63,256 nt of DNA from a virus, in IMG/VR virus record IMGVR_UViG_3300046690_000263, positions 1 to 63,256 of that record; one strand, written 5' to 3'. How positions within the stretch are numbered: the stretch's first letter is position 1; each line of letters begins with the position of its first letter. The notes beneath the pieces were generated by a model, which saw only the letters and a program-made list of their open reading frames with translations, did not search any database and was not told where the DNA came from. Below are positions 1-63,256 of this stretch, in pieces. The translations under genes and the position numbers were made by a program.

Positions 1-132
1 TGACAATCTCCTACAGTTGAGGGAACAGACTACAGCCCCCTGTCACGGGGCTGGGTATGTCGCCTAGAGCTTGCGCAGCCAGTTCTGCCGGGTATTGGTG
101 AAGCCCCTGTTCAGAGCGTACTTGTGCGCCTG
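1..132. repeat. Terminal direct repeat, left copy
   Basis: Bases 1-132 recur at 63125-63256; the first 126 bases are identical and the only difference is C127 versus T63251. Reading through the join restores an uninterrupted gene order, with the gene at 64-267 following the one at 62913-63125 on the minus strand. The simplest reading is an assembler overlap of a circular or terminally redundant genome. A true packaged terminal repeat cannot be excluded, but it would normally be identical at both ends. Confidence 0.9.
18..60 (-). repeat. 43-nt leader element with hairpin, copy 1
   Basis: A 43-nt sequence identical to 552-594, repeated again at 63142-63184 through the terminal overlap. It contains a 7-bp stem (33-39 with 47-53) around a 7-nt loop. 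On the minus strand it lies after the stop of the gene at 64-267 and before the Shine-Dalgarno (TAGGAG) of the gene at 62913-63125. The other copy has the same arrangement. There is no U-tract, so an RNA-processing, stability or translation-control element is more likely than a terminator. Confidence 0.7.
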
Positions 133-267
133 CTGGATCAGCGTCCCTACTTCGTCTTTAACACCTGTGAACACCTTCAAATCCCTGCCGCGATAACGCA
201 GTGCGACAAACCAAGATTGCGGAGCATGCAGGCATTCGCCAATGTCCATCACTGCTACCCTGTTCAT
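64..267 (-). CDS. Hypothetical protein, 67 aa
   Basis: Small basic protein of the leftward operon with no family I recognise. ATG at 267 has an AAGGAG ribosome-binding site 6 nt upstream, inside the 3' end of the preceding gene, whose TGA (269-271) is separated by one base; translation is probably coupled. The middle (WFVALRYRGRDLKVFTG) looks like a beta-rich fold and the C-terminus is Arg/Asn-rich. Its 3' part is duplicated at the window end because of the terminal overlap. Confidence 0.75.
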   Translation of the reverse strand: MNRVAVMDIGECLHAPQSWFVALRYRGRDLKVFTGVKDEVGTLIQQAHKYALNRGFTNTRQNWLRKL

Positions 268-268
268 T

Positions 269-535
269 TCATTCTCCTTGGATCACGTAATCGGGTTCAG
301 TGTTGCTGGGGTCTGCGAACCACTTCTTTTCGAGCAGGTAGTCCACAGCAATCTCGATTGCTTCGTCTTCGTCCAGCGTGAATCCCATGTAGCTGAACAC
401 AGCCACGAACAGGGGTTCGAAACCACACTGCCAGCCGATCAGGCAAGCGTTGGCAGGGATGTCGGCGTGGGTGCGGACAGCGAGGGCATCGTCCAGTACC
501 GGGCCTATGTACTTCATTGCTTCAGAGCGTTTCAT
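269..535 (-). CDS. Hypothetical acidic protein, 88 aa
   Basis: Unrecognised small protein. ATG at 535 is preceded by TAGGAG and, further upstream, by the 43-nt hairpin leader element (552-594). The C-terminal half is acidic (DEDEAIEIAVDYLLEKK) and probably helical. It is tightly followed by the gene at 64-267. Small early phage proteins of this kind often act on host targets, but nothing here shows that directly. Confidence 0.75.
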   Translation of the reverse strand: MKRSEAMKYIGPVLDDALAVRTHADIPANACLIGWQCGFEPLFVAVFSYMGFTLDEDEAIEIAVDYLLEKKWFADPSNTEPDYVIQGE

Positions 536-551
536 GATCGACTCCTACGGA

Positions 552-594
552 TGAGGGAACAGACTACAGCCCCCTGTCACGGGGCTGGGTATGT
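552..594 (-). repeat. 43-nt leader element with hairpin, copy 2
   Basis: Identical 43-nt copy of 18-60. It lies on the minus strand between the stop of the DUF932 gene (599) and the TAGGAG ribosome-binding site of the gene at 269-535. Similarity continues a few bases towards that site. Two copies, each heading a small leftward gene, argue for a functional 5'-leader element. Confidence 0.7.
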
Positions 595-598
595 TTCC

Positions 599-1579
599 TT
601 ACACCGTCAGCAGTTCAAGCGCCTTGGTCTTCAGGTCGTCGCCAGCACCGAACCATGCGGACGCCAGCCGGTTGTCTTGCGACGTTGCGCGAACGTGGTA
701 GTCCGCGTACTCCGTCACAGCGTTCAGCAGACCCCAGCGCGTACCCTTCACGCCGGACATCGTTGCGCCCTTCCCTGCCCCTTCAAACAGAGCCATGATG
801 GTCTTGTAGCCACGCGTTGCACGCGCATCGGTGATCTGTTCCAGCGTGGCCTTGTTCCAGTCTTCCTTGGTCAGCAGCTTGAACACGGTCTGTTCAGCTT
901 CGTCGTTGCGCACGTTCTCGCTGGCAAGCTGGCGCATCGTGTGCACCCACTGCGTGAAGCCGTCGCGTTCGATACCAAGCTGGTCTTTCATCGCAGCGCT
1001 ATCGAACACGCTGCGGTGGCTGATCTTCACTTCGTGCTTGGCCTTGCCGGTCAGCGCTTGCGAGATTGTGTTGTTGCACACGACACGCACCGTGGTGAAT
1101 CGCCCCGTGGTAGCGAGCGAGCCGTCTGCCGCAGTGGCCAGCAGCAGATACTGGCCAACCAGATCAGCACCCGACTTGATCACAGCCGTCTGACCCGTGC
1201 GGGCCAGCGCCCAAAACCGCTTTCCGCCGAACAGCGTGCCAGCCGTTTCGAGCGTGAAGCCTGCGACGCCCGTCAGGTCAGCGAAGAACTCCATGACTTC
1301 ACGCGGCTGGACGATCTTGAACTTGCTGGACACGATGCCCAGTGCGTCTTTCGTGTCCGAACGGAACAGCACGTGCTGGTCTTCAATGATGCGCGTGTTG
1401 GCGTCGTCGCCGTACCGGACCCGCGAGCGCTTGATGTCCCAGTCCATGCCTGCGGCTTCGGTCCACTGGGCGATGGTCATGTTTTCTTCCAGCTTCTGAC
1501 CAAGGCCGTGCCACGGCGTGTCGCCAACGTAGGCCATTTCAACCTTGCCGTTTGCGCGTTCTGTGAGTTGGTGTGCCAT
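599..1579 (-). CDS. DUF932 phage/plasmid-like protein, 326 aa
   Basis: Matches the DUF932/TIGR03299 phage/plasmid-like family: an N-terminal TPWHGLG motif near residue 22, a central GKRFWALARTG segment and the family's usual length of about 320 aa. Members are common on phages and conjugative plasmids; their biochemical role is not settled. ATG at 1579 has an AGGAGA site. It is the first sizeable gene of the leftward operon, behind promoter 1733-1761, which implies early, strong expression. The family call is firm; the function is open. Confidence 0.88.
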   Translation of the reverse strand: MAHQLTERANGKVEMAYVGDTPWHGLGQKLEENMTIAQWTEAAGMDWDIKRSRVRYGDDANTRIIEDQHVLFRSDTKDALGIVSSKFKIVQPREVMEFFADLTGVAGFTLETAGTLFGGKRFWALARTGQTAVIKSGADLVGQYLLLATAADGSLATTGRFTTVRVVCNNTISQALTGKAKHEVKISHRSVFDSAAMKDQLGIERDGFTQWVHTMRQLASENVRNDEAEQTVFKLLTKEDWNKATLEQITDARATRGYKTIMALFEGAGKGATMSGVKGTRWGLLNAVTEYADYHVRATSQDNRLASAWFGAGDDLKTKALELLTV

Positions 1580-1614
1580 TTTGATTCTCCTGTTCAGTCA
1601 GATGTGAGAGCGGT

Positions 1615-1677
1615 TTAGATGCAGAGAAACGACAGGTAGACCATGGTGCCGATGAGAGCGACGAAGAACAGTTTCAT
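1615..1677 (-). CDS. Putative 20-aa hydrophobic leader microprotein
   Basis: A 20-codon frame begins with ATG at 1677, with a GGGGAAA site a few bases upstream, and ends in TAA. The peptide (MKLFFVALIGTMVYLSFLCI) is almost wholly one membrane segment after a single Lys. It is the first open frame after the leftward promoter at 1733-1761. It could be a membrane micropeptide or a translated leader; at this length chance is a real alternative. Confidence 0.4.
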   Translation of the reverse strand: MKLFFVALIGTMVYLSFLCI

Positions 1678-1732
1678 TTTTATTTCCCCAGTTGGTTTCG
1701 AGTGTCGGGCAATGGCTCTGCCCTTGGGATGA

Positions 1733-1761
1733 ACTATAGGATATGACATATCAGTGTCCAA
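1733..1761 (-). promoter_or_regulatory. Leftward sigma70-like promoter
   Basis: On the minus strand a TTGGAC -35 (1756-1761) and a TATAGT -10 (1733-1738) are separated by exactly 17 nt. Nothing else in the gap fits as well. It would start RNA near 1726 and drive the 20-aa leader frame, the DUF932 gene and the small genes across the contig junction. The 48770-48798 promoter shares the same TATAGT -10, so host RNA polymerase probably reads both. Confidence 0.65.
1740..1752. promoter_or_regulatory. Palindromic operator candidate inside leftward promoter
   Basis: GATATG-A-CATATC is a perfect 13-bp palindrome lying in the spacer between the -10 and -35 of promoter 1733-1761, a standard place for a repressor to block polymerase. 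I did not see the same palindrome at the other promoters, so it would serve a dedicated regulator. Confidence 0.45.
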
Positions 1762-1802
1762 TAGGTACAAACCCTAATACGTGCTGCTTTTATAGTGCTT
1801 TC

Positions 1803-1831
1803 CTGCCACCTTGGCGGAAAAATGCTATATT
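1803..1831 (+). promoter_or_regulatory. Candidate rightward late promoter
   Basis: CTGCCA (1803-1808) and TATATT (1826-1831) are spaced by 17 nt and point towards the packaging genes. The -35 matches four of six consensus positions and the -10 five. A GTGCTGCT half-site lies just upstream at 1781-1788. Together with the leftward promoter it makes this gap a divergent control region. Confidence 0.45.
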
Positions 1832-1862
1832 CCCTTTCGGGCCAGTGCGCCCTAAACCCCTG

Positions 1863-1885
1863 AAAGCCCCGCCAGTCGGGGCTTT
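1863..1885 (+). terminator. Terminator-like hairpin in late leader (attenuator candidate)
   Basis: AAAGCCCC (1863-1870) pairs with GGGGCTTT (1878-1885) over a 7-nt loop, with the 3' arm running into TTTT. It sits between the predicted late promoter and the first late gene (ATG 1906). It would stop most RNA unless polymerase is modified, which fits late control by antitermination. It could instead block read-in from upstream. Confidence 0.55.
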
Positions 1886-1905
1886 TCGCATTTCTGGAGC
1901 CAGCA

Positions 1906-2244
1906 ATGGGCACATGCGTGGAAATCGCGGTAGACGACAACGGACAGGTCACGGTTGGCCTGTGCGACGGACCCTCGGACGCGAGCCAAACCCAGCCAGC
2001 AAAGAGCATTGGCGATGCGCTTGCAATGGCTCGGCACCTGCTGATGCAGCCGCAGCAGTCGGGGCAATCGTCTGATCAGACTAGTTCTGGCACGCCAAAC
2101 GGCGCGGGCGGCGGCACCGGTCCCGATGCAACTGGCACGACTGTTTCCAGCACGCAGGACGCCGGATCGAGCGGCGAAGCGGGGCCGCAGGATGCAAAAG
2201 CGCTATGGGATTCACTGGCGCAAATGAACTTGCCGCAGAACTGA
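1906..2244 (+). CDS. Hypothetical protein, first late gene, 112 aa
   Basis: First gene after the late leader. ATG 1906 has GGAG 7 nt upstream. The N-terminal ~45 residues look folded (MGTCVEIAVDDNGQVTVGL); a Ser/Gly/Thr-rich linker follows, then a short helix (AKALWDSLAQMNL). No family recognised. Its position directly before the terminase genes suggests a packaging or head role, which is inference only. Confidence 0.7.
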   Translation: MGTCVEIAVDDNGQVTVGLCDGPSDASQTQPAKSIGDALAMARHLLMQPQQSGQSSDQTSSGTPNGAGGGTGPDATGTTVSSTQDAGSSGEAGPQDAKALWDSLAQMNLPQN

Positions 2245-2330
2245 ACAGCACACGGTTTCACTGTTCAGCCTGCTACTGAACAGCAATTGCAGCAGTTGAG
2301 CCAGTGAAACGGCTGAATCAGGGGATTCAC

Positions 2331-3185
2331 ATGGTTACAGGTATCGCGCGCACACAGAAGCGGGGCTGGGCAGACATGCTAGGCAAACCCGCAACGGATG
2401 AAGCTGAACAGGCAGCGCGTCGCGCTCGCTTTGCTGCAATGCTGGACAGTGCGCCCAGCGAATCGAGCAGCGAAAAGGAACTGGTTCCAGACGCTTCCCC
2501 CGGACAGGGGAACTCAGAAGCGGCAGAAAACGCTGCCCTGCTCCGGTTAGCTGGTGGCGACAAGGAGAAGGCCGAGATACTGCGCAAGGCCATTGAAGCG
2601 CAGACAGCCGAACGCTTCGCCTCTGCAATGGCGCTCGACTACGCCACCAACATGGTGCTGGCAAAGCGTGCTGGACAGCTAGAGAAGCTCACGCCCGAAT
2701 ATGTCGCCATGCGGCAGGGCATCAAGTGCACCGATGAAGTGCTGGAGGGCATTCTCTCGCAGGTGGCTGACGGCATCAGCGTCTACCGCATCTGCAAGCG
2801 CGACGACATGCCAACCAGTGCGGCAGTGCTGAAGAAGCTGAACAGCGCAGACTGGTTGCAGAAGTATCAGGCCGCATTGCTTGCGCGAGCCGATAAGCAC
2901 GTGGACGAGATAGCCGACGCCGCACGCGAACTCACTGCGGCAGTTGCGGCTGGCGCATCGTCCGATGTGGTCAACGCCATCAAGGTGCATATCAACACGC
3001 TGCAATGGATCGCGGCGCGTATCAACCCAGCCAAGTACGGCGACCGGCAGACCGTGGACATGACCGCCACTGTCAAGCTCACTGAACAGCAGGTAGACAC
3101 CCGCCTGAGCCAGCTACTGGGCAAGGCAGGGCTGGACGCCGCAGCGCTGAACGCCGCACCGGACCCGGATAGCAAGGGGCAATGA
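2331..3185 (+). CDS. terS: Terminase small subunit, 284 aa
   Basis: DNA-recognition subunit of the packaging motor. A central HTH-like segment (GISVYRICKRDDMPTSAAVLKKL, around residues 145-167) is followed by coiled helices and the INPAKYGDR signature seen near the C-terminus of many phage small terminases. It directly precedes TerL and overlaps it by 4 nt (ATGA). I chose ATG 2331 because AGGGGA lies 5 nt upstream; an in-frame GTG at 2304 would add 9 residues but has no good site. Confidence 0.85.
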   Translation: MVTGIARTQKRGWADMLGKPATDEAEQAARRARFAAMLDSAPSESSSEKELVPDASPGQGNSEAAENAALLRLAGGDKEKAEILRKAIEAQTAERFASAMALDYATNMVLAKRAGQLEKLTPEYVAMRQGIKCTDEVLEGILSQVADGISVYRICKRDDMPTSAAVLKKLNSADWLQKYQAALLARADKHVDEIADAARELTAAVAAGASSDVVNAIKVHINTLQWIAARINPAKYGDRQTVDMTATVKLTEQQVDTRLSQLLGKAGLDAAALNAAPDPDSKGQ

Positions 3186-4693
3186 TGCAGACCGACAATG
3201 TGGCAGTCCAGCCGGTCATTCCCGCGTCCGTGCTGGACAGCATCGATTACACCAAGCTGGACCTCGCGCGCCTCACGTTTGATGAGAAGCAGGAGCTACT
3301 GGACCTGTTGACTCTCAAGCACAACATGGCGAATGAGAACAGGCTTCGTGACTACGCACCCTACCCGAAGCAGCGCGACTTCCACAACGCGGGTTCGCTG
3401 GACGGCATCTTCGAGCGCCTGCTGCGTGCTGGCAATCAGGTAGGCAAGACGTGGAGCGCGGGCTTTGAGACCGCGATGCACCTGACTGGCCGCTACCCTG
3501 AGTGGTGGCAAGGCAAGGTGTTCAGACACCCAACTCAGGGCTGGGTCGCTGGCGTGACCGGCGAATCGACGCGCGACAACCCGCAGCGCATCTTGCTGGG
3601 CCGCGTGGGCATGTGGGGCACTGGTGCAATACCCGCTGAATGCATCATCAAGATTCAGCGCAAGGTGCACGGCATCGCTGACTCAGTGGACTATGTTCAG
3701 GTCTCACACGCAAGCGGCGGCATCAGCACGGTCTACTTCAAGAGCTATGAACAGGGCCGCGAGAAGTTCCAAGGCGAGACACTGGACTTCATCTGGTTTG
3801 ATGAGGAACCAGACATAGAGATTTACTCCGAGGGCAAGACACGGACGCAGGCAGGCGACGAGGGTCGCGGCGGCATCGTGTACATGACCTTCACTCCCCT
3901 GCTGGGCATGTCGGACGTGGTGAAGCGCTACCTGATCGACAAGGAGCCGGGGACGCACGACACCAACATGACCATTGCGGACGCGCTGCACTACACCGAG
4001 GCACGACGCGCGCAGATCATCGCAGGCTACCTGCCGCACGAACGCGAGGCCCGTGCCAAGGGCATTCCAGTGCTGGGCAGTGGCCGCGTGTATCCCGTGG
4101 TTGAGTCAATGGTGGCTGAACAGGCGTTTCGCATTCCCATGCACTGGCCGCGCATCTGCGGCGTTGACTTCGGTTGGGATCACCCGGCAGCAGGCGTCTG
4201 GATGGCATGGGACCGCGACACCGACACGATCCACGTGTACGACTGCTACAGGCAGCGCGAGCAAACGGCCATCTTTCACGGCGCGATCATCAAGGCCAAG
4301 GGCGCATGGATTCCGGTCGCGTGGCCGCACGATGGCATGCAGCACGGCAAGGCAGACGGCGCGGAACTCGCGGCCAGCTATCGCAAGTACGGCGCGAACA
4401 TGCTGGACAGTCACGCTAAAGACCCTGAACACGGTATCTCACTTGAGGCAACCGTGGGCATGGTGCTGGAGCGCATGCAGACGGGACGCCTGAAGATCGC
4501 GGCGCACCTGACAGAGCTATGGGAAGAATTCCGGCTGTATCACCGCGAGAAAGGTCTCATCGTGAAGGTGAACGACGACTTATTGAGCGCGATGCGATAC
4601 GGGATCATGGCAATCGACAAGGCAGAGACCCCAGCGCCTGAACGCGCTGTGATCCCTTCATTCGGCGTTCTGGATGGCGATGCAGGGTACTGA
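3182..4693 (+). CDS. terL: Terminase large subunit, 503 aa
   Basis: ATPase-nuclease that pumps DNA into the prohead. Visible parts: Walker A (AGNQVGKT, about residues 83-90), Walker B (LDFIWFDEEPD, about 200-210), and RNase H-like nuclease acidic residues in CGVDFGWDHP (about 325-334) and DDLLSAMRYG (about 464-473). Length is normal for the family and no key motif is missing. The start ATG overlaps the TerS stop; a second Met at 3185 could also serve. Confidence 0.95.
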   Translation: MMQTDNVAVQPVIPASVLDSIDYTKLDLARLTFDEKQELLDLLTLKHNMANENRLRDYAPYPKQRDFHNAGSLDGIFERLLRAGNQVGKTWSAGFETAMHLTGRYPEWWQGKVFRHPTQGWVAGVTGESTRDNPQRILLGRVGMWGTGAIPAECIIKIQRKVHGIADSVDYVQVSHASGGISTVYFKSYEQGREKFQGETLDFIWFDEEPDIEIYSEGKTRTQAGDEGRGGIVYMTFTPLLGMSDVVKRYLIDKEPGTHDTNMTIADALHYTEARRAQIIAGYLPHEREARAKGIPVLGSGRVYPVVESMVAEQAFRIPMHWPRICGVDFGWDHPAAGVWMAWDRDTDTIHVYDCYRQREQTAIFHGAIIKAKGAWIPVAWPHDGMQHGKADGAELAASYRKYGANMLDSHAKDPEHGISLEATVGMVLERMQTGRLKIAAHLTELWEEFRLYHREKGLIVKVNDDLLSAMRYGIMAIDKAETPAPERAVIPSFGVLDGDAGY

Positions 4694-4695
4694 TC

Positions 4696-5277
4696 ATGAA
4701 CAACATTAAAACCATATTGCACGGCTTGCCTGTCCAGCCGTTGCTCGACTCTTTGCAGCCTGAAATGTGGGAAGACATAACCATGCGCCAACGCTATCCC
4801 GGCAGCGCGCATGCGGACACGGAGTGCATCTTTCTTCGTGGGCCGCGTTCTTTCCTGAACTTCTTCGCGGTTGACGCACAGGACTACCCTCGCCTAGAAC
4901 AGGTGATCGAGCCGCTGATGCTGGTGTTGCGGCCACTGCTGAACACCATCGATTGCCAGCCCGATGAACTGGGCCGCGTAATGCTGGTGAAGCTGCTGCC
5001 CCGTGGCCATGTGAAGGTGCACACCGACACCGGGCCATACGCTGATGCTTTCCAGCGTCACCACGTGGTGCTGTCCACCAACGATCACTGCGTGTATCAC
5101 TGCGGCGATGAGAGCGCGAAGCATGCAGCGGGCGACGCGTTCTGGTTCGATCACCACGCCCCGCACCACTCCCACAACTACGGCGACACCGACCGCATCC
5201 ACCTGATCGTGGACACGCTGGAGCGGCGTGCGTCTGCCACTGGCACCAACTGGAGCGACCTGTGTCCGAAAAACTGA
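4696..5277 (+). CDS. Aspartyl/asparaginyl beta-hydroxylase-like dioxygenase, 193 aa
   Basis: Resembles the Asp/Asn beta-hydroxylase branch of 2-oxoglutarate/Fe(II) dioxygenases. Candidate iron ligands are H and D in VHTDTG (about residues 109 and 111) and the distal H in RIHLIVD (about 168). An Arg-His pair (FQRHHVVLST) lies between, and the FWFDHHAPHHSHNYGD segment resembles the family's barrel strand. It could hydroxylate a phage or host protein side chain. It starts 2 nt after the terL stop, so it is part of the packaging cluster. Confidence 0.75.
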   Translation: MNNIKTILHGLPVQPLLDSLQPEMWEDITMRQRYPGSAHADTECIFLRGPRSFLNFFAVDAQDYPRLEQVIEPLMLVLRPLLNTIDCQPDELGRVMLVKLLPRGHVKVHTDTGPYADAFQRHHVVLSTNDHCVYHCGDESAKHAAGDAFWFDHHAPHHSHNYGDTDRIHLIVDTLERRASATGTNWSDLCPKN

Positions 5278-5591
5278 TGTCCGAACTGATGAGCGAACTG
5301 GCGCAACGACCAGTGGTGCACATCGGCATGGGCCGCATGGTCCGCACGCTGGGACCGTGGAGCAATGGCCACGAAGAACAGTGCGCGGTAGTCACCCACG
5401 TGTATGGCGCAGGCATCCCCGGATGCAAGGTCAATCTGCACGTGTTCGTGGACCTAGCGCAGCCGCTGATCTGCGAGGACGTGCCGTGGTATCCCAGCCG
5501 CGCGCATGCTGAACAGGCACTCGCTGCGGACGCAGAGAAGGCCAACATCATCGGCGGCGCAGTCTGCTGCTATTACCCTGACCGGGAGTGA
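5262..5591 (+). CDS. Hypothetical protein between dioxygenase and portal, 109 aa
   Basis: Small protein with a beta-rich centre (GPWSNGHEEQCAVVTHVYG, then CKVNLHVFVD), a pattern often seen in short proteins next to podoviral portal genes. GTG 5262 has GGAG 6 nt upstream; ATG 5277, overlapping the previous stop as TGATG, is an equally credible start. Function unknown; a small virion or assembly factor is plausible. Confidence 0.75.
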   Translation: MSEKLMSELMSELAQRPVVHIGMGRMVRTLGPWSNGHEEQCAVVTHVYGAGIPGCKVNLHVFVDLAQPLICEDVPWYPSRAHAEQALAADAEKANIIGGAVCCYYPDRE

Positions 5592-5593
5592 AC

Positions 5594-7984
5594 ATGAGCG
5601 ACGTAATGACAAGCTCCACGGACCCAGTGGCGCAGTCCAACACATTCGAAGACGCAGAAGCCCAGCTAGAACGCCTGCAACTGTTCAGCGCTGTGCTGGT
5701 GAAGCGCCGCAATGAAGCCATTCAGGCACGTGCGGCAAGCGGCACTGAACGGCGCTGGCTTGACGACCTCGACAACTATCAGGGCCGCGACGCCAGCACC
5801 CGGCGCGTTGACCTGATGGACAGCGTGAGCGGCACGCAGGTGGCGCAGCGTCGCACGGCCAACGACACCACGACCGGCAAACGGTCCACGGTGTTCGTGC
5901 AACTGACGCGGCAGAAGACCAACGCGTGTGCGGCTCGCGCGGCTGACATGCTGTTCCCCACGGACGACAAGAACTGGGGCATCAAGCCGACGCCAGTCCC
6001 GGAGTTGATGGACGCGCTGAAGCACGGCACCAATCAGCCCTACATCGATCCGCAGACCAACCAGCCCCTGCCCCACCCGAACCCCGACCCGCATCCGCCG
6101 CAGCAGCCCAACCCTGACGGCAGCATGCCACCGGCACCGCAGCCGGGACCGGGCCAGCTAGTCACGATGTCGGATATCGCGGCTGAACAGATGCAGATTG
6201 CGCAGGCCAAGGCAACGGCCATGGAGCGCGAGATTGACGACCAGTTGACGGAGTGCAGCTACAACGGCGAGGGCCGCAAGGTCTTGCAGGATGCCGCGAA
6301 GCTGGGCACCGGCATTCTCAAGGGTCCGGCAGTCACCAACCGCATCAAGAAGAAGTGGACGAAGAAGACGGACCCGAACAATCCGAAAGTCTCTGTCCAG
6401 ATGCTGGAAATGGTTCAGGAAGTCCGGCCCCAGTCGTACCGCGTGGACCCGTGGAACTTCTACCCTGACCCCACGTGCGGCGACAACCATCAGAACGGCG
6501 CGTATGTCTTCGAGCGTGAGTTCATGCCGGGACGCGTGCTGGCAAAGATGGCCAAGGTTCCCGGCTACAACTGGCAGGCCATTGCACTGTGTCTCGCTGA
6601 AGGCCCGCAGCACGTGCACAGCAGCGGCACCTACACGGACAACGTGCGTGCTGGCGACCTTTCCTACAACCAAGGGAACTATCAGGACAAGCGCTACGAG
6701 TTGTGGACGTACACGGGCGACATTGACCGCGACGACCTCGCGACTGTCGGACTCACGCCACCGGAGAATGCGGAGTCGTGGCTGGTGACGTTCAGCGCTG
6801 TCATCGTCATGTGCAACAACCGCATCATCAAGGCGATGCTGAACCCGCTGGACACGGGCGACTTTCCCTACGACATGTTCCGTTGGGAGCGCGTGGACCT
6901 GTCGCCGTTCGGCGTTGGCGTGCCGTACCTGATGCGCTACGCGCAACGCACACTCAATGCGGCATGGCGCGCGATGCTGGACAACATGGCGCTGTCCAGT
7001 GGCCCGCAGATCATCATGAACAAGAAGGCCGTGACTCCAGCAGACGGTAACTGGGAACTCACGGCCCGCAAGCTGTGGTTCATGGCGGGCGAGGAACAGG
7101 ACGTGCAGAAGGCGTTTTGGGTCTTTGAAGTCCAGTCGCATCAGGCAGAGATTGCCGCGATCATCGACCTCGCGCAGAAGTTCGCTGACGAGGAAACGAG
7201 CCTGCCGCAGATCGCACAGGGCGAGCAAGGCACGGCACCGGATACGGTCGGCGGCATGTCCATCCTGATGAACAGCGCGAACACGGTCCTGCGGCGCATC
7301 GTGAAGCAGTACGACGATGAGGTCACGCGTCCGCACATCCGGCGCTACTACGACTGGAACATGCAGTACAACGAGGACGAGGAAATCAAGGGCGACTTTG
7401 AAATAGACGCCCGTGGTTCTTCGGTGCTGATCGTTCGTGACCAGATGCAGCAAGGGATCATGAACACCATGAACATGGCGAAAGACCCTGACTACGCTGT
7501 GTTCGTGGACAAGCAGAAGCTGTTCAGGAAGGCGCTGGAAATGCAGCACGTCACGCCTGACGATGTAATGAACACACCTGAGCAGATTCAGGCGAATCTC
7601 GAAGCGATGAAGAACGCACCGCCTCCGGTCGATCCGCGTGTCCAGTCTACGCAGATCAAGTCGCAGACCGACGCAGAGATTGCCAAGCTGCGTGTGCAGG
7701 GCGAAGCACAGTACGTGCAGACGCAGGAGCAGATCGCCCGCGACAGCCACGCCACCGAGATTGCCAAGCTACAGATTCAGCGCGAACTCGCGATCCTGCA
7801 ATACGCAACCCAGCAGAAGATGCAACTGACCGATGTCAAGGCCCAGCTAGTCATGCTTGCCATGAAGCAGGGCCACGACTCGGCACAGGCGCAGGCCGAA
7901 CGGATGACGCGCGCAGTCGGCGCACCGGCTGGCCCTGCTGATTCAGCCCAACCGCAGCAACAACCCGATGAGGCATTTCAATGA
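5594..7984 (+). CDS. Portal (head-tail connector) protein, 796 aa
   Basis: Large podoviral-type portal, the dodecameric ring through which DNA enters and leaves the head. Supporting features are its place between TerL and the scaffold/capsid genes, its length near 800 aa, the YRVDPWNFYPDPTCGD segment typical of these portals, and a long helical Gln/Ala-rich C-terminal tail. A Pro-rich insert (about residues 160-190) probably forms a loop. ATG 5594 has GGGAG 5 nt upstream and is preferred over the GTG at 5588. Confidence 0.88.
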   Translation: MSDVMTSSTDPVAQSNTFEDAEAQLERLQLFSAVLVKRRNEAIQARAASGTERRWLDDLDNYQGRDASTRRVDLMDSVSGTQVAQRRTANDTTTGKRSTVFVQLTRQKTNACAARAADMLFPTDDKNWGIKPTPVPELMDALKHGTNQPYIDPQTNQPLPHPNPDPHPPQQPNPDGSMPPAPQPGPGQLVTMSDIAAEQMQIAQAKATAMEREIDDQLTECSYNGEGRKVLQDAAKLGTGILKGPAVTNRIKKKWTKKTDPNNPKVSVQMLEMVQEVRPQSYRVDPWNFYPDPTCGDNHQNGAYVFEREFMPGRVLAKMAKVPGYNWQAIALCLAEGPQHVHSSGTYTDNVRAGDLSYNQGNYQDKRYELWTYTGDIDRDDLATVGLTPPENAESWLVTFSAVIVMCNNRIIKAMLNPLDTGDFPYDMFRWERVDLSPFGVGVPYLMRYAQRTLNAAWRAMLDNMALSSGPQIIMNKKAVTPADGNWELTARKLWFMAGEEQDVQKAFWVFEVQSHQAEIAAIIDLAQKFADEETSLPQIAQGEQGTAPDTVGGMSILMNSANTVLRRIVKQYDDEVTRPHIRRYYDWNMQYNEDEEIKGDFEIDARGSSVLIVRDQMQQGIMNTMNMAKDPDYAVFVDKQKLFRKALEMQHVTPDDVMNTPEQIQANLEAMKNAPPPVDPRVQSTQIKSQTDAEIAKLRVQGEAQYVQTQEQIARDSHATEIAKLQIQRELAILQYATQQKMQLTDVKAQLVMLAMKQGHDSAQAQAERMTRAVGAPAGPADSAQPQQQPDEAFQ

Positions 7985-8193
7985 GCGGCCCCGTTCAAAA
8001 CACTGTTTCATTCGTACTGGACAGCGCGGGTGTGCCGTTCAGCCCTGAGTCCTGCTCCCATGTCTACGGCTACACCGGCACGGACATGACGAGCGACACG
8101 GCAACCGATGCCCAAGGTGTTCAGCGTCGCAAGACCTACACCTACGCCGCTGACATCGTGCAAACCGAATCCATGTGGGTCCGGTTGCCGTAA
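7981..8193 (+). CDS. Hypothetical protein, 70 aa
   Basis: Small protein overlapping the portal stop (ATGA). It contains one short repeated-looking beta segment (SHVYGYTGTDMTSDTATDAQG) and no signal or membrane helix. It lies just before the first tail-spike gene. No family recognised; a small structural or adaptor role is possible from context only. Confidence 0.65.
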   Translation: MSGPVQNTVSFVLDSAGVPFSPESCSHVYGYTGTDMTSDTATDAQGVQRRKTYTYAADIVQTESMWVRLP

Positions 8194-8225
8194 AGCAGTA
8201 CCCTTCCCCACTCTTGGAGTCTCAC

Positions 8226-10256
8226 ATGACCGTTATGGACAGCATCTACCACGCCAACCTCTCGCGTGGCGGTGCCATTCTCGTGCCTGCACTCGACATC
8301 AGCGATCTGCTGGTGGCAGGCGATCAGGCGAGCGCGGCAGACAACGCCGCAGTGTTTCAGGCTGTCATCGCATCGATGGTGGCAGACGGCGCATATCGCC
8401 CCATCGCTGTCCAGAAAGCTGGCAGCTACTACCTGCAACAGGTCAAGTGCTTCGACCACACGCACATCATCATTGGCGATGACGTGGAGTTCGTGAAGCC
8501 CGACGACTATCCGCCCTGCATGTTCATCAACGAGGGCGCGCTGAACACCCCGCCGACCGCCAACAGCGACATCAAGTTCACGGGCGGCGGTCGCATCAAC
8601 GGCAACAAGCTGAACCAGCCGGGTCTCACGCGCGCAGTGGCTGGCGCTATCACGGTGAACACGTTCCTGTACGGCATTCAGGGCGAAATCTCCATGATCA
8701 ACGTGACGGACCTCGAAGTGGCGATCCGCTTCCCCTACGAGTGTCGCGGCTTCTTCACGCAGTTCGTCGGCACCAACGGTCACTTTCACGGCATGCGACC
8801 GGAGACCGGGCTGGACTTCCTGCACATCAACGGCCCGACGAATCACGTGGTCATCGAAGACTGCAAGGGCTACAGCAGCGACGACTTCATTGCGCTGAAC
8901 GCGTGGGACTGGCACCAGTCGGCACCGACGACCGGCGTGATTCAGGACGTGTCCATTCGTGACTGCGCGTATTACGGTAGCCGTGGAGTGGGCGACTACT
9001 CGCGCACCGGCATGATGACCAAGTTCCTGTCCGGCACGCGCAGCACGGGCGACGGCGCTAACGGTCTCGCTGCGATCCGCAACGTTCGCATTGAAGGCTT
9101 CCGATACGATCCGACTGTGGGCACCGCGCACGCGGCTGAACCCGCGTTCGGCATCATCGGTGACTACGATCAGGTCAACGGCAGCGAGTACAGCGGCGTC
9201 GGTCTCGTTGAAGACGTGACGATCAAGGGCGGCGAAGCCATCGCATCGTCGTACCTCGCGCCGTTCTTTCAGGTCAGCAAGACCGCAGGCAGTGGCGCGG
9301 ATGCAGACGGCCAAGTGTCCATCAACGTGCGCCGCTTCACGGTGCAGGACACCTTTGTCGATTGCAGCAAGGGCGAAGCCAACTGCTTCTGCCCGGTCAG
9401 CTTCGCAATGCAGTACCAGACGTGCACGCTGAATGACGTGATCTTCCGCGACATGGACTGGACCCCTGCCCCGCTGGACAGTGATCAGGGTTTCGTGACG
9501 CTTGCCAACAAGGACATGATTGACTCGTTCGAAGTGGACGGCCTGACGATCAACGAAAACCCGTCCGCGTCGGCTGCAACGTCTGTCGTGCTGGTGGACA
9601 AGTATGACGGCGTGAACCCGTGCATCGTGGACGACTTCACGATTGACCGTATCAAGACCTCGGCTGGCTACCTGATGAAGGGCGCATGGCTGCGTTTCAA
9701 CGGCGGCGTGAACAACTTCCGCAGCCGTGGCGTGTCGATCAACGGCGCAGGTGATTCGAGCGTGTACGGCTCGGGCATCTACTTCAATTCGTCGGTGGCC
9801 TTCTGCAAGCGCGGCGTGATCAGCCAAGCCAAGTTCAACGGCGTGCTGGTCGGCGTGAACGTGGATGCTGTGTCCAGCGACGGCGTGACCATGCAATACG
9901 ATGATTGCAATTTCATCAACATGGCGCAGCCGGTGTTCATCAACGGCACGTACAGCGCCAAGGTCACGTATCGCGGCGGCAATATCGACACACCGACGAA
10001 CCTTGCCAACTCGGCAGGCAACCTCACGCTGTCGTATGAAGGCACGACATCGAGCGGCGGCGGTGCAACGACCCTGACCCGCAGCGCAGGCACGTTGCGC
10101 GTGCTGAAGTCGGATCAGATCGTGCTGCCCGCAGCGGCCCCGCTGAACCCGTCGAACAACGATACGGTGACGTTCGCTGCTGCACCGGCAGGCGCAACCG
10201 GCACGGGCGCGGGCACGTACATCCGCAACACGACCGCTTGGCAGAAGCTCAACTAA
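8226..10256 (+). CDS. Tail spike, pectate-lyase-like beta-helix, 676 aa
   Basis: Repetitive, Asn/Gly/Val-rich sequence with evenly spaced strands typical of a right-handed parallel beta-helix. The segment VIEDCKGYSSDDFIALNAW matches the SDDxIAL turn common in polygalacturonase/pectate-lyase folds. It probably binds and may cleave a host surface polysaccharide. ATG 8226 has TTGGAGT upstream and is preferred to the in-frame GTG at 8175. The C-terminal ~50 residues (NPSNNDTVTFAAAPAGATG) look like a trimerisation tail. Substrate unknown. Confidence 0.8.
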   Translation: MTVMDSIYHANLSRGGAILVPALDISDLLVAGDQASAADNAAVFQAVIASMVADGAYRPIAVQKAGSYYLQQVKCFDHTHIIIGDDVEFVKPDDYPPCMFINEGALNTPPTANSDIKFTGGGRINGNKLNQPGLTRAVAGAITVNTFLYGIQGEISMINVTDLEVAIRFPYECRGFFTQFVGTNGHFHGMRPETGLDFLHINGPTNHVVIEDCKGYSSDDFIALNAWDWHQSAPTTGVIQDVSIRDCAYYGSRGVGDYSRTGMMTKFLSGTRSTGDGANGLAAIRNVRIEGFRYDPTVGTAHAAEPAFGIIGDYDQVNGSEYSGVGLVEDVTIKGGEAIASSYLAPFFQVSKTAGSGADADGQVSINVRRFTVQDTFVDCSKGEANCFCPVSFAMQYQTCTLNDVIFRDMDWTPAPLDSDQGFVTLANKDMIDSFEVDGLTINENPSASAATSVVLVDKYDGVNPCIVDDFTIDRIKTSAGYLMKGAWLRFNGGVNNFRSRGVSINGAGDSSVYGSGIYFNSSVAFCKRGVISQAKFNGVLVGVNVDAVSSDGVTMQYDDCNFINMAQPVFINGTYSAKVTYRGGNIDTPTNLANSAGNLTLSYEGTTSSGGGATTLTRSAGTLRVLKSDQIVLPAAAPLNPSNNDTVTFAAAPAGATGTGAGTYIRNTTAWQKLN

Positions 10257-10266
10257 AGGACCGGCC

Positions 10267-11700
10267 ATGACCCTCGGACAGTTCAAAATCTACGCCGCCA
10301 TCTGTGGCCTGTTCGGGGGCGGCGGCAGCGGCAACCCGACGCGGCAGAACATCATGTCTGCGCCGACCGGGGCGGACGACACGGCAGCGTTGCAGGCTAT
10401 CGTGAACCAGATCATCGGCAACCCCGGCAAGGGTCTGTTCATTCCCGATGGTCACTACAAGATCAGCGATTCGATCAAACTCGGGACGCTGGACACGGAC
10501 GTGATCACGGGTTTACGGATTCATGGCGAGTCACGCGGCGGTGTCATCATCGAGCAGATGACGAACGGCAAGCCGATCTTTCAGACGCACGCGCAGTTCT
10601 TTCACAGCGCGCACTTCGAAACGATGTCGCTGACGTACACGAACGCGCAGGCAGCAGGCAGTGGCGCGAACGTGTTTGAATGCGACGGTCCTGCGGGCGG
10701 CAGCTTCTACAACTGCACGTTCAGGGACATCACGGCTGACAAGTTCGACTACTTCTGCAATGCGCCGACCGTGACATGGTGGGGCAATGCGTTCCGTGAC
10801 CTGTGGCTGGGCAACTTCGCCAGCGGCATCACGAACGTGCAGGCCGCAGCGGGTGAGCCGCGCTGCACATTCGAGAACCTGTACATCACGGGCGAGCGTG
10901 CGACGCAGCCGCTGTTCACTAACAAGTCCATGACGGCTTGGTACAACAACATCGAAGTGAACAACTGCGTGAACGGCGTGAAGATGCTGTTCGACAACGC
11001 AGGCGGCAACCACGTGATCGGTCACTGGGCGCTGGAGTTGGCAACGTTCGCAGCGGCGGCAACGCAGCAGCTATTCGACGTGCAGAACAGTCGTCTGCTG
11101 GCCCAGTACATCTATCTGACCTCGCTGACGTTGGGCGCGGGTGCGACGGTGTACGCGTTCCACGCTGAGACCGGAACGTCCACTGCGCAGATCGAGCAAC
11201 TGGACATATCGTTCGCGGCCAACGCCGGACAGTTCTACGTGTTCAACGCACAAGGCCCAACGCCCTGCCGCCTCGGTGACGTGAAAGGGCTATCGGCCAC
11301 GTGCGCGCTTGGGGACTCGGGCGGCTCTGCCTGCCTGAACTTCGTCAGCGTGGACAGGTGGAACAACCCGGCTAACGTCAACTTCCTCGCGGACGCTGCG
11401 GCAACACTGGCTTACGATGCACCGGCCACGCAGATTCTGGACGTTCCGCTAACCGCTAACCGCGTCGTCACGCTGCCGCAGGGCACGTCTGCATCGAGCA
11501 CTCTGCTTCACACCGGTCGCCGTTTCAAGTTCGTGAGAACCGCGAATGCAACCGGTGCTTTTACCCTCACGATCAACAACTCTGCTGGCGCACAGGTCGC
11601 ACAGTTTCCTGCGAGCGTAAAAGGCTCGATTGAACTGGTGTGGCAACGCAGTGGCGCAGCGGCTAACTGGTCGTGGGTTCTAGTACAGCAAACAACCTGA
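10267..11700 (+). CDS. Tail spike/receptor-binding beta-helix protein, 477 aa
   Basis: Second beta-helix protein. Its N-terminus (GADDTAALQAIVNQI, then GLFIPDGHYKISDSI) is the standard opening of pectate-lyase-superfamily spikes. Its C-terminal ~90 residues resemble the tail of other phage spikes. It begins 11 nt after the preceding spike. No clear catalytic cluster can be assigned by eye, so it may be an adhesin rather than an enzyme. Confidence 0.75.
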   Translation: MTLGQFKIYAAICGLFGGGGSGNPTRQNIMSAPTGADDTAALQAIVNQIIGNPGKGLFIPDGHYKISDSIKLGTLDTDVITGLRIHGESRGGVIIEQMTNGKPIFQTHAQFFHSAHFETMSLTYTNAQAAGSGANVFECDGPAGGSFYNCTFRDITADKFDYFCNAPTVTWWGNAFRDLWLGNFASGITNVQAAAGEPRCTFENLYITGERATQPLFTNKSMTAWYNNIEVNNCVNGVKMLFDNAGGNHVIGHWALELATFAAAATQQLFDVQNSRLLAQYIYLTSLTLGAGATVYAFHAETGTSTAQIEQLDISFAANAGQFYVFNAQGPTPCRLGDVKGLSATCALGDSGGSACLNFVSVDRWNNPANVNFLADAAATLAYDAPATQILDVPLTANRVVTLPQGTSASSTLLHTGRRFKFVRTANATGAFTLTINNSAGAQVAQFPASVKGSIELVWQRSGAAANWSWVLVQQTT

Positions 11701-11710
11701 TGGAGTACCC

Positions 11711-12901
11711 ATGGTTTCCAAACTGAATAACTTCCTTAACCAGCGTCGTGGTCCGCTGCGCTGCATCGCTCTCGGTGACAGCGTGACGCAGAACGATTCG
11801 TTCCTGTCCACGGACGGTCTGTGGACGGAGGGCAACGGCTGGTTCGAACAAACGCTGCGCGCACTCAGCGGGGCTGATCAGAACTACGTGTTCGTGCGCA
11901 ACGCAGGCATCGGCGGCAACACGACGCCGAACATGCTGGCTCGACTGGACACGGACGTGCTGGCCTACAACCCCGATGTCATGTTCCTGATGGCAGGCAC
12001 GAACGACATCCTGCCGGGTGCAGTGGACGCGGACTACGCTGCGTTCTTCACGACGCTGGAAAAGATCATCGTCCGCGCGCAACTGGCGGGTGTGAACGTG
12101 ATCCTGTCCACGTGCCCGACCAAGGACGCTGCACCGGCTGAAATCGCTCGCGCGATCCCGTGGTACTACATGCTGGCCAAGCACTACGGTATCCCGCTGA
12201 TCGACGCGCACCGCGCTGTTACCGACCCGGTGACTGGCCAGTACAAGACCGGCTATAGCGATGACGGCACGCACCCGAACCAGACCGGCATTGCCGCTAT
12301 CGTGGCGCAGGTTAGCCTGTCCATTGGTCTCGACGGCAATCAGGCTTATCGCTCGGTGGTTGCGACGACCACGCCGCGACCGGACAACCTGATCCTGAAC
12401 GGCTGCTTCGTGAACAACACGGTGCCGCCCGCCATGGACTTCTGGTCCGTCAACACGACCGGCGCGTCGTTCACGCAGGACACAGTGGCGGGTGTCAGCG
12501 GCAAGGCGTTTGATTACGTGAAGACGGCAGCAGGCGGCGCTTATGCGCTGTTTGGCTCCAGTGTCCCGGCTGCACAATACCTCGACGGCGATGTGTTGGT
12601 CTTCAGTGGCCTGCTGTCGGCAACCGGTTTGACCGGCACGCCCATCGCTGGACACACGGTCTTGATGCAGTTCGACAGCGCGGACAGCTTCCGTCCGATC
12701 AACAACCACGTGGTCGATTCGTACCGGACACTGGGCGAGTTCAGTCAGGAGGCTGTGGTCCCTGCCGGTTACGGTGGTGTCCACGACCTCACGCCGCAGT
12801 GGTTCGTGCAGGACATCGGCACGTACAAGGCGGCTGAACTCACGCTGTGGAACAAGTCGGCTTACGAGCGCGTGTACAAGCCGGGTCTGTTCAAGGGCTA
12901 A
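11711..12901 (+). CDS. SGNH/GDSL hydrolase tail protein, 396 aa
   Basis: N-terminal SGNH esterase domain with all blocks: GDSV (catalytic Ser24), GIGGNT, GTND, and DGTHPN carrying Asp185 and His188. Likely reaction: removal of acyl (for example acetyl) groups from host glycans. The C-terminal ~180 residues form a beta-sandwich-like module shared with the paralogue at 14235-15629, both ending in a (Y/R)ER(V/I)(Y/W)xPG motif. It follows two beta-helix spikes, so spike lyase and de-esterification may work together. Confidence 0.85.
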   Translation: MVSKLNNFLNQRRGPLRCIALGDSVTQNDSFLSTDGLWTEGNGWFEQTLRALSGADQNYVFVRNAGIGGNTTPNMLARLDTDVLAYNPDVMFLMAGTNDILPGAVDADYAAFFTTLEKIIVRAQLAGVNVILSTCPTKDAAPAEIARAIPWYYMLAKHYGIPLIDAHRAVTDPVTGQYKTGYSDDGTHPNQTGIAAIVAQVSLSIGLDGNQAYRSVVATTTPRPDNLILNGCFVNNTVPPAMDFWSVNTTGASFTQDTVAGVSGKAFDYVKTAAGGAYALFGSSVPAAQYLDGDVLVFSGLLSATGLTGTPIAGHTVLMQFDSADSFRPINNHVVDSYRTLGEFSQEAVVPAGYGGVHDLTPQWFVQDIGTYKAAELTLWNKSAYERVYKPGLFKG

Positions 12902-12936
12902 GCGCTCGACGTAGTAGCTGTTAGCTGGACAACGAG

Positions 12937-12964
12937 GGGCCACTGCGGTGGCCCTTCTCTTTTT
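12937..12964 (+). terminator. Rho-independent terminator
   Basis: GGGCCAC (12937-12943) pairs perfectly with GTGGCCC (12948-12954) over a TGCG loop, followed by TTCTCTTTTT. It lies just after the first SGNH gene and would reduce expression of the downstream block. Confidence 0.85.
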
Positions 12965-12980
12965 CTAAACGGAGATTGAC

Positions 12981-14219
12981 ATGACTGACGCATTCTCGGC
13001 AGCGCCTCCTAGCCAACCCGGTTCTGCTGCGGCTGCGGCAACGGGAGATACCGATGCGCAAGCAACGACTCAACAAACGGCAGCACCTGTCAGCGATCCG
13101 GCACCGGATGCAGCGGCAGGAACGGCAACGGACCCGGCCCCTGCGGCAGATGCAGCGGTCGCCGCTGCGGGACAAGATAGTCAGTCTGTCGGCGTGGCTC
13201 CCGTGGCTGAACAACCTGCCCCGGCTGTAGACGCGGGAAACGTATCTGCGGATGCGACGGCATCTGCGACGGACGCTGCTACCGGTGACGCGGGAAACGT
13301 CGCGGCGGGTGCGACCACTGGCGCAGAGGTTCCGGCTGCGCCCTCCGGGTCTGCACCTGCCGACGCTACGGGCGGTGATGTCCCAAACGTGCCTGCCGCG
13401 CCGGATGCGGCTGCGGCGGGCTCCACGCCTTCGAGCGCTGATCCGGTCTCAGAGCCGGTAGGGCAGGGCGGTGATGCAGCCCCGGCACCGGCCCCGGCAC
13501 CGGCCCCGGTAGCCGACACAGCGCCCTCCCCTACTCCGGTAGAAGTGGAAGGGCAGGGCGACGCCGCGACCGGCACCACGGACGTGCAAGACCCCCCTAC
13601 CCCGCCGACTGCGGTGGTCCCGGCGATCCCGGATGCACCCGCACCGACGCCCGTGGTTGAACCGGCCCCGGTCGAAACGCCGACCCCGGAACCGGTTGTC
13701 AGCTTGCCCGACATGGCCGCAGCCGCAAGCATGCTTATCCAGTTCGCAGGCGTGTTCAAGGCCGCGAATGACGCTGCCGCCATGCTGAGCCAGATCGGTG
13801 ATCTGCACGCGGCGCTGAAGACCGCGCAGGACGCCCTGAACGACCTCGACACAAAGGTCGCGGCCAAGCAGGCGAGGCTGGACGCGCTCACCACGGATGT
13901 GAACAACGCCCGTGACTACGCGGTCAAGCTGCTTACCGACGCTTCGACCGACGCGGCTGCTGCACTCGACGCCGCGAACAAGCAGGCACAGGACGTACTG
14001 AGCAACGCGAACGCGCAGGCGATTGCGACGGTCAAGCAGGCGCAGACGACCGCAAACCAGATCGTCGCTGATGCGCAGACGGAAGGCGCTTCGGTGCGCG
14101 CTGAAACGGACCAGATCAGCGCCAAGCTGGAAAGCCTGCGCGCCACGCTCGACTGGACACAAGATCAAGTCGCCAAGGCGCAGCAAGTGACGCCGCCCGC
14201 GACTGGACCGCAGCCTTAA
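12981..14219 (+). CDS. Ala/Pro-rich protein with C-terminal coiled coil, 412 aa
   Basis: Residues 1 to ~240 are low-complexity Ala/Pro/Asp/Thr (imperfect PAPAPAP runs), probably an extended linker. Residues ~250-400 form a long Ala-rich heptad coiled coil (DLDTKVAAKQARLDALTTDV). ATG 12981 has GGAG upstream. It lies between the two SGNH genes, right after a terminator, so it may be a structural rod or linker of the adsorption apparatus. I recognise no family. A scaffold-like role is an alternative. Confidence 0.7.
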   Translation: MTDAFSAAPPSQPGSAAAAATGDTDAQATTQQTAAPVSDPAPDAAAGTATDPAPAADAAVAAAGQDSQSVGVAPVAEQPAPAVDAGNVSADATASATDAATGDAGNVAAGATTGAEVPAAPSGSAPADATGGDVPNVPAAPDAAAAGSTPSSADPVSEPVGQGGDAAPAPAPAPAPVADTAPSPTPVEVEGQGDAATGTTDVQDPPTPPTAVVPAIPDAPAPTPVVEPAPVETPTPEPVVSLPDMAAAASMLIQFAGVFKAANDAAAMLSQIGDLHAALKTAQDALNDLDTKVAAKQARLDALTTDVNNARDYAVKLLTDASTDAAAALDAANKQAQDVLSNANAQAIATVKQAQTTANQIVADAQTEGASVRAETDQISAKLESLRATLDWTQDQVAKAQQVTPPATGPQP

Positions 14220-14234
14220 TAGAAGGGGAGTGAA

Positions 14235-15629
14235 ATGGGACGAGGCGATAAGGAAGTGTTCCCCCGCCGACTTGACACGAACGTGGCGGGCGCTGAAGGT
14301 GAACTGACCGTCAGTATTTCCGGCAGGAAAGCATACGTGCATGACGGAAAGACCCCCGGTGGTATCGCCTTGGTCGATGCTCTCGGGGCGGGTCTGTTCA
14401 GAACACCAGCGGGATTCAGCATGCTCAACCTGCGCCCGATCCGCGTTGTCGGGATCGGGGACTCGATCATGCAGGGCAACAGCAACAGCAACGACGCGGG
14501 CAGCGTGAACGGTTCACCTGTCCCGCTGAACTGGAATGACTCGGCGGGTGTGTTCGAAACGTCGCTGTGGAAAGCGAACGCCGACACGAACGCTTATGCG
14601 CAGTACCAGTTCATGGCCAACCAAGGAATCGGCGGTCAAACAAGCGCGCAGATTCTGGCGCGCATGCAGACAGACGTGATAGCGCTGAAGCCTGATGTGT
14701 GTTTCATCATCGCAGGCACCAACGATCTGCTGGCGAACATGGGCGACGATGGCCGTGCAGCGCTGATGAACAACATCGAGCAGATGGTTATTCAGTGCAT
14801 CGCGGAAGGCATCGCGCCGATCCTGTGCACACCGCCGCCGAAAACGGACTTGCCATTTGAGCCGACTGAAATACAGCCGTACTACTACGACCTTGCACGG
14901 TTCTACGGCATTCTGCTGCTGGACATGTACAGGGTCGTCGTGGACCCGGCGACGGGCGGCTATAAGGCTGGCTGGTCAGAAGACGGCATTCACCCCAGTG
15001 CGGTCGCAATTGACGCGATCAGCACGGAGTTTGCCAAGGGGCTCGCGACACCACAGCGCTACATCAACCGGCCTTATCTGTCTGCCACGGGCTCACTGCT
15101 GGTGAACCAGCAGGCGAACATGTGCCTGAACGGTAACTTCACGCAGGGACTGGACGGCGGCGGTAATCCACTGGCGTGGACAGCCGGACTCTCAGGCACC
15201 AACTCACTCGCGGTTACGGCCAACGCAGCGTTGCCGTTCACCGGAAAGAAGTTTGTCTATACGGTTCCGGCAGACGGCGACGATCAGTTGTACCCGCTGT
15301 TCGGCAACAACATCAACTCGGGCTTCGCGCCCGGTGACGTGCTGGAGTTTGCAGCCGGGTTCTCACAGAGCGGCATGGTTCCCGGCACGTCGAACGGCAA
15401 CACCTTTCAGCTTGCGTTTGACGGGGTAGGGGGCTTTGCCCGACCCATCAATCTGTTCCCGTACAACGGTGACTTCGTTGTGAACCAGCAGGCGTATGTG
15501 CCGCAGGGCTGTACCACGATCAATGTCCAGATGTACTCGCAGGACAAGAGCGTGGTGTACACCCTGCAAAACGTGACGCTGACTAACCGCAGCGCCCGCG
15601 AGCGCATCTGGACACCGGGGCAGCAATGA
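14235..15629 (+). CDS. SGNH/GDSL hydrolase tail protein, second copy, 464 aa
   Basis: Paralogue of the protein at 11711-12901 with an extra ~55-residue N-terminal extension. SGNH blocks are intact: GDSI (Ser77), GIGGQT, GTND, and EDGIHPS with Asp250/His253. The C-terminal beta-sandwich aligns with that of the first copy. Having two non-identical esterases points to different acyl sites on the receptor or to host-range diversification after duplication. Confidence 0.85.
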   Translation: MGRGDKEVFPRRLDTNVAGAEGELTVSISGRKAYVHDGKTPGGIALVDALGAGLFRTPAGFSMLNLRPIRVVGIGDSIMQGNSNSNDAGSVNGSPVPLNWNDSAGVFETSLWKANADTNAYAQYQFMANQGIGGQTSAQILARMQTDVIALKPDVCFIIAGTNDLLANMGDDGRAALMNNIEQMVIQCIAEGIAPILCTPPPKTDLPFEPTEIQPYYYDLARFYGILLLDMYRVVVDPATGGYKAGWSEDGIHPSAVAIDAISTEFAKGLATPQRYINRPYLSATGSLLVNQQANMCLNGNFTQGLDGGGNPLAWTAGLSGTNSLAVTANAALPFTGKKFVYTVPADGDDQLYPLFGNNINSGFAPGDVLEFAAGFSQSGMVPGTSNGNTFQLAFDGVGGFARPINLFPYNGDFVVNQQAYVPQGCTTINVQMYSQDKSVVYTLQNVTLTNRSARERIWTPGQQ

Positions 15630-15895
15630 TAAGCGATCAACTGGTCCGAGAGGCACAGCGGTTCTGCCACGAAGACAGCTTGGCATGGAATGCACTAGAA
15701 AAATATCTGACGGCCATGATTCAGGACCGCCGTGAAGCACTGGACAACCCAAAGATGGACAGCACGGAAACGGCTGTTGTTCGCGGGGAGATTCGAGCAT
15801 TGAAAGAACTGCTTGCCCTACCCACTCGGGTAACGCAGGTGGTTCAGAGCGATCCGGGTTACGGGACCACATCAGCTACGGGCTGGGAATCGTAA
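15626..15895 (+). CDS. Small helical protein upstream of scaffold, 89 aa
   Basis: Overlaps the preceding gene by 4 nt (ATGA). Mostly helical (EKYLTAMIQDRREAL, RGEIRALKELLAL), ending in a Gly/Ser tail. Short proteins of this type are common between portal and scaffold in podoviruses and may be assembly factors. No enzymatic motif seen. Confidence 0.7.
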   Translation: MISDQLVREAQRFCHEDSLAWNALEKYLTAMIQDRREALDNPKMDSTETAVVRGEIRALKELLALPTRVTQVVQSDPGYGTTSATGWES

Positions 15896-15931
15896 CACCC
15901 GATACGTCACATACGATCTGGAGAGTTTGAA

Positions 15932-16918
15932 ATGTCAACACCGAACACGCAGGATGAAGGCAAGACCGCAGCGCAAATTTGGGCCGAAGAAGCGACCACG
16001 CCGACGCCGCTCAATGAGCATGCAGAAACGCCCAGTCCTACACCGGCACCGGCACCCGCACCGGCTCCTTCACCCGCAGCAGCGCCTGCACCTTCCCCGG
16101 CACCGGCCCCTGCACCCGCAGGCGACGATCCTTACGCCGGACTTCACCCGACCATTGCTCAACGGTTGCGTGGACTGGATGGTCTGGAGCAACGCCTGCG
16201 CAAGAGTGAAGGGACACTGGGCAATCTGAACAGTACGCTCAAGACTGTTCAGGACGAGAACGCGAAGCTGAAGACTGCACTTGAACAGCGCGCCACAACC
16301 GCAGCAAGCGGTGGTGCGGCTCCTACCGCAGCGGCGGTTGCAGCGGCAGCAGGAAAGAGCGAGAAGTGGGAAGCACTGAAGGCTGAATTCCCCGAATGGG
16401 CTGAAGCCGTTGAAGAAAGACTGGGCTCGCAGGCTGGACAACAGCAGGCACCGGTTGACCTCGACGCCTTGCGCAAGCAGATTGGGGATGAACTGGCTGG
16501 ACAGCTAACCACGAAGCTCACCGAGGAAATCAGCGCAAGCATTCAGGCTGCTACCGAGGAACGACTCGTCAACGTGGCGCACCGGGGCTGGAAAGACACG
16601 GTGAAGACTCCGGCATTCACGCAGTGGATGCAGGCACAGACTCCAGAAGTTCAAGCGCTGGGCGCAAGCCCGGTAGCAGAAGACGCCATCGCCTTGCTGG
16701 ACGGATTCAAGTCATGGCAAGCGACGCAACCCGCACCGGTCGATCCGGCGCGCGTGGCGGCTGAGCGCAAGCAACGTCTTCAGGATGCAGCAACTGTTGC
16801 GCGTGGTGGAGCCTCGCAGGCACCCATCCGGTCCACCGATGACATGTCCGCAGAAGAACTGTGGGCATTCGAAGCGGCGGAACTGGACAGGAAGAAGCGG
16901 GCGCAGAACGCGCGCTAG
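15932..16918 (+). CDS. Head scaffolding protein, 328 aa
   Basis: Recognised by position directly before the capsid gene and by composition: a disordered PAPAPAP-rich N-terminus (about residues 30-65), a central coiled coil (GLEQRLRKSEGTLGNLNSTLKTV), an acidic helical middle and a basic C-terminal tail (ELDRKKRAQNAR) suited to binding the inner capsid face. Scaffolds guide prohead assembly and then leave. Confidence 0.8.
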   Translation: MSTPNTQDEGKTAAQIWAEEATTPTPLNEHAETPSPTPAPAPAPAPSPAAAPAPSPAPAPAPAGDDPYAGLHPTIAQRLRGLDGLEQRLRKSEGTLGNLNSTLKTVQDENAKLKTALEQRATTAASGGAAPTAAAVAAAAGKSEKWEALKAEFPEWAEAVEERLGSQAGQQQAPVDLDALRKQIGDELAGQLTTKLTEEISASIQAATEERLVNVAHRGWKDTVKTPAFTQWMQAQTPEVQALGASPVAEDAIALLDGFKSWQATQPAPVDPARVAAERKQRLQDAATVARGGASQAPIRSTDDMSAEELWAFEAAELDRKKRAQNAR

Positions 16919-16927
16919 GAGCCAGCA

Positions 16928-17086
16928 ATGGCAATGCAGGGTTATGGGTCGGCACCGGGCCGCAACTCGATCAACGCGGTCGGAAGTTCGCCGCCACGCT
17001 CTGTTGCCACGCGCAAGGTTCCGATCATCCTCTCACACATGAAGCCCGCCGACGCAAAAGCGCTGGCGCTCAAAACCAAGAAGTAG
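16928..17086 (+). CDS. 52-aa protein with capsid-like N-terminus
   Basis: Short gene with AGGAG upstream of ATG 16928 and a TAG that forms part of the capsid gene's ribosome-binding region. Its first 15 residues (MAMQGYGSAPGRNSI) match the capsid protein start (MSMQGYSTAPSRNLI) at about ten positions; the rest is basic and different. It looks like a relic or specialised partial duplication of the capsid N-terminus, possibly competing for or binding the same capsid or portal surface. Confidence 0.75.
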   Translation: MAMQGYGSAPGRNSINAVGSSPPRSVATRKVPIILSHMKPADAKALALKTKK

Positions 17087-17096
17087 GAGCAACAAA

Positions 17097-18122
17097 ATGT
17101 CGATGCAAGGATATAGCACCGCACCCTCGCGGAACCTCATCCGGGCTGAACAGGCCATGCTGTCGCACGCCGAACCGATCATCGTTCTCGGCAACTTCGG
17201 CACCCAGCAGGAACAGCCGCTGAACAAGACGGATACGATTGTGTTCCGTCGCGTGAACCCGTTCAACATGCAAGCCAACGGTACGCCGGGTATCGTCGCG
17301 CAGAACTTCGTGCTTGCTGAAGGCACGACGCCGAACAGCAACAGCATCACTTACACGGACGTGTCCGTGACGCTGCAACAGTACGGCGTGCTGTTCAAGT
17401 TCTCCAGCAAAGTCGAAGCGATGTACGAAGACGACATCCCGGCTGACATGGCCACGCTGACCGGCGAAACGCTCGCTGAAGTCACCGAACTCATCCGCTA
17501 CGGCGCGGTGAAGGCGGGCACCAGCGTGTTGTACGGCAACGGCTCGACGCGCGCAGGCGTGAACACCGTGCTGTCGCTGAACCGTCTGCGCGCGGCAACG
17601 CGTGCACTGGAAAGCGCTCGCGCGAAGATGGTCACGCAGCGTTTGGCCACGGGCGTGAACTACGGCACGCAGCCGGTCGAACCGGGCTACATCGTGTTCG
17701 TTCACACGGACGTGGAAGCGGACGTGCGCAACCTGCCGGGTTTCACGAAGACGGTGGAATACGCGCAGTTCAAGCCGGTGCACGAACGTGAAATCGGTTC
17801 GGTCGAACGCTTCCGCTTCATCACGTCGCCGCTGCTGGCTCCGTTCCTCGCTGCCGGTTCGAACACGCTGAACGGTTGCCTGTCGCAAGGCGGTGCCAAC
17901 GTCGATGTCTACCCGGTCATCGTGATGGCACAGGAAGCGTGGGGGCAGGTGGCCCTCAAGGGCATGGGCGCTGTCCAGCCGACGATTTTGCCGGCCAAGC
18001 AGAAGAACCACGCTAACCCGCTGGGCCAGTTCGGCTACGTGGGTGCGAACTTCTGGACAGCATCGGTTCGTCTGAACGAGAACTGGATGGTGCGCCTCGA
18101 AGTCGGCGTGTCCACGCTGTAA
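17097..18122 (+). CDS. Major capsid protein, N4-gp56 family, 341 aa
   Basis: Forms the icosahedral shell (HK97 fold). Its N-terminal arm, the LTGETLAEVTELIRYG helix and the YIVFVHTDVEADVRNLPGF segment followed by the VERFRFITSPLL strand match the N4-gp56 capsid family, and 341 aa is in the usual range. Strong TAGGAG site. It follows the scaffold, as in other podoviruses. Confidence 0.9.
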   Translation: MSMQGYSTAPSRNLIRAEQAMLSHAEPIIVLGNFGTQQEQPLNKTDTIVFRRVNPFNMQANGTPGIVAQNFVLAEGTTPNSNSITYTDVSVTLQQYGVLFKFSSKVEAMYEDDIPADMATLTGETLAEVTELIRYGAVKAGTSVLYGNGSTRAGVNTVLSLNRLRAATRALESARAKMVTQRLATGVNYGTQPVEPGYIVFVHTDVEADVRNLPGFTKTVEYAQFKPVHEREIGSVERFRFITSPLLAPFLAAGSNTLNGCLSQGGANVDVYPVIVMAQEAWGQVALKGMGAVQPTILPAKQKNHANPLGQFGYVGANFWTASVRLNENWMVRLEVGVSTL

Positions 18123-18171
18123 AACCGCTGACGCGGCTGGATGCGGTCTGTCCAGCCGCAGGAGAAAGATC

Positions 18172-18375
18172 ATGGCAGCAGAAAGTATCAGCCAGCGCTG
18201 CGATGCGATTGACGACCCGGCAACACAGCGGGCCATGATCGCAATTTTCAATAGCCTGAATGCAGACATTCAGACTTTGAAGGCGGCGCACAACAGCCAC
18301 GTCCACGTAGTGTCTGGTGCAGCGACTACCACGCTGAGTTCCGGCACCGTGGGCAACCTCAACACGACCGCGTAA
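18172..18375 (+). CDS. Hypothetical small head protein, 67 aa
   Basis: ATG 18172 is preceded by AGGAG. An N-terminal helical half (SISQRCDAIDDPATQRAMIAI) leads into a Ser/Thr/Ala-rich C-terminus. It lies between the capsid gene and a probable decoration protein. Unrecognised; a minor head or trimerisation protein is plausible. Confidence 0.65.
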   Translation: MAAESISQRCDAIDDPATQRAMIAIFNSLNADIQTLKAAHNSHVHVVSGAATTTLSSGTVGNLNTTA

Positions 18376-18434
18376 GTCGTCAGCAGCTAACGCTGTCCAG
18401 ACACTTCAAGGTCAAGCATAGGAGTTTCAAAACC

Positions 18435-18926
18435 ATGAGCTATAACCTCACTGGTGCCGCTTACGGCGGCAACGTCACGCTGTCCAACCCCGCACTGGTT
18501 GCGACGAACGCTGCGGCCACTTACTCGGCTTCGACGTTCAGCTATGCGATCAAGGGTGAACTGTTCACCAGCGGCGCACTGGCAGCGGCAGCACCCGCGA
18601 CCGACGCGAAGACCGGCAAGGCATTCGTGCCGCTGGTAGCAGGCGAGTCGTGCCTGTTCGCGTTCTTCATCGATAAGGCGCAGGCTGTCAAGGTTGTCCA
18701 GTCGAAGAAGGTTTCGACGCTGGACTTTCAGGGTGGTCTCGCGGCCATCGAGTTCCCGCAGATGGACGACACCCTCACGCCGTATGGCTACATCACGGCG
18801 CAGGGCTCGGCTGCACTCGTCGGCAACTGGACCCTCGGCTCCAGCAACAACACGGGCGTAACCGGTATGACGGTCACGGCGCACAGCGTCATGGACTACC
18901 CGGCGCAGCCCATCGTCACCGCCTAA
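18435..18926 (+). CDS. Probable head decoration/structural protein, 163 aa
   Basis: Beta-rich, highly soluble sequence (YNLTGAAYGGNVTLSNPALV) with no catalytic motif, directly downstream of the capsid gene and closed by tandem terminators. This context and composition resemble capsid decoration proteins, but I do not recognise a named family. Confidence 0.65.
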   Translation: MSYNLTGAAYGGNVTLSNPALVATNAAATYSASTFSYAIKGELFTSGALAAAAPATDAKTGKAFVPLVAGESCLFAFFIDKAQAVKVVQSKKVSTLDFQGGLAAIEFPQMDDTLTPYGYITAQGSAALVGNWTLGSSNNTGVTGMTVTAHSVMDYPAQPIVTA

Positions 18927-18952
18927 GCTGTCCAGCTTTAAAGAGTCTCCAG

Positions 18953-18972
18953 CCGCTGAGTCTAGCGGTTTT
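18953..18972 (+). terminator. Terminator hairpin after capsid cluster (first of two)
   Basis: CCGCT (18953-18957) pairs with AGCGG (18964-18968) and is followed by TTTT. It is short on its own but lies directly before a much stronger hairpin. Confidence 0.6.
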
Positions 18973-18975
18973 CAC

Positions 18976-19007
18976 GCCTCACGGTCTTCGGGCCGTGGGG
19001 CTTTTTT
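18976..19007 (+). terminator. Strong rho-independent terminator after capsid cluster
   Basis: An 11-bp stem (18976-18986 with 18991-19001, two G-U pairs) closes a UUCG tetraloop and is followed by six T. This is the best terminator in the window. It presumably sets high capsid-region expression apart from the tail genes downstream. Confidence 0.92.
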
Positions 19008-19034
19008 ACGCCCATAAGATTCTGGAGAAGCAAC

Positions 19035-19715
19035 ATGAGTAATCACCACAACCAAGGCAAGCCGCAGGGCGGCAACCTGAACAAGCCCGATCCGCTGGAG
19101 CGCGAACTGGTCAGCGGTGCAGCGAACCCCGCGCCCGCCGAAGACGCGGCCACGGCTCGCGCTGCTGCCGAACAGCTTGCCGCGCAGCAGGCCGCAGCAC
19201 AGGAAGCCGCGATCAGCGGTAAGGCGATCAACAACCCGGTTCGCATGTCCGAAGCGTTCGACACGCGCGAACTGGAGATTCAGGACACTGGCCCGATTGG
19301 GCTGGAGGAAATTCGCGCCAAGGCTCACGCAGCGCTGGACAGCGAACACATGATCATGGAAGCCGCTGGCCTGACTGAAGAACAGATCAAGCTGGAGCGC
19401 TTCATGAATGAAATGGTGGTCATCACCGTCCATGAGTCGCCGAACGAAGAAGACCTTCCGGTCGTGTGCCCGATGGTCAACGGCACTGGACAGCCGATCG
19501 TGCGCGGCTACCCGACCGCAGTCAAGCGCAAGTACGTCGAATGCCTCGCTCGCGCGAAAGAAACGAAGTACAAGCAGGTACAGATGGACGCTAACGACCC
19601 GTCTTCGCTGAAGATGGTCCCGCGTACCGTGCTGGCCTATCCGTTCGCCATCGAGCGCGACGACAACCCGAATGGCCGCGCGTGGCTGCGCGACATCATC
19701 CGCCAGCAAGGCTAA
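19035..19715 (+). CDS. Conserved podoviral structural/assembly protein, 226 aa
   Basis: The N-terminal ~70 residues are disordered and Ala/Gln-rich; the C-terminal domain (MNEMVVITVHESPNEEDLPVV, later VKRKYVECLARAKETKY) is a conserved-looking fold found next to head-tail joining genes in podoviruses as I recall them. No enzyme motif. It follows the terminator pair and precedes the adaptor gene. Confidence 0.7.
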   Translation: MSNHHNQGKPQGGNLNKPDPLERELVSGAANPAPAEDAATARAAAEQLAAQQAAAQEAAISGKAINNPVRMSEAFDTRELEIQDTGPIGLEEIRAKAHAALDSEHMIMEAAGLTEEQIKLERFMNEMVVITVHESPNEEDLPVVCPMVNGTGQPIVRGYPTAVKRKYVECLARAKETKYKQVQMDANDPSSLKMVPRTVLAYPFAIERDDNPNGRAWLRDIIRQQG

Positions 19716-19725
19716 GGGGTAGGGC

Positions 19726-20442
19726 ATGAACTTCGTTGATCTGACTGAGCGCCTGCGTTACGAGTGCGGCGTTTCCGGCACGCCGCTGACCACTGTCCAG
19801 AACCTGAACGGTGAACTGCTTCGTCTGCGCAACTGGATTCGTGACGCGTGGCAGGAGTTGCAGCAGGAACGCACGGACTGGAAGTTCATGCGCCGCAACC
19901 TCAGCTTTACCACGGTCGCGGGTACGCAGTCCTACGACCTCGCCACTGTTCAGGCGGCAAACGGCGCAATCGACATCGATCTGTACCGGATGGACTCGTT
20001 CAGCATCGATCCGCCGACCGACGCCGACCGCTCGCAGGAGCAGCCGCTGGGCATCATGGGCTACGACCACTTCCGCAACATGTACATCGTTGGCTATCCG
20101 GTGAGCGACCCAACCCGCTGGCAGCGGCCCATGACCGCAGCGGTGGACGATGCCAAGACCATCTGGTTCGGTCCGTGTCCTGACCTCGCTTACACGATCC
20201 GTGGCGAATGCTGGGTCAACCCGCAGATTCTGTCGCTGGACACGGACGTGCCGATCATGCCAGCTAAGTACCACAACGTGATCGTGTATCGCGCGATGAA
20301 GAAGTACGCCGGATACGAGTCGGCCAACGACGTTCGCGTGCGGGCGGTTCAGGAGGGCAGGGTGCCTGAACTGACGCTGTTCAATGAGCAGCTTCCGCAG
20401 GTGACGATTGACGGAGCGATGGACAGTAATCATGGCTTCTAA
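19726..20442 (+). CDS. Head-tail adaptor protein, 238 aa
   Basis: Resembles podoviral adaptor (tail tubular A-like) proteins that dock under the portal. The N-terminal helices (LRYECGVSGTPLTTVQNLNG, then LRNWIRDAWQELQ) and a beta-rich middle (FTTVAGTQSYDLATV) are characteristic of the family, as is the KYHNVIVYRAMKKYAGYE helix near the C-terminus. It directly precedes the nozzle gene, overlapping its start by 11 nt. Confidence 0.8.
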   Translation: MNFVDLTERLRYECGVSGTPLTTVQNLNGELLRLRNWIRDAWQELQQERTDWKFMRRNLSFTTVAGTQSYDLATVQAANGAIDIDLYRMDSFSIDPPTDADRSQEQPLGIMGYDHFRNMYIVGYPVSDPTRWQRPMTAAVDDAKTIWFGPCPDLAYTIRGECWVNPQILSLDTDVPIMPAKYHNVIVYRAMKKYAGYESANDVRVRAVQEGRVPELTLFNEQLPQVTIDGAMDSNHGF

Positions 20443-22306
20443 CAGAGACCCTAACCAACTGGACACGCCGGACACACAGTTTTTCCTGCTGAAAGGCGGG
20501 GTAGACCAAGTGAGTCCGGCGCTCACTTTGCCCCCCGGCATCTGCCGGGACGCCATCAACTTCGAATGCAGCGTGTTGGGCGGCTACTCGCGCATCGCGG
20601 GCTTCGAGCGTTTCGACGGTAGGCCCAGCCCTAGCGAGCAGGCGTACTGGACAATGGAAGTAACGTTGACCGGGGCTGTCGCGACCGGCAACACGATCAC
20701 AGGTGCCACGTCCACGGCAACCGCTGTGGTGGCTTTTGTAGCGCCGGACGGCGCTAACGCCATTCTGGTGACGACGAAGCTCACCGGCTCTTTCGCCGCA
20801 GGCGAAACGCTGAAGGTAGGCGGCGTTGCCGTGGGCGTGACGAATCAGGCCGAACAGCGCAGCGGCGCGCTGACCGCCCAACTGGACGCGAAGTATGCGA
20901 AGTACGCGGCTGACATCTACCGCGCCGACATCCAGAAGGTGCCGGGTTCCGGTCGCGTGCTGGGCGTATGGATGTACAACGATGTGAAGTACGCTTTCCG
21001 CAACACGGTAGATGGCTCGGCTGCAAAAATGTACAAGGCCACGTCTACCGGCTGGACAGAAGTAGTGACGGGCGTAACGCTCGCCCCCGGTGGTGCCTAC
21101 GAATTCGTGAACGCGAACTTCGGCGGCTCCGCTGCAATGAAAAAGATGTACGGCTGTGACGGTGTGAACAAGGCATTCCAGTTTGATGGGACAACGTTCA
21201 CGCAGATCACGACCGGCATGGCCGTGGACACGCCGCGTCACATCGAGTTCCACAAGAACTTTCTGTTCCTCGCGTTCGGGGCCAGCCTGCAACACTCACC
21301 CATTGGTGATCCTACGGCTCCGTGGAGCGTGGTGATCGGAGCAGGCGAGATTGCGCTGGGCGATAACATCACGTCGATCAAGTCGTACACGGCGGGCACC
21401 AGCGGCAACAACACCAGTTCGTCCAACTCTGCGCTGCTGATCCACACGAACACCAAGACACAGATTCTGTACGGCTCCAGCGAAGCGGACTTCAGCTTGG
21501 GTGCGGCGTCAGCGACGCAGGGCGGCGTTGAGAACTCTGTCCAGTTGCTCGACCAGCCGTACTTCATGTCGGACCTCGGGATCGTGAACCTTGCGACCAC
21601 GCAGGCGTTCGGTAACTTCCAGCAATCTGCGCTCTCGCAGCAGATGAACGGGTTCGTACTTCAGGAGCGCTCGCGCATTCTGTCCAGTTGCATCGTGCGC
21701 AGCAAGTCGCAGTACCGACTGTTCTTCAATGACGGCTACGGCCTGTACCTGTCGTTCATCAACGGCAAGATCATCGGCCTGATGCCCGTCAACCTCGGCA
21801 TTCAGGTCGCGTGTCTGTGTTCGCTCAAGACGAACAACAACGAGGAACTGCTGTTTTTCGGTGACGATCAGGGCTACGTGTACCAGATGGACAAGGGGCC
21901 GAACTTCGACGGTGCGCCGATCAGTTCGTATCTGTTCCTCGCGTTTGCTGCGTTCAAGTCTCCGCGCTACAAGAAACGGTGGCGACGTGCAGCGCTGGAG
22001 GTAAGCGGGACAGGCTACTTCGAATACTCGGTTGCCTACGACCTCGGCTGGGGAACCGTAGACATCGGCGTGACGCCGGGGCAGATGCTATCGGCCAGCC
22101 TCAAGCCGTCGATATGGGATCAGTTCGTGTGGGATCAGTTCTTTTGGGACGGGCGCTCGGAAGGCCCGACCGTGGTTCCGCTGGACGGGTCAAGTGAAAA
22201 CATCGGTCTGCGCATCATCAGTGAGGGTGACAGCTTCGACCCGTTCACGGTTGCAAGCTGCACTTATCACTTCTCGATGCGCAGGCAGCTTCGCTCGGAT
22301 AACTGA
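20432..22306 (+). CDS. Tail nozzle/stabilisation protein, 624 aa
   Basis: Beta-propeller-like tail protein of the tubular-B/stabilisation class. The opening LKGGVDQVSPALTLPPGICR and NFECSVLGGYSRIAGFE matches the family's N-terminal pattern in which a gene product list of 'values' feeds a propeller fold. ATG 20432 overlaps the adaptor stop; an in-frame TTG at 20408 is a less likely start. Neither has a strong ribosome-binding site, so translation may be coupled. Confidence 0.78.
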   Translation: MASNRDPNQLDTPDTQFFLLKGGVDQVSPALTLPPGICRDAINFECSVLGGYSRIAGFERFDGRPSPSEQAYWTMEVTLTGAVATGNTITGATSTATAVVAFVAPDGANAILVTTKLTGSFAAGETLKVGGVAVGVTNQAEQRSGALTAQLDAKYAKYAADIYRADIQKVPGSGRVLGVWMYNDVKYAFRNTVDGSAAKMYKATSTGWTEVVTGVTLAPGGAYEFVNANFGGSAAMKKMYGCDGVNKAFQFDGTTFTQITTGMAVDTPRHIEFHKNFLFLAFGASLQHSPIGDPTAPWSVVIGAGEIALGDNITSIKSYTAGTSGNNTSSSNSALLIHTNTKTQILYGSSEADFSLGAASATQGGVENSVQLLDQPYFMSDLGIVNLATTQAFGNFQQSALSQQMNGFVLQERSRILSSCIVRSKSQYRLFFNDGYGLYLSFINGKIIGLMPVNLGIQVACLCSLKTNNNEELLFFGDDQGYVYQMDKGPNFDGAPISSYLFLAFAAFKSPRYKKRWRRAALEVSGTGYFEYSVAYDLGWGTVDIGVTPGQMLSASLKPSIWDQFVWDQFFWDGRSEGPTVVPLDGSSENIGLRIISEGDSFDPFTVASCTYHFSMRRQLRSDN

Positions 22307-22308
22307 AC

Positions 22309-23727
22309 ATGGCCAACAACTACTATACGCACACAACGTACCCTGCGTCGAACTCGCAAGGCAGTTCAGCGGGGCTGCGGGGTGAACTGAACGCAATCAT
22401 GGCAGGCTTCGATCTGCTGCCTGACCCGCTGGGTGTCGGGCTGAAGGGCTTCAGTGATGGCCGCTGGGAAAACGCCACGATTGTGAATGGTGCGATGGAC
22501 GGCGTGGTGATCGGGGATAGCGCGCCCGTGCGTGCGGCCTTCACGACGATCATTGCGAGCGCAGCGGCAACGCTCAGCGGTGGCGGCACACTGGCTGGCA
22601 CGTTCGCAGCCGGTGCCGCAGGCAAGCTGACTGGCTTCGGCATCAGCGGCGGCACACTGGACAACGCGCCTATCGGGCTCACTACCCGCAGTTCAGCGCT
22701 GTTCACCACGCTCGGCGTAAATGGCGTCGCAACGCTGGACGGCGACGTGAACGTAGGCGGCGCATTCAACCTCAAGACTGGACAGTTCGAACTGGGTAAT
22801 CCGGCTAACGCTGGTGCACCGTTCATGGACTTCCACAGTTCAGGTGCCGGGTCCGACTACGACGCACGGATCACATCAGCAGGCGGCAGTGCTACGGCGG
22901 GGCAGGGCACGCTATCGCTTCTCGCCTTGCACATCGCCATGAGTACGCGGCCTACGTGGGCCGGTGGCGCAGTGCCGTGGGATAACACGAACCTGCCCGC
23001 GCCGATGCAGACGACCGGTGGCGTACTGTCGGGCGCGCTCACGCTCCAGAACGCCTCGGGCAACACGGTATCGCCACTGTTGACGTTCAATGCGGGTGAT
23101 TCTCCCGGCCCGCACCTGTTCAGCGCAGTGAACGGCGGCAGTGTTGAGCTAGGCATCAACAACGCCGCTGGCTCGCTGCGCAACCTGACGCTATCGGATT
23201 CAGGTGCCCTGTACGTCCGTGGCGGCGCTACGTTCGGGGCTCGCCCCACATGGCTGGGCTACACACCGTGGGACAGCAACAACCTGACCAACCTGAACCA
23301 GTTGGCCAACGGTCCCGGCTATGTCACCGCAGGCGCTACGGTGAACAACGCGAACCATCTGAACGGCTGGACATTCAACTACGCCGGTCAAGGTGGACAG
23401 CCTACTTGGCTTTGGGGCACCAACGGTGATGGCAATTTCAACGCACTGTGGAACCCTGCCGCCTTCAGCGTCAACTACGCGAACAGCGCGAACTACGCGA
23501 ACAGCGCCGGTAGCGTAGGCGGCGTAAGCAACCCGGCCACGAACGGCTCACAGGTGCAGTGGAATTCCGGCATCTATGAAATCGGTCCAATGGCAGGGAA
23601 CAGCACGCTTCGGGCGGGTGCGCCGTGGGTGTGCGTGGGCTGGCGCACGGCTGATAGCGATTACCTTCGCGTGAACCAAGGGACCGGTGGCCAGTTCTTT
23701 CAGTTCGCATGGCTGCGCAATCAGTGA
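22309..23727 (+). CDS. Tail fibre-like protein, 472 aa
   Basis: Gly/Ala/Asn/Thr-rich repetitive protein with tandem motifs (AVPWDNTNL about residue 225; TPWDSNNL about 325), typical of phage fibre shafts, and an Asn/Ala/Ser repeat (NYANSANYANSAGS) before a compact C-terminal domain. It starts 3 nt after the nozzle gene and is followed by two probable fibre-assembly proteins, so it is likely the main fibre in addition to the upstream spikes. Confidence 0.75.
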   Translation: MANNYYTHTTYPASNSQGSSAGLRGELNAIMAGFDLLPDPLGVGLKGFSDGRWENATIVNGAMDGVVIGDSAPVRAAFTTIIASAAATLSGGGTLAGTFAAGAAGKLTGFGISGGTLDNAPIGLTTRSSALFTTLGVNGVATLDGDVNVGGAFNLKTGQFELGNPANAGAPFMDFHSSGAGSDYDARITSAGGSATAGQGTLSLLALHIAMSTRPTWAGGAVPWDNTNLPAPMQTTGGVLSGALTLQNASGNTVSPLLTFNAGDSPGPHLFSAVNGGSVELGINNAAGSLRNLTLSDSGALYVRGGATFGARPTWLGYTPWDSNNLTNLNQLANGPGYVTAGATVNNANHLNGWTFNYAGQGGQPTWLWGTNGDGNFNALWNPAAFSVNYANSANYANSAGSVGGVSNPATNGSQVQWNSGIYEIGPMAGNSTLRAGAPWVCVGWRTADSDYLRVNQGTGGQFFQFAWLRNQ

Positions 23728-23734
23728 GGTCTAA

Positions 23735-24151
23735 ATGAACTACGTCACCAATGAACAGCTTTGCTTCTGCTTGACCCAGCTTTATCCCGGCACAAAAAAC
23801 GGGGTTGACTATCTGGTAGGGCACATGCTGGACAGAAATGGCAAATATCAGGTTGAACATGCCACGATTGTAGAGTGGCGACGGCCTGACCTTAAGCAGC
23901 CGGATAACAGCGAAGTAGTGCGGCTGTGGTCGCGCTTCAAGGCGAGCTACGCCACCACGACTGCTGCGGCTGTAGTGCGGGACAAGCGCAACGATCTGCT
24001 GGCCAAGGCCGATGTCTTGGTCAACAGGGCCATTGACACCGGGGACGCAGCGGCTGAACAGGCTGCTCGAAAGTACCGGCACGATCTGCGGCAGGTTCCG
24101 CAGCAGGCCGGGTTCCCTGATGCAATCGAATGGCCAGTAGCGCCGACATGA
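23735..24151 (+). CDS. XkdW-like tail-fibre accessory protein, 138 aa
   Basis: Contains the pattern LYPGTKNGVDYLVG ... IVEWRRPDLKQPDNSEVVRLW, similar to short XkdW/fibre-assembly proteins that follow fibre genes. The C-terminal half is an extra helical extension absent from its neighbour. It is a paralogue of the next gene, suggesting tandem duplication. A fibre chaperone role is inferred from position. Confidence 0.65.
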   Translation: MNYVTNEQLCFCLTQLYPGTKNGVDYLVGHMLDRNGKYQVEHATIVEWRRPDLKQPDNSEVVRLWSRFKASYATTTAAAVVRDKRNDLLAKADVLVNRAIDTGDAAAEQAARKYRHDLRQVPQQAGFPDAIEWPVAPT

Positions 24152-24420
24152 GAACAATAAGCGAAGTGGTCTTCCTGATCCAGAAGACCTACCCCGAACT
24201 AAAGCACGGCGTTGATTACCACGTCGCTTTCAAGGTGGACCCGGATCGTCCAACTGTCCAGATTGAAGATGCCCGCATTGACGTGTGGAGACCCACGGAC
24301 GTGACGCAGCCGACTGAAGGTTTGCTCGCGTCCCTGTGGTCGCTGCACGCGCAGGAGTATGCAGATCGGGTTCAGGCAACCGGGCTGCAATTCTGGCCCA
24401 CACTCACGGAGAAGTCATGA
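24148..24420 (+). CDS. XkdW-like protein, paralogue, 90 aa
   Basis: Aligns with the N-terminal ~75 residues of the preceding protein (TYPELKHGVDYHVAF ... IDVWRPTDVTQPTEGLLASLW). It begins at ATG 24148 in ATGA overlap with that gene; an earlier ATG at 24130 is possible but lacks a ribosome-binding site. The tandem paralogue arrangement is clear from sequence. Confidence 0.65.
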   Translation: MRTISEVVFLIQKTYPELKHGVDYHVAFKVDPDRPTVQIEDARIDVWRPTDVTQPTEGLLASLWSLHAQEYADRVQATGLQFWPTLTEKS

Positions 24421-24620
24421 CTTACAGCCTTACTGTCCAGCCTGAGCATGCGCGCATGATGGTCGCCGCGCTTGCAGAGCTACCGTACAAGATGGCCGCA
24501 CCGGTTATCGAATCGATCCTGAAGCAGACCGACGAACAGGACAAGGCTCGCACCGAAGCTGAACAGGCTATGCGGGATGCCGCCGCAGCCGCCGCAGATC
24601 AGGCCGAACCGACTGCCTGA
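24417..24620 (+). CDS. Hypothetical helical protein, 67 aa
   Basis: ATGA overlap with the previous gene and GGAG upstream. Helical throughout, with an Ala/Glu-rich C-terminus (EAEQAMRDAAAAAADQAE). It has a hydrophobic helix pair but no clear membrane span. It ends the fibre cluster, just before a hairpin and the lysis genes. No family recognised. Confidence 0.65.
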   Translation: MTYSLTVQPEHARMMVAALAELPYKMAAPVIESILKQTDEQDKARTEAEQAMRDAAAAAADQAEPTA

Positions 24621-24630
24621 ATAAACCCGC

Positions 24631-24651
24631 GCCGGGTCAGCGTAACCCGGC
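24631..24651 (+). promoter_or_regulatory. Hairpin in leader of lysis cluster
   Basis: GCCGGGT (24631-24637) pairs perfectly with ACCCGGC (24645-24651) over 7 nt. No U-tract follows; instead a GGAGG ribosome-binding site lies just downstream. It may tune translation or RNA stability of the lysis genes. Confidence 0.5.
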
Positions 24652-24669
24652 ACCCGGAGGGCACGCTCA

Positions 24670-24885
24670 ATGGCTGAACTGGATGATGTCTATAAAAGGC
24701 TAAACGATCAGGGGGACCGGATCGTAAAGCTGGAAACATGGCGCGAATTGACCGACCCCCGACTGGACACGTTCGTAACCCGCGTTGAGTTCACGCTGGT
24801 CAGAATCATCACATATGGCATCGCCGGGACAGCCTTGTTCAGTGTTTTAACGGCTCTCATTTCAAAGGTGATAGTTAAATCATGA
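24670..24885 (+). CDS. Small membrane protein with N-terminal coiled coil, 71 aa
   Basis: Residues 1-35 form an amphipathic coil (LDDVYKRLNDQGDRIVKLE); residues ~45-67 are one membrane segment ending in basic residues. This layout matches XhlA/hemolysin-type or holin-associated proteins near phage lysis genes. It may assist or time holin action. The named family is not certain. Confidence 0.65.
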   Translation: MAELDDVYKRLNDQGDRIVKLETWRELTDPRLDTFVTRVEFTLVRIITYGIAGTALFSVLTALISKVIVKS

Positions 24886-25136
24886 GAACTTTCTGGCGTG
24901 ACAGACGGCACCTTATCTTAGGTTTCGGATTCGTTGCCGTCTTCGCAAGTAGCACTGCGGCACTCGGATACACGATGCTCGCTGGAGAACAACAGTATGA
25001 GTCAAACAACCGAGAAAAAGACGTTTCTCCTTACGATCAAGGCAGCATATATCGAGGTCGTCGTGGTCCTGACGGCCATCGGTGTTTTGAGCGTAGGTGT
25101 GACCGGCATCTATTTCGGGTCGCAGCAACAGCTTAA
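24882..25136 (+). CDS. Small membrane protein overlapping next gene, 84 aa
   Basis: ATG 24882 overlaps the previous stop (ATGA). Residues ~10-35 form a membrane helix (LILGFGFVAVFASSTAALGY). From about residue 40 the frame overlaps the next gene by 140 nt and reads like a shadow (Arg/Asp/Gly-rich). The N-terminal part fills what would otherwise be a 111-nt gap, which supports it being translated; its C-terminal half is doubtful. Confidence 0.45.
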   Translation: MRTFWRDRRHLILGFGFVAVFASSTAALGYTMLAGEQQYESNNREKDVSPYDQGSIYRGRRGPDGHRCFERRCDRHLFRVAATA

Positions 25137-25560
25137 GAAAGACGCTGAACAACTGGAGCGCCTGCGCGCTGAACTCAAAGACCAGCAACTGGTTTATGAG
25201 AAGCGGCTAGGGGAGCAGTCAGCCCGATACGCTCTCGAAGCACAGCAGGCTGTCCAGTCGCTTCAGCAGTTGCAGAGCGTGATCACCGCCATACAGACCG
25301 ATAACAAGAAGTATGCACAGGACCGGCAGGAAGCCATGCGGCAAGCGACCGCAGCAGCCCAAGTGGCAGCGAGCGAAGCCAAGGCTGCGCGTGACCGGTT
25401 GGCCGACCTGACTGTCCAGACCAAAGAGACCAGCGTAGCAGTGGCCGTCGCAGCCTCGGCAGCGGTGTCCGCTGCATCCTCAGCCAAAGAGACCCAACGG
25501 ACGCTGGAGAACGCGACCTACCCGGTTGCACAACCCCCTAAACGCGGGAGCGGCAAATGA
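24997..25560 (+). CDS. Membrane-anchored coiled-coil protein, 187 aa
   Basis: One N-terminal membrane segment (about residues 18-42, VVVVLTAIGVLSVGVTGIYF) is followed by a long Gln/Ala/Lys-rich coiled coil, a layout resembling spanin or holin-partner proteins. GGAG lies upstream of ATG 24997. A second spanin-like or anti-holin role is possible; the canonical spanin pair lies further on. Confidence 0.6.
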   Translation: MSQTTEKKTFLLTIKAAYIEVVVVLTAIGVLSVGVTGIYFGSQQQLKKDAEQLERLRAELKDQQLVYEKRLGEQSARYALEAQQAVQSLQQLQSVITAIQTDNKKYAQDRQEAMRQATAAAQVAASEAKAARDRLADLTVQTKETSVAVAVAASAAVSAASSAKETQRTLENATYPVAQPPKRGSGK

Positions 25561-25958
25561 CAGTGAACCTTGTCACAGAAGCAAAGAAAGTCCTGCTGAT
25601 GTCGTGGTCGGCACGCCTCGGCGCACTGGCCGCGATCCTTCAGGCACTGGCTGAGTTTCAGGACCAGTTGCCGTTGATTCGCGACTTCATCCCGCACGGT
25701 GTGTTCAGTCTGTTGGCAATCGTGTGCGCCATCGCGGTGCCGCTCTCGCGGATCATCAAGCAGCAGGGGCTGATCGACGCCATTAACACAGCGCAGGCTG
25801 AAGCGACGGCTGCGCAGGCACCTGTGGACGTGCCGGTCGCAGCAGGGCAGGTGGACGTTACCAACATTCCGCCGCCTGTCCAGCCGCCGCCTCGCGTTGT
25901 TCCGGTGGTGATCGAGCGCCGCGCACCGCCCAAGCAAGTGATCGTGGTGAACAAATGA
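25557..25958 (+). CDS. Putative holin, 133 aa
   Basis: Two hydrophobic segments (about residues 20-35 and 45-65) around LPLIRDFIPHGVFSLLA, in the arrangement seen in phage holins placed directly before an endolysin, followed by a Pro/Val-rich cytoplasmic tail. The core resembles the DUF7940 holin group. Holins permeabilise the inner membrane to release the endolysin. ATGA overlaps join it to both neighbours. Confidence 0.7.
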   Translation: MTVNLVTEAKKVLLMSWSARLGALAAILQALAEFQDQLPLIRDFIPHGVFSLLAIVCAIAVPLSRIIKQQGLIDAINTAQAEATAAQAPVDVPVAAGQVDVTNIPPPVQPPPRVVPVVIERRAPPKQVIVVNK

Positions 25959-26533
25959 ACGAAAACCTCTCACTGTCGTATGACGACACCGCTCTCACTC
26001 GACAGTGGGAGCGCCTTGTTCTGTTTGCATACCCCGACCCCGCCAGTCCGATGGCGCTGGTGATTCAGCAAATGGGTCTGTGGGAGAAGTATCTGGCTGG
26101 ACAGGTTGGCATTCCCCCACTTGCACGAAAGGCCCAGCCTGCACCGGGCAAGAAGACCAATGGCGATCCGTGGACTATCGGCTACGGACACACTGGCTCC
26201 GATGTCTACGAGAATCTGCGCTGGACAACGGATCAAGCCAACAGCCAGTTGCTGCACGATCTGGCTCCTGTCAGTCAGACGATCTACGAGTGCATCACGC
26301 GGCCACTCACAAAAGAACAATTTATCGCTCTCAACGACCTCGGCCACAACATCGGCAAGGAACAGCTACGGACTTCCACGCTGGTGCGTGTCTTCAATCT
26401 CGGTGACGTGCAGGCCGCTGCTGATCAGTTCCGCGTCTGGAACAAGGCGAGCGGCAAGGTCAACCAAGGGTTGATCAACCGGCGCGAAGCGGATCGAGCG
26501 CTGTTTCTGCTAGGAGCAAATTTTGACACTTAA
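25955..26533 (+). CDS. Endolysin, GH24 lysozyme, 192 aa
   Basis: Peptidoglycan-cleaving muramidase of the T4-lysozyme class. Catalytic Glu is at about residue 19 (RQWERLVLFAYPDP); the GDPWTIGYGHTG signature follows at about residue 67. Between them is a ~45-residue insert rich in Pro/Lys that T4-type enzymes lack (there the two parts are nearly adjacent). No signal peptide, consistent with holin-dependent release. The C-terminal helices (LNDLGHNIGKEQL, WNKASGKVNQGLINRREAD) are normal. Confidence 0.88.
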   Translation: MNENLSLSYDDTALTRQWERLVLFAYPDPASPMALVIQQMGLWEKYLAGQVGIPPLARKAQPAPGKKTNGDPWTIGYGHTGSDVYENLRWTTDQANSQLLHDLAPVSQTIYECITRPLTKEQFIALNDLGHNIGKEQLRTSTLVRVFNLGDVQAAADQFRVWNKASGKVNQGLINRREADRALFLLGANFDT

Positions 26534-27023
26534 TCCTTGGTTCCTATTGGGGGTTGTGCTGGTGTTCCTTGGCTCTAACGGCTGGTCGTTCTACGAGGGC
26601 AAACACTACGCGACAGTCTCCGTTCAGGCGGCAGAAAAGCAGGCCGCCGATAAGGCCGCGTCCGACGCGAAGGCGGATGCCGTGATTGATTACGGTGTCC
26701 AGCAGGAACTAGCACTGGAGCAACAGCGCCATGAACTACTTGCGGAAACGCATCACAACGTGGTCGTCACGGCGATCACCAAAGACCGTGCGGCCCGCGC
26801 TGCGCAGGCAGCTTCAGGCGTGGTCGTGGACTGCAATGCTTCTCCTGCCACTTTTGGTGTCTTGCTCGACAGTATCAGAGCCAGTAACCAAGGTGCCTTC
26901 AATGCCCCCGTCGCAGGTAATGGTTCCGTGTCCGGCAGCAACGGAGCCAGCGGACCCGTCGCCGGAAGCGACGCAGTTCGCACTGGACAGCACGGCGTGG
27001 ACGCTCTCAACGTGCCGAAATAA
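26523..27023 (+). CDS. Rz: i-spanin (Rz-like), 166 aa
   Basis: Inner-membrane spanin subunit: N-terminal membrane anchor (about residues 5-20), then a periplasmic coiled coil (AEKQAADKAASDAKADAV, ELALEQQRHELLAE). The start is TTG 26523, which has a perfect AGGAG 6 nt upstream and overlaps the lysozyme stop by 11 nt. The C-terminal Gly/Ser-rich tail is where the Rz1 gene overlaps in another frame. With Rz1 it would fuse inner and outer membranes at lysis. Confidence 0.82.
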   Translation: MTLNPWFLLGVVLVFLGSNGWSFYEGKHYATVSVQAAEKQAADKAASDAKADAVIDYGVQQELALEQQRHELLAETHHNVVVTAITKDRAARAAQAASGVVVDCNASPATFGVLLDSIRASNQGAFNAPVAGNGSVSGSNGASGPVAGSDAVRTGQHGVDALNVPK

Positions 27024-27069
27024 CCACAGTGCCCTGATCGACTGGGTAGTCACCCACTGGAGTAAATAA
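26731..27069 (+). CDS. Rz1: o-spanin lipoprotein (Rz1-like), nested in Rz
   Basis: Lies in the +1 frame inside Rz and extends 46 nt past it. It shows a lipobox LLPLLVSC (lipidated Cys at about residue 45), with basic residues and a short hydrophobic stretch before it and a Pro/Ser-rich mature part after it, as in Rz1 lipoproteins. The exact start is uncertain; the Arg-rich region upstream of the lipobox is longer than a usual n-region, so a later start is possible. Confidence 0.78.
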   Translation: MNYLRKRITTWSSRRSPKTVRPALRRQLQAWSWTAMLLLPLLVSCSTVSEPVTKVPSMPPSQVMVPCPAATEPADPSPEATQFALDSTAWTLSTCRNNHSALIDWVVTHWSK

Positions 27070-27070
27070 C

Positions 27071-28279
27071 ATGGCCGGACTGGTGAACGACGCAACGGGG
27101 CAATCGACCCCATACAACGCGGCGCAGGCTACTACAACAAACGCGACTGCTGGACAGGCAACGTCCACCAACGCAACCTCTACCGGGTATGACCCGACCA
27201 AGGCCACTGCGGCGAGCTATCAGGCCGCAACTGGCACCGCCGCGAACGCTGGTCTCACGACCAACACGATTGACAACAGTCAGACGGTGGCGGGGCAACT
27301 GAAGGGGCTGATTGACGATAACAGTCCGCTCCTGCAACAGGCTCGCGCGCAGGCGCAGGCACAGGCTAATTCTCGCGGTCTGTTGAACAGCAGCATGGCA
27401 GCAACGGCTGGGCAGTCGGCGGTTATCTCCAGCGCGTTGCCGATTGCGCAGCAGGACGCTTCGACCAACTTCACGAACGCAACGAACAACACCAACGCAA
27501 CGAACCAGAACGCGCAGTACAACGCGACGAACCAGCAGGACATGACCAAGACGAACCTGAACGCCACGAACACGGCTTCGGGTGCGAACGCGGCCAACGA
27601 ACAGCAGACCAACCTGACCAACGCGGGCGCGGCCAACCAAGCCAGCCAGTTCGGCGCAGCAGCAGCGAACGCAGCGAGCAGCCAGAACGCGCAGCAGGCC
27701 ACGCAGACCAGCCAGTTCAACGCCGGACAGCAGACCTCAGTCAGCCAGTCGAACGCGCAGGCTGCGAACAGCAACAGCCAGTTCAACGCCTCGGCGCAGA
27801 ACACGGCAGCGCAGCAGGCCGCAGATAACGACTTCAAGGCATATCTGGACACGCAGGACAATGCGAACAAGGTCCAGTTGCAGGCCATGGACAGCGCGAA
27901 CAAGACGCAGCTTGCGCAGATTCAGGCGCAGTATCAGCAGGCGTTGCAGTCCAGCCAGTCCGCACAGGCGATCTACACGCAGACGCAGCAGCAGATCAGC
28001 GCAATCATGACCAACAAGGACATGGACGCGGGAGCCAAGCAGGCAGCAGTCAACCAGCAGATCAACATGCTTAAGTCCGGCATGGCGGTCGCAGGCTCGG
28101 TTGCCAATGTGGACCTCGGAAGCCTGCTGAACTTCACTGACGGTAGCCTGTCCGGCAGCGCCCCGGTGACGAACCCGGATCATGGTAGCGGGCTGTACAA
28201 CCCGGCCAACGACTACGGCTCCTACTTCGGCAACTTCGGCCAAGGGCAGGGCGGTGGTCCCGGTGGAGGGTCACACTGA
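27071..28279 (+). CDS. Internal virion/ejection protein, Asn/Gln/Ala-rich, 402 aa
   Basis: Low-complexity Asn/Thr/Ala/Gln protein with a recognisable block GQLKGLIDDNSPLLQQARAQ followed by RGLLNSSMAATAGQSAVISS, seen in podoviral internal or ejected proteins. A helical Gln-rich middle suggests it unfolds and refolds during ejection. It begins the block of ejection genes that continues to 39064. Confidence 0.72.
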   Translation: MAGLVNDATGQSTPYNAAQATTTNATAGQATSTNATSTGYDPTKATAASYQAATGTAANAGLTTNTIDNSQTVAGQLKGLIDDNSPLLQQARAQAQAQANSRGLLNSSMAATAGQSAVISSALPIAQQDASTNFTNATNNTNATNQNAQYNATNQQDMTKTNLNATNTASGANAANEQQTNLTNAGAANQASQFGAAAANAASSQNAQQATQTSQFNAGQQTSVSQSNAQAANSNSQFNASAQNTAAQQAADNDFKAYLDTQDNANKVQLQAMDSANKTQLAQIQAQYQQALQSSQSAQAIYTQTQQQISAIMTNKDMDAGAKQAAVNQQINMLKSGMAVAGSVANVDLGSLLNFTDGSLSGSAPVTNPDHGSGLYNPANDYGSYFGNFGQGQGGGPGGGSH

Positions 28280-28824
28280 TGGACCTCCAGTTCAACATAG
28301 AGAGCGTGGCTGAAGTGCGCGGCGACCTCGAAGACCTGATCATCGCGCACTACGAAGAACTGACGGCCAACAAGGATGTTGTCCAGCTTGCCCCCGACTA
28401 CGAGCGTTACCAGCAACTCGAAGACATGGGCAAGCTGGCCATATTCACGGTGCGCGACATGCCGAACCTGAATGACGGCACGATCCCCGGCAAGCTGGTG
28501 GGCTATTCGATTTTCTTCATCGATCAGCACATCCACTACCGCAACCAGTCATTCGCCAACAACGACATCATTTTCCTGCATCAGGACTACCGCAACCCGT
28601 TCACGTGGCGGCGTTGGCTCCTAAGCTGGACACGTCGCCTGCTGGTGATCCCGAAGCGCACCAAAGGGATCGGTGAACAACTGATCGACTTCAGCGAAGA
28701 ACAACTGCGGCTGATGTGCGTGACCAAGGTTATCTGGCACATCAAATTCAAGCTGAACTGGTTCCCGATCCTGAAGCGTCGCGGCTACGCCCGCGAGGAC
28801 TTCACGGTCGGCAAAATTCTATAA
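28279..28824 (+). CDS. GNAT-like acetyltransferase, 181 aa
   Basis: The sequence LVGYSIFFIDQHIHYRNQS and the YQQLEDMGKLAIFTVRD segment match phage GNAT-type acetyltransferase-like proteins that sit among internal virion genes. The acetyl-CoA loop (RTKGIGEQLIDF, about residues 130-141) resembles the R/Q-x-x-G-x-G/A motif. It may modify a virion or host protein, or serve structurally. It overlaps the previous stop by one base. Confidence 0.72.
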   Translation: MDLQFNIESVAEVRGDLEDLIIAHYEELTANKDVVQLAPDYERYQQLEDMGKLAIFTVRDMPNLNDGTIPGKLVGYSIFFIDQHIHYRNQSFANNDIIFLHQDYRNPFTWRRWLLSWTRRLLVIPKRTKGIGEQLIDFSEEQLRLMCVTKVIWHIKFKLNWFPILKRRGYAREDFTVGKIL

Positions 28825-28834
28825 GGGGCTGGAC

Positions 28835-29986
28835 ATGGCTATCACAGGAGCCGCAGCTATTGCGGGCATCGCGGCTGGTGCCGCAGGGGTATCCACGGCA
28901 GTGATCGCGGTGGCGGGGCTGGCTATCACAGCCGTGGGCCTGATCACGAAGAACCAGACGCTGATGAAAATTGGCGGCGGCATTGGCCTTGGCGGTGCAG
29001 CGAGCGGCCTAGCAGCCGGTGCGGCATCGGGAGCCGCCGAAGCAGGAGCCTCGAATGCGGCGGCTGAAGGCATCGCGGCACCCAGCGTGGCAGACGCCGC
29101 AGGCGCAGGCTCGCAGGCCGCTGGCAACGTGGCTGAGTCCACACTGTCCAGTTCGGTGCCGGGTCTGGAGGGTGTGAGCTACGCCGGTTCAGGCTTGGCA
29201 GACACCAGCGGTCTGGTGGGCAGCGCTGCACAGACCTCGACGGATGCGGCCATTACCGGCGCTAGTGGGCTGAGCGGTGAAGGCACGGTTGCCCCGGTGG
29301 ACGCCTCGCTGAACGGCGCGAGCAGCAACAGCATCAGCGCCAATCTGGCTTCGCAGTCGCCAGCGTCCGCTGCTGTCCAGAACGATGTGGCCGCAAGCAA
29401 CATCGCGCCGGTCAACAGCAACCCGGCAAATGTCGTCACGCCAAACACGAACCCAGCCAACGCGAACACCATCGCGCAGAACGCTGCGGGGTCGTCGCCC
29501 GTCGCACCGGGATCGCAGGCAGCAGCGCCGGGATCGCAGACGGTAGCTGGACAGGCATTCAATCCGGGAGCGCAGGCAGCAGGGACGACCGCGACCGGCT
29601 CACCGATGGGCTTTAACTCGGCGGGTGCCTACACTCCGGTGCCGAACGGCTTGCAGAATCCATCGTCGTGGTGGACAGACGCTACGCAGTGGTTCACCGA
29701 CCCGAAGAACAACGGGCTGATGCAACTCGGTGGCGGGCTGATCAAGGGCGTAGGGCAGGGCGTGGGCGCGCTGATCCAGTCCAGTCAGTCCGGCAGGCTG
29801 ACCGATCAGCAGAAGTGGGAACAGGCCAACATGAGCGGTGCGGGCAGCGTACCAACGGTCGGTCTATCGCCGTCCGGTGCCAAGTCTCCCTACGCCACGC
29901 CGCAGCAGATTCAGCAGCGCGCGTCGCAGGCCGTGACCACAACTACCCCGCCGTATCAGGGGATCATCAATAAGAACCGGAGCTAG
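28835..29986 (+). CDS. DNA ejection protein with hydrophobic N-terminus, 383 aa
   Basis: Residues ~5-40 are a Gly/Ala-rich membrane-like segment (IAGIAAGAAGVSTAVIAVAG), followed by a long low-complexity Ala/Ser/Asn region and a short structured end. This is the usual make-up of podoviral ejection proteins that form the trans-envelope channel. Context: between other internal virion genes. Confidence 0.7.
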   Translation: MAITGAAAIAGIAAGAAGVSTAVIAVAGLAITAVGLITKNQTLMKIGGGIGLGGAASGLAAGAASGAAEAGASNAAAEGIAAPSVADAAGAGSQAAGNVAESTLSSSVPGLEGVSYAGSGLADTSGLVGSAAQTSTDAAITGASGLSGEGTVAPVDASLNGASSNSISANLASQSPASAAVQNDVAASNIAPVNSNPANVVTPNTNPANANTIAQNAAGSSPVAPGSQAAAPGSQTVAGQAFNPGAQAAGTTATGSPMGFNSAGAYTPVPNGLQNPSSWWTDATQWFTDPKNNGLMQLGGGLIKGVGQGVGALIQSSQSGRLTDQQKWEQANMSGAGSVPTVGLSPSGAKSPYATPQQIQQRASQAVTTTTPPYQGIINKNRS

Positions 29987-29988
29987 AC

Positions 29989-30675
29989 ATGGCGAAGAAG
30001 TTTCGCAAGCCCCAGCCGCTGAAGGGCGGCAATAAACCCGCTCCCGCGCCTGCCGACCCGACAGCCGCACCGGCTACTGCTCCCACGGGTGCCGCAGCAG
30101 CGCCCACGGATCAGGACAGCAACGATCCGATGATCGCGCAGGTGCAGGACAAGGTACGCCAGTCGGTCCCGGCGCAGTTCCGTGTGGCTGTCCAGAAGCT
30201 GGTCCTCGCTGGACAGAAGATCATGTACGACCCGCAGACCCATCACCTTATGGTGCAGGCGTTGCAGTCGGACAGCGATCCGGCGCACGCAGTGGGTATG
30301 GGCGTCACGCAGCTAATGACCATGATGTGGGTCCAGTCGAAAGGCTCGATTCCGCCGCCCGCGCTCATCCCCGCAGCGATCCTGCTGGTGTGCGAAGCGC
30401 TGGACTTCTGCGAGCAGAGCAAGCTGCTGAAGCCGGACAACGACATGATCGGCAATGCTGTTCAGGTGGTCGTGTCGTACATGATGCAGAAAATGGGCAT
30501 CAAGCCCAGCGACATGGCCAAGGTGGCGGGCATTCAAGGTCAGCAGCCCGCCAACACGCAGACACCGGGTGCGCCTGCCTCGCCGCAGACCGCGCAACAG
30601 ATGGCGCAGCAACAGCCGCCTGCGACCGGTGGCGGTGGACTGATCGGCGCGCAAATGGGAGGCGCAAATGGCTAG
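29989..30675 (+). CDS. Probable internal virion protein, 228 aa
   Basis: A Pro/Ala-rich N-terminus (~40 residues) leads to a helical core (QFRVAVQKLVLAGQKIMYD; PAAILLVCEALDFCEQSKLL) and a disordered Gln/Pro/Gly tail. It starts 3 nt after its neighbour and overlaps the next gene by 8 nt. No named family recognised; an ejection-complex part by context. Confidence 0.68.
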   Translation: MAKKFRKPQPLKGGNKPAPAPADPTAAPATAPTGAAAAPTDQDSNDPMIAQVQDKVRQSVPAQFRVAVQKLVLAGQKIMYDPQTHHLMVQALQSDSDPAHAVGMGVTQLMTMMWVQSKGSIPPPALIPAAILLVCEALDFCEQSKLLKPDNDMIGNAVQVVVSYMMQKMGIKPSDMAKVAGIQGQQPANTQTPGAPASPQTAQQMAQQQPPATGGGGLIGAQMGGANG

Positions 30676-31831
30676 TCTTAATCTAGGTCTCATCCTCGGC
30701 TCTGCGCTCGCGGGTGCAGCAGCCGGTGGCGGGGAAGCCGCCGAAAAAATGGGTGCGTCGATGCAGGACGCCCAGCAGAAGCAGGACTTGGTGCGCCTGC
30801 AATCGCAACTGGACGAACAGAAGCAGATGCGTATTCAGGAAGCTGAACACAACTTCCAGAACCAGTTCCAGCAACAGGGCTTCGCGCACGCGGACCAGAC
30901 GCTGGACAAGACGCAGCAGTTTCAGGCTGGACAGACGGACAAGACGCTCGCCAGCGAAGAAAAGCGCAGCGCGGCCAACAACGCCACCAGTCTCGCGGTG
31001 GCCAACATCAGCGCCGGGAGCGCACAGACCGTCGAAGCCATGCGTGTCGCCGCGCAGAAGGAAATCTCGGCGCAGTCCGCGAAAGGATTCCAGATCATTC
31101 AGGATAAGGATGGCGGATTCATGACCGTGGACAAGGTGAACGGCACCACAACGCCCTTGCTGGTGAACGGCCAGCAGGTTATCGGCGCAAAGAACGTGGA
31201 CAGCGCAACTGCACTGGCCGCAGCCGCGCTGCTCAAGGCCGATCCCACGGCTGACCCGGCGACCCAGCAGGCGAATCAGGAGAAGGCGTACAAGCTGCTG
31301 GGTATCGACCCCGCCCGCGTGGGCAAGACTGGCCCGGTTCCCTCGGCCAAGGCTATCGCCGCGCTCAAGTCCAACCCCAGCACAAAAGCGCAGTTTGATG
31401 CGACGTTCGGGCAGGGCGCGGCAGACTCGATCCTGAATGGCGGCACACCCGCGAGCGGTAAGACAGCCAACCCGTTCAACGGTGGCGGCACCACAGCACC
31501 GCCGCCCGGTGGTGGTGATCCCGGCGCAGGCACGAACAATCCGCCGCTGATCAACGGCAACATTCCGACGCAGCCCGCACCGGCTGTTCAGGGTGTGCCG
31601 GTGAACAACGCGCAGTTCGCGCAGGGCGGCAGCAGACTCCCCGCACCGCCTGCCGCGCCCGCTGCGCCAGCGCCCGCTGCACCAGCACCGTACCAACCCA
31701 GTGCGCTCATTGCCAGTGCGATGACCCCGCAGCAGGGACCGCCGCCGACGCAGCCGCAATTCAGGCAACAACTCGACGCATTTGGACGCCCGATTCCCCA
31801 AGGTGGTGTCCAGAATCCGCTTGGCCTATAA
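30668..31831 (+). CDS. Probable internal virion protein, coiled coil and Pro-rich tail, 387 aa
   Basis: An N-terminal Gly/Ala hydrophobic stretch precedes a Gln/Lys-rich coiled coil (LVRLQSQLDEQKQMRIQEAE), a small domain near residues 130-220 and a Pro/Ala-rich C-terminal ~120 residues. GGGAGG precedes ATG 30668. It lies immediately upstream of the giant ejection protein. Confidence 0.68.
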   Translation: MASLNLGLILGSALAGAAAGGGEAAEKMGASMQDAQQKQDLVRLQSQLDEQKQMRIQEAEHNFQNQFQQQGFAHADQTLDKTQQFQAGQTDKTLASEEKRSAANNATSLAVANISAGSAQTVEAMRVAAQKEISAQSAKGFQIIQDKDGGFMTVDKVNGTTTPLLVNGQQVIGAKNVDSATALAAAALLKADPTADPATQQANQEKAYKLLGIDPARVGKTGPVPSAKAIAALKSNPSTKAQFDATFGQGAADSILNGGTPASGKTANPFNGGGTTAPPPGGGDPGAGTNNPPLINGNIPTQPAPAVQGVPVNNAQFAQGGSRLPAPPAAPAAPAPAAPAPYQPSALIASAMTPQQGPPPTQPQFRQQLDAFGRPIPQGGVQNPLGL

Positions 31832-31840
31832 GGACTAAAC

Positions 31841-34800
31841 ATGTCTGCCAACCCGTATGCAGCACCCGACATGGTGCAGACGAATCCCTACGATTCGCCT
31901 GACATGATCGAAGGCGGATCGCCGCCCGTACCGCAGGCTGGCGCAATCTCGGCGGGCATCAAGAGTGCCCTGCCGGGACTGCAAGAGCAGCTTGGTGAAG
32001 GTGAAGGCTATGCCGCACGCCTCGCCACAAAGGCAGGCGCGACCGGCCTTGCCGACTGGCTGCACCAGAAGTCGCAGGAGAACGCCGCTGAGGTTCAGGC
32101 TGGACAGAACCCCAGTAACACGCTTCCTGAAGATGCAGGAACCGCCGCTCGCGCAGGCTACGGTATCGCGCAGGGCGTCACGCAGGTGGGCATCGTCGGC
32201 GGTGCAGGTGCGGCAACCGGCGCGGCCATCGGCGCGGCCATCGGTGCGCCCGCGTTCGGTATCGGTGCTATCCCCGGCGCAATCGCAGGTGGCGTGCTGG
32301 GCTGGACAATCGCCAACGTCGCCGCGCTGCCCACACTTATGGGTTTCTCGCAGTCAGGCCGCACGGCGGACAAGACCTACGCCTACGCGAAGTCGCAGGG
32401 CGCGAGCGACGAGGAAGCCAACAATCAGGCTATCGACGCAGGCGCGCTGACCGGCGCGGCGGCAGGCGGGCAGGGTGTCGTGCTGGGCCTGCTGGGTCCG
32501 CTCGGCAAGGTGGTCGGCAAGGCACCCGTGGGCAGTGTCGTGGAAACCGCGCTCGCGGCCACCGCTGGCGACATCGCCAAGTCCACCGCCAAGGCCGCAG
32601 GCGTGGGCGCACTGTCCAACGCGGCGGCGACCGGCGCAACTGATCTGGTGGAGCAGAAGTATGCCGGTGGCGAGGGCGTCACGGGGCAGGGCTTGGTTGA
32701 CTCGGCGCTTGTCGGCGCTGGACAGACGGCACTGCTGCATGCACCGGCTGAAGGCATGCGCGCGAGCAAGATGAAGCGCAACGCCGGTATCCTCGCGGAC
32801 CCGACTGCGGACGTGAACGACCGGCAGAAGGCAGCGGCTGCGGCAGTCGCGGCAATCTCGACGCGTGACCCGCAACTGGCTGAAGACTTCGGCATCTACT
32901 CGGCTGTCCAGATTGCACGTGGCCTTCCTGTGGATGTGGCAGGCGATCACGTGTATCAGGCATTCGCACAGGACGCCAAGGATCAGGCCGCGCGCTATGC
33001 CGCGCAACAGCAGACCGGCGCTCCCACGAACGGCACGTTCACGCCGGGGCAGGGCGATCAGACGTTTGGCCCCGCGCCGACCGACAACAGCCGCCCGAAT
33101 CCCGTGGACACGTCGCAGCAGGGGCAGGACATCAACCGTCCGATGCCCAGCGATCCGAACGGCCTGCGCACGGCAGTCGCCGCTGAGGCTCCCCCGGTCG
33201 CAGAAACGCCACTCAACCCGAATGACGTGCCGGGTAGCATTGAAGCACTGAACGCAGCCAACGGCGCGGATGATGCCTTTCTGGATCGCGCGCTCGCGGC
33301 TGCGCATCAGTCGTTGCGCTCGACCGACGCTGGCACGCTGGCTGAACAGTTGCAGAACCCGGACTTCACGGGTGTTCCCACAGGTCCAGTAAGCGAGCGC
33401 ACCGGCACGCCGGACCAGCTTGCGCCCGAACAGCAGTTCTACGCTGAACAGCGCGATCAGGCTGCGGGCGATCTGCGGCAGCAGGCGTTCGATCAGGCTC
33501 AACAGGTCAATGCGCCGCCCGCCGTACCGGCTGACGCGTTCGACCAGCGCAATGCCGCGCTCGCGGATGAAGCCCAGCGCCTGCGCGAGCAGGGCCACGT
33601 GGCGGGCGTCTACGATCAGGCCATGAATGCACCGGAGCGCAACGCCCCGGCAGTCGCGCAGGCTGACGCGGTGAGTCGTGCGGCAGGTGAGGGCGAAGCC
33701 AAGCCGTCGCCGCTGTCGTTCGCCATGAACGCGGAAATGAACCGGCTCGCGCAACGCAATCCGGCCAATCTGACGACCACGCAACTGGGTGCACTTGCCC
33801 AGCATCATCCTGAACAGTCGGTGCGTGATGCCGCTACGCAGGTACTGAACACCCGCCGCAACAAGGCGCTTGTTCAGGAGACCCTGCCGAACGCGGAAAA
33901 CGTGTCGGAAGTGAAGCCGACCGGCGAAATGTCGGGTATGCGTGGCCCCGGCAGTGAACCGCAGGTGGAATTCAGCCAGCAGCGGGTCGCTGACAGGCTC
34001 GCGCAGTTGGGCGAGGGCCAGCGCACGGGTGAGCCCGCCGCAGCCCGTCCTGCGGCCCCGGAAATCGCGCCGTTGAAGGCGTCGCTCGACCGCGAAGCGC
34101 GGTCTCAGGGTCTGCCGTCAGCAGGTGACTTCGAACACGTCACCCGCGACATGCTTCCGGCTGAACGCACGGCAGCGAATAACGGCGTGGAGGGTGCACA
34201 CACGCTCTCGAAAACCGAGTTCGACAGTATCAAGCAGCAGGCCGATATTTTCGGCAAGAAAGTCGTGCTGTTCAGGCAGAACAACCCACGCCCCGGCGAG
34301 GCGCTGGATGGCGCGGTGCTGACCAACGACGCGAAGACGATCTACGTGAACGCCGACGCCGCTGGCGCGCACCACTCCGTGGTGTTGGGCCACGAACTGG
34401 CGCACCAGATGCAGGCCGATGCACCGGACCTGTTCAACGCGCTGTCCAAGGCGGTGATGAAGCAGGCCGAAACCGGGGCGCTGAAGAACTTTGCGGCGTA
34501 CTACGGCGAGCCGGGGAGCCTGAAGGATGCGGAAACCCGCCAGCGGGTGACTGCTGAATTCGTCAGCGATCTGGTAGGCAACCGCTTCCCGGAACTGAAC
34601 ACGTGGCGGCAGGTGTTCGCCGGGGCCGACAAGGCTGACCGTGGACTGGTCTACCGGATCGCCCACTTCGTGACGGGCTTCATTGACCGGCTGCTGGCTA
34701 ACGCGAAGTTCAAGCGGTTCGCCACGGACGACATGGTGAAGAACCTCACAGACGTGCGGACGCAGGTACGCCGCGCGTTGTCGGACTATGCGAACCGGCA

Positions 34801-37800
34801 GGGCATGGAGCGCATGGCGCATGAGGCTGAACAACTGAAGGCGGCAAAGGCTAACAGGGATGCAGGAACGATTCCCGCCAAGAATCTGGTGGAACCGGTC
34901 AAGGCCGAACCGCGAGCGGACACTGGTGTTAAAGTGGAACGTTCAGCACCGGAACCCGTGAAGCCACGTGAGCCGGAACCCGCTCAAGGTAGCCGTAACC
35001 GACTACAGGAGTCAGCACAACGCAACGAGGCAACAAATGAAAGGACCACAGAAACTACAGCAGCCGGAAGACCTGAAGCAGACACTGTTCAGGCTGCACG
35101 CGGAAATGGCGATAGGGGACGGGTCGAACTCACCCACTACTCCAGCCGACCGGGAATCACCGAACTCGACCCCAGCTTCCACGGGACGGGACTCAAAGGT
35201 GCCGAACTCAAACGCCGCGAACACGACCCCGCCAACTACCTGAACAGAACCTACTACGGTATGGACATCGGCAAGCCCGGTGGCTATACCAAGGAAGCGG
35301 GGCTGGGCAACCATGAATACAAGGCGACCGTGGACGCGTCAAAGCTGTACGACGCGGACGCGGACCCGGAAGGTCTTCACAACAAGGGCGCGCTCTCGCC
35401 GTATGTGAACCGCGCGAGCCTGTACGAGAAGGCCATCCATGATGCCGGGTATCAGGGGTATTCAACGCAGCATCCTTCGCTGGGCAAGGTCGCGGTTGTA
35501 TTCGACAAGCTGCCGGTGGAGCAACGTGGAGTAGCGAATGAAGGACGCACCGAAACCGACACCATCACCGGTGTCCAGTCAGTACCTGCCGGAACCGCCG
35601 CAGCGGACGCAGTTTCCCGATCAGGAGTCGTTCGAGGAAGCCCTCGGTGGCTGGCAGAGCAGAGTAGGGCGCATCAAGGCGATGACCTCGCAGGCGTCCC
35701 CAGCAAAGTCACCATCCCCGGCGTCGGAGCAGTAGAGTTTCACAGCTTCAAACCCGCGCAGGAGTCCGCAGCGAAATACATGCGTGACTCCGGTCGGGAC
35801 TACAACCCGCCGAAGCAGTATGTCAAGGTAGACCCGGAACGGGCTACGCGCATCGCACAGGAGTTCGACCGGATGAAGCACGATCCGCAGAACCCTGAAG
35901 TACGCGCGGCCTACGACGCGATGATTCGTGAGACTGAGGCGCAGTATCAGGCGCTGCTGGACACGGGTCTGAAAGTCGAATTCATCCAGCCGGGTCAGGA
36001 AGACCCCTACGCCGCATCACCACGACTCGCGCATCTGGACGTGCTGGACAACAACCACATGTGGGTGTTCAGTACACGCGAGGGGTTCGGTTCGTCCGAA
36101 TTCAATCCCGTGGACAATCCACTGCTGGCAGAGACTGGCCACCAGATCAGCGGCAAGACCGCGCTTGCAAACGACCTGTTCCGTGTGGTCCACGACTACT
36201 ACGGGCATATCGCCAATGGCGTGGGCTTCCGTGCGGACGGAGAAGAAAACGCGTGGCGCTCGCATATGGCCATGTACAGCGATGAGGCTCGCCGCGCAGC
36301 TACCACAGAGACACGTGGACAGAATAGCTGGGTGAACTACGGGCCGTATGGGGATTCGAACCGGACAGCGGGCGGCGCAGAGACTCACTTTGCCGACCAG
36401 AAGATTGGTTTGCTCCCTCAATGGGTTGTTGACGAGGGGCGCACGGATGAACCAGCTACGACGCGGCTTGGCAAGGAAACGGCGGGTGATGGTACAGCTA
36501 ACCCGTTCTCCAGCAATCCAGAAGTGCGCAAGTCTGGTGAGCGTGCTGCGTATCTCGGCAAGCTCGATCCGGCACAGGAAGCCGCCGCGAAAGCTGTCGG
36601 CATGATGGCACCGCGTGAATCGCTCAAGCAGAAAATGCAGACGATGAAGACGGACCTCGGCCAGAAAATGCGGCAGGGGATCGCGGACCAGTTTGACCCG
36701 ATCCGTCAACTCGATGAGAAGGCATACATGCTGTCCAGACTGTCCAAGGGTTCGGACGGTGCGCTCGAAGCTGCACTGTTGTACGGCGCACCTGTGATCC
36801 GCGACGGCGTGTATGACGTGGACGTGAAGGGCAAGGGCTTCGCCAAGATCATGGGCGACCTAGAAGGCGAGCATAACCGTTTCCTGCTGTGGGAAGCGGC
36901 GCACCGCGCTGAAGAACTGAAGGCACAGGGTCGCGAGAACCTGTTCACCAGCAGCGACATCAGCGCGCTCAAGACGCTGGACAGACCGGATGCAGCACAC
37001 CCGAATCGCGCTGCGAAATTCCAGCAGGCGCAAAAGGAGTACCGGGCGTTCAACGAAGCAATGCTCAAGATCGCCCGTGATTCCGGCATCATGTCCGACG
37101 AGGACTACAAGCTGTTCAGGGATCAGCCCTATGTGCCGTTCTATCGCGTGATGGATGAGAAGGACGGCGGCATGACTGGTCCCGGCAGCAAGTCGTCTGG
37201 TCTGGTCAACCAGTATGCGTACAAGAAGCTGAAGGGCGGCACGTCGAAGCTGAACGACGACCTGATGGCTAACGTACTGTCCAACTGGTCGCATCTGCTG
37301 GGGGCATCGTCGCGCAACCGTGCGGCAGTCGCCACCATGGAAGCGGCGGAACGGCTGGGCGCGGCCACGAAGATCAGCGCGGCAGATGCAGGGAAGGGCA
37401 CCGTGCGGGTCAAGGTGGGCGGTAAGGATGTCCACTACGAGGTAGACGATCCGCACCTGCTGTCGGCGGTGTCGGCAATGGCCATGCAGGTGCCGAAGTG
37501 GATGAAACCCCTGTCCACGTTCAAGCACGTGCTGACGCATGCCGTCACTGTGATGCCGGGGTTCAAGCTGCGCAACCTGATCCGCGACTCTGTTCAGGCG
37601 CTTGCAGTGGGCGACCTGTCTCCGAACATCGCGGGCAACGTCGCGGAAGGGATCAAGGGCACCAGCAAAACGTCGCAGACCTACGCCTCAATGCTCGCCT
37701 CGGGCGGCATCATCCGCATGGGCTCGCTGACGGACGGCAACGACGCCACGCGGGTTCACCGGCTGATTCAGGCTGGAGTTCCCGCGCACACGATCCTGAA

Positions 37801-39064
37801 CAGGCCGATGACGGAACGGCTGTTCGATCAGGCACGCGAACTGTACGACGCCTATCAGGAACTGGGCGACCGGTCGGAGAACATCAACCGGGCCGCGCTG
37901 TACCAGCAGTTGCTGAAGCAGGGCAAGACGCACGCAGAAGCGTCGTTCATGGCGCGCGACATGATGGACTTCTCGATGCAGGGCAACTGGCCGGTGATCC
38001 GTTTCCTCACCCAGTCCGTGCCGTTCATGAATGCTCGCATTCAGGGGCTGTACAAGCTGGGCAAGGCAGCGGCAGAGAACCCGGCGCGCGTCGGCGCAGT
38101 CGTGGGAGCAACCATGATGGCGTCGGTCGCGCTCGCGGCGATGTACAAGGATGACCCCGACTGGAAACAGCGCGAGGACTGGGACCGCGACAACTACTGG
38201 TGGTTCAAGATCGGCGGCACGGCGTTCAGAATTCCCAAGCCGTTTGAAGTGGGTGCAGCAGGCACCATTGCTGAGCGTACATGGGAACTGATGAACGACA
38301 AGGAAATGACGGCCAGCAGGTTCGGCGGTCAGGTGGCTGACATCCTCGGCCAGCAGTTCAGCCTGAACCCTACGCCGCAGATCGTCAAGCCGCTGATGGA
38401 TGTCTACGCGAACAAGGATGGTTTCACCGGACGGCCAATCGAGAATCAGGCCATGCAGTCGCTGCGACCCGAAGACCGGTACTCGCAAAGCACCAGCATG
38501 ACCGCGCGGTTTCTCGGGCAGCTTGGCCTGCCGGACCCTGTTCAGTTGATTCAAGGCCGGTACTCGGCGCTGTCGCCTGTCCAGATGGAGTCGCTGTTGC
38601 ATGGCTACTTCGGTTCACTGGGCAATCTCGCGCTCGGGGCCACGGATGCGATTCTGCGTCCGGCCACGGGTCAGGCGTCGGCTCCCTCGACCACGCCGTA
38701 CCAAGTGACTGCCGGGATGGTAGACACGCTCACAGGTTCACAGAGCCGGTATGTCACGGCCATGTACGACAACCTGAACCGGATCGAGCAGGCGTATAAC
38801 TCGTATCACATGTATCTCAAGACTGGACAGCGGGAACAGGCTCAAGAGGAACTGGCTGCGCATCGCGGCCTGATCCAGTCATACCCGATGGCGGAAGCCG
38901 CCAAGCGGGCAATGAGTCAGATGTCTGCACAGGAGAAGCGGATTCTGAACGACACGAACATGTCATCCGCAGAGAAACGCGTGAAGCTCGATGCACTGAC
39001 TGCCAGAAAGAACGCGCTTGCGCAACGTATCGCGCTGCGTGAACTGGACAGGCAACAGCAGTAA
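31841..39064 (+). CDS. Giant polyvalent ejection protein, 2407 aa
   Basis: Last and largest late gene. Residues ~100-300 carry Gly/Ala-rich hydrophobic segments (channel-like). A zincin motif HELAH is at 851-855. Around 1095-1230 (LTHYSSRPGI, NRTYYGMDIG, AIHDAGYQGY, VAVVFDKLPV) it resembles the ART-PolyVal-type domain of polyvalent proteins. Around 1285-1537 another phage module contains RVVHDYYGHIANGVGF. The C-terminal ~800 residues resemble LPD38-type ends. It probably enters the cell with the DNA and carries effector activities. Linkers near residues 1065-1100 and 1230-1300 contain out-of-frame nested genes and use rare codons there. Confidence 0.85.
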   Translation: MSANPYAAPDMVQTNPYDSPDMIEGGSPPVPQAGAISAGIKSALPGLQEQLGEGEGYAARLATKAGATGLADWLHQKSQENAAEVQAGQNPSNTLPEDAGTAARAGYGIAQGVTQVGIVGGAGAATGAAIGAAIGAPAFGIGAIPGAIAGGVLGWTIANVAALPTLMGFSQSGRTADKTYAYAKSQGASDEEANNQAIDAGALTGAAAGGQGVVLGLLGPLGKVVGKAPVGSVVETALAATAGDIAKSTAKAAGVGALSNAAATGATDLVEQKYAGGEGVTGQGLVDSALVGAGQTALLHAPAEGMRASKMKRNAGILADPTADVNDRQKAAAAAVAAISTRDPQLAEDFGIYSAVQIARGLPVDVAGDHVYQAFAQDAKDQAARYAAQQQTGAPTNGTFTPGQGDQTFGPAPTDNSRPNPVDTSQQGQDINRPMPSDPNGLRTAVAAEAPPVAETPLNPNDVPGSIEALNAANGADDAFLDRALAAAHQSLRSTDAGTLAEQLQNPDFTGVPTGPVSERTGTPDQLAPEQQFYAEQRDQAAGDLRQQAFDQAQQVNAPPAVPADAFDQRNAALADEAQRLREQGHVAGVYDQAMNAPERNAPAVAQADAVSRAAGEGEAKPSPLSFAMNAEMNRLAQRNPANLTTTQLGALAQHHPEQSVRDAATQVLNTRRNKALVQETLPNAENVSEVKPTGEMSGMRGPGSEPQVEFSQQRVADRLAQLGEGQRTGEPAAARPAAPEIAPLKASLDREARSQGLPSAGDFEHVTRDMLPAERTAANNGVEGAHTLSKTEFDSIKQQADIFGKKVVLFRQNNPRPGEALDGAVLTNDAKTIYVNADAAGAHHSVVLGHELAHQMQADAPDLFNALSKAVMKQAETGALKNFAAYYGEPGSLKDAETRQRVTAEFVSDLVGNRFPELNTWRQVFAGADKADRGLVYRIAHFVTGFIDRLLANAKFKRFATDDMVKNLTDVRTQVRRALSDYANRQGMERMAHEAEQLKAAKANRDAGTIPAKNLVEPVKAEPRADTGVKVERSAPEPVKPREPEPAQGSRNRLQESAQRNEATNERTTETTAAGRPEADTVQAARGNGDRGRVELTHYSSRPGITELDPSFHGTGLKGAELKRREHDPANYLNRTYYGMDIGKPGGYTKEAGLGNHEYKATVDASKLYDADADPEGLHNKGALSPYVNRASLYEKAIHDAGYQGYSTQHPSLGKVAVVFDKLPVEQRGVANEGRTETDTITGVQSVPAGTAAADAVSRSGVVRGSPRWLAEQSRAHQGDDLAGVPSKVTIPGVGAVEFHSFKPAQESAAKYMRDSGRDYNPPKQYVKVDPERATRIAQEFDRMKHDPQNPEVRAAYDAMIRETEAQYQALLDTGLKVEFIQPGQEDPYAASPRLAHLDVLDNNHMWVFSTREGFGSSEFNPVDNPLLAETGHQISGKTALANDLFRVVHDYYGHIANGVGFRADGEENAWRSHMAMYSDEARRAATTETRGQNSWVNYGPYGDSNRTAGGAETHFADQKIGLLPQWVVDEGRTDEPATTRLGKETAGDGTANPFSSNPEVRKSGERAAYLGKLDPAQEAAAKAVGMMAPRESLKQKMQTMKTDLGQKMRQGIADQFDPIRQLDEKAYMLSRLSKGSDGALEAALLYGAPVIRDGVYDVDVKGKGFAKIMGDLEGEHNRFLLWEAAHRAEELKAQGRENLFTSSDISALKTLDRPDAAHPNRAAKFQQAQKEYRAFNEAMLKIARDSGIMSDEDYKLFRDQPYVPFYRVMDEKDGGMTGPGSKSSGLVNQYAYKKLKGGTSKLNDDLMANVLSNWSHLLGASSRNRAAVATMEAAERLGAATKISAADAGKGTVRVKVGGKDVHYEVDDPHLLSAVSAMAMQVPKWMKPLSTFKHVLTHAVTVMPGFKLRNLIRDSVQALAVGDLSPNIAGNVAEGIKGTSKTSQTYASMLASGGIIRMGSLTDGNDATRVHRLIQAGVPAHTILNRPMTERLFDQARELYDAYQELGDRSENINRAALYQQLLKQGKTHAEASFMARDMMDFSMQGNWPVIRFLTQSVPFMNARIQGLYKLGKAAAENPARVGAVVGATMMASVALAAMYKDDPDWKQREDWDRDNYWWFKIGGTAFRIPKPFEVGAAGTIAERTWELMNDKEMTASRFGGQVADILGQQFSLNPTPQIVKPLMDVYANKDGFTGRPIENQAMQSLRPEDRYSQSTSMTARFLGQLGLPDPVQLIQGRYSALSPVQMESLLHGYFGSLGNLALGATDAILRPATGQASAPSTTPYQVTAGMVDTLTGSQSRYVTAMYDNLNRIEQAYNSYHMYLKTGQREQAQEELAAHRGLIQSYPMAEAAKRAMSQMSAQEKRILNDTNMSSAEKRVKLDALTARKNALAQRIALRELDRQQQ
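35037..35243 (+). CDS. Nested small gene in giant gene (+1 frame), 68 aa
   Basis: ATG 35037 has GAGG 6 nt upstream. The first ~25 residues (MKGPQKLQQPEDLKQTLFRL) read as a sensible helical protein, while the giant gene's own frame here is a linker written with rare codons (GGA, AGA, AGG, CGA, CCT). The last ~40 residues look like a shadow of the ART-like domain, so only the first part may be selected. Confidence is limited by length. Confidence 0.45.
   Translation: MKGPQKLQQPEDLKQTLFRLHAEMAIGDGSNSPTTPADRESPNSTPASTGRDSKVPNSNAANTTPPTT
35538..35735 (+). CDS. Nested small gene in giant gene (+1 frame), 65 aa
   Basis: ATG 35538 has GGAG exactly 6 nt upstream. The protein (Pro-rich start, then QFPDQESFEEALGGWQSRVG) uses GC-ending codons typical of this genome across its length, while the giant gene's frame over the same bases is an unstructured linker with many rare codons (CGA, GGA, AGG, CCT, GTA). 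The nested frame seems to be the one under selection. Function unknown. Confidence 0.55.
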   Translation: MKDAPKPTPSPVSSQYLPEPPQRTQFPDQESFEEALGGWQSRVGRIKAMTSQASPAKSPSPASEQ

Positions 39065-39070
39065 CTGCGA

Positions 39071-39098
39071 GAGTGGGTCACTTCCCCGTGGCCCACTC
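39071..39098. terminator. Bidirectional hairpin at convergence of late and middle operons
   Basis: An 11-bp stem (39071-39081 with 39088-39098, one G-U pair) with a 6-nt loop lies between the giant gene's stop and the end of the leftward block, overlapping the last codons of the gene at 39078. It has no U-tract on either strand, so termination may rely on Rho or polymerase collision. Confidence 0.6.
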
Positions 39099-39251
39099 AA
39101 ACAGCCCCAACACACCCCACGCAATAAACATCAGCACCAGCAACTTGAACACAGCCTCGCGGATGGTGTCTATCCACCGTTGGCTGCTGGCCAGATAGAC
39201 GGCAAGGGCCATCACGGCGATCACGATGACTACCTTGCCTATCTCTTTCAC
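39078..39251 (-). CDS. Small two-helix membrane protein, 57 aa
   Basis: GTG 39251 overlaps the previous stop (GTGA) and reads 57 codons to TGA. Two hydrophobic stretches (VVIVIAVMALAVYLA; LLVLMFIAWGVLGLF) flank a short basic/acidic loop (QRWIDTIREAV). It is the last gene of the leftward block. A membrane protein of unknown role; holin-like size, but it lies far from the lysis genes. Confidence 0.65.
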   Translation of the reverse strand: MKEIGKVVIVIAVMALAVYLASSQRWIDTIREAVFKLLVLMFIAWGVLGLFEWATGK

Positions 39252-39721
39252 AGTTCAACTCCTTGCGGGATCATCGCGGACATAGATTTTTCCTCGACCC
39301 AAAAAGGCTTGACTGCCCCCGGCTCCATCCTCCACACCGTACCATCGTCGCACCGCGCGTAGGTTCTGTCGTTATTGCCGTTGTGCCACGTGGCGATAAC
39401 CCGGCGACCCTGCCCATACACCGCACGCGTCATTGTTTCCATGTTGGCCATGTCGATATGTTCCTTCATGGCTTTAAGCTGGGTCTCCATCGCGATAAGC
39501 GTCTGCGTTGCTTCGTTATGCTGGCTCAGCAGGTTCGCGCAGAGCATGCGCAACTGGTCAATTGGAACCAGCCCGTTTTCCTCGCAGGTGGCCATGATGT
39601 TCCTGACCATCGGGTTATGCTCGCGAGCCTCAGCGATAATCTGCTTGGCCTGTTCAAGGTACGCGAGCGTGTTCTGTTCAGCGTAACTGAATCCCGATTG
39701 AATCGCGTGCGGGGCGCTCAT
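39248..39721 (-). CDS. Hypothetical protein, 157 aa
   Basis: ATG 39721 overlaps the upstream stop (ATGA). The N-terminal two-thirds is helical (YAEQNTLAYLEQAKQIIAEA; LSQHNEATQTLIAMETQLKA); the C-terminal ~50 residues are a small beta domain (RRVIATWHNGNNDRTYARCD). No family recognised. It is co-translated with the DUF3850 gene. Confidence 0.7.
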   Translation of the reverse strand: MSAPHAIQSGFSYAEQNTLAYLEQAKQIIAEAREHNPMVRNIMATCEENGLVPIDQLRMLCANLLSQHNEATQTLIAMETQLKAMKEHIDMANMETMTRAVYGQGRRVIATWHNGNNDRTYARCDDGTVWRMEPGAVKPFWVEEKSMSAMIPQGVEL

Positions 39722-39999
39722 TGCAACACCTGCTTCAGGCCCAGTACCACGTAGCCTTCCTTCACGCCGTGGAACATATCCGGCGTAAGCACATACGTGA
39801 CCTCCTTCACGCACGTGGGGCCGGTGTAGCGCCACACGTAGTTGTCCACTCCATTGCCAACCAGTTCACCCTCACGCAGCCACAGGTGGTCGCCTACCTT
39901 GTAATCCCTGTCGTTCTCCCGTACTTCGAATGGCTTCTGTCCAGATTCCACAACCCCGTAGAACCGCTTGTCACACTTGAGTTCATGACATTTCCGCAT
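39718..39999 (-). CDS. DUF3850 (ASCH-like) protein, 93 aa
   Basis: Matches DUF3850: HELKCDKRFYGVVESGQKPF, then the diagnostic NDRDYKVGDHLWLREGE and a C-terminal GYVVLGL. ASCH/PUA-like folds bind RNA or nucleotides; phage members may act in RNA or nucleotide-linked regulation. It lies just downstream of the DNA polymerase. Confidence 0.82.
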   Translation of the reverse strand: MRKCHELKCDKRFYGVVESGQKPFEVRENDRDYKVGDHLWLREGELVGNGVDNYVWRYTGPTCVKEVTYVLTPDMFHGVKEGYVVLGLKQVLQ

Positions 40000-40019
40000 A
40001 CTGCCCTCTCGTTCTTTGC

Positions 40020-42197
40020 TTACTTCTGGTAGAACATTGCGTCCATGCCGTCAGCCTGCAACGGCAAGCCTTTGTATCCCGGTTGTTCTTCACACATCAG
40101 CGCCTCGACAAATTTTACTCCCGCAGATTTTGACCGCTCTGCTTTCTTCTTGTGGTCGGGCGCGTACAACTCAGCTTTCCAGTCCAGCGGGACTTCCATG
40201 ACCGGTTCATCGTGGACGCTGAACACAATCGGAAGACCTTCTTCTTCTATCCGAAACATGGCGTTAGTCAGGTTATCTACACCGTTCGCCTGTGTCCGGT
40301 TCTCAAACAGCTTTCCGCCATACGTGCGAATGTCACCCCACTGGTGGGTGTACTGATTCACACCATCAAAGACAATCTGATCGCGCTCGAATTGTTCGGA
40401 CCACTCTACCCGCGCGTTTGGGTAACACAACCTGCGGCCACTCGGCAGAATCTGCCACAGCGAGCCGCCCTCCAGTACAAAACCATAGCGACGCTGGAAT
40501 TCGCCGTCACGGTCACTCAACCACTCACCGTAACGAATCTCGGTGCCATACTCGACACACTCCAGCGCGTCGTCATTCGTGCGATACCAGTTGCGCGTCA
40601 CGCGCGGCGACTTCTTGCGCCACGTCTTCACGGTCGGCAGCAGTTCGCTTTCATCCATACCCTCGGTGAGTGCGCCCATGGTGACTAGCGCATTGGGTCC
40701 ACCTTGGTAGGCGAGGGCGAGTTCAGACACCTTGCCGCGTGCACGCAGATCGCTGCGCTTGCCATCCTTCATGCAGTCTTCGAGCGGCACATCAAACATT
40801 TCACTGGCAGACGCTTCGTAGATCATGCCGTGCGTCCTGAACACTTCGAGCCGCCATTCCTCCTGCGTGTCCCACGCGGCCAGCCGCGCCTCGATGGCGC
40901 TGAAGTCGGCAATGATGAACCGGCACCCCTCGGCAGGGATGAACGCGGTACGGATCAGTTCGGACAGCACCTGCAAGATGCCTTCACCGAACGCGAGCCG
41001 CAGCGTGCGCAGCCTGAATTCCTTCACCCACTGGCGCACCAGCGCGAGGTCTTTCAGCTTGTTCTGCGGCAGGTTCTGGACCTGAACAATGCGGCCTGCC
41101 CAGCGGCCAGTACGCGGCGCACCGTAGAACTGAAGCAGCCCGCGAATGCGGCCATCCTTGCAGACACTGCGCTGCATCGCGCGGAACTTCGAGACCGACG
41201 ACTTGGCGAGTAGCTGGCGCAACTCCAGCACGCGGCGGATCGTTTCATCCAGCGACTTGTCACCCAGCAGCGCGATAACCGTTTTCTTGCGCAGATCGGC
41301 GTAGTACTTTTTGGTGCCCTCGATCTTGTCGATAGCGAAGTCATCGCTCGCGTACTTCTCGCGCTCTTTGTCTTCTTCGCCCTCGGCATCGTTCAGCCAC
41401 GCGAGCAACTGCTTCACGCTGGCCGGATTCTGGATGCCGGTGAGGTCAACGATTTTCTGCTTCAGTTCAGCGACGATGATGTCATTGATCCTGACCGCGT
41501 TATTGACCAGTTCCATGTCAACGCGCACGCCGCGATCATTGATGCGCTGATCCATTGCCCACGCGCGCCACTGACGCGGCTGCATGTTGTACTTGGACAG
41601 CCGTTTCCACAGGCCGCGCTCAGCCTCCACGTCCTGCTTGTTGTAGACCTTGTAGTCCAGCCACAGGAAGCGGTCATGGTGGGGCAGGTTGCGGGTCCGC
41701 AGGCCGTTCTTCTTCGTCGGCTTGCAGGGCTTGCAGAAGTACATCATGGCCTTGCGACCGTCGCCCTTCTGGTGCTGCATGCCCAGCACTGCGGCCTGCT
41801 TCTCCAGCGATCCCGGCAGGCCCAGTGACAGGCCCAGCACCATCGTGCAGCACCACTGAACAGGGTCGCAGTAGATGCCGTAGTGGCTGTTGAATGCCAG
41901 CCGTTCGAAGTTCGCGTTGAACGCGTGCTTCAGCACAGCCGGATCGGTCAGCGCTTCGAAGAAACGTGCGGGCGGCTTCTCACCGCTGATGATGTCGAAC
42001 GTCTGGACAGGTTCATCGTCAAAGGCGTAGGACAGTAGCTCAATCTCGCTGCTGTCGTCATCCCAGTACCGATACGCGCCGACCTTGTTCAGTTCAGCCT
42101 CGCTGTACGACTCCACATCGATGTACAGATGTTCGCGCGGCTTGCCGTACAGCAGGTGCCAAAGCAGGGCGCTCGGCAGTTCGGGGTTCTTGCTCAC
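40020..42197 (-). CDS. Family A DNA polymerase, 725 aa
   Basis: Replicative polymerase with an N-terminal 3'-5' exonuclease (YIDVESYSEAEL, the DxE metal motif near residue 28) and palm motifs A (DFSAIEARLAAW, about 425), B (KVSELALAYQGGPNA, about 490) and C (VHDEP, about 660). GTG 42197 overlaps the previous stop (GTGA); an open frame continues to 42242, but that adds residues overlapping the upstream gene. No 5' nuclease domain. It works with the primase-helicase, DUF2815 and the nucleases elsewhere in the genome. Confidence 0.93.
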   Translation of the reverse strand: MSKNPELPSALLWHLLYGKPREHLYIDVESYSEAELNKVGAYRYWDDDSSEIELLSYAFDDEPVQTFDIISGEKPPARFFEALTDPAVLKHAFNANFERLAFNSHYGIYCDPVQWCCTMVLGLSLGLPGSLEKQAAVLGMQHQKGDGRKAMMYFCKPCKPTKKNGLRTRNLPHHDRFLWLDYKVYNKQDVEAERGLWKRLSKYNMQPRQWRAWAMDQRINDRGVRVDMELVNNAVRINDIIVAELKQKIVDLTGIQNPASVKQLLAWLNDAEGEEDKEREKYASDDFAIDKIEGTKKYYADLRKKTVIALLGDKSLDETIRRVLELRQLLAKSSVSKFRAMQRSVCKDGRIRGLLQFYGAPRTGRWAGRIVQVQNLPQNKLKDLALVRQWVKEFRLRTLRLAFGEGILQVLSELIRTAFIPAEGCRFIIADFSAIEARLAAWDTQEEWRLEVFRTHGMIYEASASEMFDVPLEDCMKDGKRSDLRARGKVSELALAYQGGPNALVTMGALTEGMDESELLPTVKTWRKKSPRVTRNWYRTNDDALECVEYGTEIRYGEWLSDRDGEFQRRYGFVLEGGSLWQILPSGRRLCYPNARVEWSEQFERDQIVFDGVNQYTHQWGDIRTYGGKLFENRTQANGVDNLTNAMFRIEEEGLPIVFSVHDEPVMEVPLDWKAELYAPDHKKKAERSKSAGVKFVEALMCEEQPGYKGLPLQADGMDAMFYQK

Positions 42198-42571
42198 TTG
42201 GCTATGCTCGTCGGGATGTCTTCGGACAGACTCAGGAACCACGCTTCAGCCTGCTCCACGGCGTCGCTGACGTTCTCTGCGGCCATTCCGTAGGTGTGGT
42301 CGATCAGGCCGTGCGTGACGCGAAAGATGCCCGGTTGCGTGGACTCCACCATCAGCCAGCCGAACCGGTCACTGTAGACAGCTTCGAGAACCGGCAGATA
42401 GGTGCGCTTGTCGCGCGGCCACGCATACCGGCTTGTCCAGTCGTGGAAGCGCAACGAGACCTTGCTATAGCCGGTGAGGGCCATCAGCGGATGCGCGATC
42501 AGATCGTGGACGACCGCCCAAAACAGCAGTTCTTTTTCGTTCGCACAGGCAGCGCGGGGATCGGTTCTCAT
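42194..42571 (-). CDS. Hypothetical protein, 125 aa
   Basis: Trp/His-containing protein with an N-terminal hydrophobic helix (LLFWAVVHDLIAHPLMALTG), an Arg/Trp-rich middle and an acidic helical C-terminus. It overlaps both neighbours by 4 nt. No family recognised; it accompanies the polymerase. Confidence 0.7.
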   Translation of the reverse strand: MRTDPRAACANEKELLFWAVVHDLIAHPLMALTGYSKVSLRFHDWTSRYAWPRDKRTYLPVLEAVYSDRFGWLMVESTQPGIFRVTHGLIDHTYGMAAENVSDAVEQAEAWFLSLSEDIPTSIAK

Positions 42572-42948
42572 TCGAATAGCTCCAGTTGTTCGTAACCGAA
42601 ACGGTTTGACTTCTTGTTGTTCAGCACGGCCAGCTTGGGCTCAAGATTCCAGTGGACGTGAAGGCCGCACACCAGTGGGTGCTGAAGCGGGATGATGTGA
42701 TCAACTTCCCACTGCTGTCCGGTCTCCCAACGCAACTGTTCAGCGCGGTCGTACACCTTGCGAATCTCCGTGAAGTCAGCCCACGGCGGCGTTGCCACAA
42801 TCCGCGCAATGATCCACGGGCGCTGCCAGCTACGGGGCAGGGTGTGCACCTGTCCGGCCAGAATCCGGCGACGCACGTTGCGACACGGGCGCGCACCAAA
42901 CGACCCGCTGTTACGGCGGACCATGCTGGACAGGGATAGCTGCTTCAC
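42568..42948 (-). CDS. HNH endonuclease-like protein, 126 aa
   Basis: HNH/beta-beta-alpha-metal nuclease: WEVDHIIPLQHPLVCGLHVH is followed by N-x-x-K-x-N (LAVLNNKKSNRF), giving the catalytic His and metal-binding Asn/His. Such proteins in phages serve in homing, packaging or recombination. GTG 42948 overlaps the upstream stop (GTGA); an ATG at 42924 is possible. Confidence 0.8.
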   Translation of the reverse strand: MKQLSLSSMVRRNSGSFGARPCRNVRRRILAGQVHTLPRSWQRPWIIARIVATPPWADFTEIRKVYDRAEQLRWETGQQWEVDHIIPLQHPLVCGLHVHWNLEPKLAVLNNKKSNRFGYEQLELFE

Positions 42949-43316
42949 GCGATGCTCCGACCGTGGGCTACTCTACCCATACGGTACAGACCGGCACCCT
43001 TGCGCTCCGTGTCCCGGCGCACAGACCTGACCGGCTCATGCGGAAGGTTCGGCAACTGGGCTCGGGCCAGTTCAAGTTCCAGTGCGGCCATCGTCAGCAC
43101 CGCATAGGTGTCCCGCAACTGGACACGCAGGTTGTCCGCTGCACGGCGGTTATTGCCCAGCAGCAGGTTGGAGCGCGGGCGGCGGTCGTGCCTGAGTCGA
43201 TCAGCCTCGGCGTCCAGATACTCCAGCCGTCGCTCGATCACACCGGCACGGAACTGGGCGTTGTCCCGCTCAGCCGTCAACGAGGCTATCTGCTTGTGTA
43301 GTGTCGTCTTGTTCAT
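42945..43316 (-). CDS. Coiled-coil protein, 123 aa
   Basis: A strongly helical Arg/Leu-rich coil (LHKQIASLTAERDNAQ; IERRLEYLDAEADRLR), basic at the C-terminus. ATG 43316 chosen; an upstream in-frame GTG at 43346 is possible. It overlaps the zinc-ribbon gene by 47 nt. Could be DNA-binding or an assembly factor. Confidence 0.65.
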   Translation of the reverse strand: MNKTTLHKQIASLTAERDNAQFRAGVIERRLEYLDAEADRLRHDRRPRSNLLLGNNRRAADNLRVQLRDTYAVLTMAALELELARAQLPNLPHEPVRSVRRDTERKGAGLYRMGRVAHGRSIA

Positions 43317-43638
43317 GATAGTCAGGGTCGCTAAAGTCAGGATCACCCGGCATCCGCATGGTGCCGTCCGCTCTGTACCAGCAGTTCGGAGAACCCCGCC
43401 TGTGCGGCGGCATGCTGGCGCTATAGTTGCTGGCCTTCACTTGTCCGAACACCCGGCCAGCACAGTCACAGGTGATCGCTCCACGCTCTTTTACCCGGTC
43501 CCGGATGACCCGGAACTTGGTGCCACCACAGCCCTCGCATTTACGCGGGACCGTGTACTCGTCGGGGTGTCGGCTGAACACCGCACGCCGCTTGCATTTT
43601 TCTTTGCTGCATCTGACGTACCAACGTCTAGTCAACAT
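43270..43638 (-). CDS. Zinc-ribbon protein, 122 aa
   Basis: Cysteine pairs spaced as in zinc ribbons (RCSKEKCKRRAV; CEGCGGTKFRV; CDCAG) with Arg/Lys-rich flanks point to nucleic-acid binding. The C-terminal half is acidic and probably disordered. ATG 43638 overlaps the upstream gene by 11 nt. Confidence 0.65.
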   Translation of the reverse strand: MLTRRWYVRCSKEKCKRRAVFSRHPDEYTVPRKCEGCGGTKFRVIRDRVKERGAITCDCAGRVFGQVKASNYSASMPPHRRGSPNCWYRADGTMRMPGDPDFSDPDYHEQDDTTQADSLVDG

Positions 43639-44017
43639 GATCGTCAAGCCGCAGCGGGACAACCCCGCGTTCGGCCAGAAGACGATCAATCTCACACACA
43701 ATGCCGGTTGGGACATTGAGGGTGGTGTGGCGCAAGTTCCCCGTGGTGTAGCGGGTGAGTCTGGACAGCTTTAACAGGACGACCAGACAGTCAGACAGCG
43801 CCACCGCCTGCTCAAGCGCGGCCACGTGTCCGGCTTTGAAGAACTCCGTCAGGCAGCGCGGCGATGCGCGGCGCAGAAGTTCTTCCTCCAGTTGCCACGC
43901 CGGGACTTCGCTCAGCCGTTCAGGGCTCAGCTTGCCGTGCGGGCAGTCAGCCTTGTGGTACATGAAGTCGGCGGGCGGGTAGCTCGACCCGCAGTGCTGG
44001 CAGCGATAGTCACTCAT
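43628..44017 (-). CDS. Small zinc-finger protein, 129 aa
   Basis: The N-terminal YRCQHCGSSYPPADFMYHKADC segment fits a CxxC...HxxxC zinc finger; helices follow. ATG 44017 overlaps the preceding stop (ATGA). It may bind DNA or RNA; no named family. Confidence 0.65.
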   Translation of the reverse strand: MSDYRCQHCGSSYPPADFMYHKADCPHGKLSPERLSEVPAWQLEEELLRRASPRCLTEFFKAGHVAALEQAVALSDCLVVLLKLSRLTRYTTGNLRHTTLNVPTGIVCEIDRLLAERGVVPLRLDDHVD

Positions 44018-44478
44018 GCCAGCCACCGTTTCTTTGCAGGCTGCTCAACCGGCTCGGGCTGGTTCATGCGCTTCTCAGCCCACGTTGCGCCGCGCTGGAA
44101 CATGTCCCACGCCTGCTGCGTGCGAGCGCTGGTGAAGACGCCCTCGGAGTTTGCCAGCAGGCTCATGCCTTCCTTTTCCGCGATCCACAGGAACGCCTTG
44201 CGGACATCCTTGGGGGCCGGTTGCGGCTGGACAGACTCAAGGCGCAGGGCGTTGGCCTTGCTGATAGCATCCTTCAGCACCAGCTTGGCCGGTGCCATGC
44301 TGCCGTCAGCCAGCAGGTTCAGCGTGTGGTGTGCGGCGTCGGTCAGGATGTTCGCCTCACGCATGTAGCACGTGCTGAAGCGGCCCATGTTCATGTACTC
44401 GCGGAACCATAGCTGCTTCGCGCGCTCGGACTCGTTGACCAGATCGGTTACGGTCAGGGGTTTGGAACCGTTAGTCAT
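44014..44478 (-). CDS. Hypothetical helical protein, 154 aa
   Basis: Mostly helical with a Cys in a STCYMREANIL segment and an Ala/Leu-rich middle (AAHHTLNLLADGSMAPAK). ATG 44478 has AGGA upstream and overlaps the RyR gene's stop (ATGA), so translation is coupled. Unrecognised. Confidence 0.7.
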   Translation of the reverse strand: MTNGSKPLTVTDLVNESERAKQLWFREYMNMGRFSTCYMREANILTDAAHHTLNLLADGSMAPAKLVLKDAISKANALRLESVQPQPAPKDVRKAFLWIAEKEGMSLLANSEGVFTSARTQQAWDMFQRGATWAEKRMNQPEPVEQPAKKRWLA

Positions 44479-44864
44479 TTCACTTCCTCGAAGTGGCTGT
44501 GAAAGAACGCGTGAACGCTGGCGCGAAACAGCCGGTACTTCGTCTGTTCCTCGGGCGGCAGGCGGTTGTACGGCATCAGGTTCGGGGTGCGCTTCTTCTC
44601 CCGATCCAGTTCGCCCAGCTTCCAGCCCTTGTCTTTCATCTGCGCGCACCACTCGTTGTGCAACTGCTCGGGTGCGACAGTCAGACCGCTGGACAGGTGC
44701 GCCTTTACTGCGGCAATCGCACCCATTTTTTGCTCGTCGGTCGCGTTGTACCAGTGGGCCTGCGACGAATCCCCAATGCTGAACGAGTAGGCCCGGTTGA
44801 CTTCGTGGCAGATACGCGCGCATTGCTGGACTTCAGAGAGCGTAGGTTCAAAGATCATTTTCAT
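44475..44864 (-). CDS. RyR-domain protein, 129 aa
   Basis: Residues ~15-125 match the ryanodine-receptor RyR repeat fold: CHEVNRAYSFSIGD, then LHNEWCAQMKDKGWKLGELD (the family's H-x-x-W ... GW-x-x-G core) and RTPNLMPYNRLPPEEQTKYR. Prokaryotic RyR domains occur in nucleotide-signalling and defence proteins and are thought to sense nucleotide ligands. The gene overlaps a nucleotidyltransferase gene by 17 nt, so the two are co-translated. Either of two Met codons (44864, 44858) may start it. Confidence 0.78.
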   Translation of the reverse strand: MKMIFEPTLSEVQQCARICHEVNRAYSFSIGDSSQAHWYNATDEQKMGAIAAVKAHLSSGLTVAPEQLHNEWCAQMKDKGWKLGELDREKKRTPNLMPYNRLPPEEQTKYRLFRASVHAFFHSHFEEVK

Positions 44865-45471
44865 TTTGGTAGGACTCCAGCTTTTCACAGTTGACGAACT
44901 TCCATGCACCCCAGTACTTCTCTTTGAGTCGGTGGTAACGCCGGACAGAGCGCTCGAATGCCGCAGTATCGGGCGCGTTGTCCATATAGGTGATCGTCAT
45001 GTTCATCCTGTCCAGTTGGGCAGCAGGTGTCATGAACAGACCGCCTTCACTCACGAACACCTGTGAGAGACCGAAATCGTAGTTATGCACGTCCTCGACA
45101 GGGTTGACATCGTGCAGTCCGACGATCTGAATAGGCGCACCCGTGCCGTACTTGATGTCGCACACGTCCACGCCGTACTCCCCCGGCTCGTTGAACTCCA
45201 GCTTTGCTTCGGGGTAGCCAAGGTTTGCCATGAACACCGCGCACCGGTTCATGAACAGTTCGCTGGCGACGCTGGTTGATACGCCGCCTTCCGGCCACAG
45301 CGTTTCCAGATCGATAAACAGATCGATGTCTTTCACCCGCGTCTTGGATAGCACGTCGCGCGGTGCACCGCCTGCGATGATCAGTGCCTGCGTCTTGAAT
45401 GCGTGACGCGCGCTCGCAACCATGCTGGACAGCGCATCTAGCTGATCCTTCTGTCGTTTGTTCAGGTACAT
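44848..45471 (-). CDS. CCA/poly(A)-type nucleotidyltransferase, 207 aa
   Basis: Pol-beta-fold nucleotidyltransferase: ALIIAGGAPRDVL carries the GG-x-x-RD motif and KDIDLFIDL the catalytic DxD-like pair (about residues 33-55), as in CCA-adding and poly(A) enzymes. It is shorter than host enzymes and lacks an obvious RNA-binding head domain. Substrate could be tRNA ends or another nucleotide. GAGG lies upstream of ATG 45471. Confidence 0.8.
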   Translation of the reverse strand: MYLNKRQKDQLDALSSMVASARHAFKTQALIIAGGAPRDVLSKTRVKDIDLFIDLETLWPEGGVSTSVASELFMNRCAVFMANLGYPEAKLEFNEPGEYGVDVCDIKYGTGAPIQIVGLHDVNPVEDVHNYDFGLSQVFVSEGGLFMTPAAQLDRMNMTITYMDNAPDTAAFERSVRRYHRLKEKYWGAWKFVNCEKLESYQNENDL

Positions 45472-45478
45472 GTCAGCC

Positions 45479-45982
45479 TCAGACGAAGTAAAGGCGTGGC
45501 GTCAGATCACCCTTCAGATACAGAGGGTGAGCAGGGGAGCCGTCCTTGTTCAGTTTTATGCAGTGGAGATTGCGGAACTTCTGGATGCTGGTGAGCATGG
45601 CCGTGGCGTGCGTCTTCATGCATTCATGCAGCTTGCCGTGGGCCACCACGACCTTGGCGGTGTCTTTGGACATGCAGACGGCGAGGGCAGCAGCGGCGTG
45701 CGTCTGAAGCACTTTCAGCGGCTGCTGGACGAACCACGCGTACATGTGTTCAGGCTCGGTGGCCCGGAACGAAACGAGGTTGACGATGCGAACGCCGTCA
45801 TAGCCCCAGTACTTGGCAAAAGCGATGGTGCGCTGAGAAGTGGGATCGTCCTTTTCGGCGGTCGCCGTGGACGGATTGAGCATGACGAACACGCAGATGC
45901 GTTGCTCGGGGCAGGGATTCCAGACGCACTCAAACACCCAACGGTGCATGAGGTCGTCCGACAGCTTGGCTGACCGGTACAT
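45479..45982 (-). CDS. DUF1643 protein, 167 aa
   Basis: Matches DUF1643: FVMLNPSTATAEKDDPTSQR with IVNLVSFRATEPEHMY, the family's two signature blocks. Function unknown; members are frequent in phages and prophages. ATG 45982 has AAGGA and lies directly behind promoter 46042-46070. Confidence 0.85.
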   Translation of the reverse strand: MYRSAKLSDDLMHRWVFECVWNPCPEQRICVFVMLNPSTATAEKDDPTSQRTIAFAKYWGYDGVRIVNLVSFRATEPEHMYAWFVQQPLKVLQTHAAAALAVCMSKDTAKVVVAHGKLHECMKTHATAMLTSIQKFRNLHCIKLNKDGSPAHPLYLKGDLTPRLYFV

Positions 45983-46025
45983 GTTGTTTTCCTTCCGCTT
46001 GAGAGAGCTTTACCGCTTTATTTGT

Positions 46026-46063
46026 GTGCTGCTGATAGCAGTATATAACTGATTCAGCAGCAC
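46026..46063. promoter_or_regulatory. 10-bp inverted repeat operator over promoter
   Basis: GTGCTGCTGA (46026-46035) and TCAGCAGCAC (46054-46063) are perfect inverted copies separated by 18 nt, covering the -10 and spacer of the leftward promoter. The half-site GTGCTGCT recurs at 1781, 48748, 53646 and 54692, all in intergenic gaps. This is the best candidate for the binding site of a phage regulator. Confidence 0.65.
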
Positions 46064-46070
46064 GTTACAA
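46042..46070 (-). promoter_or_regulatory. Leftward promoter in block C
   Basis: On the minus strand TTGTAA (46065-46070) and TATATA (46042-46047) are spaced by 17 nt. The gap (45983-46076) is clearly AT-richer than its surroundings. It would drive DUF1643, the nucleotidyltransferase, RyR and the genes down to the polymerase. Confidence 0.6.
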
Positions 46071-46076
46071 CATTTT

Positions 46077-46613
46077 TTATCGTGCCGCAGCGACTTCACC
46101 CGGCTCGGGGTCCGCACCCCACTGATTCAGGTATTCGCGCCAGTAAACTTTTCCGGTCGGGGTGTAGAAACCCCAGTCCTGCTTCCACGGGCCGCAGCAG
46201 AACAGCGACCACGACTCATACGGGGCAGGGGCCACGGAAATGATACGGTGCCGATCCGTGGCCTTGCGGTAGATCACGTCGCCGGGGCTGCGCAGGTGGC
46301 TGACGAAGTGCAGGTGATCATGCTCGGGGTCTTGCGCCGGGTCTTCGGGCACCAGTTCGATATAGCCGCCAGCCAGAATCAGCGTGACCGTATCGAACGG
46401 GTGATCGTGCATCACATCATCCGCGTCCGCTCGCAGAATCCGGTGAAGCCGCGCACTGATCGACTGCTCGCTGTCCAGCTTCGGGTCCGGCGTGACCCAC
46501 CAGCGGTCCATGTAGCCCTCCAGATGGAAGTACGGCTGGACAGTCGGCCCGTTGATAATCTGGCGCGCGAGCCAGTTCATCTTCAGGTCGTCAACGTTGG
46601 TAATGTCGATCAT
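46077..46613 (-). CDS. Cupin-like protein, 178 aa
   Basis: A cupin-type core: VMHDHPFDTVTLILAGGYIE (HxH-like metal site and a Gly turn) and LRSPGDVIYRKATDRHRI (second cupin motif). The conserved His and Glu suggest a metal-binding enzyme or sensor; the substrate is unknown. AAGG lies upstream of ATG 46613. It ends just before promoter 46042-46070. Confidence 0.7.
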   Translation of the reverse strand: MIDITNVDDLKMNWLARQIINGPTVQPYFHLEGYMDRWWVTPDPKLDSEQSISARLHRILRADADDVMHDHPFDTVTLILAGGYIELVPEDPAQDPEHDHLHFVSHLRSPGDVIYRKATDRHRIISVAPAPYESWSLFCCGPWKQDWGFYTPTGKVYWREYLNQWGADPEPGEVAAAR

Positions 46614-46614
46614 G

Positions 46615-47043
46615 TCAGCCTTCCGTATATTCCACGTGCTTGTCGAACTGCTTCTTGCTCATGGTCTGGACAATCGGGTAGCCGTTGGTCTGCGACGCGA
46701 TCATGTAGCTGCGTGCGCCGCGCTCCAGTTCCTTGCCACCGGGCGGCTGACCCCGGTAGCTGCGGCCACCGCGTTTCATCTTCGGGCTGATCAGGCGACG
46801 GCCCAGCTTGCTCTTACTGTCAATGTGGCGTGTTGCCATGTGTTCCTCCGGTTGTGGGATTAAGGGTGATTCAACAAAACGGAAATGGTCAATGCGACCA
46901 ATCTCCAGTGGCATCAAGTCCTCGCGGGACAGATTCACGGTACGCATGAAGCAGGTTTCGCCGTCCCAGTACGCCATCACTGCGCGGTCGAAGCCGCTGG
47001 CCAAGTCAACGCCGAAGAACACGGGTTCCTCAAAAAGGCTCAT
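46615..47043 (-). CDS. Hypothetical protein, 142 aa (possible internal start)
   Basis: The N-terminal ~68 residues (FFGVDLASGFDRAVMAYWDG) look like a compact domain; the C-terminal ~74 residues are basic (LGRRLISPKMKRGGRSYRGQ). ATG 47043 lacks a good ribosome-binding site, whereas an internal ATG at 46839 has a perfect GGAGG 6 nt upstream, so the C-terminal part may also be made alone. Both readings are open. Confidence 0.6.
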   Translation of the reverse strand: MSLFEEPVFFGVDLASGFDRAVMAYWDGETCFMRTVNLSREDLMPLEIGRIDHFRFVESPLIPQPEEHMATRHIDSKSKLGRRLISPKMKRGGRSYRGQPPGGKELERGARSYMIASQTNGYPIVQTMSKKQFDKHVEYTEG

Positions 47044-47308
47044 TGGGTTCACCGGGTAGGGCAGAAGGGCGCTTGCGCGAGTCCGGCAAGTCGGGATAGC
47101 CTGCGTCGTCGTCCGTGCCATCGTCCAGCTTGATCACCAGCATGCCGGACACCGCCAGATTGGCGTGCAGGAACACGTTCATGCCAGTGCCGTCACGCGA
47201 CGGGAATGCGCGGCCTACGACCGTCCACGTGGTGCCGGACGAAGCGTTGTTCGCGTTCGTCCACGGCGACGCCACCAGCACCTTGTACTTGGGGGCGGGG
47301 GCGTTCAC
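47030..47308 (-). CDS. Hypothetical protein, 92 aa
   Basis: GTG 47308 overlaps the upstream stop (GTGA). Beta-rich sequence (TTWTVVGRAFPSRDGTGMNV; MLVIKLDDGTDDDAGY) with an acidic, Pro-rich tail. No family recognised. It overlaps the next gene by 14 nt. Confidence 0.65.
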   Translation of the reverse strand: MNAPAPKYKVLVASPWTNANNASSGTTWTVVGRAFPSRDGTGMNVFLHANLAVSGMLVIKLDDGTDDDAGYPDLPDSRKRPSALPGEPNEPF

Positions 47309-47562
47309 GATGTCATTTCCCACTTGCGGTTGTGAAGGGCGTGATCCAGTCGCTCTGCCACCACGGGCTCCCCGGCTTGCTCGCAGGGCATGGAGCCTCG
47401 CAGCAGATGGCTCAGACGGCTCACGCGCTTGCGCAGCACGTCCACTGTGGCCTGCGCATTCTCCAGTTCACCCTCGGCCTTCAGCAGCAACAGTTGGGAC
47501 AGTTCAAGCTGTGCCTCAATCTGCCTGTCCAGCTTATCCTGTCCTGATTTTCTCTTGAACAT
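47305..47562 (-). CDS. Coiled-coil protein, 85 aa
   Basis: An almost continuous coil from residue 10 to 55 (IEAQLELSQLLLLKAEGELE), then a short tail. TAGGAG lies 6 nt before ATG 47562. Small dimeric coiled-coil proteins are common in phage early operons; function unknown. Confidence 0.7.
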   Translation of the reverse strand: MFKRKSGQDKLDRQIEAQLELSQLLLLKAEGELENAQATVDVLRKRVSRLSHLLRGSMPCEQAGEPVVAERLDHALHNRKWEMTS

Positions 47563-47571
47563 GTTGTTCTC

Positions 47572-47763
47572 CTAGATGCAGCAAAACAGATTGACGATCC
47601 ACGTCACGACGATGATGCGCCAGCAGAGCAGGAGCCACGGCTTTGCGGTCGTGCGGTGGTTGATCAGGTTTCCCGTGACCCTGAGAATGTCAGCGATCAG
47701 ACCAAGGCTGAACAGGACCAGCATCAGGGTGAGGAAGTGGATCAGGCTAAAGAGCGGTAGCAC
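47572..47763 (-). CDS. Two-helix membrane protein, 63 aa
   Basis: Two membrane segments (LIHFLTLMLVLFSLGLIADI; WLLLCWRIIVVTWIVNLFCC) with a basic loop between. Start GTG 47763 has TAGGAG upstream. No family recognised. Confidence 0.65.
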   Translation of the reverse strand: MLPLFSLIHFLTLMLVLFSLGLIADILRVTGNLINHRTTAKPWLLLCWRIIVVTWIVNLFCCI

Positions 47764-47774
47764 TTGTTGTTCTC

Positions 47775-47990
47775 CTATTTGAGCCAGTCACGTTTCTTGG
47801 CTGGCGGTTCGACAGCGGGGCCGCGTGCGGCGTCGCGCATGTGCGTGAACGCCTCGACGGTGCCGGACACGAACAGGCGTTGCACTGCCTTTTCGAGAAT
47901 GATTGCTGCACCGATCAGCACACCGCGCTTGACCAGCACATAGTCATCGGGGCTACCGGGCCACTGCGGCGGCTGCTCAGGTGTCTTCAT
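47775..47990 (-). CDS. Hypothetical protein, 71 aa
   Basis: A Pro/Gly-rich N-terminus and one hydrophobic helix (RGVLIGAAIILEKAVQRLFV) before a basic tail. No Shine-Dalgarno is visible, which lowers confidence. An AT-rich stretch with no clear promoter lies upstream (47991-48039). Confidence 0.55.
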   Translation of the reverse strand: MKTPEQPPQWPGSPDDYVLVKRGVLIGAAIILEKAVQRLFVSGTVEAFTHMRDAARGPAVEPPAKKRDWLK

Positions 47991-48039
47991 AAAAGTGCCT
48001 GTTTTAAGGGGTTTTTAGACCCAATTTGACATAATGTAA

Positions 48040-48231
48040 TTAATCACCCGAATTTTTAGGGGCGATTTTGGCCGTGATTGCGCCGTTCATCATGCGGGTT
48101 TTGCCGGTGCGATTCAGGCGCAACTTCCGTGCTGCCTGCCGCGCAAGCCAGTCCCAGTCAATCTCGATGGCGAACTCCAGCGACTCGCCGGTCTTGCTGT
48201 CACGCGAGCTAAACACCTTGGTCTCTTTCAT
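48040..48231 (-). CDS. Hypothetical protein, 63 aa
   Basis: ATG 48231 overlaps the upstream stop (ATGA). The N-terminal half is acidic (GESLEFAIEIDWDWLARQ), the C-terminal half basic (AARKLRLNRTGKTRMMNG). Unrecognised. Confidence 0.65.
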   Translation of the reverse strand: MKETKVFSSRDSKTGESLEFAIEIDWDWLARQAARKLRLNRTGKTRMMNGAITAKIAPKNSGD

Positions 48232-48725
48232 GACACGTCCACCACGTCGATCTTGCCGCTGTCCACAAGCTGCTGCATCACGGGCGCGATCCACGTCTTC
48301 ATGGACAGCACGTAGGGGCTCTCGGGGAAAGCCGTCTTCAGCTTGTTCAGCTTGTTGAACAGCGTGACCCAAGCGTCGATCCGTTCATCGCCTTCAAGCT
48401 GCTCGGTGGTGATGATCCATTGCCCTAGCCCAGCCAGTTCGGTGGGAAACCGGAAGTCAAACGCGGCGTAGGTGGGATCGACGGTCATGTCGCAGTCGCT
48501 GACGTACAGGGCGTGGCCGGTCAGGATGCCGGTGTCGAAGTGGCCCCGGTTGGGGCCACCAGTGCGGGTAAGGATGCTGACGCGCCACGTGGGGTCGCGG
48601 TCGGTAGGGCGCAGGATCGTGGCGTCGCGGTAGCGTGGCACCTGCTGCATGTCAAGGGCCACAATGGCGAGTGCCATTTTGGAGTAGGGATTCTGTCCAG
48701 CTATCAGGTCGTAGAGCGTTGCCAT
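48228..48725 (-). CDS. Hypothetical protein, 165 aa
   Basis: ATG 48725 has a CGGAGA site and follows promoter 48770-48798 closely. Mixed alpha/beta sequence (ALAIVALDMQQVPRYRDATI; AAFDFRFPTELAGLGQWIIT). No family recognised. Confidence 0.7.
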   Translation of the reverse strand: MATLYDLIAGQNPYSKMALAIVALDMQQVPRYRDATILRPTDRDPTWRVSILTRTGGPNRGHFDTGILTGHALYVSDCDMTVDPTYAAFDFRFPTELAGLGQWIITTEQLEGDERIDAWVTLFNKLNKLKTAFPESPYVLSMKTWIAPVMQQLVDSGKIDVVDVS

Positions 48726-48769
48726 TTATTTTCTCCGTAGGCCCAACGTGCTGCTGTCAGGCATACCTC

Positions 48770-48798
48770 ACTATAGGGCTTTGAATCTGGACAGTCAA
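48770..48798 (-). promoter_or_regulatory. Strong leftward sigma70-like promoter
   Basis: TTGACT (48793-48798) and TATAGT (48770-48775) spaced by 17 nt on the minus strand, overlapping the 3' end of the gene at 48795. A GTGCTGCTG half-site (48748-48756) lies about 20 nt inside the transcript. It would drive 48228-48725 and genes beyond. Confidence 0.65.
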
Positions 48799-49091
48799 GA
48801 GCCGGTATCGCCCTTCAGTTCCGTGTAGCCCTGCTCAAATGCGTCGGCGGGCGACCATGACGTATAGCCGTCTGCATATCGCACGAAGTAGCCGCCGATA
48901 AACGACCTTGGGTGCAGCGGCTTGCTTTTCGGCACGTGCTTGTCCAGCCATGCCAAGTCCACAACCTCGCCCTGCCCGCTCGCGCCGATCATGGTGTATC
49001 TGCTCGCACCATCCAGTGTCGCCATGCTCTCGACTGCGGTTATCTTGAACGCCTCGACGGTCTTGTGACATTCCCACTTCTGTTTGATCAT
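48795..49091 (-). CDS. Hypothetical protein, 98 aa
   Basis: A GGGAGA site lies 8 nt before ATG 49091. Compact mixed fold (HKTVEAFKITAVESMATLD; SFIGGYFVRYADGYTSWSP). Such proteins occur in many phage early regions; no named family comes to mind. Confidence 0.7.
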   Translation of the reverse strand: MIKQKWECHKTVEAFKITAVESMATLDGASRYTMIGASGQGEVVDLAWLDKHVPKSKPLHPRSFIGGYFVRYADGYTSWSPADAFEQGYTELKGDTGS

Positions 49092-49169
49092 GCTGCTTCT
49101 CCCGTAGATGTGAGAAGGGGCAACGTTTGTGGCGCTGCCCCTTCTGCCCTTCTGCTGGTCAGTTACGTG

Positions 49170-49970
49170 TTAATCGAGAAAACGGCTGCGGCGGCTTCCG
49201 CCCGCTTCCGCTGTCTCGCGGGCTTCCTCGCGGCCTGCGCGACGACCCCGTTCTTCACTGCGGCCCCCGTCATCAGCACGGTCGCGGCCACCACGGCGAC
49301 GGCTACCACGGTCGTCGTCATCGTCGTCACGGCCTTGCAATGCCTTGTCCACGCCTTCCACGTCACCGAACTCGCCCGCGACCTTATCCGGGTCTTGGAC
49401 GGCATTGCCAAACGGTTCGTCCTTGGCGCAGAACTGCAACGCTTTCCAGCGCGTCGAAACGCCCCGGTTCTCGTTGTCGTAGCCGAAAAAGTCCAACTTG
49501 ATATAACCCCAGTCGCCGCTCACCCAGTCCGTCGCGTTGCTGCTGTCCAGCGGCACCTGCGAATTGGGCTTGTACAGCAGCGGCGGCTGATCGACCTCGG
49601 CGCGTGTGCTGATGTACATACAGCCCGGTGCGCGCGGATCGCCGTCATCGTCCATTTCCTTGTCGCCGTCCATCAGACACGTGGCGAACTTCGGAAGGAT
49701 TTTGCCGAACACGGTTTTCAGGGCGTGGTCAATCTGCTCGTCCACGAAGTCCAGCATTTTTTCGTCGGCCTTGTCGATCAGGGCCACCACGCTATACTCC
49801 AGCGCGTCGCCGCGCTTCTTGTTTTTGCGTGCTTTGAAAGCGTTCAGATACGAGAGCCGCACGGGTCCGAAAATCACGGTACAGCCGGACTTCGTTTGTG
49901 CCTCGACAACGACCAGTTTCAGTTTGCCCTTCCCGCTACGGTCCACGCCGTCAAACAGTGCTTTTGCCAT
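49170..49970 (-). CDS. DUF2815 (ssDNA-binding-like) protein, 266 aa
   Basis: Matches DUF2815, phage proteins thought to bind ssDNA in replication/recombination. An OB-like core (VIFGPVRLSYLNAFKARKNK; WGYIKLDFFGYDNENRGVST) is followed by a ~60-residue low-complexity Asp/Arg/Gly tail (DDDDDDRGSRRRGGRDRADD) resembling the regulatory tails of ssDNA-binding proteins. It lies next to the DUF2800 nuclease, a recurrent phage pairing. Confidence 0.85.
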   Translation of the reverse strand: MAKALFDGVDRSGKGKLKLVVVEAQTKSGCTVIFGPVRLSYLNAFKARKNKKRGDALEYSVVALIDKADEKMLDFVDEQIDHALKTVFGKILPKFATCLMDGDKEMDDDGDPRAPGCMYISTRAEVDQPPLLYKPNSQVPLDSSNATDWVSGDWGYIKLDFFGYDNENRGVSTRWKALQFCAKDEPFGNAVQDPDKVAGEFGDVEGVDKALQGRDDDDDDRGSRRRGGRDRADDGGRSEERGRRAGREEARETAEAGGSRRSRFLD

Positions 49971-50012
49971 TTTTCATTGCTCCAAGGGATCAAGTTACAA
50001 GGGTTCAGAGGA

Positions 50013-51284
50013 TCAGTCCTCCACTTCGAATCCCTGTGCAGCGGCGTCCTGCGGCGGCTTGTACACCGGTCGCGGGTCGTCTTCAGGGACCAGCACGGGC
50101 TTACCGACTGGCTTCGTTATCAGCGAGCCAATCAGCTTGTCCAGCTTCTTTTCGCCGCGTACCAGCGCGGTCATTTTTGTCAGGCCCAGCAGCTTGCGAG
50201 GTTCATAAATCTGTTCAGCCGTGAATCCCTCCAGACGCAGGAGAGCCGCGACACGGCGGTCACTCAGGTACTTGCGGTTAGCGCGGCCTGCGACCAGTTT
50301 CCAGCCCTTCACGGGGATGCCCTTAGCCGCGCGCTCATGCGCCCACTGCTTCAGGTCATGCGCCCATTTGCCAAGGTGGTCGGCTTCGTTCAGCACTGCC
50401 TCGACTTCGCGGTCAGTCATGATAGCCACGTCTTTCTTGTACTTCGCCATGTCTAACCTCGCGTCCGCGCGTGCGCGGCAGTGAATTTTGGCCTTGCAGA
50501 ACCGGCACATTTCCGGGTCGGACGGATCGAACTCCACGTTGTCCAGCGAGTCGTCCACCAGCGATGCCCACACGATCTTGGCGACCGGTTGCAGTACACG
50601 ATCAGCCCAGCGCAGCAACTGTTCAGTGGTGATCGTCCACGTGCGGACGTTGCCAATGCGCGGCTGGTAGACCGTGATGCGGAACTGCTTGGGTGTGATG
50701 CCCCTCTCCTGCAATGCTTCCCACACCCCTAGCGAGTACAGCATCGTTTGCTCCAGTTCCTCCACGTGAACCATCACGCCCTTGCCGTGCTTGTAGTCGA
50801 TCACTTCAGCGGTCAACTCAAGCGGCAGATAGCACCAGAAGTCGGCGGTGCCGAAGCCTTCAGGAACCCAGCGGCTGAAGTTCACGCGCTGCTCAATGCC
50901 GTACAGGTGTCCAGCGTCGCGTACCTGATCAATGCGCTCGTTCACGTAGGTCACGTAGTCCTGCACGTGATCGAGCATTTCAACCGGATACAGTTCGTCC
51001 AGTTCAGGGATGGATTCGCGGTTCTGCGCAACCCATTCGTCAACTGTCCATTGCTTCTCCAGACACGTGGCTCCTACATCGTGCGCCCGCGTGCCTTCCT
51101 CGCTGTAGGTGGTGCCGGTGTCAGGGAAATGCCGCTCCATCCACGCCGAAGCCGTGCAGTGCATCCAGCGGTGCGCGCCGGACGCTGACAGCTTTGCATG
51201 ATCGAGTTCAATCGCATGAACGTTGTCCAGTTCACGGTGGATTGCCTTTCGATCCGGCTTAGACGTGGGGGCGCGGAGTTGCAT
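50013..51284 (-). CDS. DUF2800 Cas4/RecB-like nuclease, 423 aa
   Basis: PD-(D/E)xK nuclease of the DUF2800 type. Visible parts: the N-terminal HRWMHCTASAW cysteine and SEEGTRAHDVG (active-site Glu), GFGTADFW (Asp) and EVIDYKHGKGV (D-x-K). The C-terminal CRFCKAKIHC cluster with the N-terminal Cys could hold an Fe-S cluster as in Cas4/AddB-like enzymes. It probably trims or recombines phage DNA together with DUF2815. Confidence 0.87.
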   Translation of the reverse strand: MQLRAPTSKPDRKAIHRELDNVHAIELDHAKLSASGAHRWMHCTASAWMERHFPDTGTTYSEEGTRAHDVGATCLEKQWTVDEWVAQNRESIPELDELYPVEMLDHVQDYVTYVNERIDQVRDAGHLYGIEQRVNFSRWVPEGFGTADFWCYLPLELTAEVIDYKHGKGVMVHVEELEQTMLYSLGVWEALQERGITPKQFRITVYQPRIGNVRTWTITTEQLLRWADRVLQPVAKIVWASLVDDSLDNVEFDPSDPEMCRFCKAKIHCRARADARLDMAKYKKDVAIMTDREVEAVLNEADHLGKWAHDLKQWAHERAAKGIPVKGWKLVAGRANRKYLSDRRVAALLRLEGFTAEQIYEPRKLLGLTKMTALVRGEKKLDKLIGSLITKPVGKPVLVPEDDPRPVYKPPQDAAAQGFEVED

Positions 51285-51286
51285 GA

Positions 51287-51943
51287 TCAGTCGTCCGTGT
51301 GCAGCCCGCTGCCGCCCTTGCCTTCCTGCCGGTCAGCGATGTCGAAGTCAGGGTCGCGCTTGCCGCTGCCGAACGGCCACGGTGCTTGCTCGCGTACCTG
51401 CTCCATGCCGGTGGCTTCGAAGCCTGCCTGCGGCTCTGCCGGGTTGCCGTCCGGCCCCAGCTTCAGCGCGACCTGTGCGTTGTCGCCGCCGTACATCGCT
51501 GCGAGTTTGGCCAGCTTGTCCTGCCGCACTGCTTCGGTTTCGGTCAGTTCGTGCCGCTGCTGCTGCTGCTCCAGTCGCGTGAGACCTTCATCGGACAAGT
51601 CCAAGCCTGCGACGATGCCGGGTTCCTCGGGGATCGCGCCGGGTTGCTCGCCATCCTGCAAGCGACGCTCGATCACGCCCGCGTCCGTGCGGCGCACAGC
51701 GCTGCCGCCAGTGGCTTCGGCTACGAGTTCGTCAATGCGGTTGCCGATGACTGCCATCAGCCGGTGCGCCGGGTTCGTAGGATCGTAGGAAGCAGGACCA
51801 TCGGGGCCACCGATCAGCACGCCGCGCATGTCCAGATTAGGCGAGCCGTCCTCCAGCTTGTTGAGAATGATCTGGAACACTGCCGAACCCTCGGGCAGTC
51901 GCATGTCCTCGGTGGGTTGCACCGGGGTTAGAGGTTCATTCAC
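51287..51943 (-). CDS. Hypothetical protein, 218 aa
   Basis: GTG 51943 has AGGAG 6 nt upstream, better than the in-frame GTG at 51994. Structure unclear: a folded N-terminal third (FQIILNKLEDGSPNLDMRGV), a central coil (LEQQQQRHELTETEAVRQDK) and a disordered acidic tail. It ends 3 nt before the DUF2800 gene. Confidence 0.68.
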   Translation of the reverse strand: MNEPLTPVQPTEDMRLPEGSAVFQIILNKLEDGSPNLDMRGVLIGGPDGPASYDPTNPAHRLMAVIGNRIDELVAEATGGSAVRRTDAGVIERRLQDGEQPGAIPEEPGIVAGLDLSDEGLTRLEQQQQRHELTETEAVRQDKLAKLAAMYGGDNAQVALKLGPDGNPAEPQAGFEATGMEQVREQAPWPFGSGKRDPDFDIADRQEGKGGSGLHTDD

Positions 51944-52077
51944 GGAATACTCCTGTTCAGGTGTGGGATTGTCCGGTTTCCATTCCACAGGCACCGGACA
52001 GCCTGCCCTTTTCCCCTGTCTTTGAGAGACCCGCCAAACCTTACGGGCGACAGGGACGGAATCTCAACTGGACAGGC

Positions 52078-52473
52078 TCAGTCCAGCGCCTTGCGCTTGC
52101 CCTTCGCTGCGGCCTTCTCGACAATCTCTTTGATTGCGTCGTAGACCTGCTGGCGCACCTTAGCCGACTTCTTTTCGAGTCCGCTGATCGACTCCGCGCC
52201 CGCGTCGCTGATGACCGCGATTGCCTTGTCCTGATCGTCGTCGGTCTCGATCTTGCCCGCGAGTTCGCGAATTTCCTCGACAGTCGGGCCGGTCGGCTCG
52301 TCGCTGCCCTTGCCTTCCTTGCCTTCGTCGGTGGCCTTGCCCTTGCCGTTGCTACGGCTACGCGTGGCGGTCGTGGTTTCGGACACGTCTGCGGCAGCGA
52401 GGCCGAAGTATTCAGCAGCGTTGGCCAACAGTTCAGCCTTGTTTGCGCCCGTGAGGGTAACGGAAATGCTCAT
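52078..52473 (-). CDS. Hypothetical acidic protein, 131 aa
   Basis: The N-terminal ~30 residues resemble a small DNA- or protein-binding domain (GANKAELLANAAEYFGLA); then a charged Gly/Lys/Glu linker and a C-terminal helical domain (VEEIRELAGKIETDDDQDKA). GGAG lies 9 nt before ATG 52473. No family recognised. Confidence 0.68.
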   Translation of the reverse strand: MSISVTLTGANKAELLANAAEYFGLAAADVSETTTATRSRSNGKGKATDEGKEGKGSDEPTGPTVEEIRELAGKIETDDDQDKAIAVISDAGAESISGLEKKSAKVRQQVYDAIKEIVEKAAAKGKRKALD

Positions 52474-52517
52474 GGTTATAGCTCCAGTAATGGATAGGTG
52501 TACTACTTGAGAAGCGC

Positions 52518-52670
52518 TTAGACGCGCACGGGTGCCCGCATGGTCGTTGCAGACCCGGCAGGCAATTGGGGAATGGGGGTGTCAGCTACCCTGATGCAAA
52601 CGTCGATCAGGATTGCCCAAATGAGTAAGCCCGCCAGAATGGCGATGGCATGTGAGGCTTTTAGTATCAT
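52518..52670 (-). CDS. Small single-pass membrane protein, 50 aa
   Basis: A 50-codon frame (ATG 52670) with one membrane segment (AIAILAGLLIWAILIDVCIR) and a short Pro/Thr/Arg tail. No Shine-Dalgarno is visible, so confidence is moderate. Confidence 0.45.
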   Translation of the reverse strand: MILKASHAIAILAGLLIWAILIDVCIRVADTPIPQLPAGSATTMRAPVRV

Positions 52671-53243
52671 GATTTTCAAAGGATCAGAGCGTTCAACGGG
52701 TTCAGGTAAAACTGGTGCAGGCGCTACACCGCTTCTGCGGTTTAAACGTGACGGGTCGCAACTCCCGCTTCTCTACGGTACTCAGCAGAACGCACTCGGC
52801 GCGCTTCCGTGTCCGCAGTATTCGTGAGCGTTTTATCCGCTGTCCAGTGCCACTGTGGGATGGACAACCCCAGCAGCCGTGCCGCTCCCATGGCACCCGC
52901 CGGTCTTACGCTCGCTACTAATGAACTGCACCGCCGCTCATGGGGCGCAGCGCCTGCATTGAAGCCGTCTAGTCCACGATGGCGCTGACACGCCACGCTT
53001 CGCTACTGTCAGATAACCGCGCTGGCGTGCGCGCTGAACAGCTTCAATTCAGGCCCGAAGCACTATCCCTGTTATTTCAGGCAGGCCCATCTTTCGACTG
53101 GGACGCGCCAATGGTGGTAGGCGGTCGTCCTAACGCTTCGGTAGAAGGGCGCGGATTGGCTTCCGCCGATTCCCGCCAGCAACTGAATGCCCTGCCCTTT
53201 TATCGAACCGCTCGGGGCGATGCTCTGCCCCGGCAAGACTATG
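52671..53243. other. 573-bp region without convincing genes
   Basis: Frames are open on both strands, but none has a good ribosome-binding site or sensible composition, and I see no tRNA T-arm or anticodon structure. One perfect 6-bp GC hairpin lies near its right end (53213-53232). It separates two leftward genes, so it is presumably transcribed. It may hold a structured RNA, a degraded gene or a replication/packaging site. Confidence 0.5.
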
Positions 53244-53540
53244 CTAGACGTGCAGCCTGTCCAACAGTTGCTGAATCTGCATGCGAACCGCCGACACGCG
53301 GGCTTCAGCGGTGCTGATGATGCCGACAATCTGAGTGGGCATCGGCGGCATGGCCGTGGAGCCTTGCGTGTCCAGCTTGCTGTTTTCCGGCTCCAGCACG
53401 TTGACCAGCTTGCGCTCCAGCGAGCGGGCGAATTCTTCGAGATTGGTGACTTCGCTGTGGAGCGAGTCCAAGGCGCACTGCATACGGCTGGGTGTTGCGG
53501 GGACTGCCATTGCTGCTTGGGTTGATGAGAGCGAATTCAT
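53244..53540 (-). CDS. Coiled-coil protein, first gene of block C, 98 aa
   Basis: AAGGAG precedes ATG 53540. Two helical stretches (LDSLHSEVTNLEEFARSLER; RVSAVRMQIQQLLDRLHV) flank a Pro-rich linker. As the promoter-proximal gene of the leftward block it may be a regulator or host-interaction protein. No family recognised. Confidence 0.7.
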   Translation of the reverse strand: MNSLSSTQAAMAVPATPSRMQCALDSLHSEVTNLEEFARSLERKLVNVLEPENSKLDTQGSTAMPPMPTQIVGIISTAEARVSAVRMQIQQLLDRLHV

Positions 53541-53594
53541 CAGGGTTCTCCTTTAGTATTTTTTACCGCACCCGCTTGTGCTGCGGATAGACGT

Positions 53595-53624
53595 ATCCTA
53601 GTCGCGGTGTTTACTGCGTGTCAA
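53595..53624 (-). promoter_or_regulatory. Leftward promoter of block C
   Basis: A perfect -35 TTGACA (minus strand; 53619-53624) and TAGGAT (53595-53600) with an 18-nt spacer, pointing into the gene at 53244-53540. An 8-bp inverted repeat half (53607-53614) lies in the spacer. Confidence 0.6.
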
Positions 53625-53703
53625 GGAAAATTATCTTCTTGCGATGTGCTGCTGTTCAGCCTACACTCAAGCCCAACGGTGACAGCCGTTACAGCGTAAA
53701 CAC
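53607..53703. promoter_or_regulatory. Operator pair in divergent control region
   Basis: GTGTTTAC (53607-53614) and GTAAACAC (53696-53703) are exact inverted copies flanking the start region of the HTH gene, one half inside the leftward promoter. A 5-bp hairpin (53675-53679 with 53686-53690) and a GTGCTGCTG half-site (53646-53654) lie between. This is the layout of a two-way genetic switch; the HTH protein at 53726 is the obvious ligand, by analogy only. Confidence 0.5.
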
Positions 53704-53725
53704 TAACAAACAAAGGAGCTAGACC

Positions 53726-54061
53726 ATGGCAACAAAAAAGACACTGGACATCGATGCAGCAATGGCCAAGCGCATCAAGGCCGCGAAGAAGGCAAGCCCG
53801 CAGGCGCGCAACTTCAAAGGCAATGCCCAAGTAAATAATGCCGAACCGGCGTACACCATCATCAAGAAGCTGGGCGGTGTGCGTGAAGTGGCGCGCTACG
53901 TGGAGCGCTCCCCCGGCACGGTCAGCCGCTGGTGCACGCCGAAGACCAAGGCCAACCCGAACGGTGGCGGTGGCGTCATCCCGTCCGACTATCACGATGC
54001 ACTGCGCGCGATGGCCGCAGAGAAAGAAGTGCGTTTGACGAAAAACGCATTCGTGCTGTGA
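53726..54061 (+). CDS. Cro/YdaS-like HTH regulator, 111 aa
   Basis: Basic N-terminus, then a helix-turn-helix (KLGGVREVARYVERSPGTVS, about residues 48-67) followed by RWCTPKTKANPNGGGGVIPS, the layout of Cro/YdaS-like phage regulators. AAGGAG precedes ATG 53726. It is the first gene of the rightward early operon and lies beside a palindromic switch region, so it probably represses the divergent promoters. No CI-like partner is evident. Confidence 0.75.
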   Translation: MATKKTLDIDAAMAKRIKAAKKASPQARNFKGNAQVNNAEPAYTIIKKLGGVREVARYVERSPGTVSRWCTPKTKANPNGGGGVIPSDYHDALRAMAAEKEVRLTKNAFVL

Positions 54062-54333
54062 TTGCCGTGGACACGGGGCTGGTCGGTTCGATGAAGTATC
54101 AGGCCGAACGTGACCGGCTACCGGATGGACACCCGCTCAGGCTCGCGGCGGCTCGCATGGATGCCGCGTTGCAGCGCTGGGTGCTGAAGCAGAATGACCC
54201 CGTAGTCACTGCGCAGTTGCAGGTGACATGGGCATCCACAAAACTGGCGTGGCAGCAGTATCTGGAGAACCGGTATGACCCGGAGCCGAAGACACTGAAA
54301 CGCCGCGCATCGCTCTCACAGGTGCAGGAATGA
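54058..54333 (+). CDS. Hypothetical helical protein, 91 aa
   Basis: GTG 54058 overlaps the HTH stop (GTGA); an ATG at 54091 is an alternative. Helical, with basic patches (DGHPLRLAAARMDAALQRWV; WQQYLENRYDPEPKTLKRR). Unrecognised; co-translated with the regulator. Confidence 0.6.
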   Translation: MIAVDTGLVGSMKYQAERDRLPDGHPLRLAAARMDAALQRWVLKQNDPVVTAQLQVTWASTKLAWQQYLENRYDPEPKTLKRRASLSQVQE

Positions 54334-54599
54334 AGATCGTACAGATAATGACTGGACAGGACGAAGCTGGACACGTGCTGTTAGGTCTGTCGGATGATGG
54401 CTCGCTCTACGAGTTCCACTACGCAACAGAAGCACGCAAGGTGATGGACTCACAGAAGGTGGCCAACCCCGCGAAAATGGTGACGCCGTACCGGTACATC
54501 GATGGCACAACGCAGGGCTGGAAACTCATCTGCGCGACCGGCGTGATGGCCAAGCCGGTGCCGCACGCCGACGATCCCAGCAGGTGCGAACGCTGCTGA
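54330..54599 (+). CDS. Hypothetical protein, 89 aa
   Basis: ATGA overlap with the preceding gene. Beta-rich small fold (VLLGLSDDGSLYEFHYATEA) ending in a Cys pair (RCERC) after a His. No family recognised; a terminator follows directly. Confidence 0.65.
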   Translation: MKIVQIMTGQDEAGHVLLGLSDDGSLYEFHYATEARKVMDSQKVANPAKMVTPYRYIDGTTQGWKLICATGVMAKPVPHADDPSRCERC

Positions 54600-54626
54600 A
54601 GCTGTAACAGGGATAAAGAGCGCGAA

Positions 54627-54660
54627 GCCCGCCCAGTCTGTGTTCCGGGGCGGGTTTTGT
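54627..54660 (+). terminator. Terminator in early operon
   Basis: CCCGCCC (54628-54634) pairs with GGGCGGG (54648-54654), followed by TTTTGTGT. It separates the first three early genes from the rest, which have their own candidate control region downstream. Confidence 0.75.
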
Positions 54661-54672
54661 GTATTTGGGGGA

Positions 54673-54702
54673 AGCAGTATATCATGTGGGCGTGCTGCTG
54701 AT
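54673..54702 (+). promoter_or_regulatory. Control site before the ribbon-helix-helix gene
   Basis: AGCAGTATAT (54674-54683, TATATC as possible -10) followed by CGTGCTGCTGA (54691-54701). The AGCAGTATAT string also occurs inside the 46026-46063 operator, and the GTGCTGCTG half-site recurs in other gaps. No good -35 is visible, so activation or autoregulation is likely. Confidence 0.5.
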
Positions 54703-54753
54703 GTAATGCCGCACTTAACTTCTATCTACAACGATGCTTACCGGAGAACCAAC

Positions 54754-54894
54754 ATGGTGATGGTTCGCAAGACTATCTTCCTCCCCCTTGCAATGACAAA
54801 GTACTTCATGGCTGTCAAGAAGAAGACCGGCCTTGGCATGGCTGAACAGATTCGAGCCATCCTTCAAACCCACATTGACAGCAACCCGTTATGA
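54754..54894 (+). CDS. Ribbon-helix-helix regulator, 46 aa
   Basis: Layout of a minimal RHH (Arc/MetJ) DNA-binding protein: strand RKTIFLPL, helix A (AMTKYFMAVKKKTG), helix B (MAEQIRAILQTHI). GGAG lies 7 nt before ATG 54754. It is placed directly behind a control region carrying the recurrent GTGCTGCTG half-site, so it is a good candidate for the protein that reads it. Confidence 0.7.
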   Translation: MVMVRKTIFLPLAMTKYFMAVKKKTGLGMAEQIRAILQTHIDSNPL

Positions 54895-55100
54895 GCCCTG
54901 CCCTCGAAGCGCTGAACAGCGTTATGGAAAAGCTGGTGGCCAACGATTATGTGTTCGCGGGAATGATCGCGTCACTGCTGATTGTGTCGGCGCTGATCGT
55001 CGTCTACTACAAGGGCTACAAGGACGGATACCACACCGGATACAAGGGTGCGTGTGATTACGTGTCCAAGCGTGTCCAGTATCAGGAATTCGGAGGCTAG
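54891..55100 (+). CDS. Single-pass membrane protein, 69 aa
   Basis: ATGA overlap with the RHH gene. A membrane helix (FAGMIASLLIVSALIVVYY) is followed by a Tyr/Gly/Lys repeat (KGYKDGYHTGYKGA). Unrecognised early membrane protein. Confidence 0.68.
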   Translation: MSPALEALNSVMEKLVANDYVFAGMIASLLIVSALIVVYYKGYKDGYHTGYKGACDYVSKRVQYQEFGG

Positions 55101-55102
55101 TC

Positions 55103-55405
55103 GTGCTGACGTTCGAACAATATCTGGACAGACACGCTCCCCGTGACCGGGCCTACTACCTCGCAGACTTGCGGGAAGGCTGGGAAGCGTGCCTACGGGA
55201 ACTGATCGTGCGCGAGTGGGAGTTCCGCGTTATTTCCCCCAGTTGTGGGAAGTGGCATGTGATACCGTTCGTCTGCATCCGCCCGATGCTGGAATTGTTC
55301 GCCAGTGAAATCGAGTTGCGCCCCGTCTATGCGGCTCGCGGCGAGATTGAAAGTGGCGTGTCAGTACTGAACAGACTCAACAACCCGGAGCCAACCCCAT
55401 TCTAA
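55103..55405 (+). CDS. Hypothetical protein, 100 aa
   Basis: GTG 55103 has GGAGG 6 nt upstream. N-terminal helices (FEQYLDRHAPRDRAYYLADL), then a beta-rich part (VREWEFRVISPSCGKWHVIP). No family recognised. Confidence 0.68.
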   Translation: MLTFEQYLDRHAPRDRAYYLADLREGWEACLRELIVREWEFRVISPSCGKWHVIPFVCIRPMLELFASEIELRPVYAARGEIESGVSVLNRLNNPEPTPF

Positions 55406-55418
55406 AGGTAATGCCCTA

Positions 55419-55742
55419 ATGACAAAGAAAAACATACAGCAACTGATTGAACAGCAAGCCGCGCTCGACGCACAGATTGCAGCGCTGCGTAATGACATCC
55501 TTGCCGAAGTGCGAGCCTGTGTTGAGAAGTTTGACTTCACGGCCTACGAACTCGGTCTGGTGAAGACGCAGCACATAAAGCCCAGCCGCAGCGCGCCGAA
55601 GACGTTCCCGGCGAAGACGGCCAAGGGGCATATGCCACCGAAGTACCGCGACCCTGCTACCGGGCGCACGTGGAGCGGCAGGGGCCACGAACCGCACTGG
55701 ATGGCGGGACACCGCGACGAATATCTGATCAAGGGAGACTGA
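55419..55742 (+). CDS. H-NS-like nucleoid protein, 107 aa
   Basis: An N-terminal coiled-coil dimerisation region (IQQLIEQQAALDAQIAALRN) and a C-terminal H-NS DNA-binding motif: PKYRDPATGRTWSGRGHEPHW (about residues 74-94), with the TWSGRG core that reads AT-rich DNA minor grooves. The usual H-NS of burkholderial bacteria has the same core. The phage copy may silence or anti-silence host or phage genes, or poison host H-NS by mixed dimers. Confidence 0.85.
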   Translation: MTKKNIQQLIEQQAALDAQIAALRNDILAEVRACVEKFDFTAYELGLVKTQHIKPSRSAPKTFPAKTAKGHMPPKYRDPATGRTWSGRGHEPHWMAGHRDEYLIKGD

Positions 55743-55744
55743 AC

Positions 55745-56167
55745 ATGCAGTTTGACGCTCGAAGCGAGAAAGGCTACCCGCTGGTGGTGGCTGATATGGA
55801 AGCGGTGGCCGACTGGGCGACGGAAGTGTTCATGACTGCCGCGTTCCCCGGCCCTGCCGCTGAGTACGTGCCCGATCATATCCGGCGCGCACTGAACAGC
55901 AAGCCGCGCAGCGACGCGGACGCAGCCGCCTATGTGCATGGCGTGCTGACTACCCTGCCCCCCAGCTACTGCTGGCACGTGAAGCTGGAGAAGCGTGACT
56001 TCAGTACGGCGTGGACAGTGGTGGACAGTGAGCCGTTGTATGACTGGCTGGACAGGCAGCGTGTAGGTGATCTGAAGAACCTGTATGTCCATCTGGTGAT
56101 TGATGGCGGGCTGAGCGCTGAAGCTCCCCGCGCTTATGCTTTGCTTGATCGTAAGAACGCTCGTTGA
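55745..56167 (+). CDS. Hypothetical protein, 140 aa
   Basis: GGGAG lies 7 nt before ATG 55745. Alpha/beta sequence (YPLVVADMEAVADWATEVFM; PSYCWHVKLEKRDFSTAWTV). Unrecognised. It ends the first half of the early operon, followed by a terminator. Confidence 0.68.
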   Translation: MQFDARSEKGYPLVVADMEAVADWATEVFMTAAFPGPAAEYVPDHIRRALNSKPRSDADAAAYVHGVLTTLPPSYCWHVKLEKRDFSTAWTVVDSEPLYDWLDRQRVGDLKNLYVHLVIDGGLSAEAPRAYALLDRKNAR

Positions 56168-56173
56168 AAAAAT

Positions 56174-56208
56174 AGCCCGGTACGTGTGTTAGACGATACC
56201 GGGCTTTG
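56174..56208 (+). terminator. Hairpin terminator before primase-helicase
   Basis: AGCCCGGTA (56174-56182) pairs with TACCGGGCT (56197-56205), followed by TTTG. The stem is strong but the U-tract is short, so some read-through into the replication genes is expected. The primase-helicase leader follows without a clear promoter (56209-56282). Confidence 0.7.
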
Positions 56209-56282
56209 AACGCTCTCAAGCAGACCTGACTGGAATTTGCGGAAAACCAAACAGGACACCCTTAATCCCTTGGGTGAACAAG

Positions 56283-59015
56283 ATGATAGCTCACGAACCG
56301 ATGCAGGGCAAGCCTGCCGTTGGTGCTGAACGCACTGTATCCGCATCACGTGGACAGGGCAACCAAGGCCGCGTAAACGCCCCGCTGGACATGGATTGGA
56401 CTGATCTTGTCCAGTTTGTCCAGTCCCCAAAAGAAGCCTCTGTTACACACAGTTACTACTTCAGCCTGCCCAAGAATCGCCCGAAAGGCGCTCCAGACGG
56501 GCTTGTCACGCAGTCTTCGCTTAAGACTGACGATGCGTTCATGTTGTTTGGCGTATGTAAAGACGGCAAGCGTAATGACGCCAATCTCCTGTCCCGTTCA
56601 GCCATCACGCTTGACTACGACCAGCCGGACGCGCTAGGGCTGATGCGCCGCCTGCGGCTGGAGTCGCTGTCCATTCCGTTCGCTTACGTGTGGCATACAA
56701 CACGCTCACACGACATCAATCTTGTCGCTGAACGTGTCCAGCCTAAAGTCCGCATCATCGTCCCGCTCTCGCGCGATGTCAGCCCAACTGAATATCACCT
56801 GCTGGTCAAGCTGGTGGCCAAGATGTTCCCCGCCACGCTCGACCCGGCATCGCTGAAGCCGTCACAGATGATGTACTGCCCTATCCACAACAAGGGCGCA
56901 CCGTACCGTTGTGGCGCGTTCCGTGGGCGCGGCTATCTGGAGCCGGACAGCGTGCTGGCATTCGCTCCCGCAGATGAGGCAGAAGCTGAACAGGAGAACG
57001 AACGCAAGCGCAAGCTGGCTGTTCAGGATGACGGCGACATTGACCCGCTGGTGAACGCCCAGCAGCCGCTGCGTGGAATCACGCTTGAACAGATTGAACA
57101 CGACCTCGACCGGCTCGACCCTGACATGGGCTACGAGGACTGGATGACGGTCATCCGCGCCGTGCACCATCAGACGGTGGGCAGCGATGAAGGCTTCGAA
57201 CTGATCGACACGTGGAGTAGCGGCGGCAGCAGCTACAAGCCGCAGGAAGTGCTGGACAAGTGGGATGAACTGACGCACTCCCCCAAGTCGGGGAAGAAGC
57301 CGCAGTCCTACGCGACTATCGTCAAATGGATGAACGAACAGCGCGCCGACGAAGCGCGCAAGGTCCGTGACGAACTGATTGACGAGATTGAGAACTGCAA
57401 CGACGAACAGCAGCTAGAGACCAAGCTGATCGAGCGCATCGCACGCACCGCTGAACTGACGCCGCTCGGGCGCAAGAAGCTGGGTGAAGTGCTGATCAAG
57501 CGGCAAAAGATCGTGCTGGGTGTCGCGCTCACTGCCGCCGAAATGCGCAAGGCCATTGCCCCCGTGGCGCGGCAGACGCAGGCCGTGGCGACGGTCTCCG
57601 CGAGTCAGGGCGACACGCGTTACACCGAAATGGGCAACACGCAACTGCTCTATGACCGCATTGGCCGCAACCTGATTTTCATTCCTGAACTGCAAGTCTG
57701 GTACAGGTGGAACAAGGGACACTGGCAGGAGTACCCGGTGGAAGCGATCAAGCGCGTGGCGCAACAGGTCATTGACGACATGCCGCGTCACATCCCCGAC
57801 ACGCTGAACAACGCGCAGATCGGTGAGTATCTGGCGTGGTGCATCAAGTCGCAGACCAAGCACATGGTGGACGCGATGGTCGCGCTGCTCCCCGGCACGC
57901 CGGACAGTGACATGCTGGTGCCCGGTGCGATGCTGGACAGCGACCCGTGGTTGCTCGGGGTGCGCAATGGCGTGCTGGACCTGAAGACCGGGGAACTGCG
58001 CGACGCTGAACGCGCCGATCTGGTGACGCGCGTGACCGCGTGCGACTACGATCCCGATGCGCCCTGCCCGCTCTTTGAGAAAGTGGTGGCTGACGCGTTC
58101 TTTGACGACGCGCAACTGATCGACTGGTTCCAGCGGGTCATTGGTTACTCGCTGTGCGGCAACCCTAAAGAACAGTTCTTCGTGATCCCCTACGGGCTGG
58201 GTAGCAACGGCAAGTCCACGATCCTGAACGCGATCCGCGACGTGCTGGGCATGCACGCGGCTTCGACGCCGTACACCACGTTCCTCACCGATGGCAAGTC
58301 GCAGGTGTCCGCGACCGGCCCGAATGAAGCCCTGCTGCGGCTGAAGGGCTCGCGCTTCGTCTATATGTCGGAGCCGGAAAGCGGGATGCAGTTGCGGGCG
58401 TCGCTGATCAAGTCTGTCACTGGCGGCGACGAACTGACGGCGCGCGGGGTGCACGCAAAGAAGTCGATTGCGTTCAAGCCTACGTGGGTCATCTTCATGC
58501 CGACGAATCACAAACCTATCGTGCGGGACGACGATCACGGCATCTGGCGGCGCATCCGGCTGGTCCCGTTCGAACGCAACTTTGACGAAGACAAGCTGAT
58601 CGAGAAAGACACCGAACTGGACGAAAAGCTGAAGGCTGAACACGAAGGCATCCTTGCGTGGTGTGTGGCCGGTGCGACCCGGTATCTGCGCGACGGACTG
58701 GGGGATCAGCCGCGTGCGGTCAGCGAGGCGCACGACGCATACAAGACAGACATGGACGTGCTGCATGAGTGGCTAGAGGATCACTGGATCATCGAGCCGC
58801 TGGCAAAAGTGAGCGCCGCCGAACTGTTCAGTTCGTGGGAAAAGTACGCGCTGAGAACACAGACGCCGGTGAAGCTGTCGCAAAAAGCACTGGGCCGCAA
58901 GATGCTGGAGCGCGGATTCAGGCAGTACAAGACCCGAAATGGACGCGGCTGGGTCGGATTGACGCGACGCGAGCGGTCGGCGGAAGACGAAGGCTTTGAC
59001 GGTGCAAGTAGCTGA
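56283..59015 (+). CDS. Primase-helicase (AEP-like/PriCT/SF3), 910 aa
   Basis: The N-terminal ~220 residues look like a bifunctional primase-polymerase fold (AITLDYDQPDALGLMRRLRL, YVWHTTRSHDINL, KPSQMMYCPIHNK). A PriCT-like helical domain follows (YEDWMTVIRAVHHQTVGSDE ... IDTWSSGG). The C-terminal part is a D5-like SF3 helicase: Walker A GLGSNGKST (about 638-646), then FVYMSEPESG and WVIFMPTNHKPIVRDDD. It primes and unwinds phage DNA at the origin. The start is uncertain: GTG 56274, ATG 56283 and ATG 56301 all lack a strong ribosome-binding site. Confidence 0.88.
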   Translation: MIAHEPMQGKPAVGAERTVSASRGQGNQGRVNAPLDMDWTDLVQFVQSPKEASVTHSYYFSLPKNRPKGAPDGLVTQSSLKTDDAFMLFGVCKDGKRNDANLLSRSAITLDYDQPDALGLMRRLRLESLSIPFAYVWHTTRSHDINLVAERVQPKVRIIVPLSRDVSPTEYHLLVKLVAKMFPATLDPASLKPSQMMYCPIHNKGAPYRCGAFRGRGYLEPDSVLAFAPADEAEAEQENERKRKLAVQDDGDIDPLVNAQQPLRGITLEQIEHDLDRLDPDMGYEDWMTVIRAVHHQTVGSDEGFELIDTWSSGGSSYKPQEVLDKWDELTHSPKSGKKPQSYATIVKWMNEQRADEARKVRDELIDEIENCNDEQQLETKLIERIARTAELTPLGRKKLGEVLIKRQKIVLGVALTAAEMRKAIAPVARQTQAVATVSASQGDTRYTEMGNTQLLYDRIGRNLIFIPELQVWYRWNKGHWQEYPVEAIKRVAQQVIDDMPRHIPDTLNNAQIGEYLAWCIKSQTKHMVDAMVALLPGTPDSDMLVPGAMLDSDPWLLGVRNGVLDLKTGELRDAERADLVTRVTACDYDPDAPCPLFEKVVADAFFDDAQLIDWFQRVIGYSLCGNPKEQFFVIPYGLGSNGKSTILNAIRDVLGMHAASTPYTTFLTDGKSQVSATGPNEALLRLKGSRFVYMSEPESGMQLRASLIKSVTGGDELTARGVHAKKSIAFKPTWVIFMPTNHKPIVRDDDHGIWRRIRLVPFERNFDEDKLIEKDTELDEKLKAEHEGILAWCVAGATRYLRDGLGDQPRAVSEAHDAYKTDMDVLHEWLEDHWIIEPLAKVSAAELFSSWEKYALRTQTPVKLSQKALGRKMLERGFRQYKTRNGRGWVGLTRRERSAEDEGFDGASS

Positions 59016-59028
59016 TTTAAAACAACAA

Positions 59029-59161
59029 TGACGCATGTGACACGTTTTGCAGCAAACTTTCGTGTGTCGCATGTGAAACAAATTAATCATTTTTTCAATT
59101 TCTCTCCACGTGTACGGGTGGGGAAAATATAGGAAAAAGGTCTATATGCGTCACATGCGTC
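59029..59161. other. Iteron cluster, candidate replication origin
   Basis: Three copies of a 14-nt iteron related to GACGCATGTGACAC: 59030-59043, 59066-59079 (two changes) and an inverted copy at 59148-59161, spanning a markedly AT-rich stretch (59077-59140). It lies in the only sizeable gap of the replication operon, directly behind the primase-helicase gene. This is the classic layout of an iteron origin; the initiator is unknown (the primase-helicase itself is a candidate). Confidence 0.6.
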
Positions 59162-59201
59162 ACACTAGGTAGAAACCCTTAATCCAAAGAGGAACTGAAC
59201 A

Positions 59202-59687
59202 ATGACTAAAGAACTGAACAAGATCAGCCGTGTGGAAGCCATCGAGCAGGTGGCCAGCCTGTTCATTAAAGCCGACGCCTTGGTGGTCGATCTGGCGAAT
59301 GCACCCGGCTATCCCGACATGATGGTGCTGGTGAAGGACTGCATGCCGCTGTTCATCTTCGTGCGGCCCGATGATGTGACCAGCCCTGACTGGGCAGCGG
59401 CCAAGGTGGTGGTGGAGAAGAACCTCGCAGCCGTGAACGCCACGTGGTTCGACGCAACCGAGGTCAGCGATCTGGACTGGGTACTGGGCGAGGTCATGCG
59501 CCGCACGAAACCCGGCGAAATCCGTGAACTCCCTGTTCAGTTGACGGCTGAACAGCAGGGATTCGAATTCGCTGGATCGGCAGACGCGTCAGAAACGGTC
59601 ACAGGAGCCTTGGACGCCCCCGTCGATACCGTGGCAGTCGAGAAAGCCCCGCAAGCCCGTGGCGACCGCAAGGCGTGGCTGGCATGA
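59202..59687 (+). CDS. VRR-NUC-like protein lacking catalytic residues, 161 aa
   Basis: The middle (GYPDMMVLVKDCMPLFIFVR) resembles the VRR-NUC core G-x-PD ... E-x-K of the next gene, but the E-x-K position reads F-V-R, so it is probably inactive. GAGGA precedes ATG 59202 and the C-terminal ~45 residues are acidic and disordered. It may partner or regulate the active nuclease. Assignment is tentative. Confidence 0.5.
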   Translation: MTKELNKISRVEAIEQVASLFIKADALVVDLANAPGYPDMMVLVKDCMPLFIFVRPDDVTSPDWAAAKVVVEKNLAAVNATWFDATEVSDLDWVLGEVMRRTKPGEIRELPVQLTAEQQGFEFAGSADASETVTGALDAPVDTVAVEKAPQARGDRKAWLA

Positions 59688-60004
59688 GTCACGACACACG
59701 CCGGGAAAGCAGCATCGAGCGCGTTTTGCGTGAAGGCGTGGAAAAACTGGGCGGCAAAGCGTACAAGTTCGTGTCCCCCGGCGAGGCTGGGGTGGCCGAC
59801 CGCGTGATCGTTCTGCCGTTCATTCCGGTGTGGTTTGTCGAATGCAAGGCTGAACACAAACCACTGGAGCCGTTGCAGATACTGTTCAGGGATTTTGTGA
59901 CTGAACGCGGCCACCAGCATGCGACGCTGGATTCGATAGCCAAGGTGTCGAACTGGCTGGCCGCACGGCACCGCGACATCATGCGAGCAAAGGCACTGCG
60001 ATGA
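59684..60004 (+). CDS. VRR-NUC nuclease, 106 aa
   Basis: Stand-alone VRR-NUC domain: GEAGVADRVIVLPFIPVWFV then ECKAEHKPLEPLQILFRDFV gives the D...E-x-K active site with the following Q motif, at the family's usual length. Phage VRR-NUC enzymes cut structured DNA and often pair with an SNF2 helicase, as here. ATGA overlaps link it to both neighbours. Confidence 0.88.
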   Translation: MSHDTRRESSIERVLREGVEKLGGKAYKFVSPGEAGVADRVIVLPFIPVWFVECKAEHKPLEPLQILFRDFVTERGHQHATLDSIAKVSNWLAARHRDIMRAKALR

Positions 60005-61506
60005 GCGAGATATGGACCCCCCGCGTCTATCAGGATCACGGGCTGGACTTCGTGCTGGACACGCCGGACTGCGGTCTGTGGCTTCCCATGGGTCTGGGAA
60101 AGACCAGCATCGCCGCGACCGCGATCATGACGTGTCTCTACGATACGTTCGACGTGCGGCGTGTGCTGATCGTGGCACCGAAGCGTGTAGCCAGCAAGGT
60201 GTGGCCGGATGAGTTCGCCAAGTGGAAGCATCTGGCGTTCATGCAGTACCGTGTGCTGAGCGCGGCAGACTTCGGACTGACCCCCGGCTATCAGACCGTG
60301 GACGTGTACGAGCCGGTGCTTGAAACGATTCGAAAGAAGCAGAAGAAAGGCAAGCTGACGTTCGGCTGGGACAGCGAGGACGATGCAGCCAACCGCAAGG
60401 CCAAGGCCGCATGCAAGAAGCGGCTACAGTCCTACACTGAACGCATTCACATCGTGTCGTGGGACTTTCTTGAATATCTGGTTGACGCCTACGGTGTGAA
60501 CTGGCCGTATGAAATGGTGGTGCTGGACGAATCGAGTTTCATCAAGAGTCAGGACACCAACCGCTTCAGGGCTTGCCGTGACTTCAGGAAGCACACGGGC
60601 CGCATTGTCCAGTTGACCGGCACGCCTGCAACCAATGGCCTGCTGAACATCTGGAGCCAGCTATGGATACTGGACAAGGGCAAGCGACTGGGCGAAACGT
60701 ACAGCGCCTACCGCAGCGCCTATTTCACTCCCGCAGCCACGGGAAGGGATGGCACCGTGTATAGCTGGGCTATCGACAAGGGAGCGAAAGAAAAGATTTA
60801 CGGCCGCATCGGTGACATCGTAATGTCGTTGCGTGCGCAGGACTGGATCACCCTGCCCTCTGTCATTGACAACCCGGTCTACATTGATCTGCCTGAGAAG
60901 GCGCGCGACATGTACGACACCATCGAGCGCGATCTGGTGGCGATGATGAAAGGCAGCACGGTCAGCGCACGCAACCCGGCAGCGCTGGTGAACAAGCTGA
61001 TGCAGATAGCGAACGGCACGGTCTACGACGATGGCCGCAAGCCTGTCCACGTGCACGACGAGAAGCTGAAGGCACTCGCAGAGATAGCGGAATCACAGGA
61101 CGGCAACCTGCTGGTGTTCTACGCCTACAAGCCTGAAGCTGAAGCAATCCAGAAGTTCTTCGGCAAAAAGGCAGTGAAGCTGGACACCGACGCGAAGATG
61201 GATGAGTGGAACAAAGGCCACATCAAGATCGCCTACAGCCACGCAGCCAGCATCGGTTATGGCAGCAACATCCAGAAAGGCGGCAACAAGGTGGTGTGGT
61301 ACTCACCGACGCACAATCTTGAACACTGGCAGCAGGCCAACGCACGACTGGTGCGCAGTGGACAGGAAGCGGACCATGTGATCCAGTCGTGCATCATGGC
61401 GACCGACACACTGGACAGGCATGTGAGATATCGGGTACTGGCAGACAAGGAAGCAGACCAGCAGAGTCTGATGGATGCCGTACTCGCACGGATAGGGGAA
61501 CTGTAA
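60001..61506 (+). CDS. SNF2-type SF2 helicase, 501 aa
   Basis: Two RecA-like domains with all motifs: I PMGLGKTS (about 29-36), II LDES (about 175-178), III LTGTPATN (about 201-208), and VI ARLVRSGQEADHV. Such phage helicases remodel DNA-protein complexes or recombination intermediates and regularly accompany VRR-NUC. Length normal; starts in ATGA overlap with the nuclease. Confidence 0.92.
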   Translation: MSEIWTPRVYQDHGLDFVLDTPDCGLWLPMGLGKTSIAATAIMTCLYDTFDVRRVLIVAPKRVASKVWPDEFAKWKHLAFMQYRVLSAADFGLTPGYQTVDVYEPVLETIRKKQKKGKLTFGWDSEDDAANRKAKAACKKRLQSYTERIHIVSWDFLEYLVDAYGVNWPYEMVVLDESSFIKSQDTNRFRACRDFRKHTGRIVQLTGTPATNGLLNIWSQLWILDKGKRLGETYSAYRSAYFTPAATGRDGTVYSWAIDKGAKEKIYGRIGDIVMSLRAQDWITLPSVIDNPVYIDLPEKARDMYDTIERDLVAMMKGSTVSARNPAALVNKLMQIANGTVYDDGRKPVHVHDEKLKALAEIAESQDGNLLVFYAYKPEAEAIQKFFGKKAVKLDTDAKMDEWNKGHIKIAYSHAASIGYGSNIQKGGNKVVWYSPTHNLEHWQQANARLVRSGQEADHVIQSCIMATDTLDRHVRYRVLADKEADQQSLMDAVLARIGEL

Positions 61507-62069
61507 TGCTGTTCGAACGACTCTCAAGCCTTACGATTGGTGTATCAGGATTTGCGGAAAGGGTTGACGGCACATCAGTGCGAACAACCGACTGGACAGA
61601 TATGGCGCAGGCGCTGGGCCGGTGCACAAAAGAACAGGCCGATCTGCTGCGTGCGATCTATTTGCAGGACGCACGCGCAGCACGCCGCGTGGTGGAGCGG
61701 CTGGCGCGCAAGACATGCAGGATAGAACACGCGGGCCTGCTGTCACGTGACCTTGCGTTCAGCACGCTGCGTGCGTTCAGTGCGATGCGACCGTGTGAGC
61801 ATTGCGAGGGACAGGGCCGCGTGAAAATGCCGGACGGCATGCGGCTGGACATCGAGACCGGCGAGTGGGCACCCTACAAGGGCGGCTGGAAAAACTGCAC
61901 ATGGTGTCGTGCAGACGGCTACACACACGTGAAGCCTGTCGAAGTCCAGAAGCTGATGCACGTCAGCGATCAGGTGTGGGAACTGCTACTTGCGCGACCG
62001 TTCGTGGATGCCTATGAACAGTTGCGCAAGTGGCATAAAGACGGCGAGGCGACTATCTCTGCTGCCTAG
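61506..62069 (+). CDS. Q-like zinc-finger antitermination candidate, 187 aa
   Basis: Last gene of the early operon, overlapping the helicase stop by one base (TAATG). It has a DnaJ-type zinc finger: MRPCEHCEGQGRVKMPDG ... KNCTWCRADGYTH, spaced like the CxxC-x-G-x-G pairs of Q-type phage antiterminators, plus helical N- and C-terminal parts. Together with the terminator-like hairpin in the late leader it suggests control of late genes by antitermination. Another DnaJ-like function is the main alternative. Confidence 0.55.
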   Translation: MLFERLSSLTIGVSGFAERVDGTSVRTTDWTDMAQALGRCTKEQADLLRAIYLQDARAARRVVERLARKTCRIEHAGLLSRDLAFSTLRAFSAMRPCEHCEGQGRVKMPDGMRLDIETGEWAPYKGGWKNCTWCRADGYTHVKPVEVQKLMHVSDQVWELLLARPFVDAYEQLRKWHKDGEATISAA

Positions 62070-62304
62070 ACTCAAGAATCATGCGAACGCATTCCGCGAT
62101 GGCTTCGCCCCGCTTGACACGCTTCGGACTGACACCAACGATCAGCCAGTCTTTCCAGTCCGACTCGCGTGCCACCGTGTAAGGGCCGACACGGAAGCGT
62201 ATAACGCGTGTCCACACCCTGCCCTGCTGCACATTGCTGGTGTGATCCGTGCCGACCGTTATGCCGTTGATGGTGGCTTCAGCTATTGCGTCCTGTGTGT
62301 TCAC
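62053..62304 (-). CDS. Hypothetical protein, 83 aa
   Basis: GTG 62304 has GGAGG 6 nt upstream. Beta-rich (NGITVGTDHTSNVQQGRVWT; VIRFRVGPYTVARESDWKDW) with a helical end. It converges with and overlaps the last 17 nt of the early operon on the opposite strand, so the two transcripts overlap end to end. No family recognised. Confidence 0.7.
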   Translation of the reverse strand: MNTQDAIAEATINGITVGTDHTSNVQQGRVWTRVIRFRVGPYTVARESDWKDWLIVGVSPKRVKRGEAIAECVRMILESRQQR

Positions 62305-62690
62305 GATTGCCTCCGCTGTCTGATGGTCTGCCCGCAGCAGGGGCAGCGATTCTGTGCTGCCCTTCTGATTGCACGGTAGACCGCTGATGGATCGAGACCG
62401 TACTTCACGGCAGCAGCATAGGGTGTGGCGTCCGTGTGTTCCTTCAGGTACAGCAACGCCTGCTGCGTTCGCGACATGCCCTGAACATCGTCCGGCTTCA
62501 CATACGTGCCGACCAGCAGCGAGCCATCATCCAGCACAGGTTCAGGGTCCGGTGTCAGAGCCAGTGCTTTGACCTGATCGTTCAGCCGGTAGACCGCAAG
62601 GCCGCGCACCGTGTCCAGTGCGTTAATGACCTTGGGCCGCAGGTTCTCTGCGAACTGGCCTAGCAGTTCATCGAGCGTCATTTCAGTCAT
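62301..62690 (-). CDS. HTH plus zinc-ribbon regulator-like protein, 129 aa
   Basis: The C-terminal half has a helix-turn-helix (SRTQQALLYLKEHTDATPYA ... KYGLDPSAVYRAIRRA) ending in a CPCCGQTI knuckle, a layout seen in phage DNA-binding regulators. A GGGGAAG site lies before ATG 62690. It is a candidate to read one of the operator sets in this genome. Confidence 0.68.
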   Translation of the reverse strand: MTEMTLDELLGQFAENLRPKVINALDTVRGLAVYRLNDQVKALALTPDPEPVLDDGSLLVGTYVKPDDVQGMSRTQQALLYLKEHTDATPYAAAVKYGLDPSAVYRAIRRAAQNRCPCCGQTIRQRRQS

Positions 62691-62692
62691 GG

Positions 62693-62911
62693 TTACTTCC
62701 CCTGATGATCAAGACGTGCGATGCAGTACGCGAGCCGCCACGTGTCACGGATACCGGACAGCAGACGGGCACGTGTCAGCACGCGGTGCATGGCGACATC
62801 AGCCGGTGTCGGCGCGCGGTAGGTGTAGCACGCGAGCCGCATTGCGGTGGCCGGTGCATAGCCGTCTGCCCGCAGTGCGCGGTAGTGAGCCAGTACCGAT
62901 GGATCAATCAT
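62693..62911 (-). CDS. Hypothetical protein, 72 aa
   Basis: ATG 62911 has GGAG 6 nt upstream; an earlier in-frame start at 62941 has none. Helical and basic (HYRALRADGYAPATAMRLAC; RVLTRARLLSGIRDTWRL). Unrecognised. Confidence 0.68.
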   Translation of the reverse strand: MIDPSVLAHYRALRADGYAPATAMRLACYTYRAPTPADVAMHRVLTRARLLSGIRDTWRLAYCIARLDHQGK

Positions 62912-62912
62912 T

Positions 62913-63125
62913 TTATTCTCCGTCGTCCAGCAGACCGGCACACGTCATGGCGTGCCGAACTGATTCGTTGAACTTCTCCATGCCGACATCCAGCGTCATT
63001 GCAAGCCGGACATCAGAGCCATATTCGCAACGATATGAGTGATCGTGCATTTCGAGCAGCTTGACAGCGTACTGGCCGGGTATATTGCAGGTGGCAATCA
63101 CCTGCTGAACAATTCCGAATGCCAT
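62913..63125 (-). CDS. Hypothetical protein, 70 aa
   Basis: TAGGAG lies upstream of ATG 63125, itself behind the 43-nt leader hairpin (63142-63184). Mixed fold with several Cys/His (QQVIATCNIPGQYAVKLLEM; HDHSYRCEYGSDVRLAMTLD). Because of the terminal overlap, the bases before it are repeated at 1-132. Unrecognised. Confidence 0.7.
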   Translation of the reverse strand: MAFGIVQQVIATCNIPGQYAVKLLEMHDHSYRCEYGSDVRLAMTLDVGMEKFNESVRHAMTCAGLLDDGE

Positions 63126-63256
63126 GACAATCTCCTACAGTTGAGGGAACAGACTACAGCCCCCTGTCACGGGGCTGGGTATGTCGCCTAGAGCTTGCGC
63201 AGCCAGTTCTGCCGGGTATTGGTGAAGCCCCTGTTCAGAGCGTACTTGTGTGCCTG
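63125..63256. repeat. Terminal direct repeat, right copy
   Basis: Second copy of bases 1-132. It contains the leader element 63142-63184 and a truncated copy of the 3' part of the gene at 64-267. The single mismatch (T63251 against C127) may reflect strain variation in the sample or a read error. Confidence 0.9.

Follow-up and report, generated by a model that had tools for sequence, protein, structure and literature searches.

A putative phage replication origin of inverted tandem 9-mers behind the primase-helicase gene, varying along with a predicted wing of the initiator

The window analysed here is the whole of a 63,256-nucleotide viral DNA stretch, IMG/VR record IMGVR_UViG_3300046690_000263 (positions 1 to 63,256). 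It codes for terminase, portal, major head protein, and DNA polymerase, and is a full phage, not a phage-dependent satellite island. From a 126-bp terminal direct repeat (positions 1–126 and 63125–63250), the record is probably a complete genome closing into a circle. A GC-rich hairpin motif, AGCCCCCTGTCACGGGGCTGGGTATGT, is found in the terminal repeat and in one copy 0.5 kb further in (34–64, 568–598, and 63158–63188), and no Rfam match to it was found. The virion-gene region includes a 2407-aa protein (31841–39064) whose C-terminal 820 residues match a PHROG without assigned function. The element described below begins at 59028, directly behind the stop of the primase-helicase gene at 59015, within the replication operon (Table 1). 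The terminase genes lie ~6 kb from it, beyond genes of opposite orientation.

Table 1. Genes and sequence features at the putative origin (positions in the window)
Feature	Position	Strand	Basis
Primase-helicase, 913 aa, PriCT_2 + D5_N + DUF5906 (SF3/D5 type)	56274–59015	+	Pfam, PHROGs, AlphaFold, PDB folds
Predicted third (recognition) helix of winged helix, codons 870–879, conserved ALGR motif	58881–58910	+	AlphaFold, alignment
Predicted wing beta-hairpin, codons 883–898	58920–58967	+	AlphaFold strands
Gap between primase-helicase stop (59015) and next gene (59202)	59016–59201		
Outlying left tandem pair A, A1/A2 = ATGACGCAT/GTGACACGT	59028–59045	+	Sequence; placed relative to B as in L007
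Whole family element, predicted replication origin	59058–59169	.	R2/R1 model match
Inner left tandem pair B, B1/B2 = GTGTCGCAT/GTGAAACAA	59064–59081	+	Sequence; covered by model match
AT-rich core, 64 nt, predicted melting region	59082–59145	.	AT content; core signature common to relatives
Right tandem pair C, GTGACGCAT/GTGACGCAT, inverted relative to A and B	59146–59163	−	Sequence
Gene after element, 161 aa, without Pfam or PHROG match	59202–59687	+	ORF
Endonuclease-like (phrog_93 region), 109 aa, replication operon	59675–60004	+	PHROGs
SNF2-like DNA helicase, 501 aa, replication operon	60001–61506	+	Pfam SNF2-rel_dom, phrog_62

An earlier note on this DNA had described three 14-nt repeat copies, one of them inverted, around an AT-rich core. 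We mapped the copies to 59029–59043 (+), 59065–59079 (+), and 59148–59162 (−), and refined the description, as each "14-mer" resolves into a tandem pair of 9-mers (pairs A, B, and C). Exact CGCATGTGA has 3 copies in the 63 kb, all inside the gap, and the perfect unit GTGACGCAT is present genome-wide only at 59146 and 59155. Besides the three copies, the genome holds a single near match to the 14-nt consensus, with 3 mismatches; counted singly at 3 mismatches, the consensus was found 4 times compared to 3.5 expected in shuffles. The exact repeat consensus was therefore rejected as a signal, since a genome-wide excess is absent and only clustering and geometry are informative. It is the clustering of the copies, not their genome-wide frequency, that is unusual.

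Pair C is the sole perfect tandem. Relative to the perfect unit, A2 matches at 7/9 and B2 at 6/9 positions, and binding at these two degenerate units may be weak. Pair B follows A at a spacing of 36 bp, and exactly 64 nt of core separate it from C. A perfect 13-nt inverted repeat flanks the AT-rich core of the gap; the inner arms, B compared to C, show partial complementarity only. The core consists of a T-tract, TTTCTC, alternating CACGTGTAC, and an A-tract, with ~67% AT compared to 40% genome-wide, and the most AT-rich 130-nt stretch of the genome falls in the gap. We found no terminator and no DnaA box (TTATNCACA, ≤1 mismatch) from 56.9 kb to the record end. A classical iteron plasmid origin with DnaA was rejected because DnaA boxes were not found beside the iterons, and a known RNA family was rejected because the element has no Rfam match. 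The cumulative GC skew of this genome tracks gene orientation and is for that reason uninformative on the origin.

A single-protein query for close relatives gave no match in viral and genome contigs, and relatives were collected with an alignment query instead. The closest of them, L007 (67% protein identity), has the 9-mer AGTGACGTT. The earlier note had staked its reading on the presence of the repeats in close relatives and had proposed a search for them. The anatomy was indeed present in L007, with three pairs spaced as in this phage, the outlying third pair included, and the layout was found behind the primase across the group, whereas the exact 9-mer of this phage is absent even in L007. 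Bordetella phage BPP-1, Acinetobacter phage 4316, and Burkholderia phage BcepC6B, with primases 32–35% identical over the full alignment, carry 2+2 inverted tandem 9-mers (TTTGCCTCG, AGTGACGTT, and GGGACGATA, respectively) and an AT-rich core behind the primase gene. The deposited BcepC6B genome was opened within the left 9-mer pair, leaving the element split across the record ends (L004/L006) and easily missed.

To survey the layout, we scanned for tandem repeats of whatever sequence that form an inverted pair (period 7–12, core 15–170 nt), without regard to position. In 80 IMG/VR loci the best match lay behind the primase in most. For a non-redundant set of 47 related loci with enough downstream sequence, the plain scan placed the element ≤700 nt behind the primase in 42, compared to 0/47 Markov shuffles with any match, and the one match elsewhere among the 47 was the displaced element of L062. 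The repeat period was 9 in 35 of the 42 elements, 8 in 6, and 10 in 1; the core was 59–68 nt long in 40/42, with a modal length of 64, and the core signature of this phage recurs in relatives. Compared across phages, the elements keep their symmetry, their 9-bp period, and the length of the core, and the 9-mer differs from one phage to another.

The genome of L007 contains a second complete element (L097:5966–6073; G001:C1:55965–56072) between virion genes; it repeats the 9-mer found behind the L007 primase but has a different core, and no second element was found in the matching gap of this phage (12902–12980). Among distant plasmids and actinophages, the plain 2+2 scan gave a clear match behind the primase in just one case, Bacillus phage rho14, where inverted tandem 9-mers TTGTTACTT enclose a 78-nt core (L091:5476–5591) and a further pair lies downstream. 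Thermaerobacter plasmid L092 has a similar pair of equal score, but upstream of the primase. In phiBT1, Cen1621, Tutumahutu, and the Parageobacillus plasmid the scan gave no comparable match, and the 2+2 design is thus not universal among D5 primases.

Two family models, R2 with arm pairing and R1 from sequence alone, were trained on 38 elements, with this phage, L007, BPP-1, and 4316 left out. Both matched this genome at one place, 59058–59169 (R2, E = 1.7e-11, with none other at E up to 10; R1, E = 1.2e-10), and the match occurs on both strands because the element is near-palindromic. The strict scan alone had missed the element of this phage because its left second units are degenerate. The decisive significance of the putative element comes from the family model, trained without this phage. 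The model also recovered all 5 loci missed by the scan (L021, L055, L060, L062, and L079), and the BPP-1 element, outside the training set, proved to be a member of the family. Among 46 other records searched whole, 45 matched, namely 44 IMG/VR or phage records of the primase clade and a Klebsiella plasmid. Nearly all matched records had one place per genome; G019 and G023 had weaker second places. Since many of the 44 records supplied training elements, their matches show once-per-genome occurrence and not independent discovery, the independent cases being the held-out ones (L007, BPP-1, 4316, and the scan-missed loci). R2 had no match in Bacillus phage rho14. In the Klebsiella plasmid, two weak model matches (L095:5477–5559 and 2585–2669) flank a P4-family primase gene, near an integrase gene.

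We also considered the protein encoded beside the element. An AlphaFold model of its C-terminal part (mean pLDDT 85), built on an alignment from which rows of the phage collection were left out, predicts with good confidence an SF3/D5 helicase followed by a C-terminal winged helix, with the third helix at model residues 437–446 and the predicted wing strands at model residues 450–454 and 457–465 (protein residues 883–887 and 890–898). Its fold matches in the PDB were ASFV PrimPol, poxvirus D5/E5, and the SaPI5 primase-helicase (7ola), which the sequence profile of the helicase also reaches. The protein is accordingly predicted to be a self-loading initiator with a C-terminal winged helix.

Residue 887 was the best predictor of 9-mer position 2 among more than 500 alignment columns (D with C in 18/20, N with G in 7/8, G with T in 8/8), and residue 886 was the best predictor of position 3 among more than 500 columns. 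In 24 disjoint nearest-relative pairs, residues 886–887 ranked 1 of 658 alignment windows for changing along with the 9-mer (counts 14, 1, 1, 8; Fisher p = 1e-4, uncorrected for the 658 windows). Each of the eight best-ranked windows fell within residues 880–894. These statistics rest on 24 pairs, with 9-mers registered by the CG anchor and residues picked by ranking, and the p-values are exploratory. In close pairs, segment 882–894 differed at 53% of sites when the 9-mers differed compared to 5.5% when they were the same; the corresponding values for the helicase were 7.0% and 4.6%. The near-identical primases of L024 and L031 show 10 differences over 638 aligned residues. Five of these differences form an unbroken run at 883–887, and the two 9-mers (GTGACGTTA and GTGGCGTTA) differ at position 4. 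For 9-mer positions 7–9, many columns tied through an effect of kinship, with no wing-specific signal. Two prophage contigs, L023 and L036, share the IMG genome number 2565956658; their helicase domains are 2% different, and their 9-mers and wing residues differ, which would fit a need for co-resident replicons to remain separate. In L062 and L063 a stretch of 4.3 kb separates the primase from the element downstream (L062:12273–12381, L063:12167–12275), which allows the relation between 9-mer and wing to be examined without adjacency. Together, these correlations suggest that the 9-mer is likely read directly by the wing.

The symmetry of the arms bears on how the site would be recognised. Across the elements, double changes were present in 20/20 arm pairs, 94.8% of arm cells paired compared to 66% in shuffles (a value partly built in, as the elements were picked by a symmetry-requiring scan), and the arm covariation score was 0.67 compared to 0.15 in shuffles. 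The scarcity of one-sided changes (6, compared to 177 double changes) and the five scan-independent recoveries are not built in by the scan. An RNA or a single-strand hairpin would tolerate G-U pairs. Because one-sided changes are few and G-U is almost absent, the arm symmetry reads as a putative protein site on double-stranded DNA, not as an RNA or single-strand hairpin. We therefore consider it improbable that the same site serves as an origin recognised as an extruded single-strand stem-loop, although the given strand of this phage folds better than shuffles (z = −3.55), pRN1 needs a 100-bp stem-loop and its mutants point towards recognition of the structure, and a stem-loop has been proposed for BIP-1 (PMC4234260). 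Beyond the pattern of arm changes, a hairpin has no need of the tandem 9-mers that make up each arm, and the 9-mer tracks the predicted DNA-binding wing; in this phage the inner arms are only partly complementary, yet pair C is a perfect tandem.

The intergenic position within an operon and one promoter-like match, on the minus strand, would fit an operator or promoter for the genes from 59202 onward, but this is very unlikely, as the genes behind the element vary between phages and its association with the primase does not: in BPP-1 and 4316 these are HNH or recombinase-like and terminase genes, here a gene without assigned function and a nuclease. Moreover, the L062 element is displaced by 4.3 kb and a second copy in G001 stands among virion genes, the region of the Cro-like gene has no exact copy of the 9-mer, and operators do not feature a conserved AT core of 64 nt. 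Least credible of all, and close to dismissed, is a packaging (cos/pac) site. A small terminase gene follows soon after the element in BPP-1, 4316, and BcepC6B, and the BcepC6B record was opened inside the element; in this phage, with its terminase genes at a distance, the element is still behind the primase, and the covariation is with the primase C-terminus.

We conclude that the element at 59028–59163 is a putative replication origin of the phage (probability roughly 0.88), on account of its 2+2 9-mers, AT-rich core, adjacency to the primase-helicase gene, conserved layout, held-out model match, and linkage to the wing. The proposal of the earlier note, an iteron-type origin next to its own initiator, thus stands as the best reading, with the family element behind the primase across the group and a similar layout in phage Sfi21. 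At such an origin, winged-helix domains of the primase-helicase would bind both 9-mers of each arm, the wing reading the variable 9-mer positions 2–3 and perhaps 4, whereas the near-invariant CG of positions 5–6 would be contacted by the conserved third helix. By analogy, the two arms would nucleate two helicase rings facing each other, the core would melt, and two forks would depart in opposite directions, both primed by the attached primase. The outlying pair A of this lineage may add loading sites.

To our knowledge, the origins of most phages are unknown, their sequences not being conserved. As the layout is conserved here and the sequence is not, origins could be found by geometry; a single model located a candidate origin here and in each of the 44 further phage records of the primase clade that were searched. 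The linkage of wing and 9-mer provides a testable rule for origin choice by self-loading helicases and offers a reason for the coexistence of related replicons. Whether D5-type primase-helicases of phages, satellites, and archaeal plasmids share one origin design, with 2+2 tandem 9-mers, a ~60-nt core, and a password set by a few wing residues, is to our minds an even bet. If they do, origin specificity would be readable from protein sequence, and co-resident elements would stay apart by changing wing and 9-mer together. Judged against the open-access literature only, the rigid geometry and the wing/9-mer linkage appear to be new.

Several known systems resemble the element. The P4 alpha protein is likewise a winged-helix primase-helicase that binds origin repeats, according to PMC4234260, but has a Toprim-type primase. 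The SCCmec protein Cch2, itself a helicase of D5_N type, uses its C-terminal domain to bind direct repeats that lie downstream of its operon; these are three 5-nt iterons, and a 2+2 inverted layout is not reported in the accessible part of that paper (PMC7581432). PICI origins lie 3′ of the initiator gene and have an AT-rich region with an iteron set on either side; one such pri-ori segment supported plasmid replication (PMC6092414). In the gap of this phage, two iteron sets flank an AT-rich region 3′ of the initiator in the same way, and 9-nt tandem pairs are visible in the EcCICFT073 origin, in which R2 had no match; the helicase is also related to the SaPI5 primase-helicase (7ola). PICI and SaPI origins differ in being larger, with more iterons and wider, less regular spacing, and belong to satellites, not to a full phage.

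pRN1 requires a 100-bp stem-loop behind its replication protein gene, and related plasmids keep the stem-loop structure, not its sequence (PMC4234260). Specific binding by the pRN1 protein was absent in gel shifts and footprints, and one stem mutation was tolerated only once symmetry had been restored (PMC4234260), which favours a role for stem structure in pRN1. For BIP-1, a stem-loop behind the protein gene was proposed as the origin, and origin-like iterons were not found there (PMC4234260). The BPP-1 element of our family appears to be that proposed site. As in pRN1 and BIP-1, our element is symmetric, ~100 bp long, and 3′ of the gene for a primase-SF3 helicase-winged helix protein, with symmetry kept and sequence not. 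The pRN1 origin itself has a 21-nt stem and a 58-nt loop. Against the BIP-1 view of stem-loop recognition without iterons, the arms here are tandem 9-mers, perfect in BPP-1. The arms of pRN1 (TTATGTCCA/TAGTGTCCA) and pHEN7 (TGTCACCAC/TGTCACAAC) also repeat at 9 nt; among the archaeal plasmid arms of pRN1, pRN2, and pHEN7 (L101:385–405, L102:61–80, L103:190–213) this repeat is clear in pHEN7 and pRN1 and weak in pRN2, and is suggestive.

The record of Sfi21, a Gram-positive siphophage of Streptococcus thermophilus, annotates a 302-bp non-coding origin directly behind a helicase gene, whose product matches the same helicase profile. According to PMC6356513, this region acts as an independent origin that viral infection activates. 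The best scan match in the 10.7-kb stretch falls within it, a perfect 2+2 inverted 8-mer element in which TTAGTTAC is present twice, inverted, on the two sides of a 71-nt core. Sfi21 differs from our phage in its 8-nt unit, its longer core, and its separate primase and helicase genes, and shares with it an AT-rich core enclosed by 2+2 inverted tandem repeats, in the position immediately following the helicase gene.
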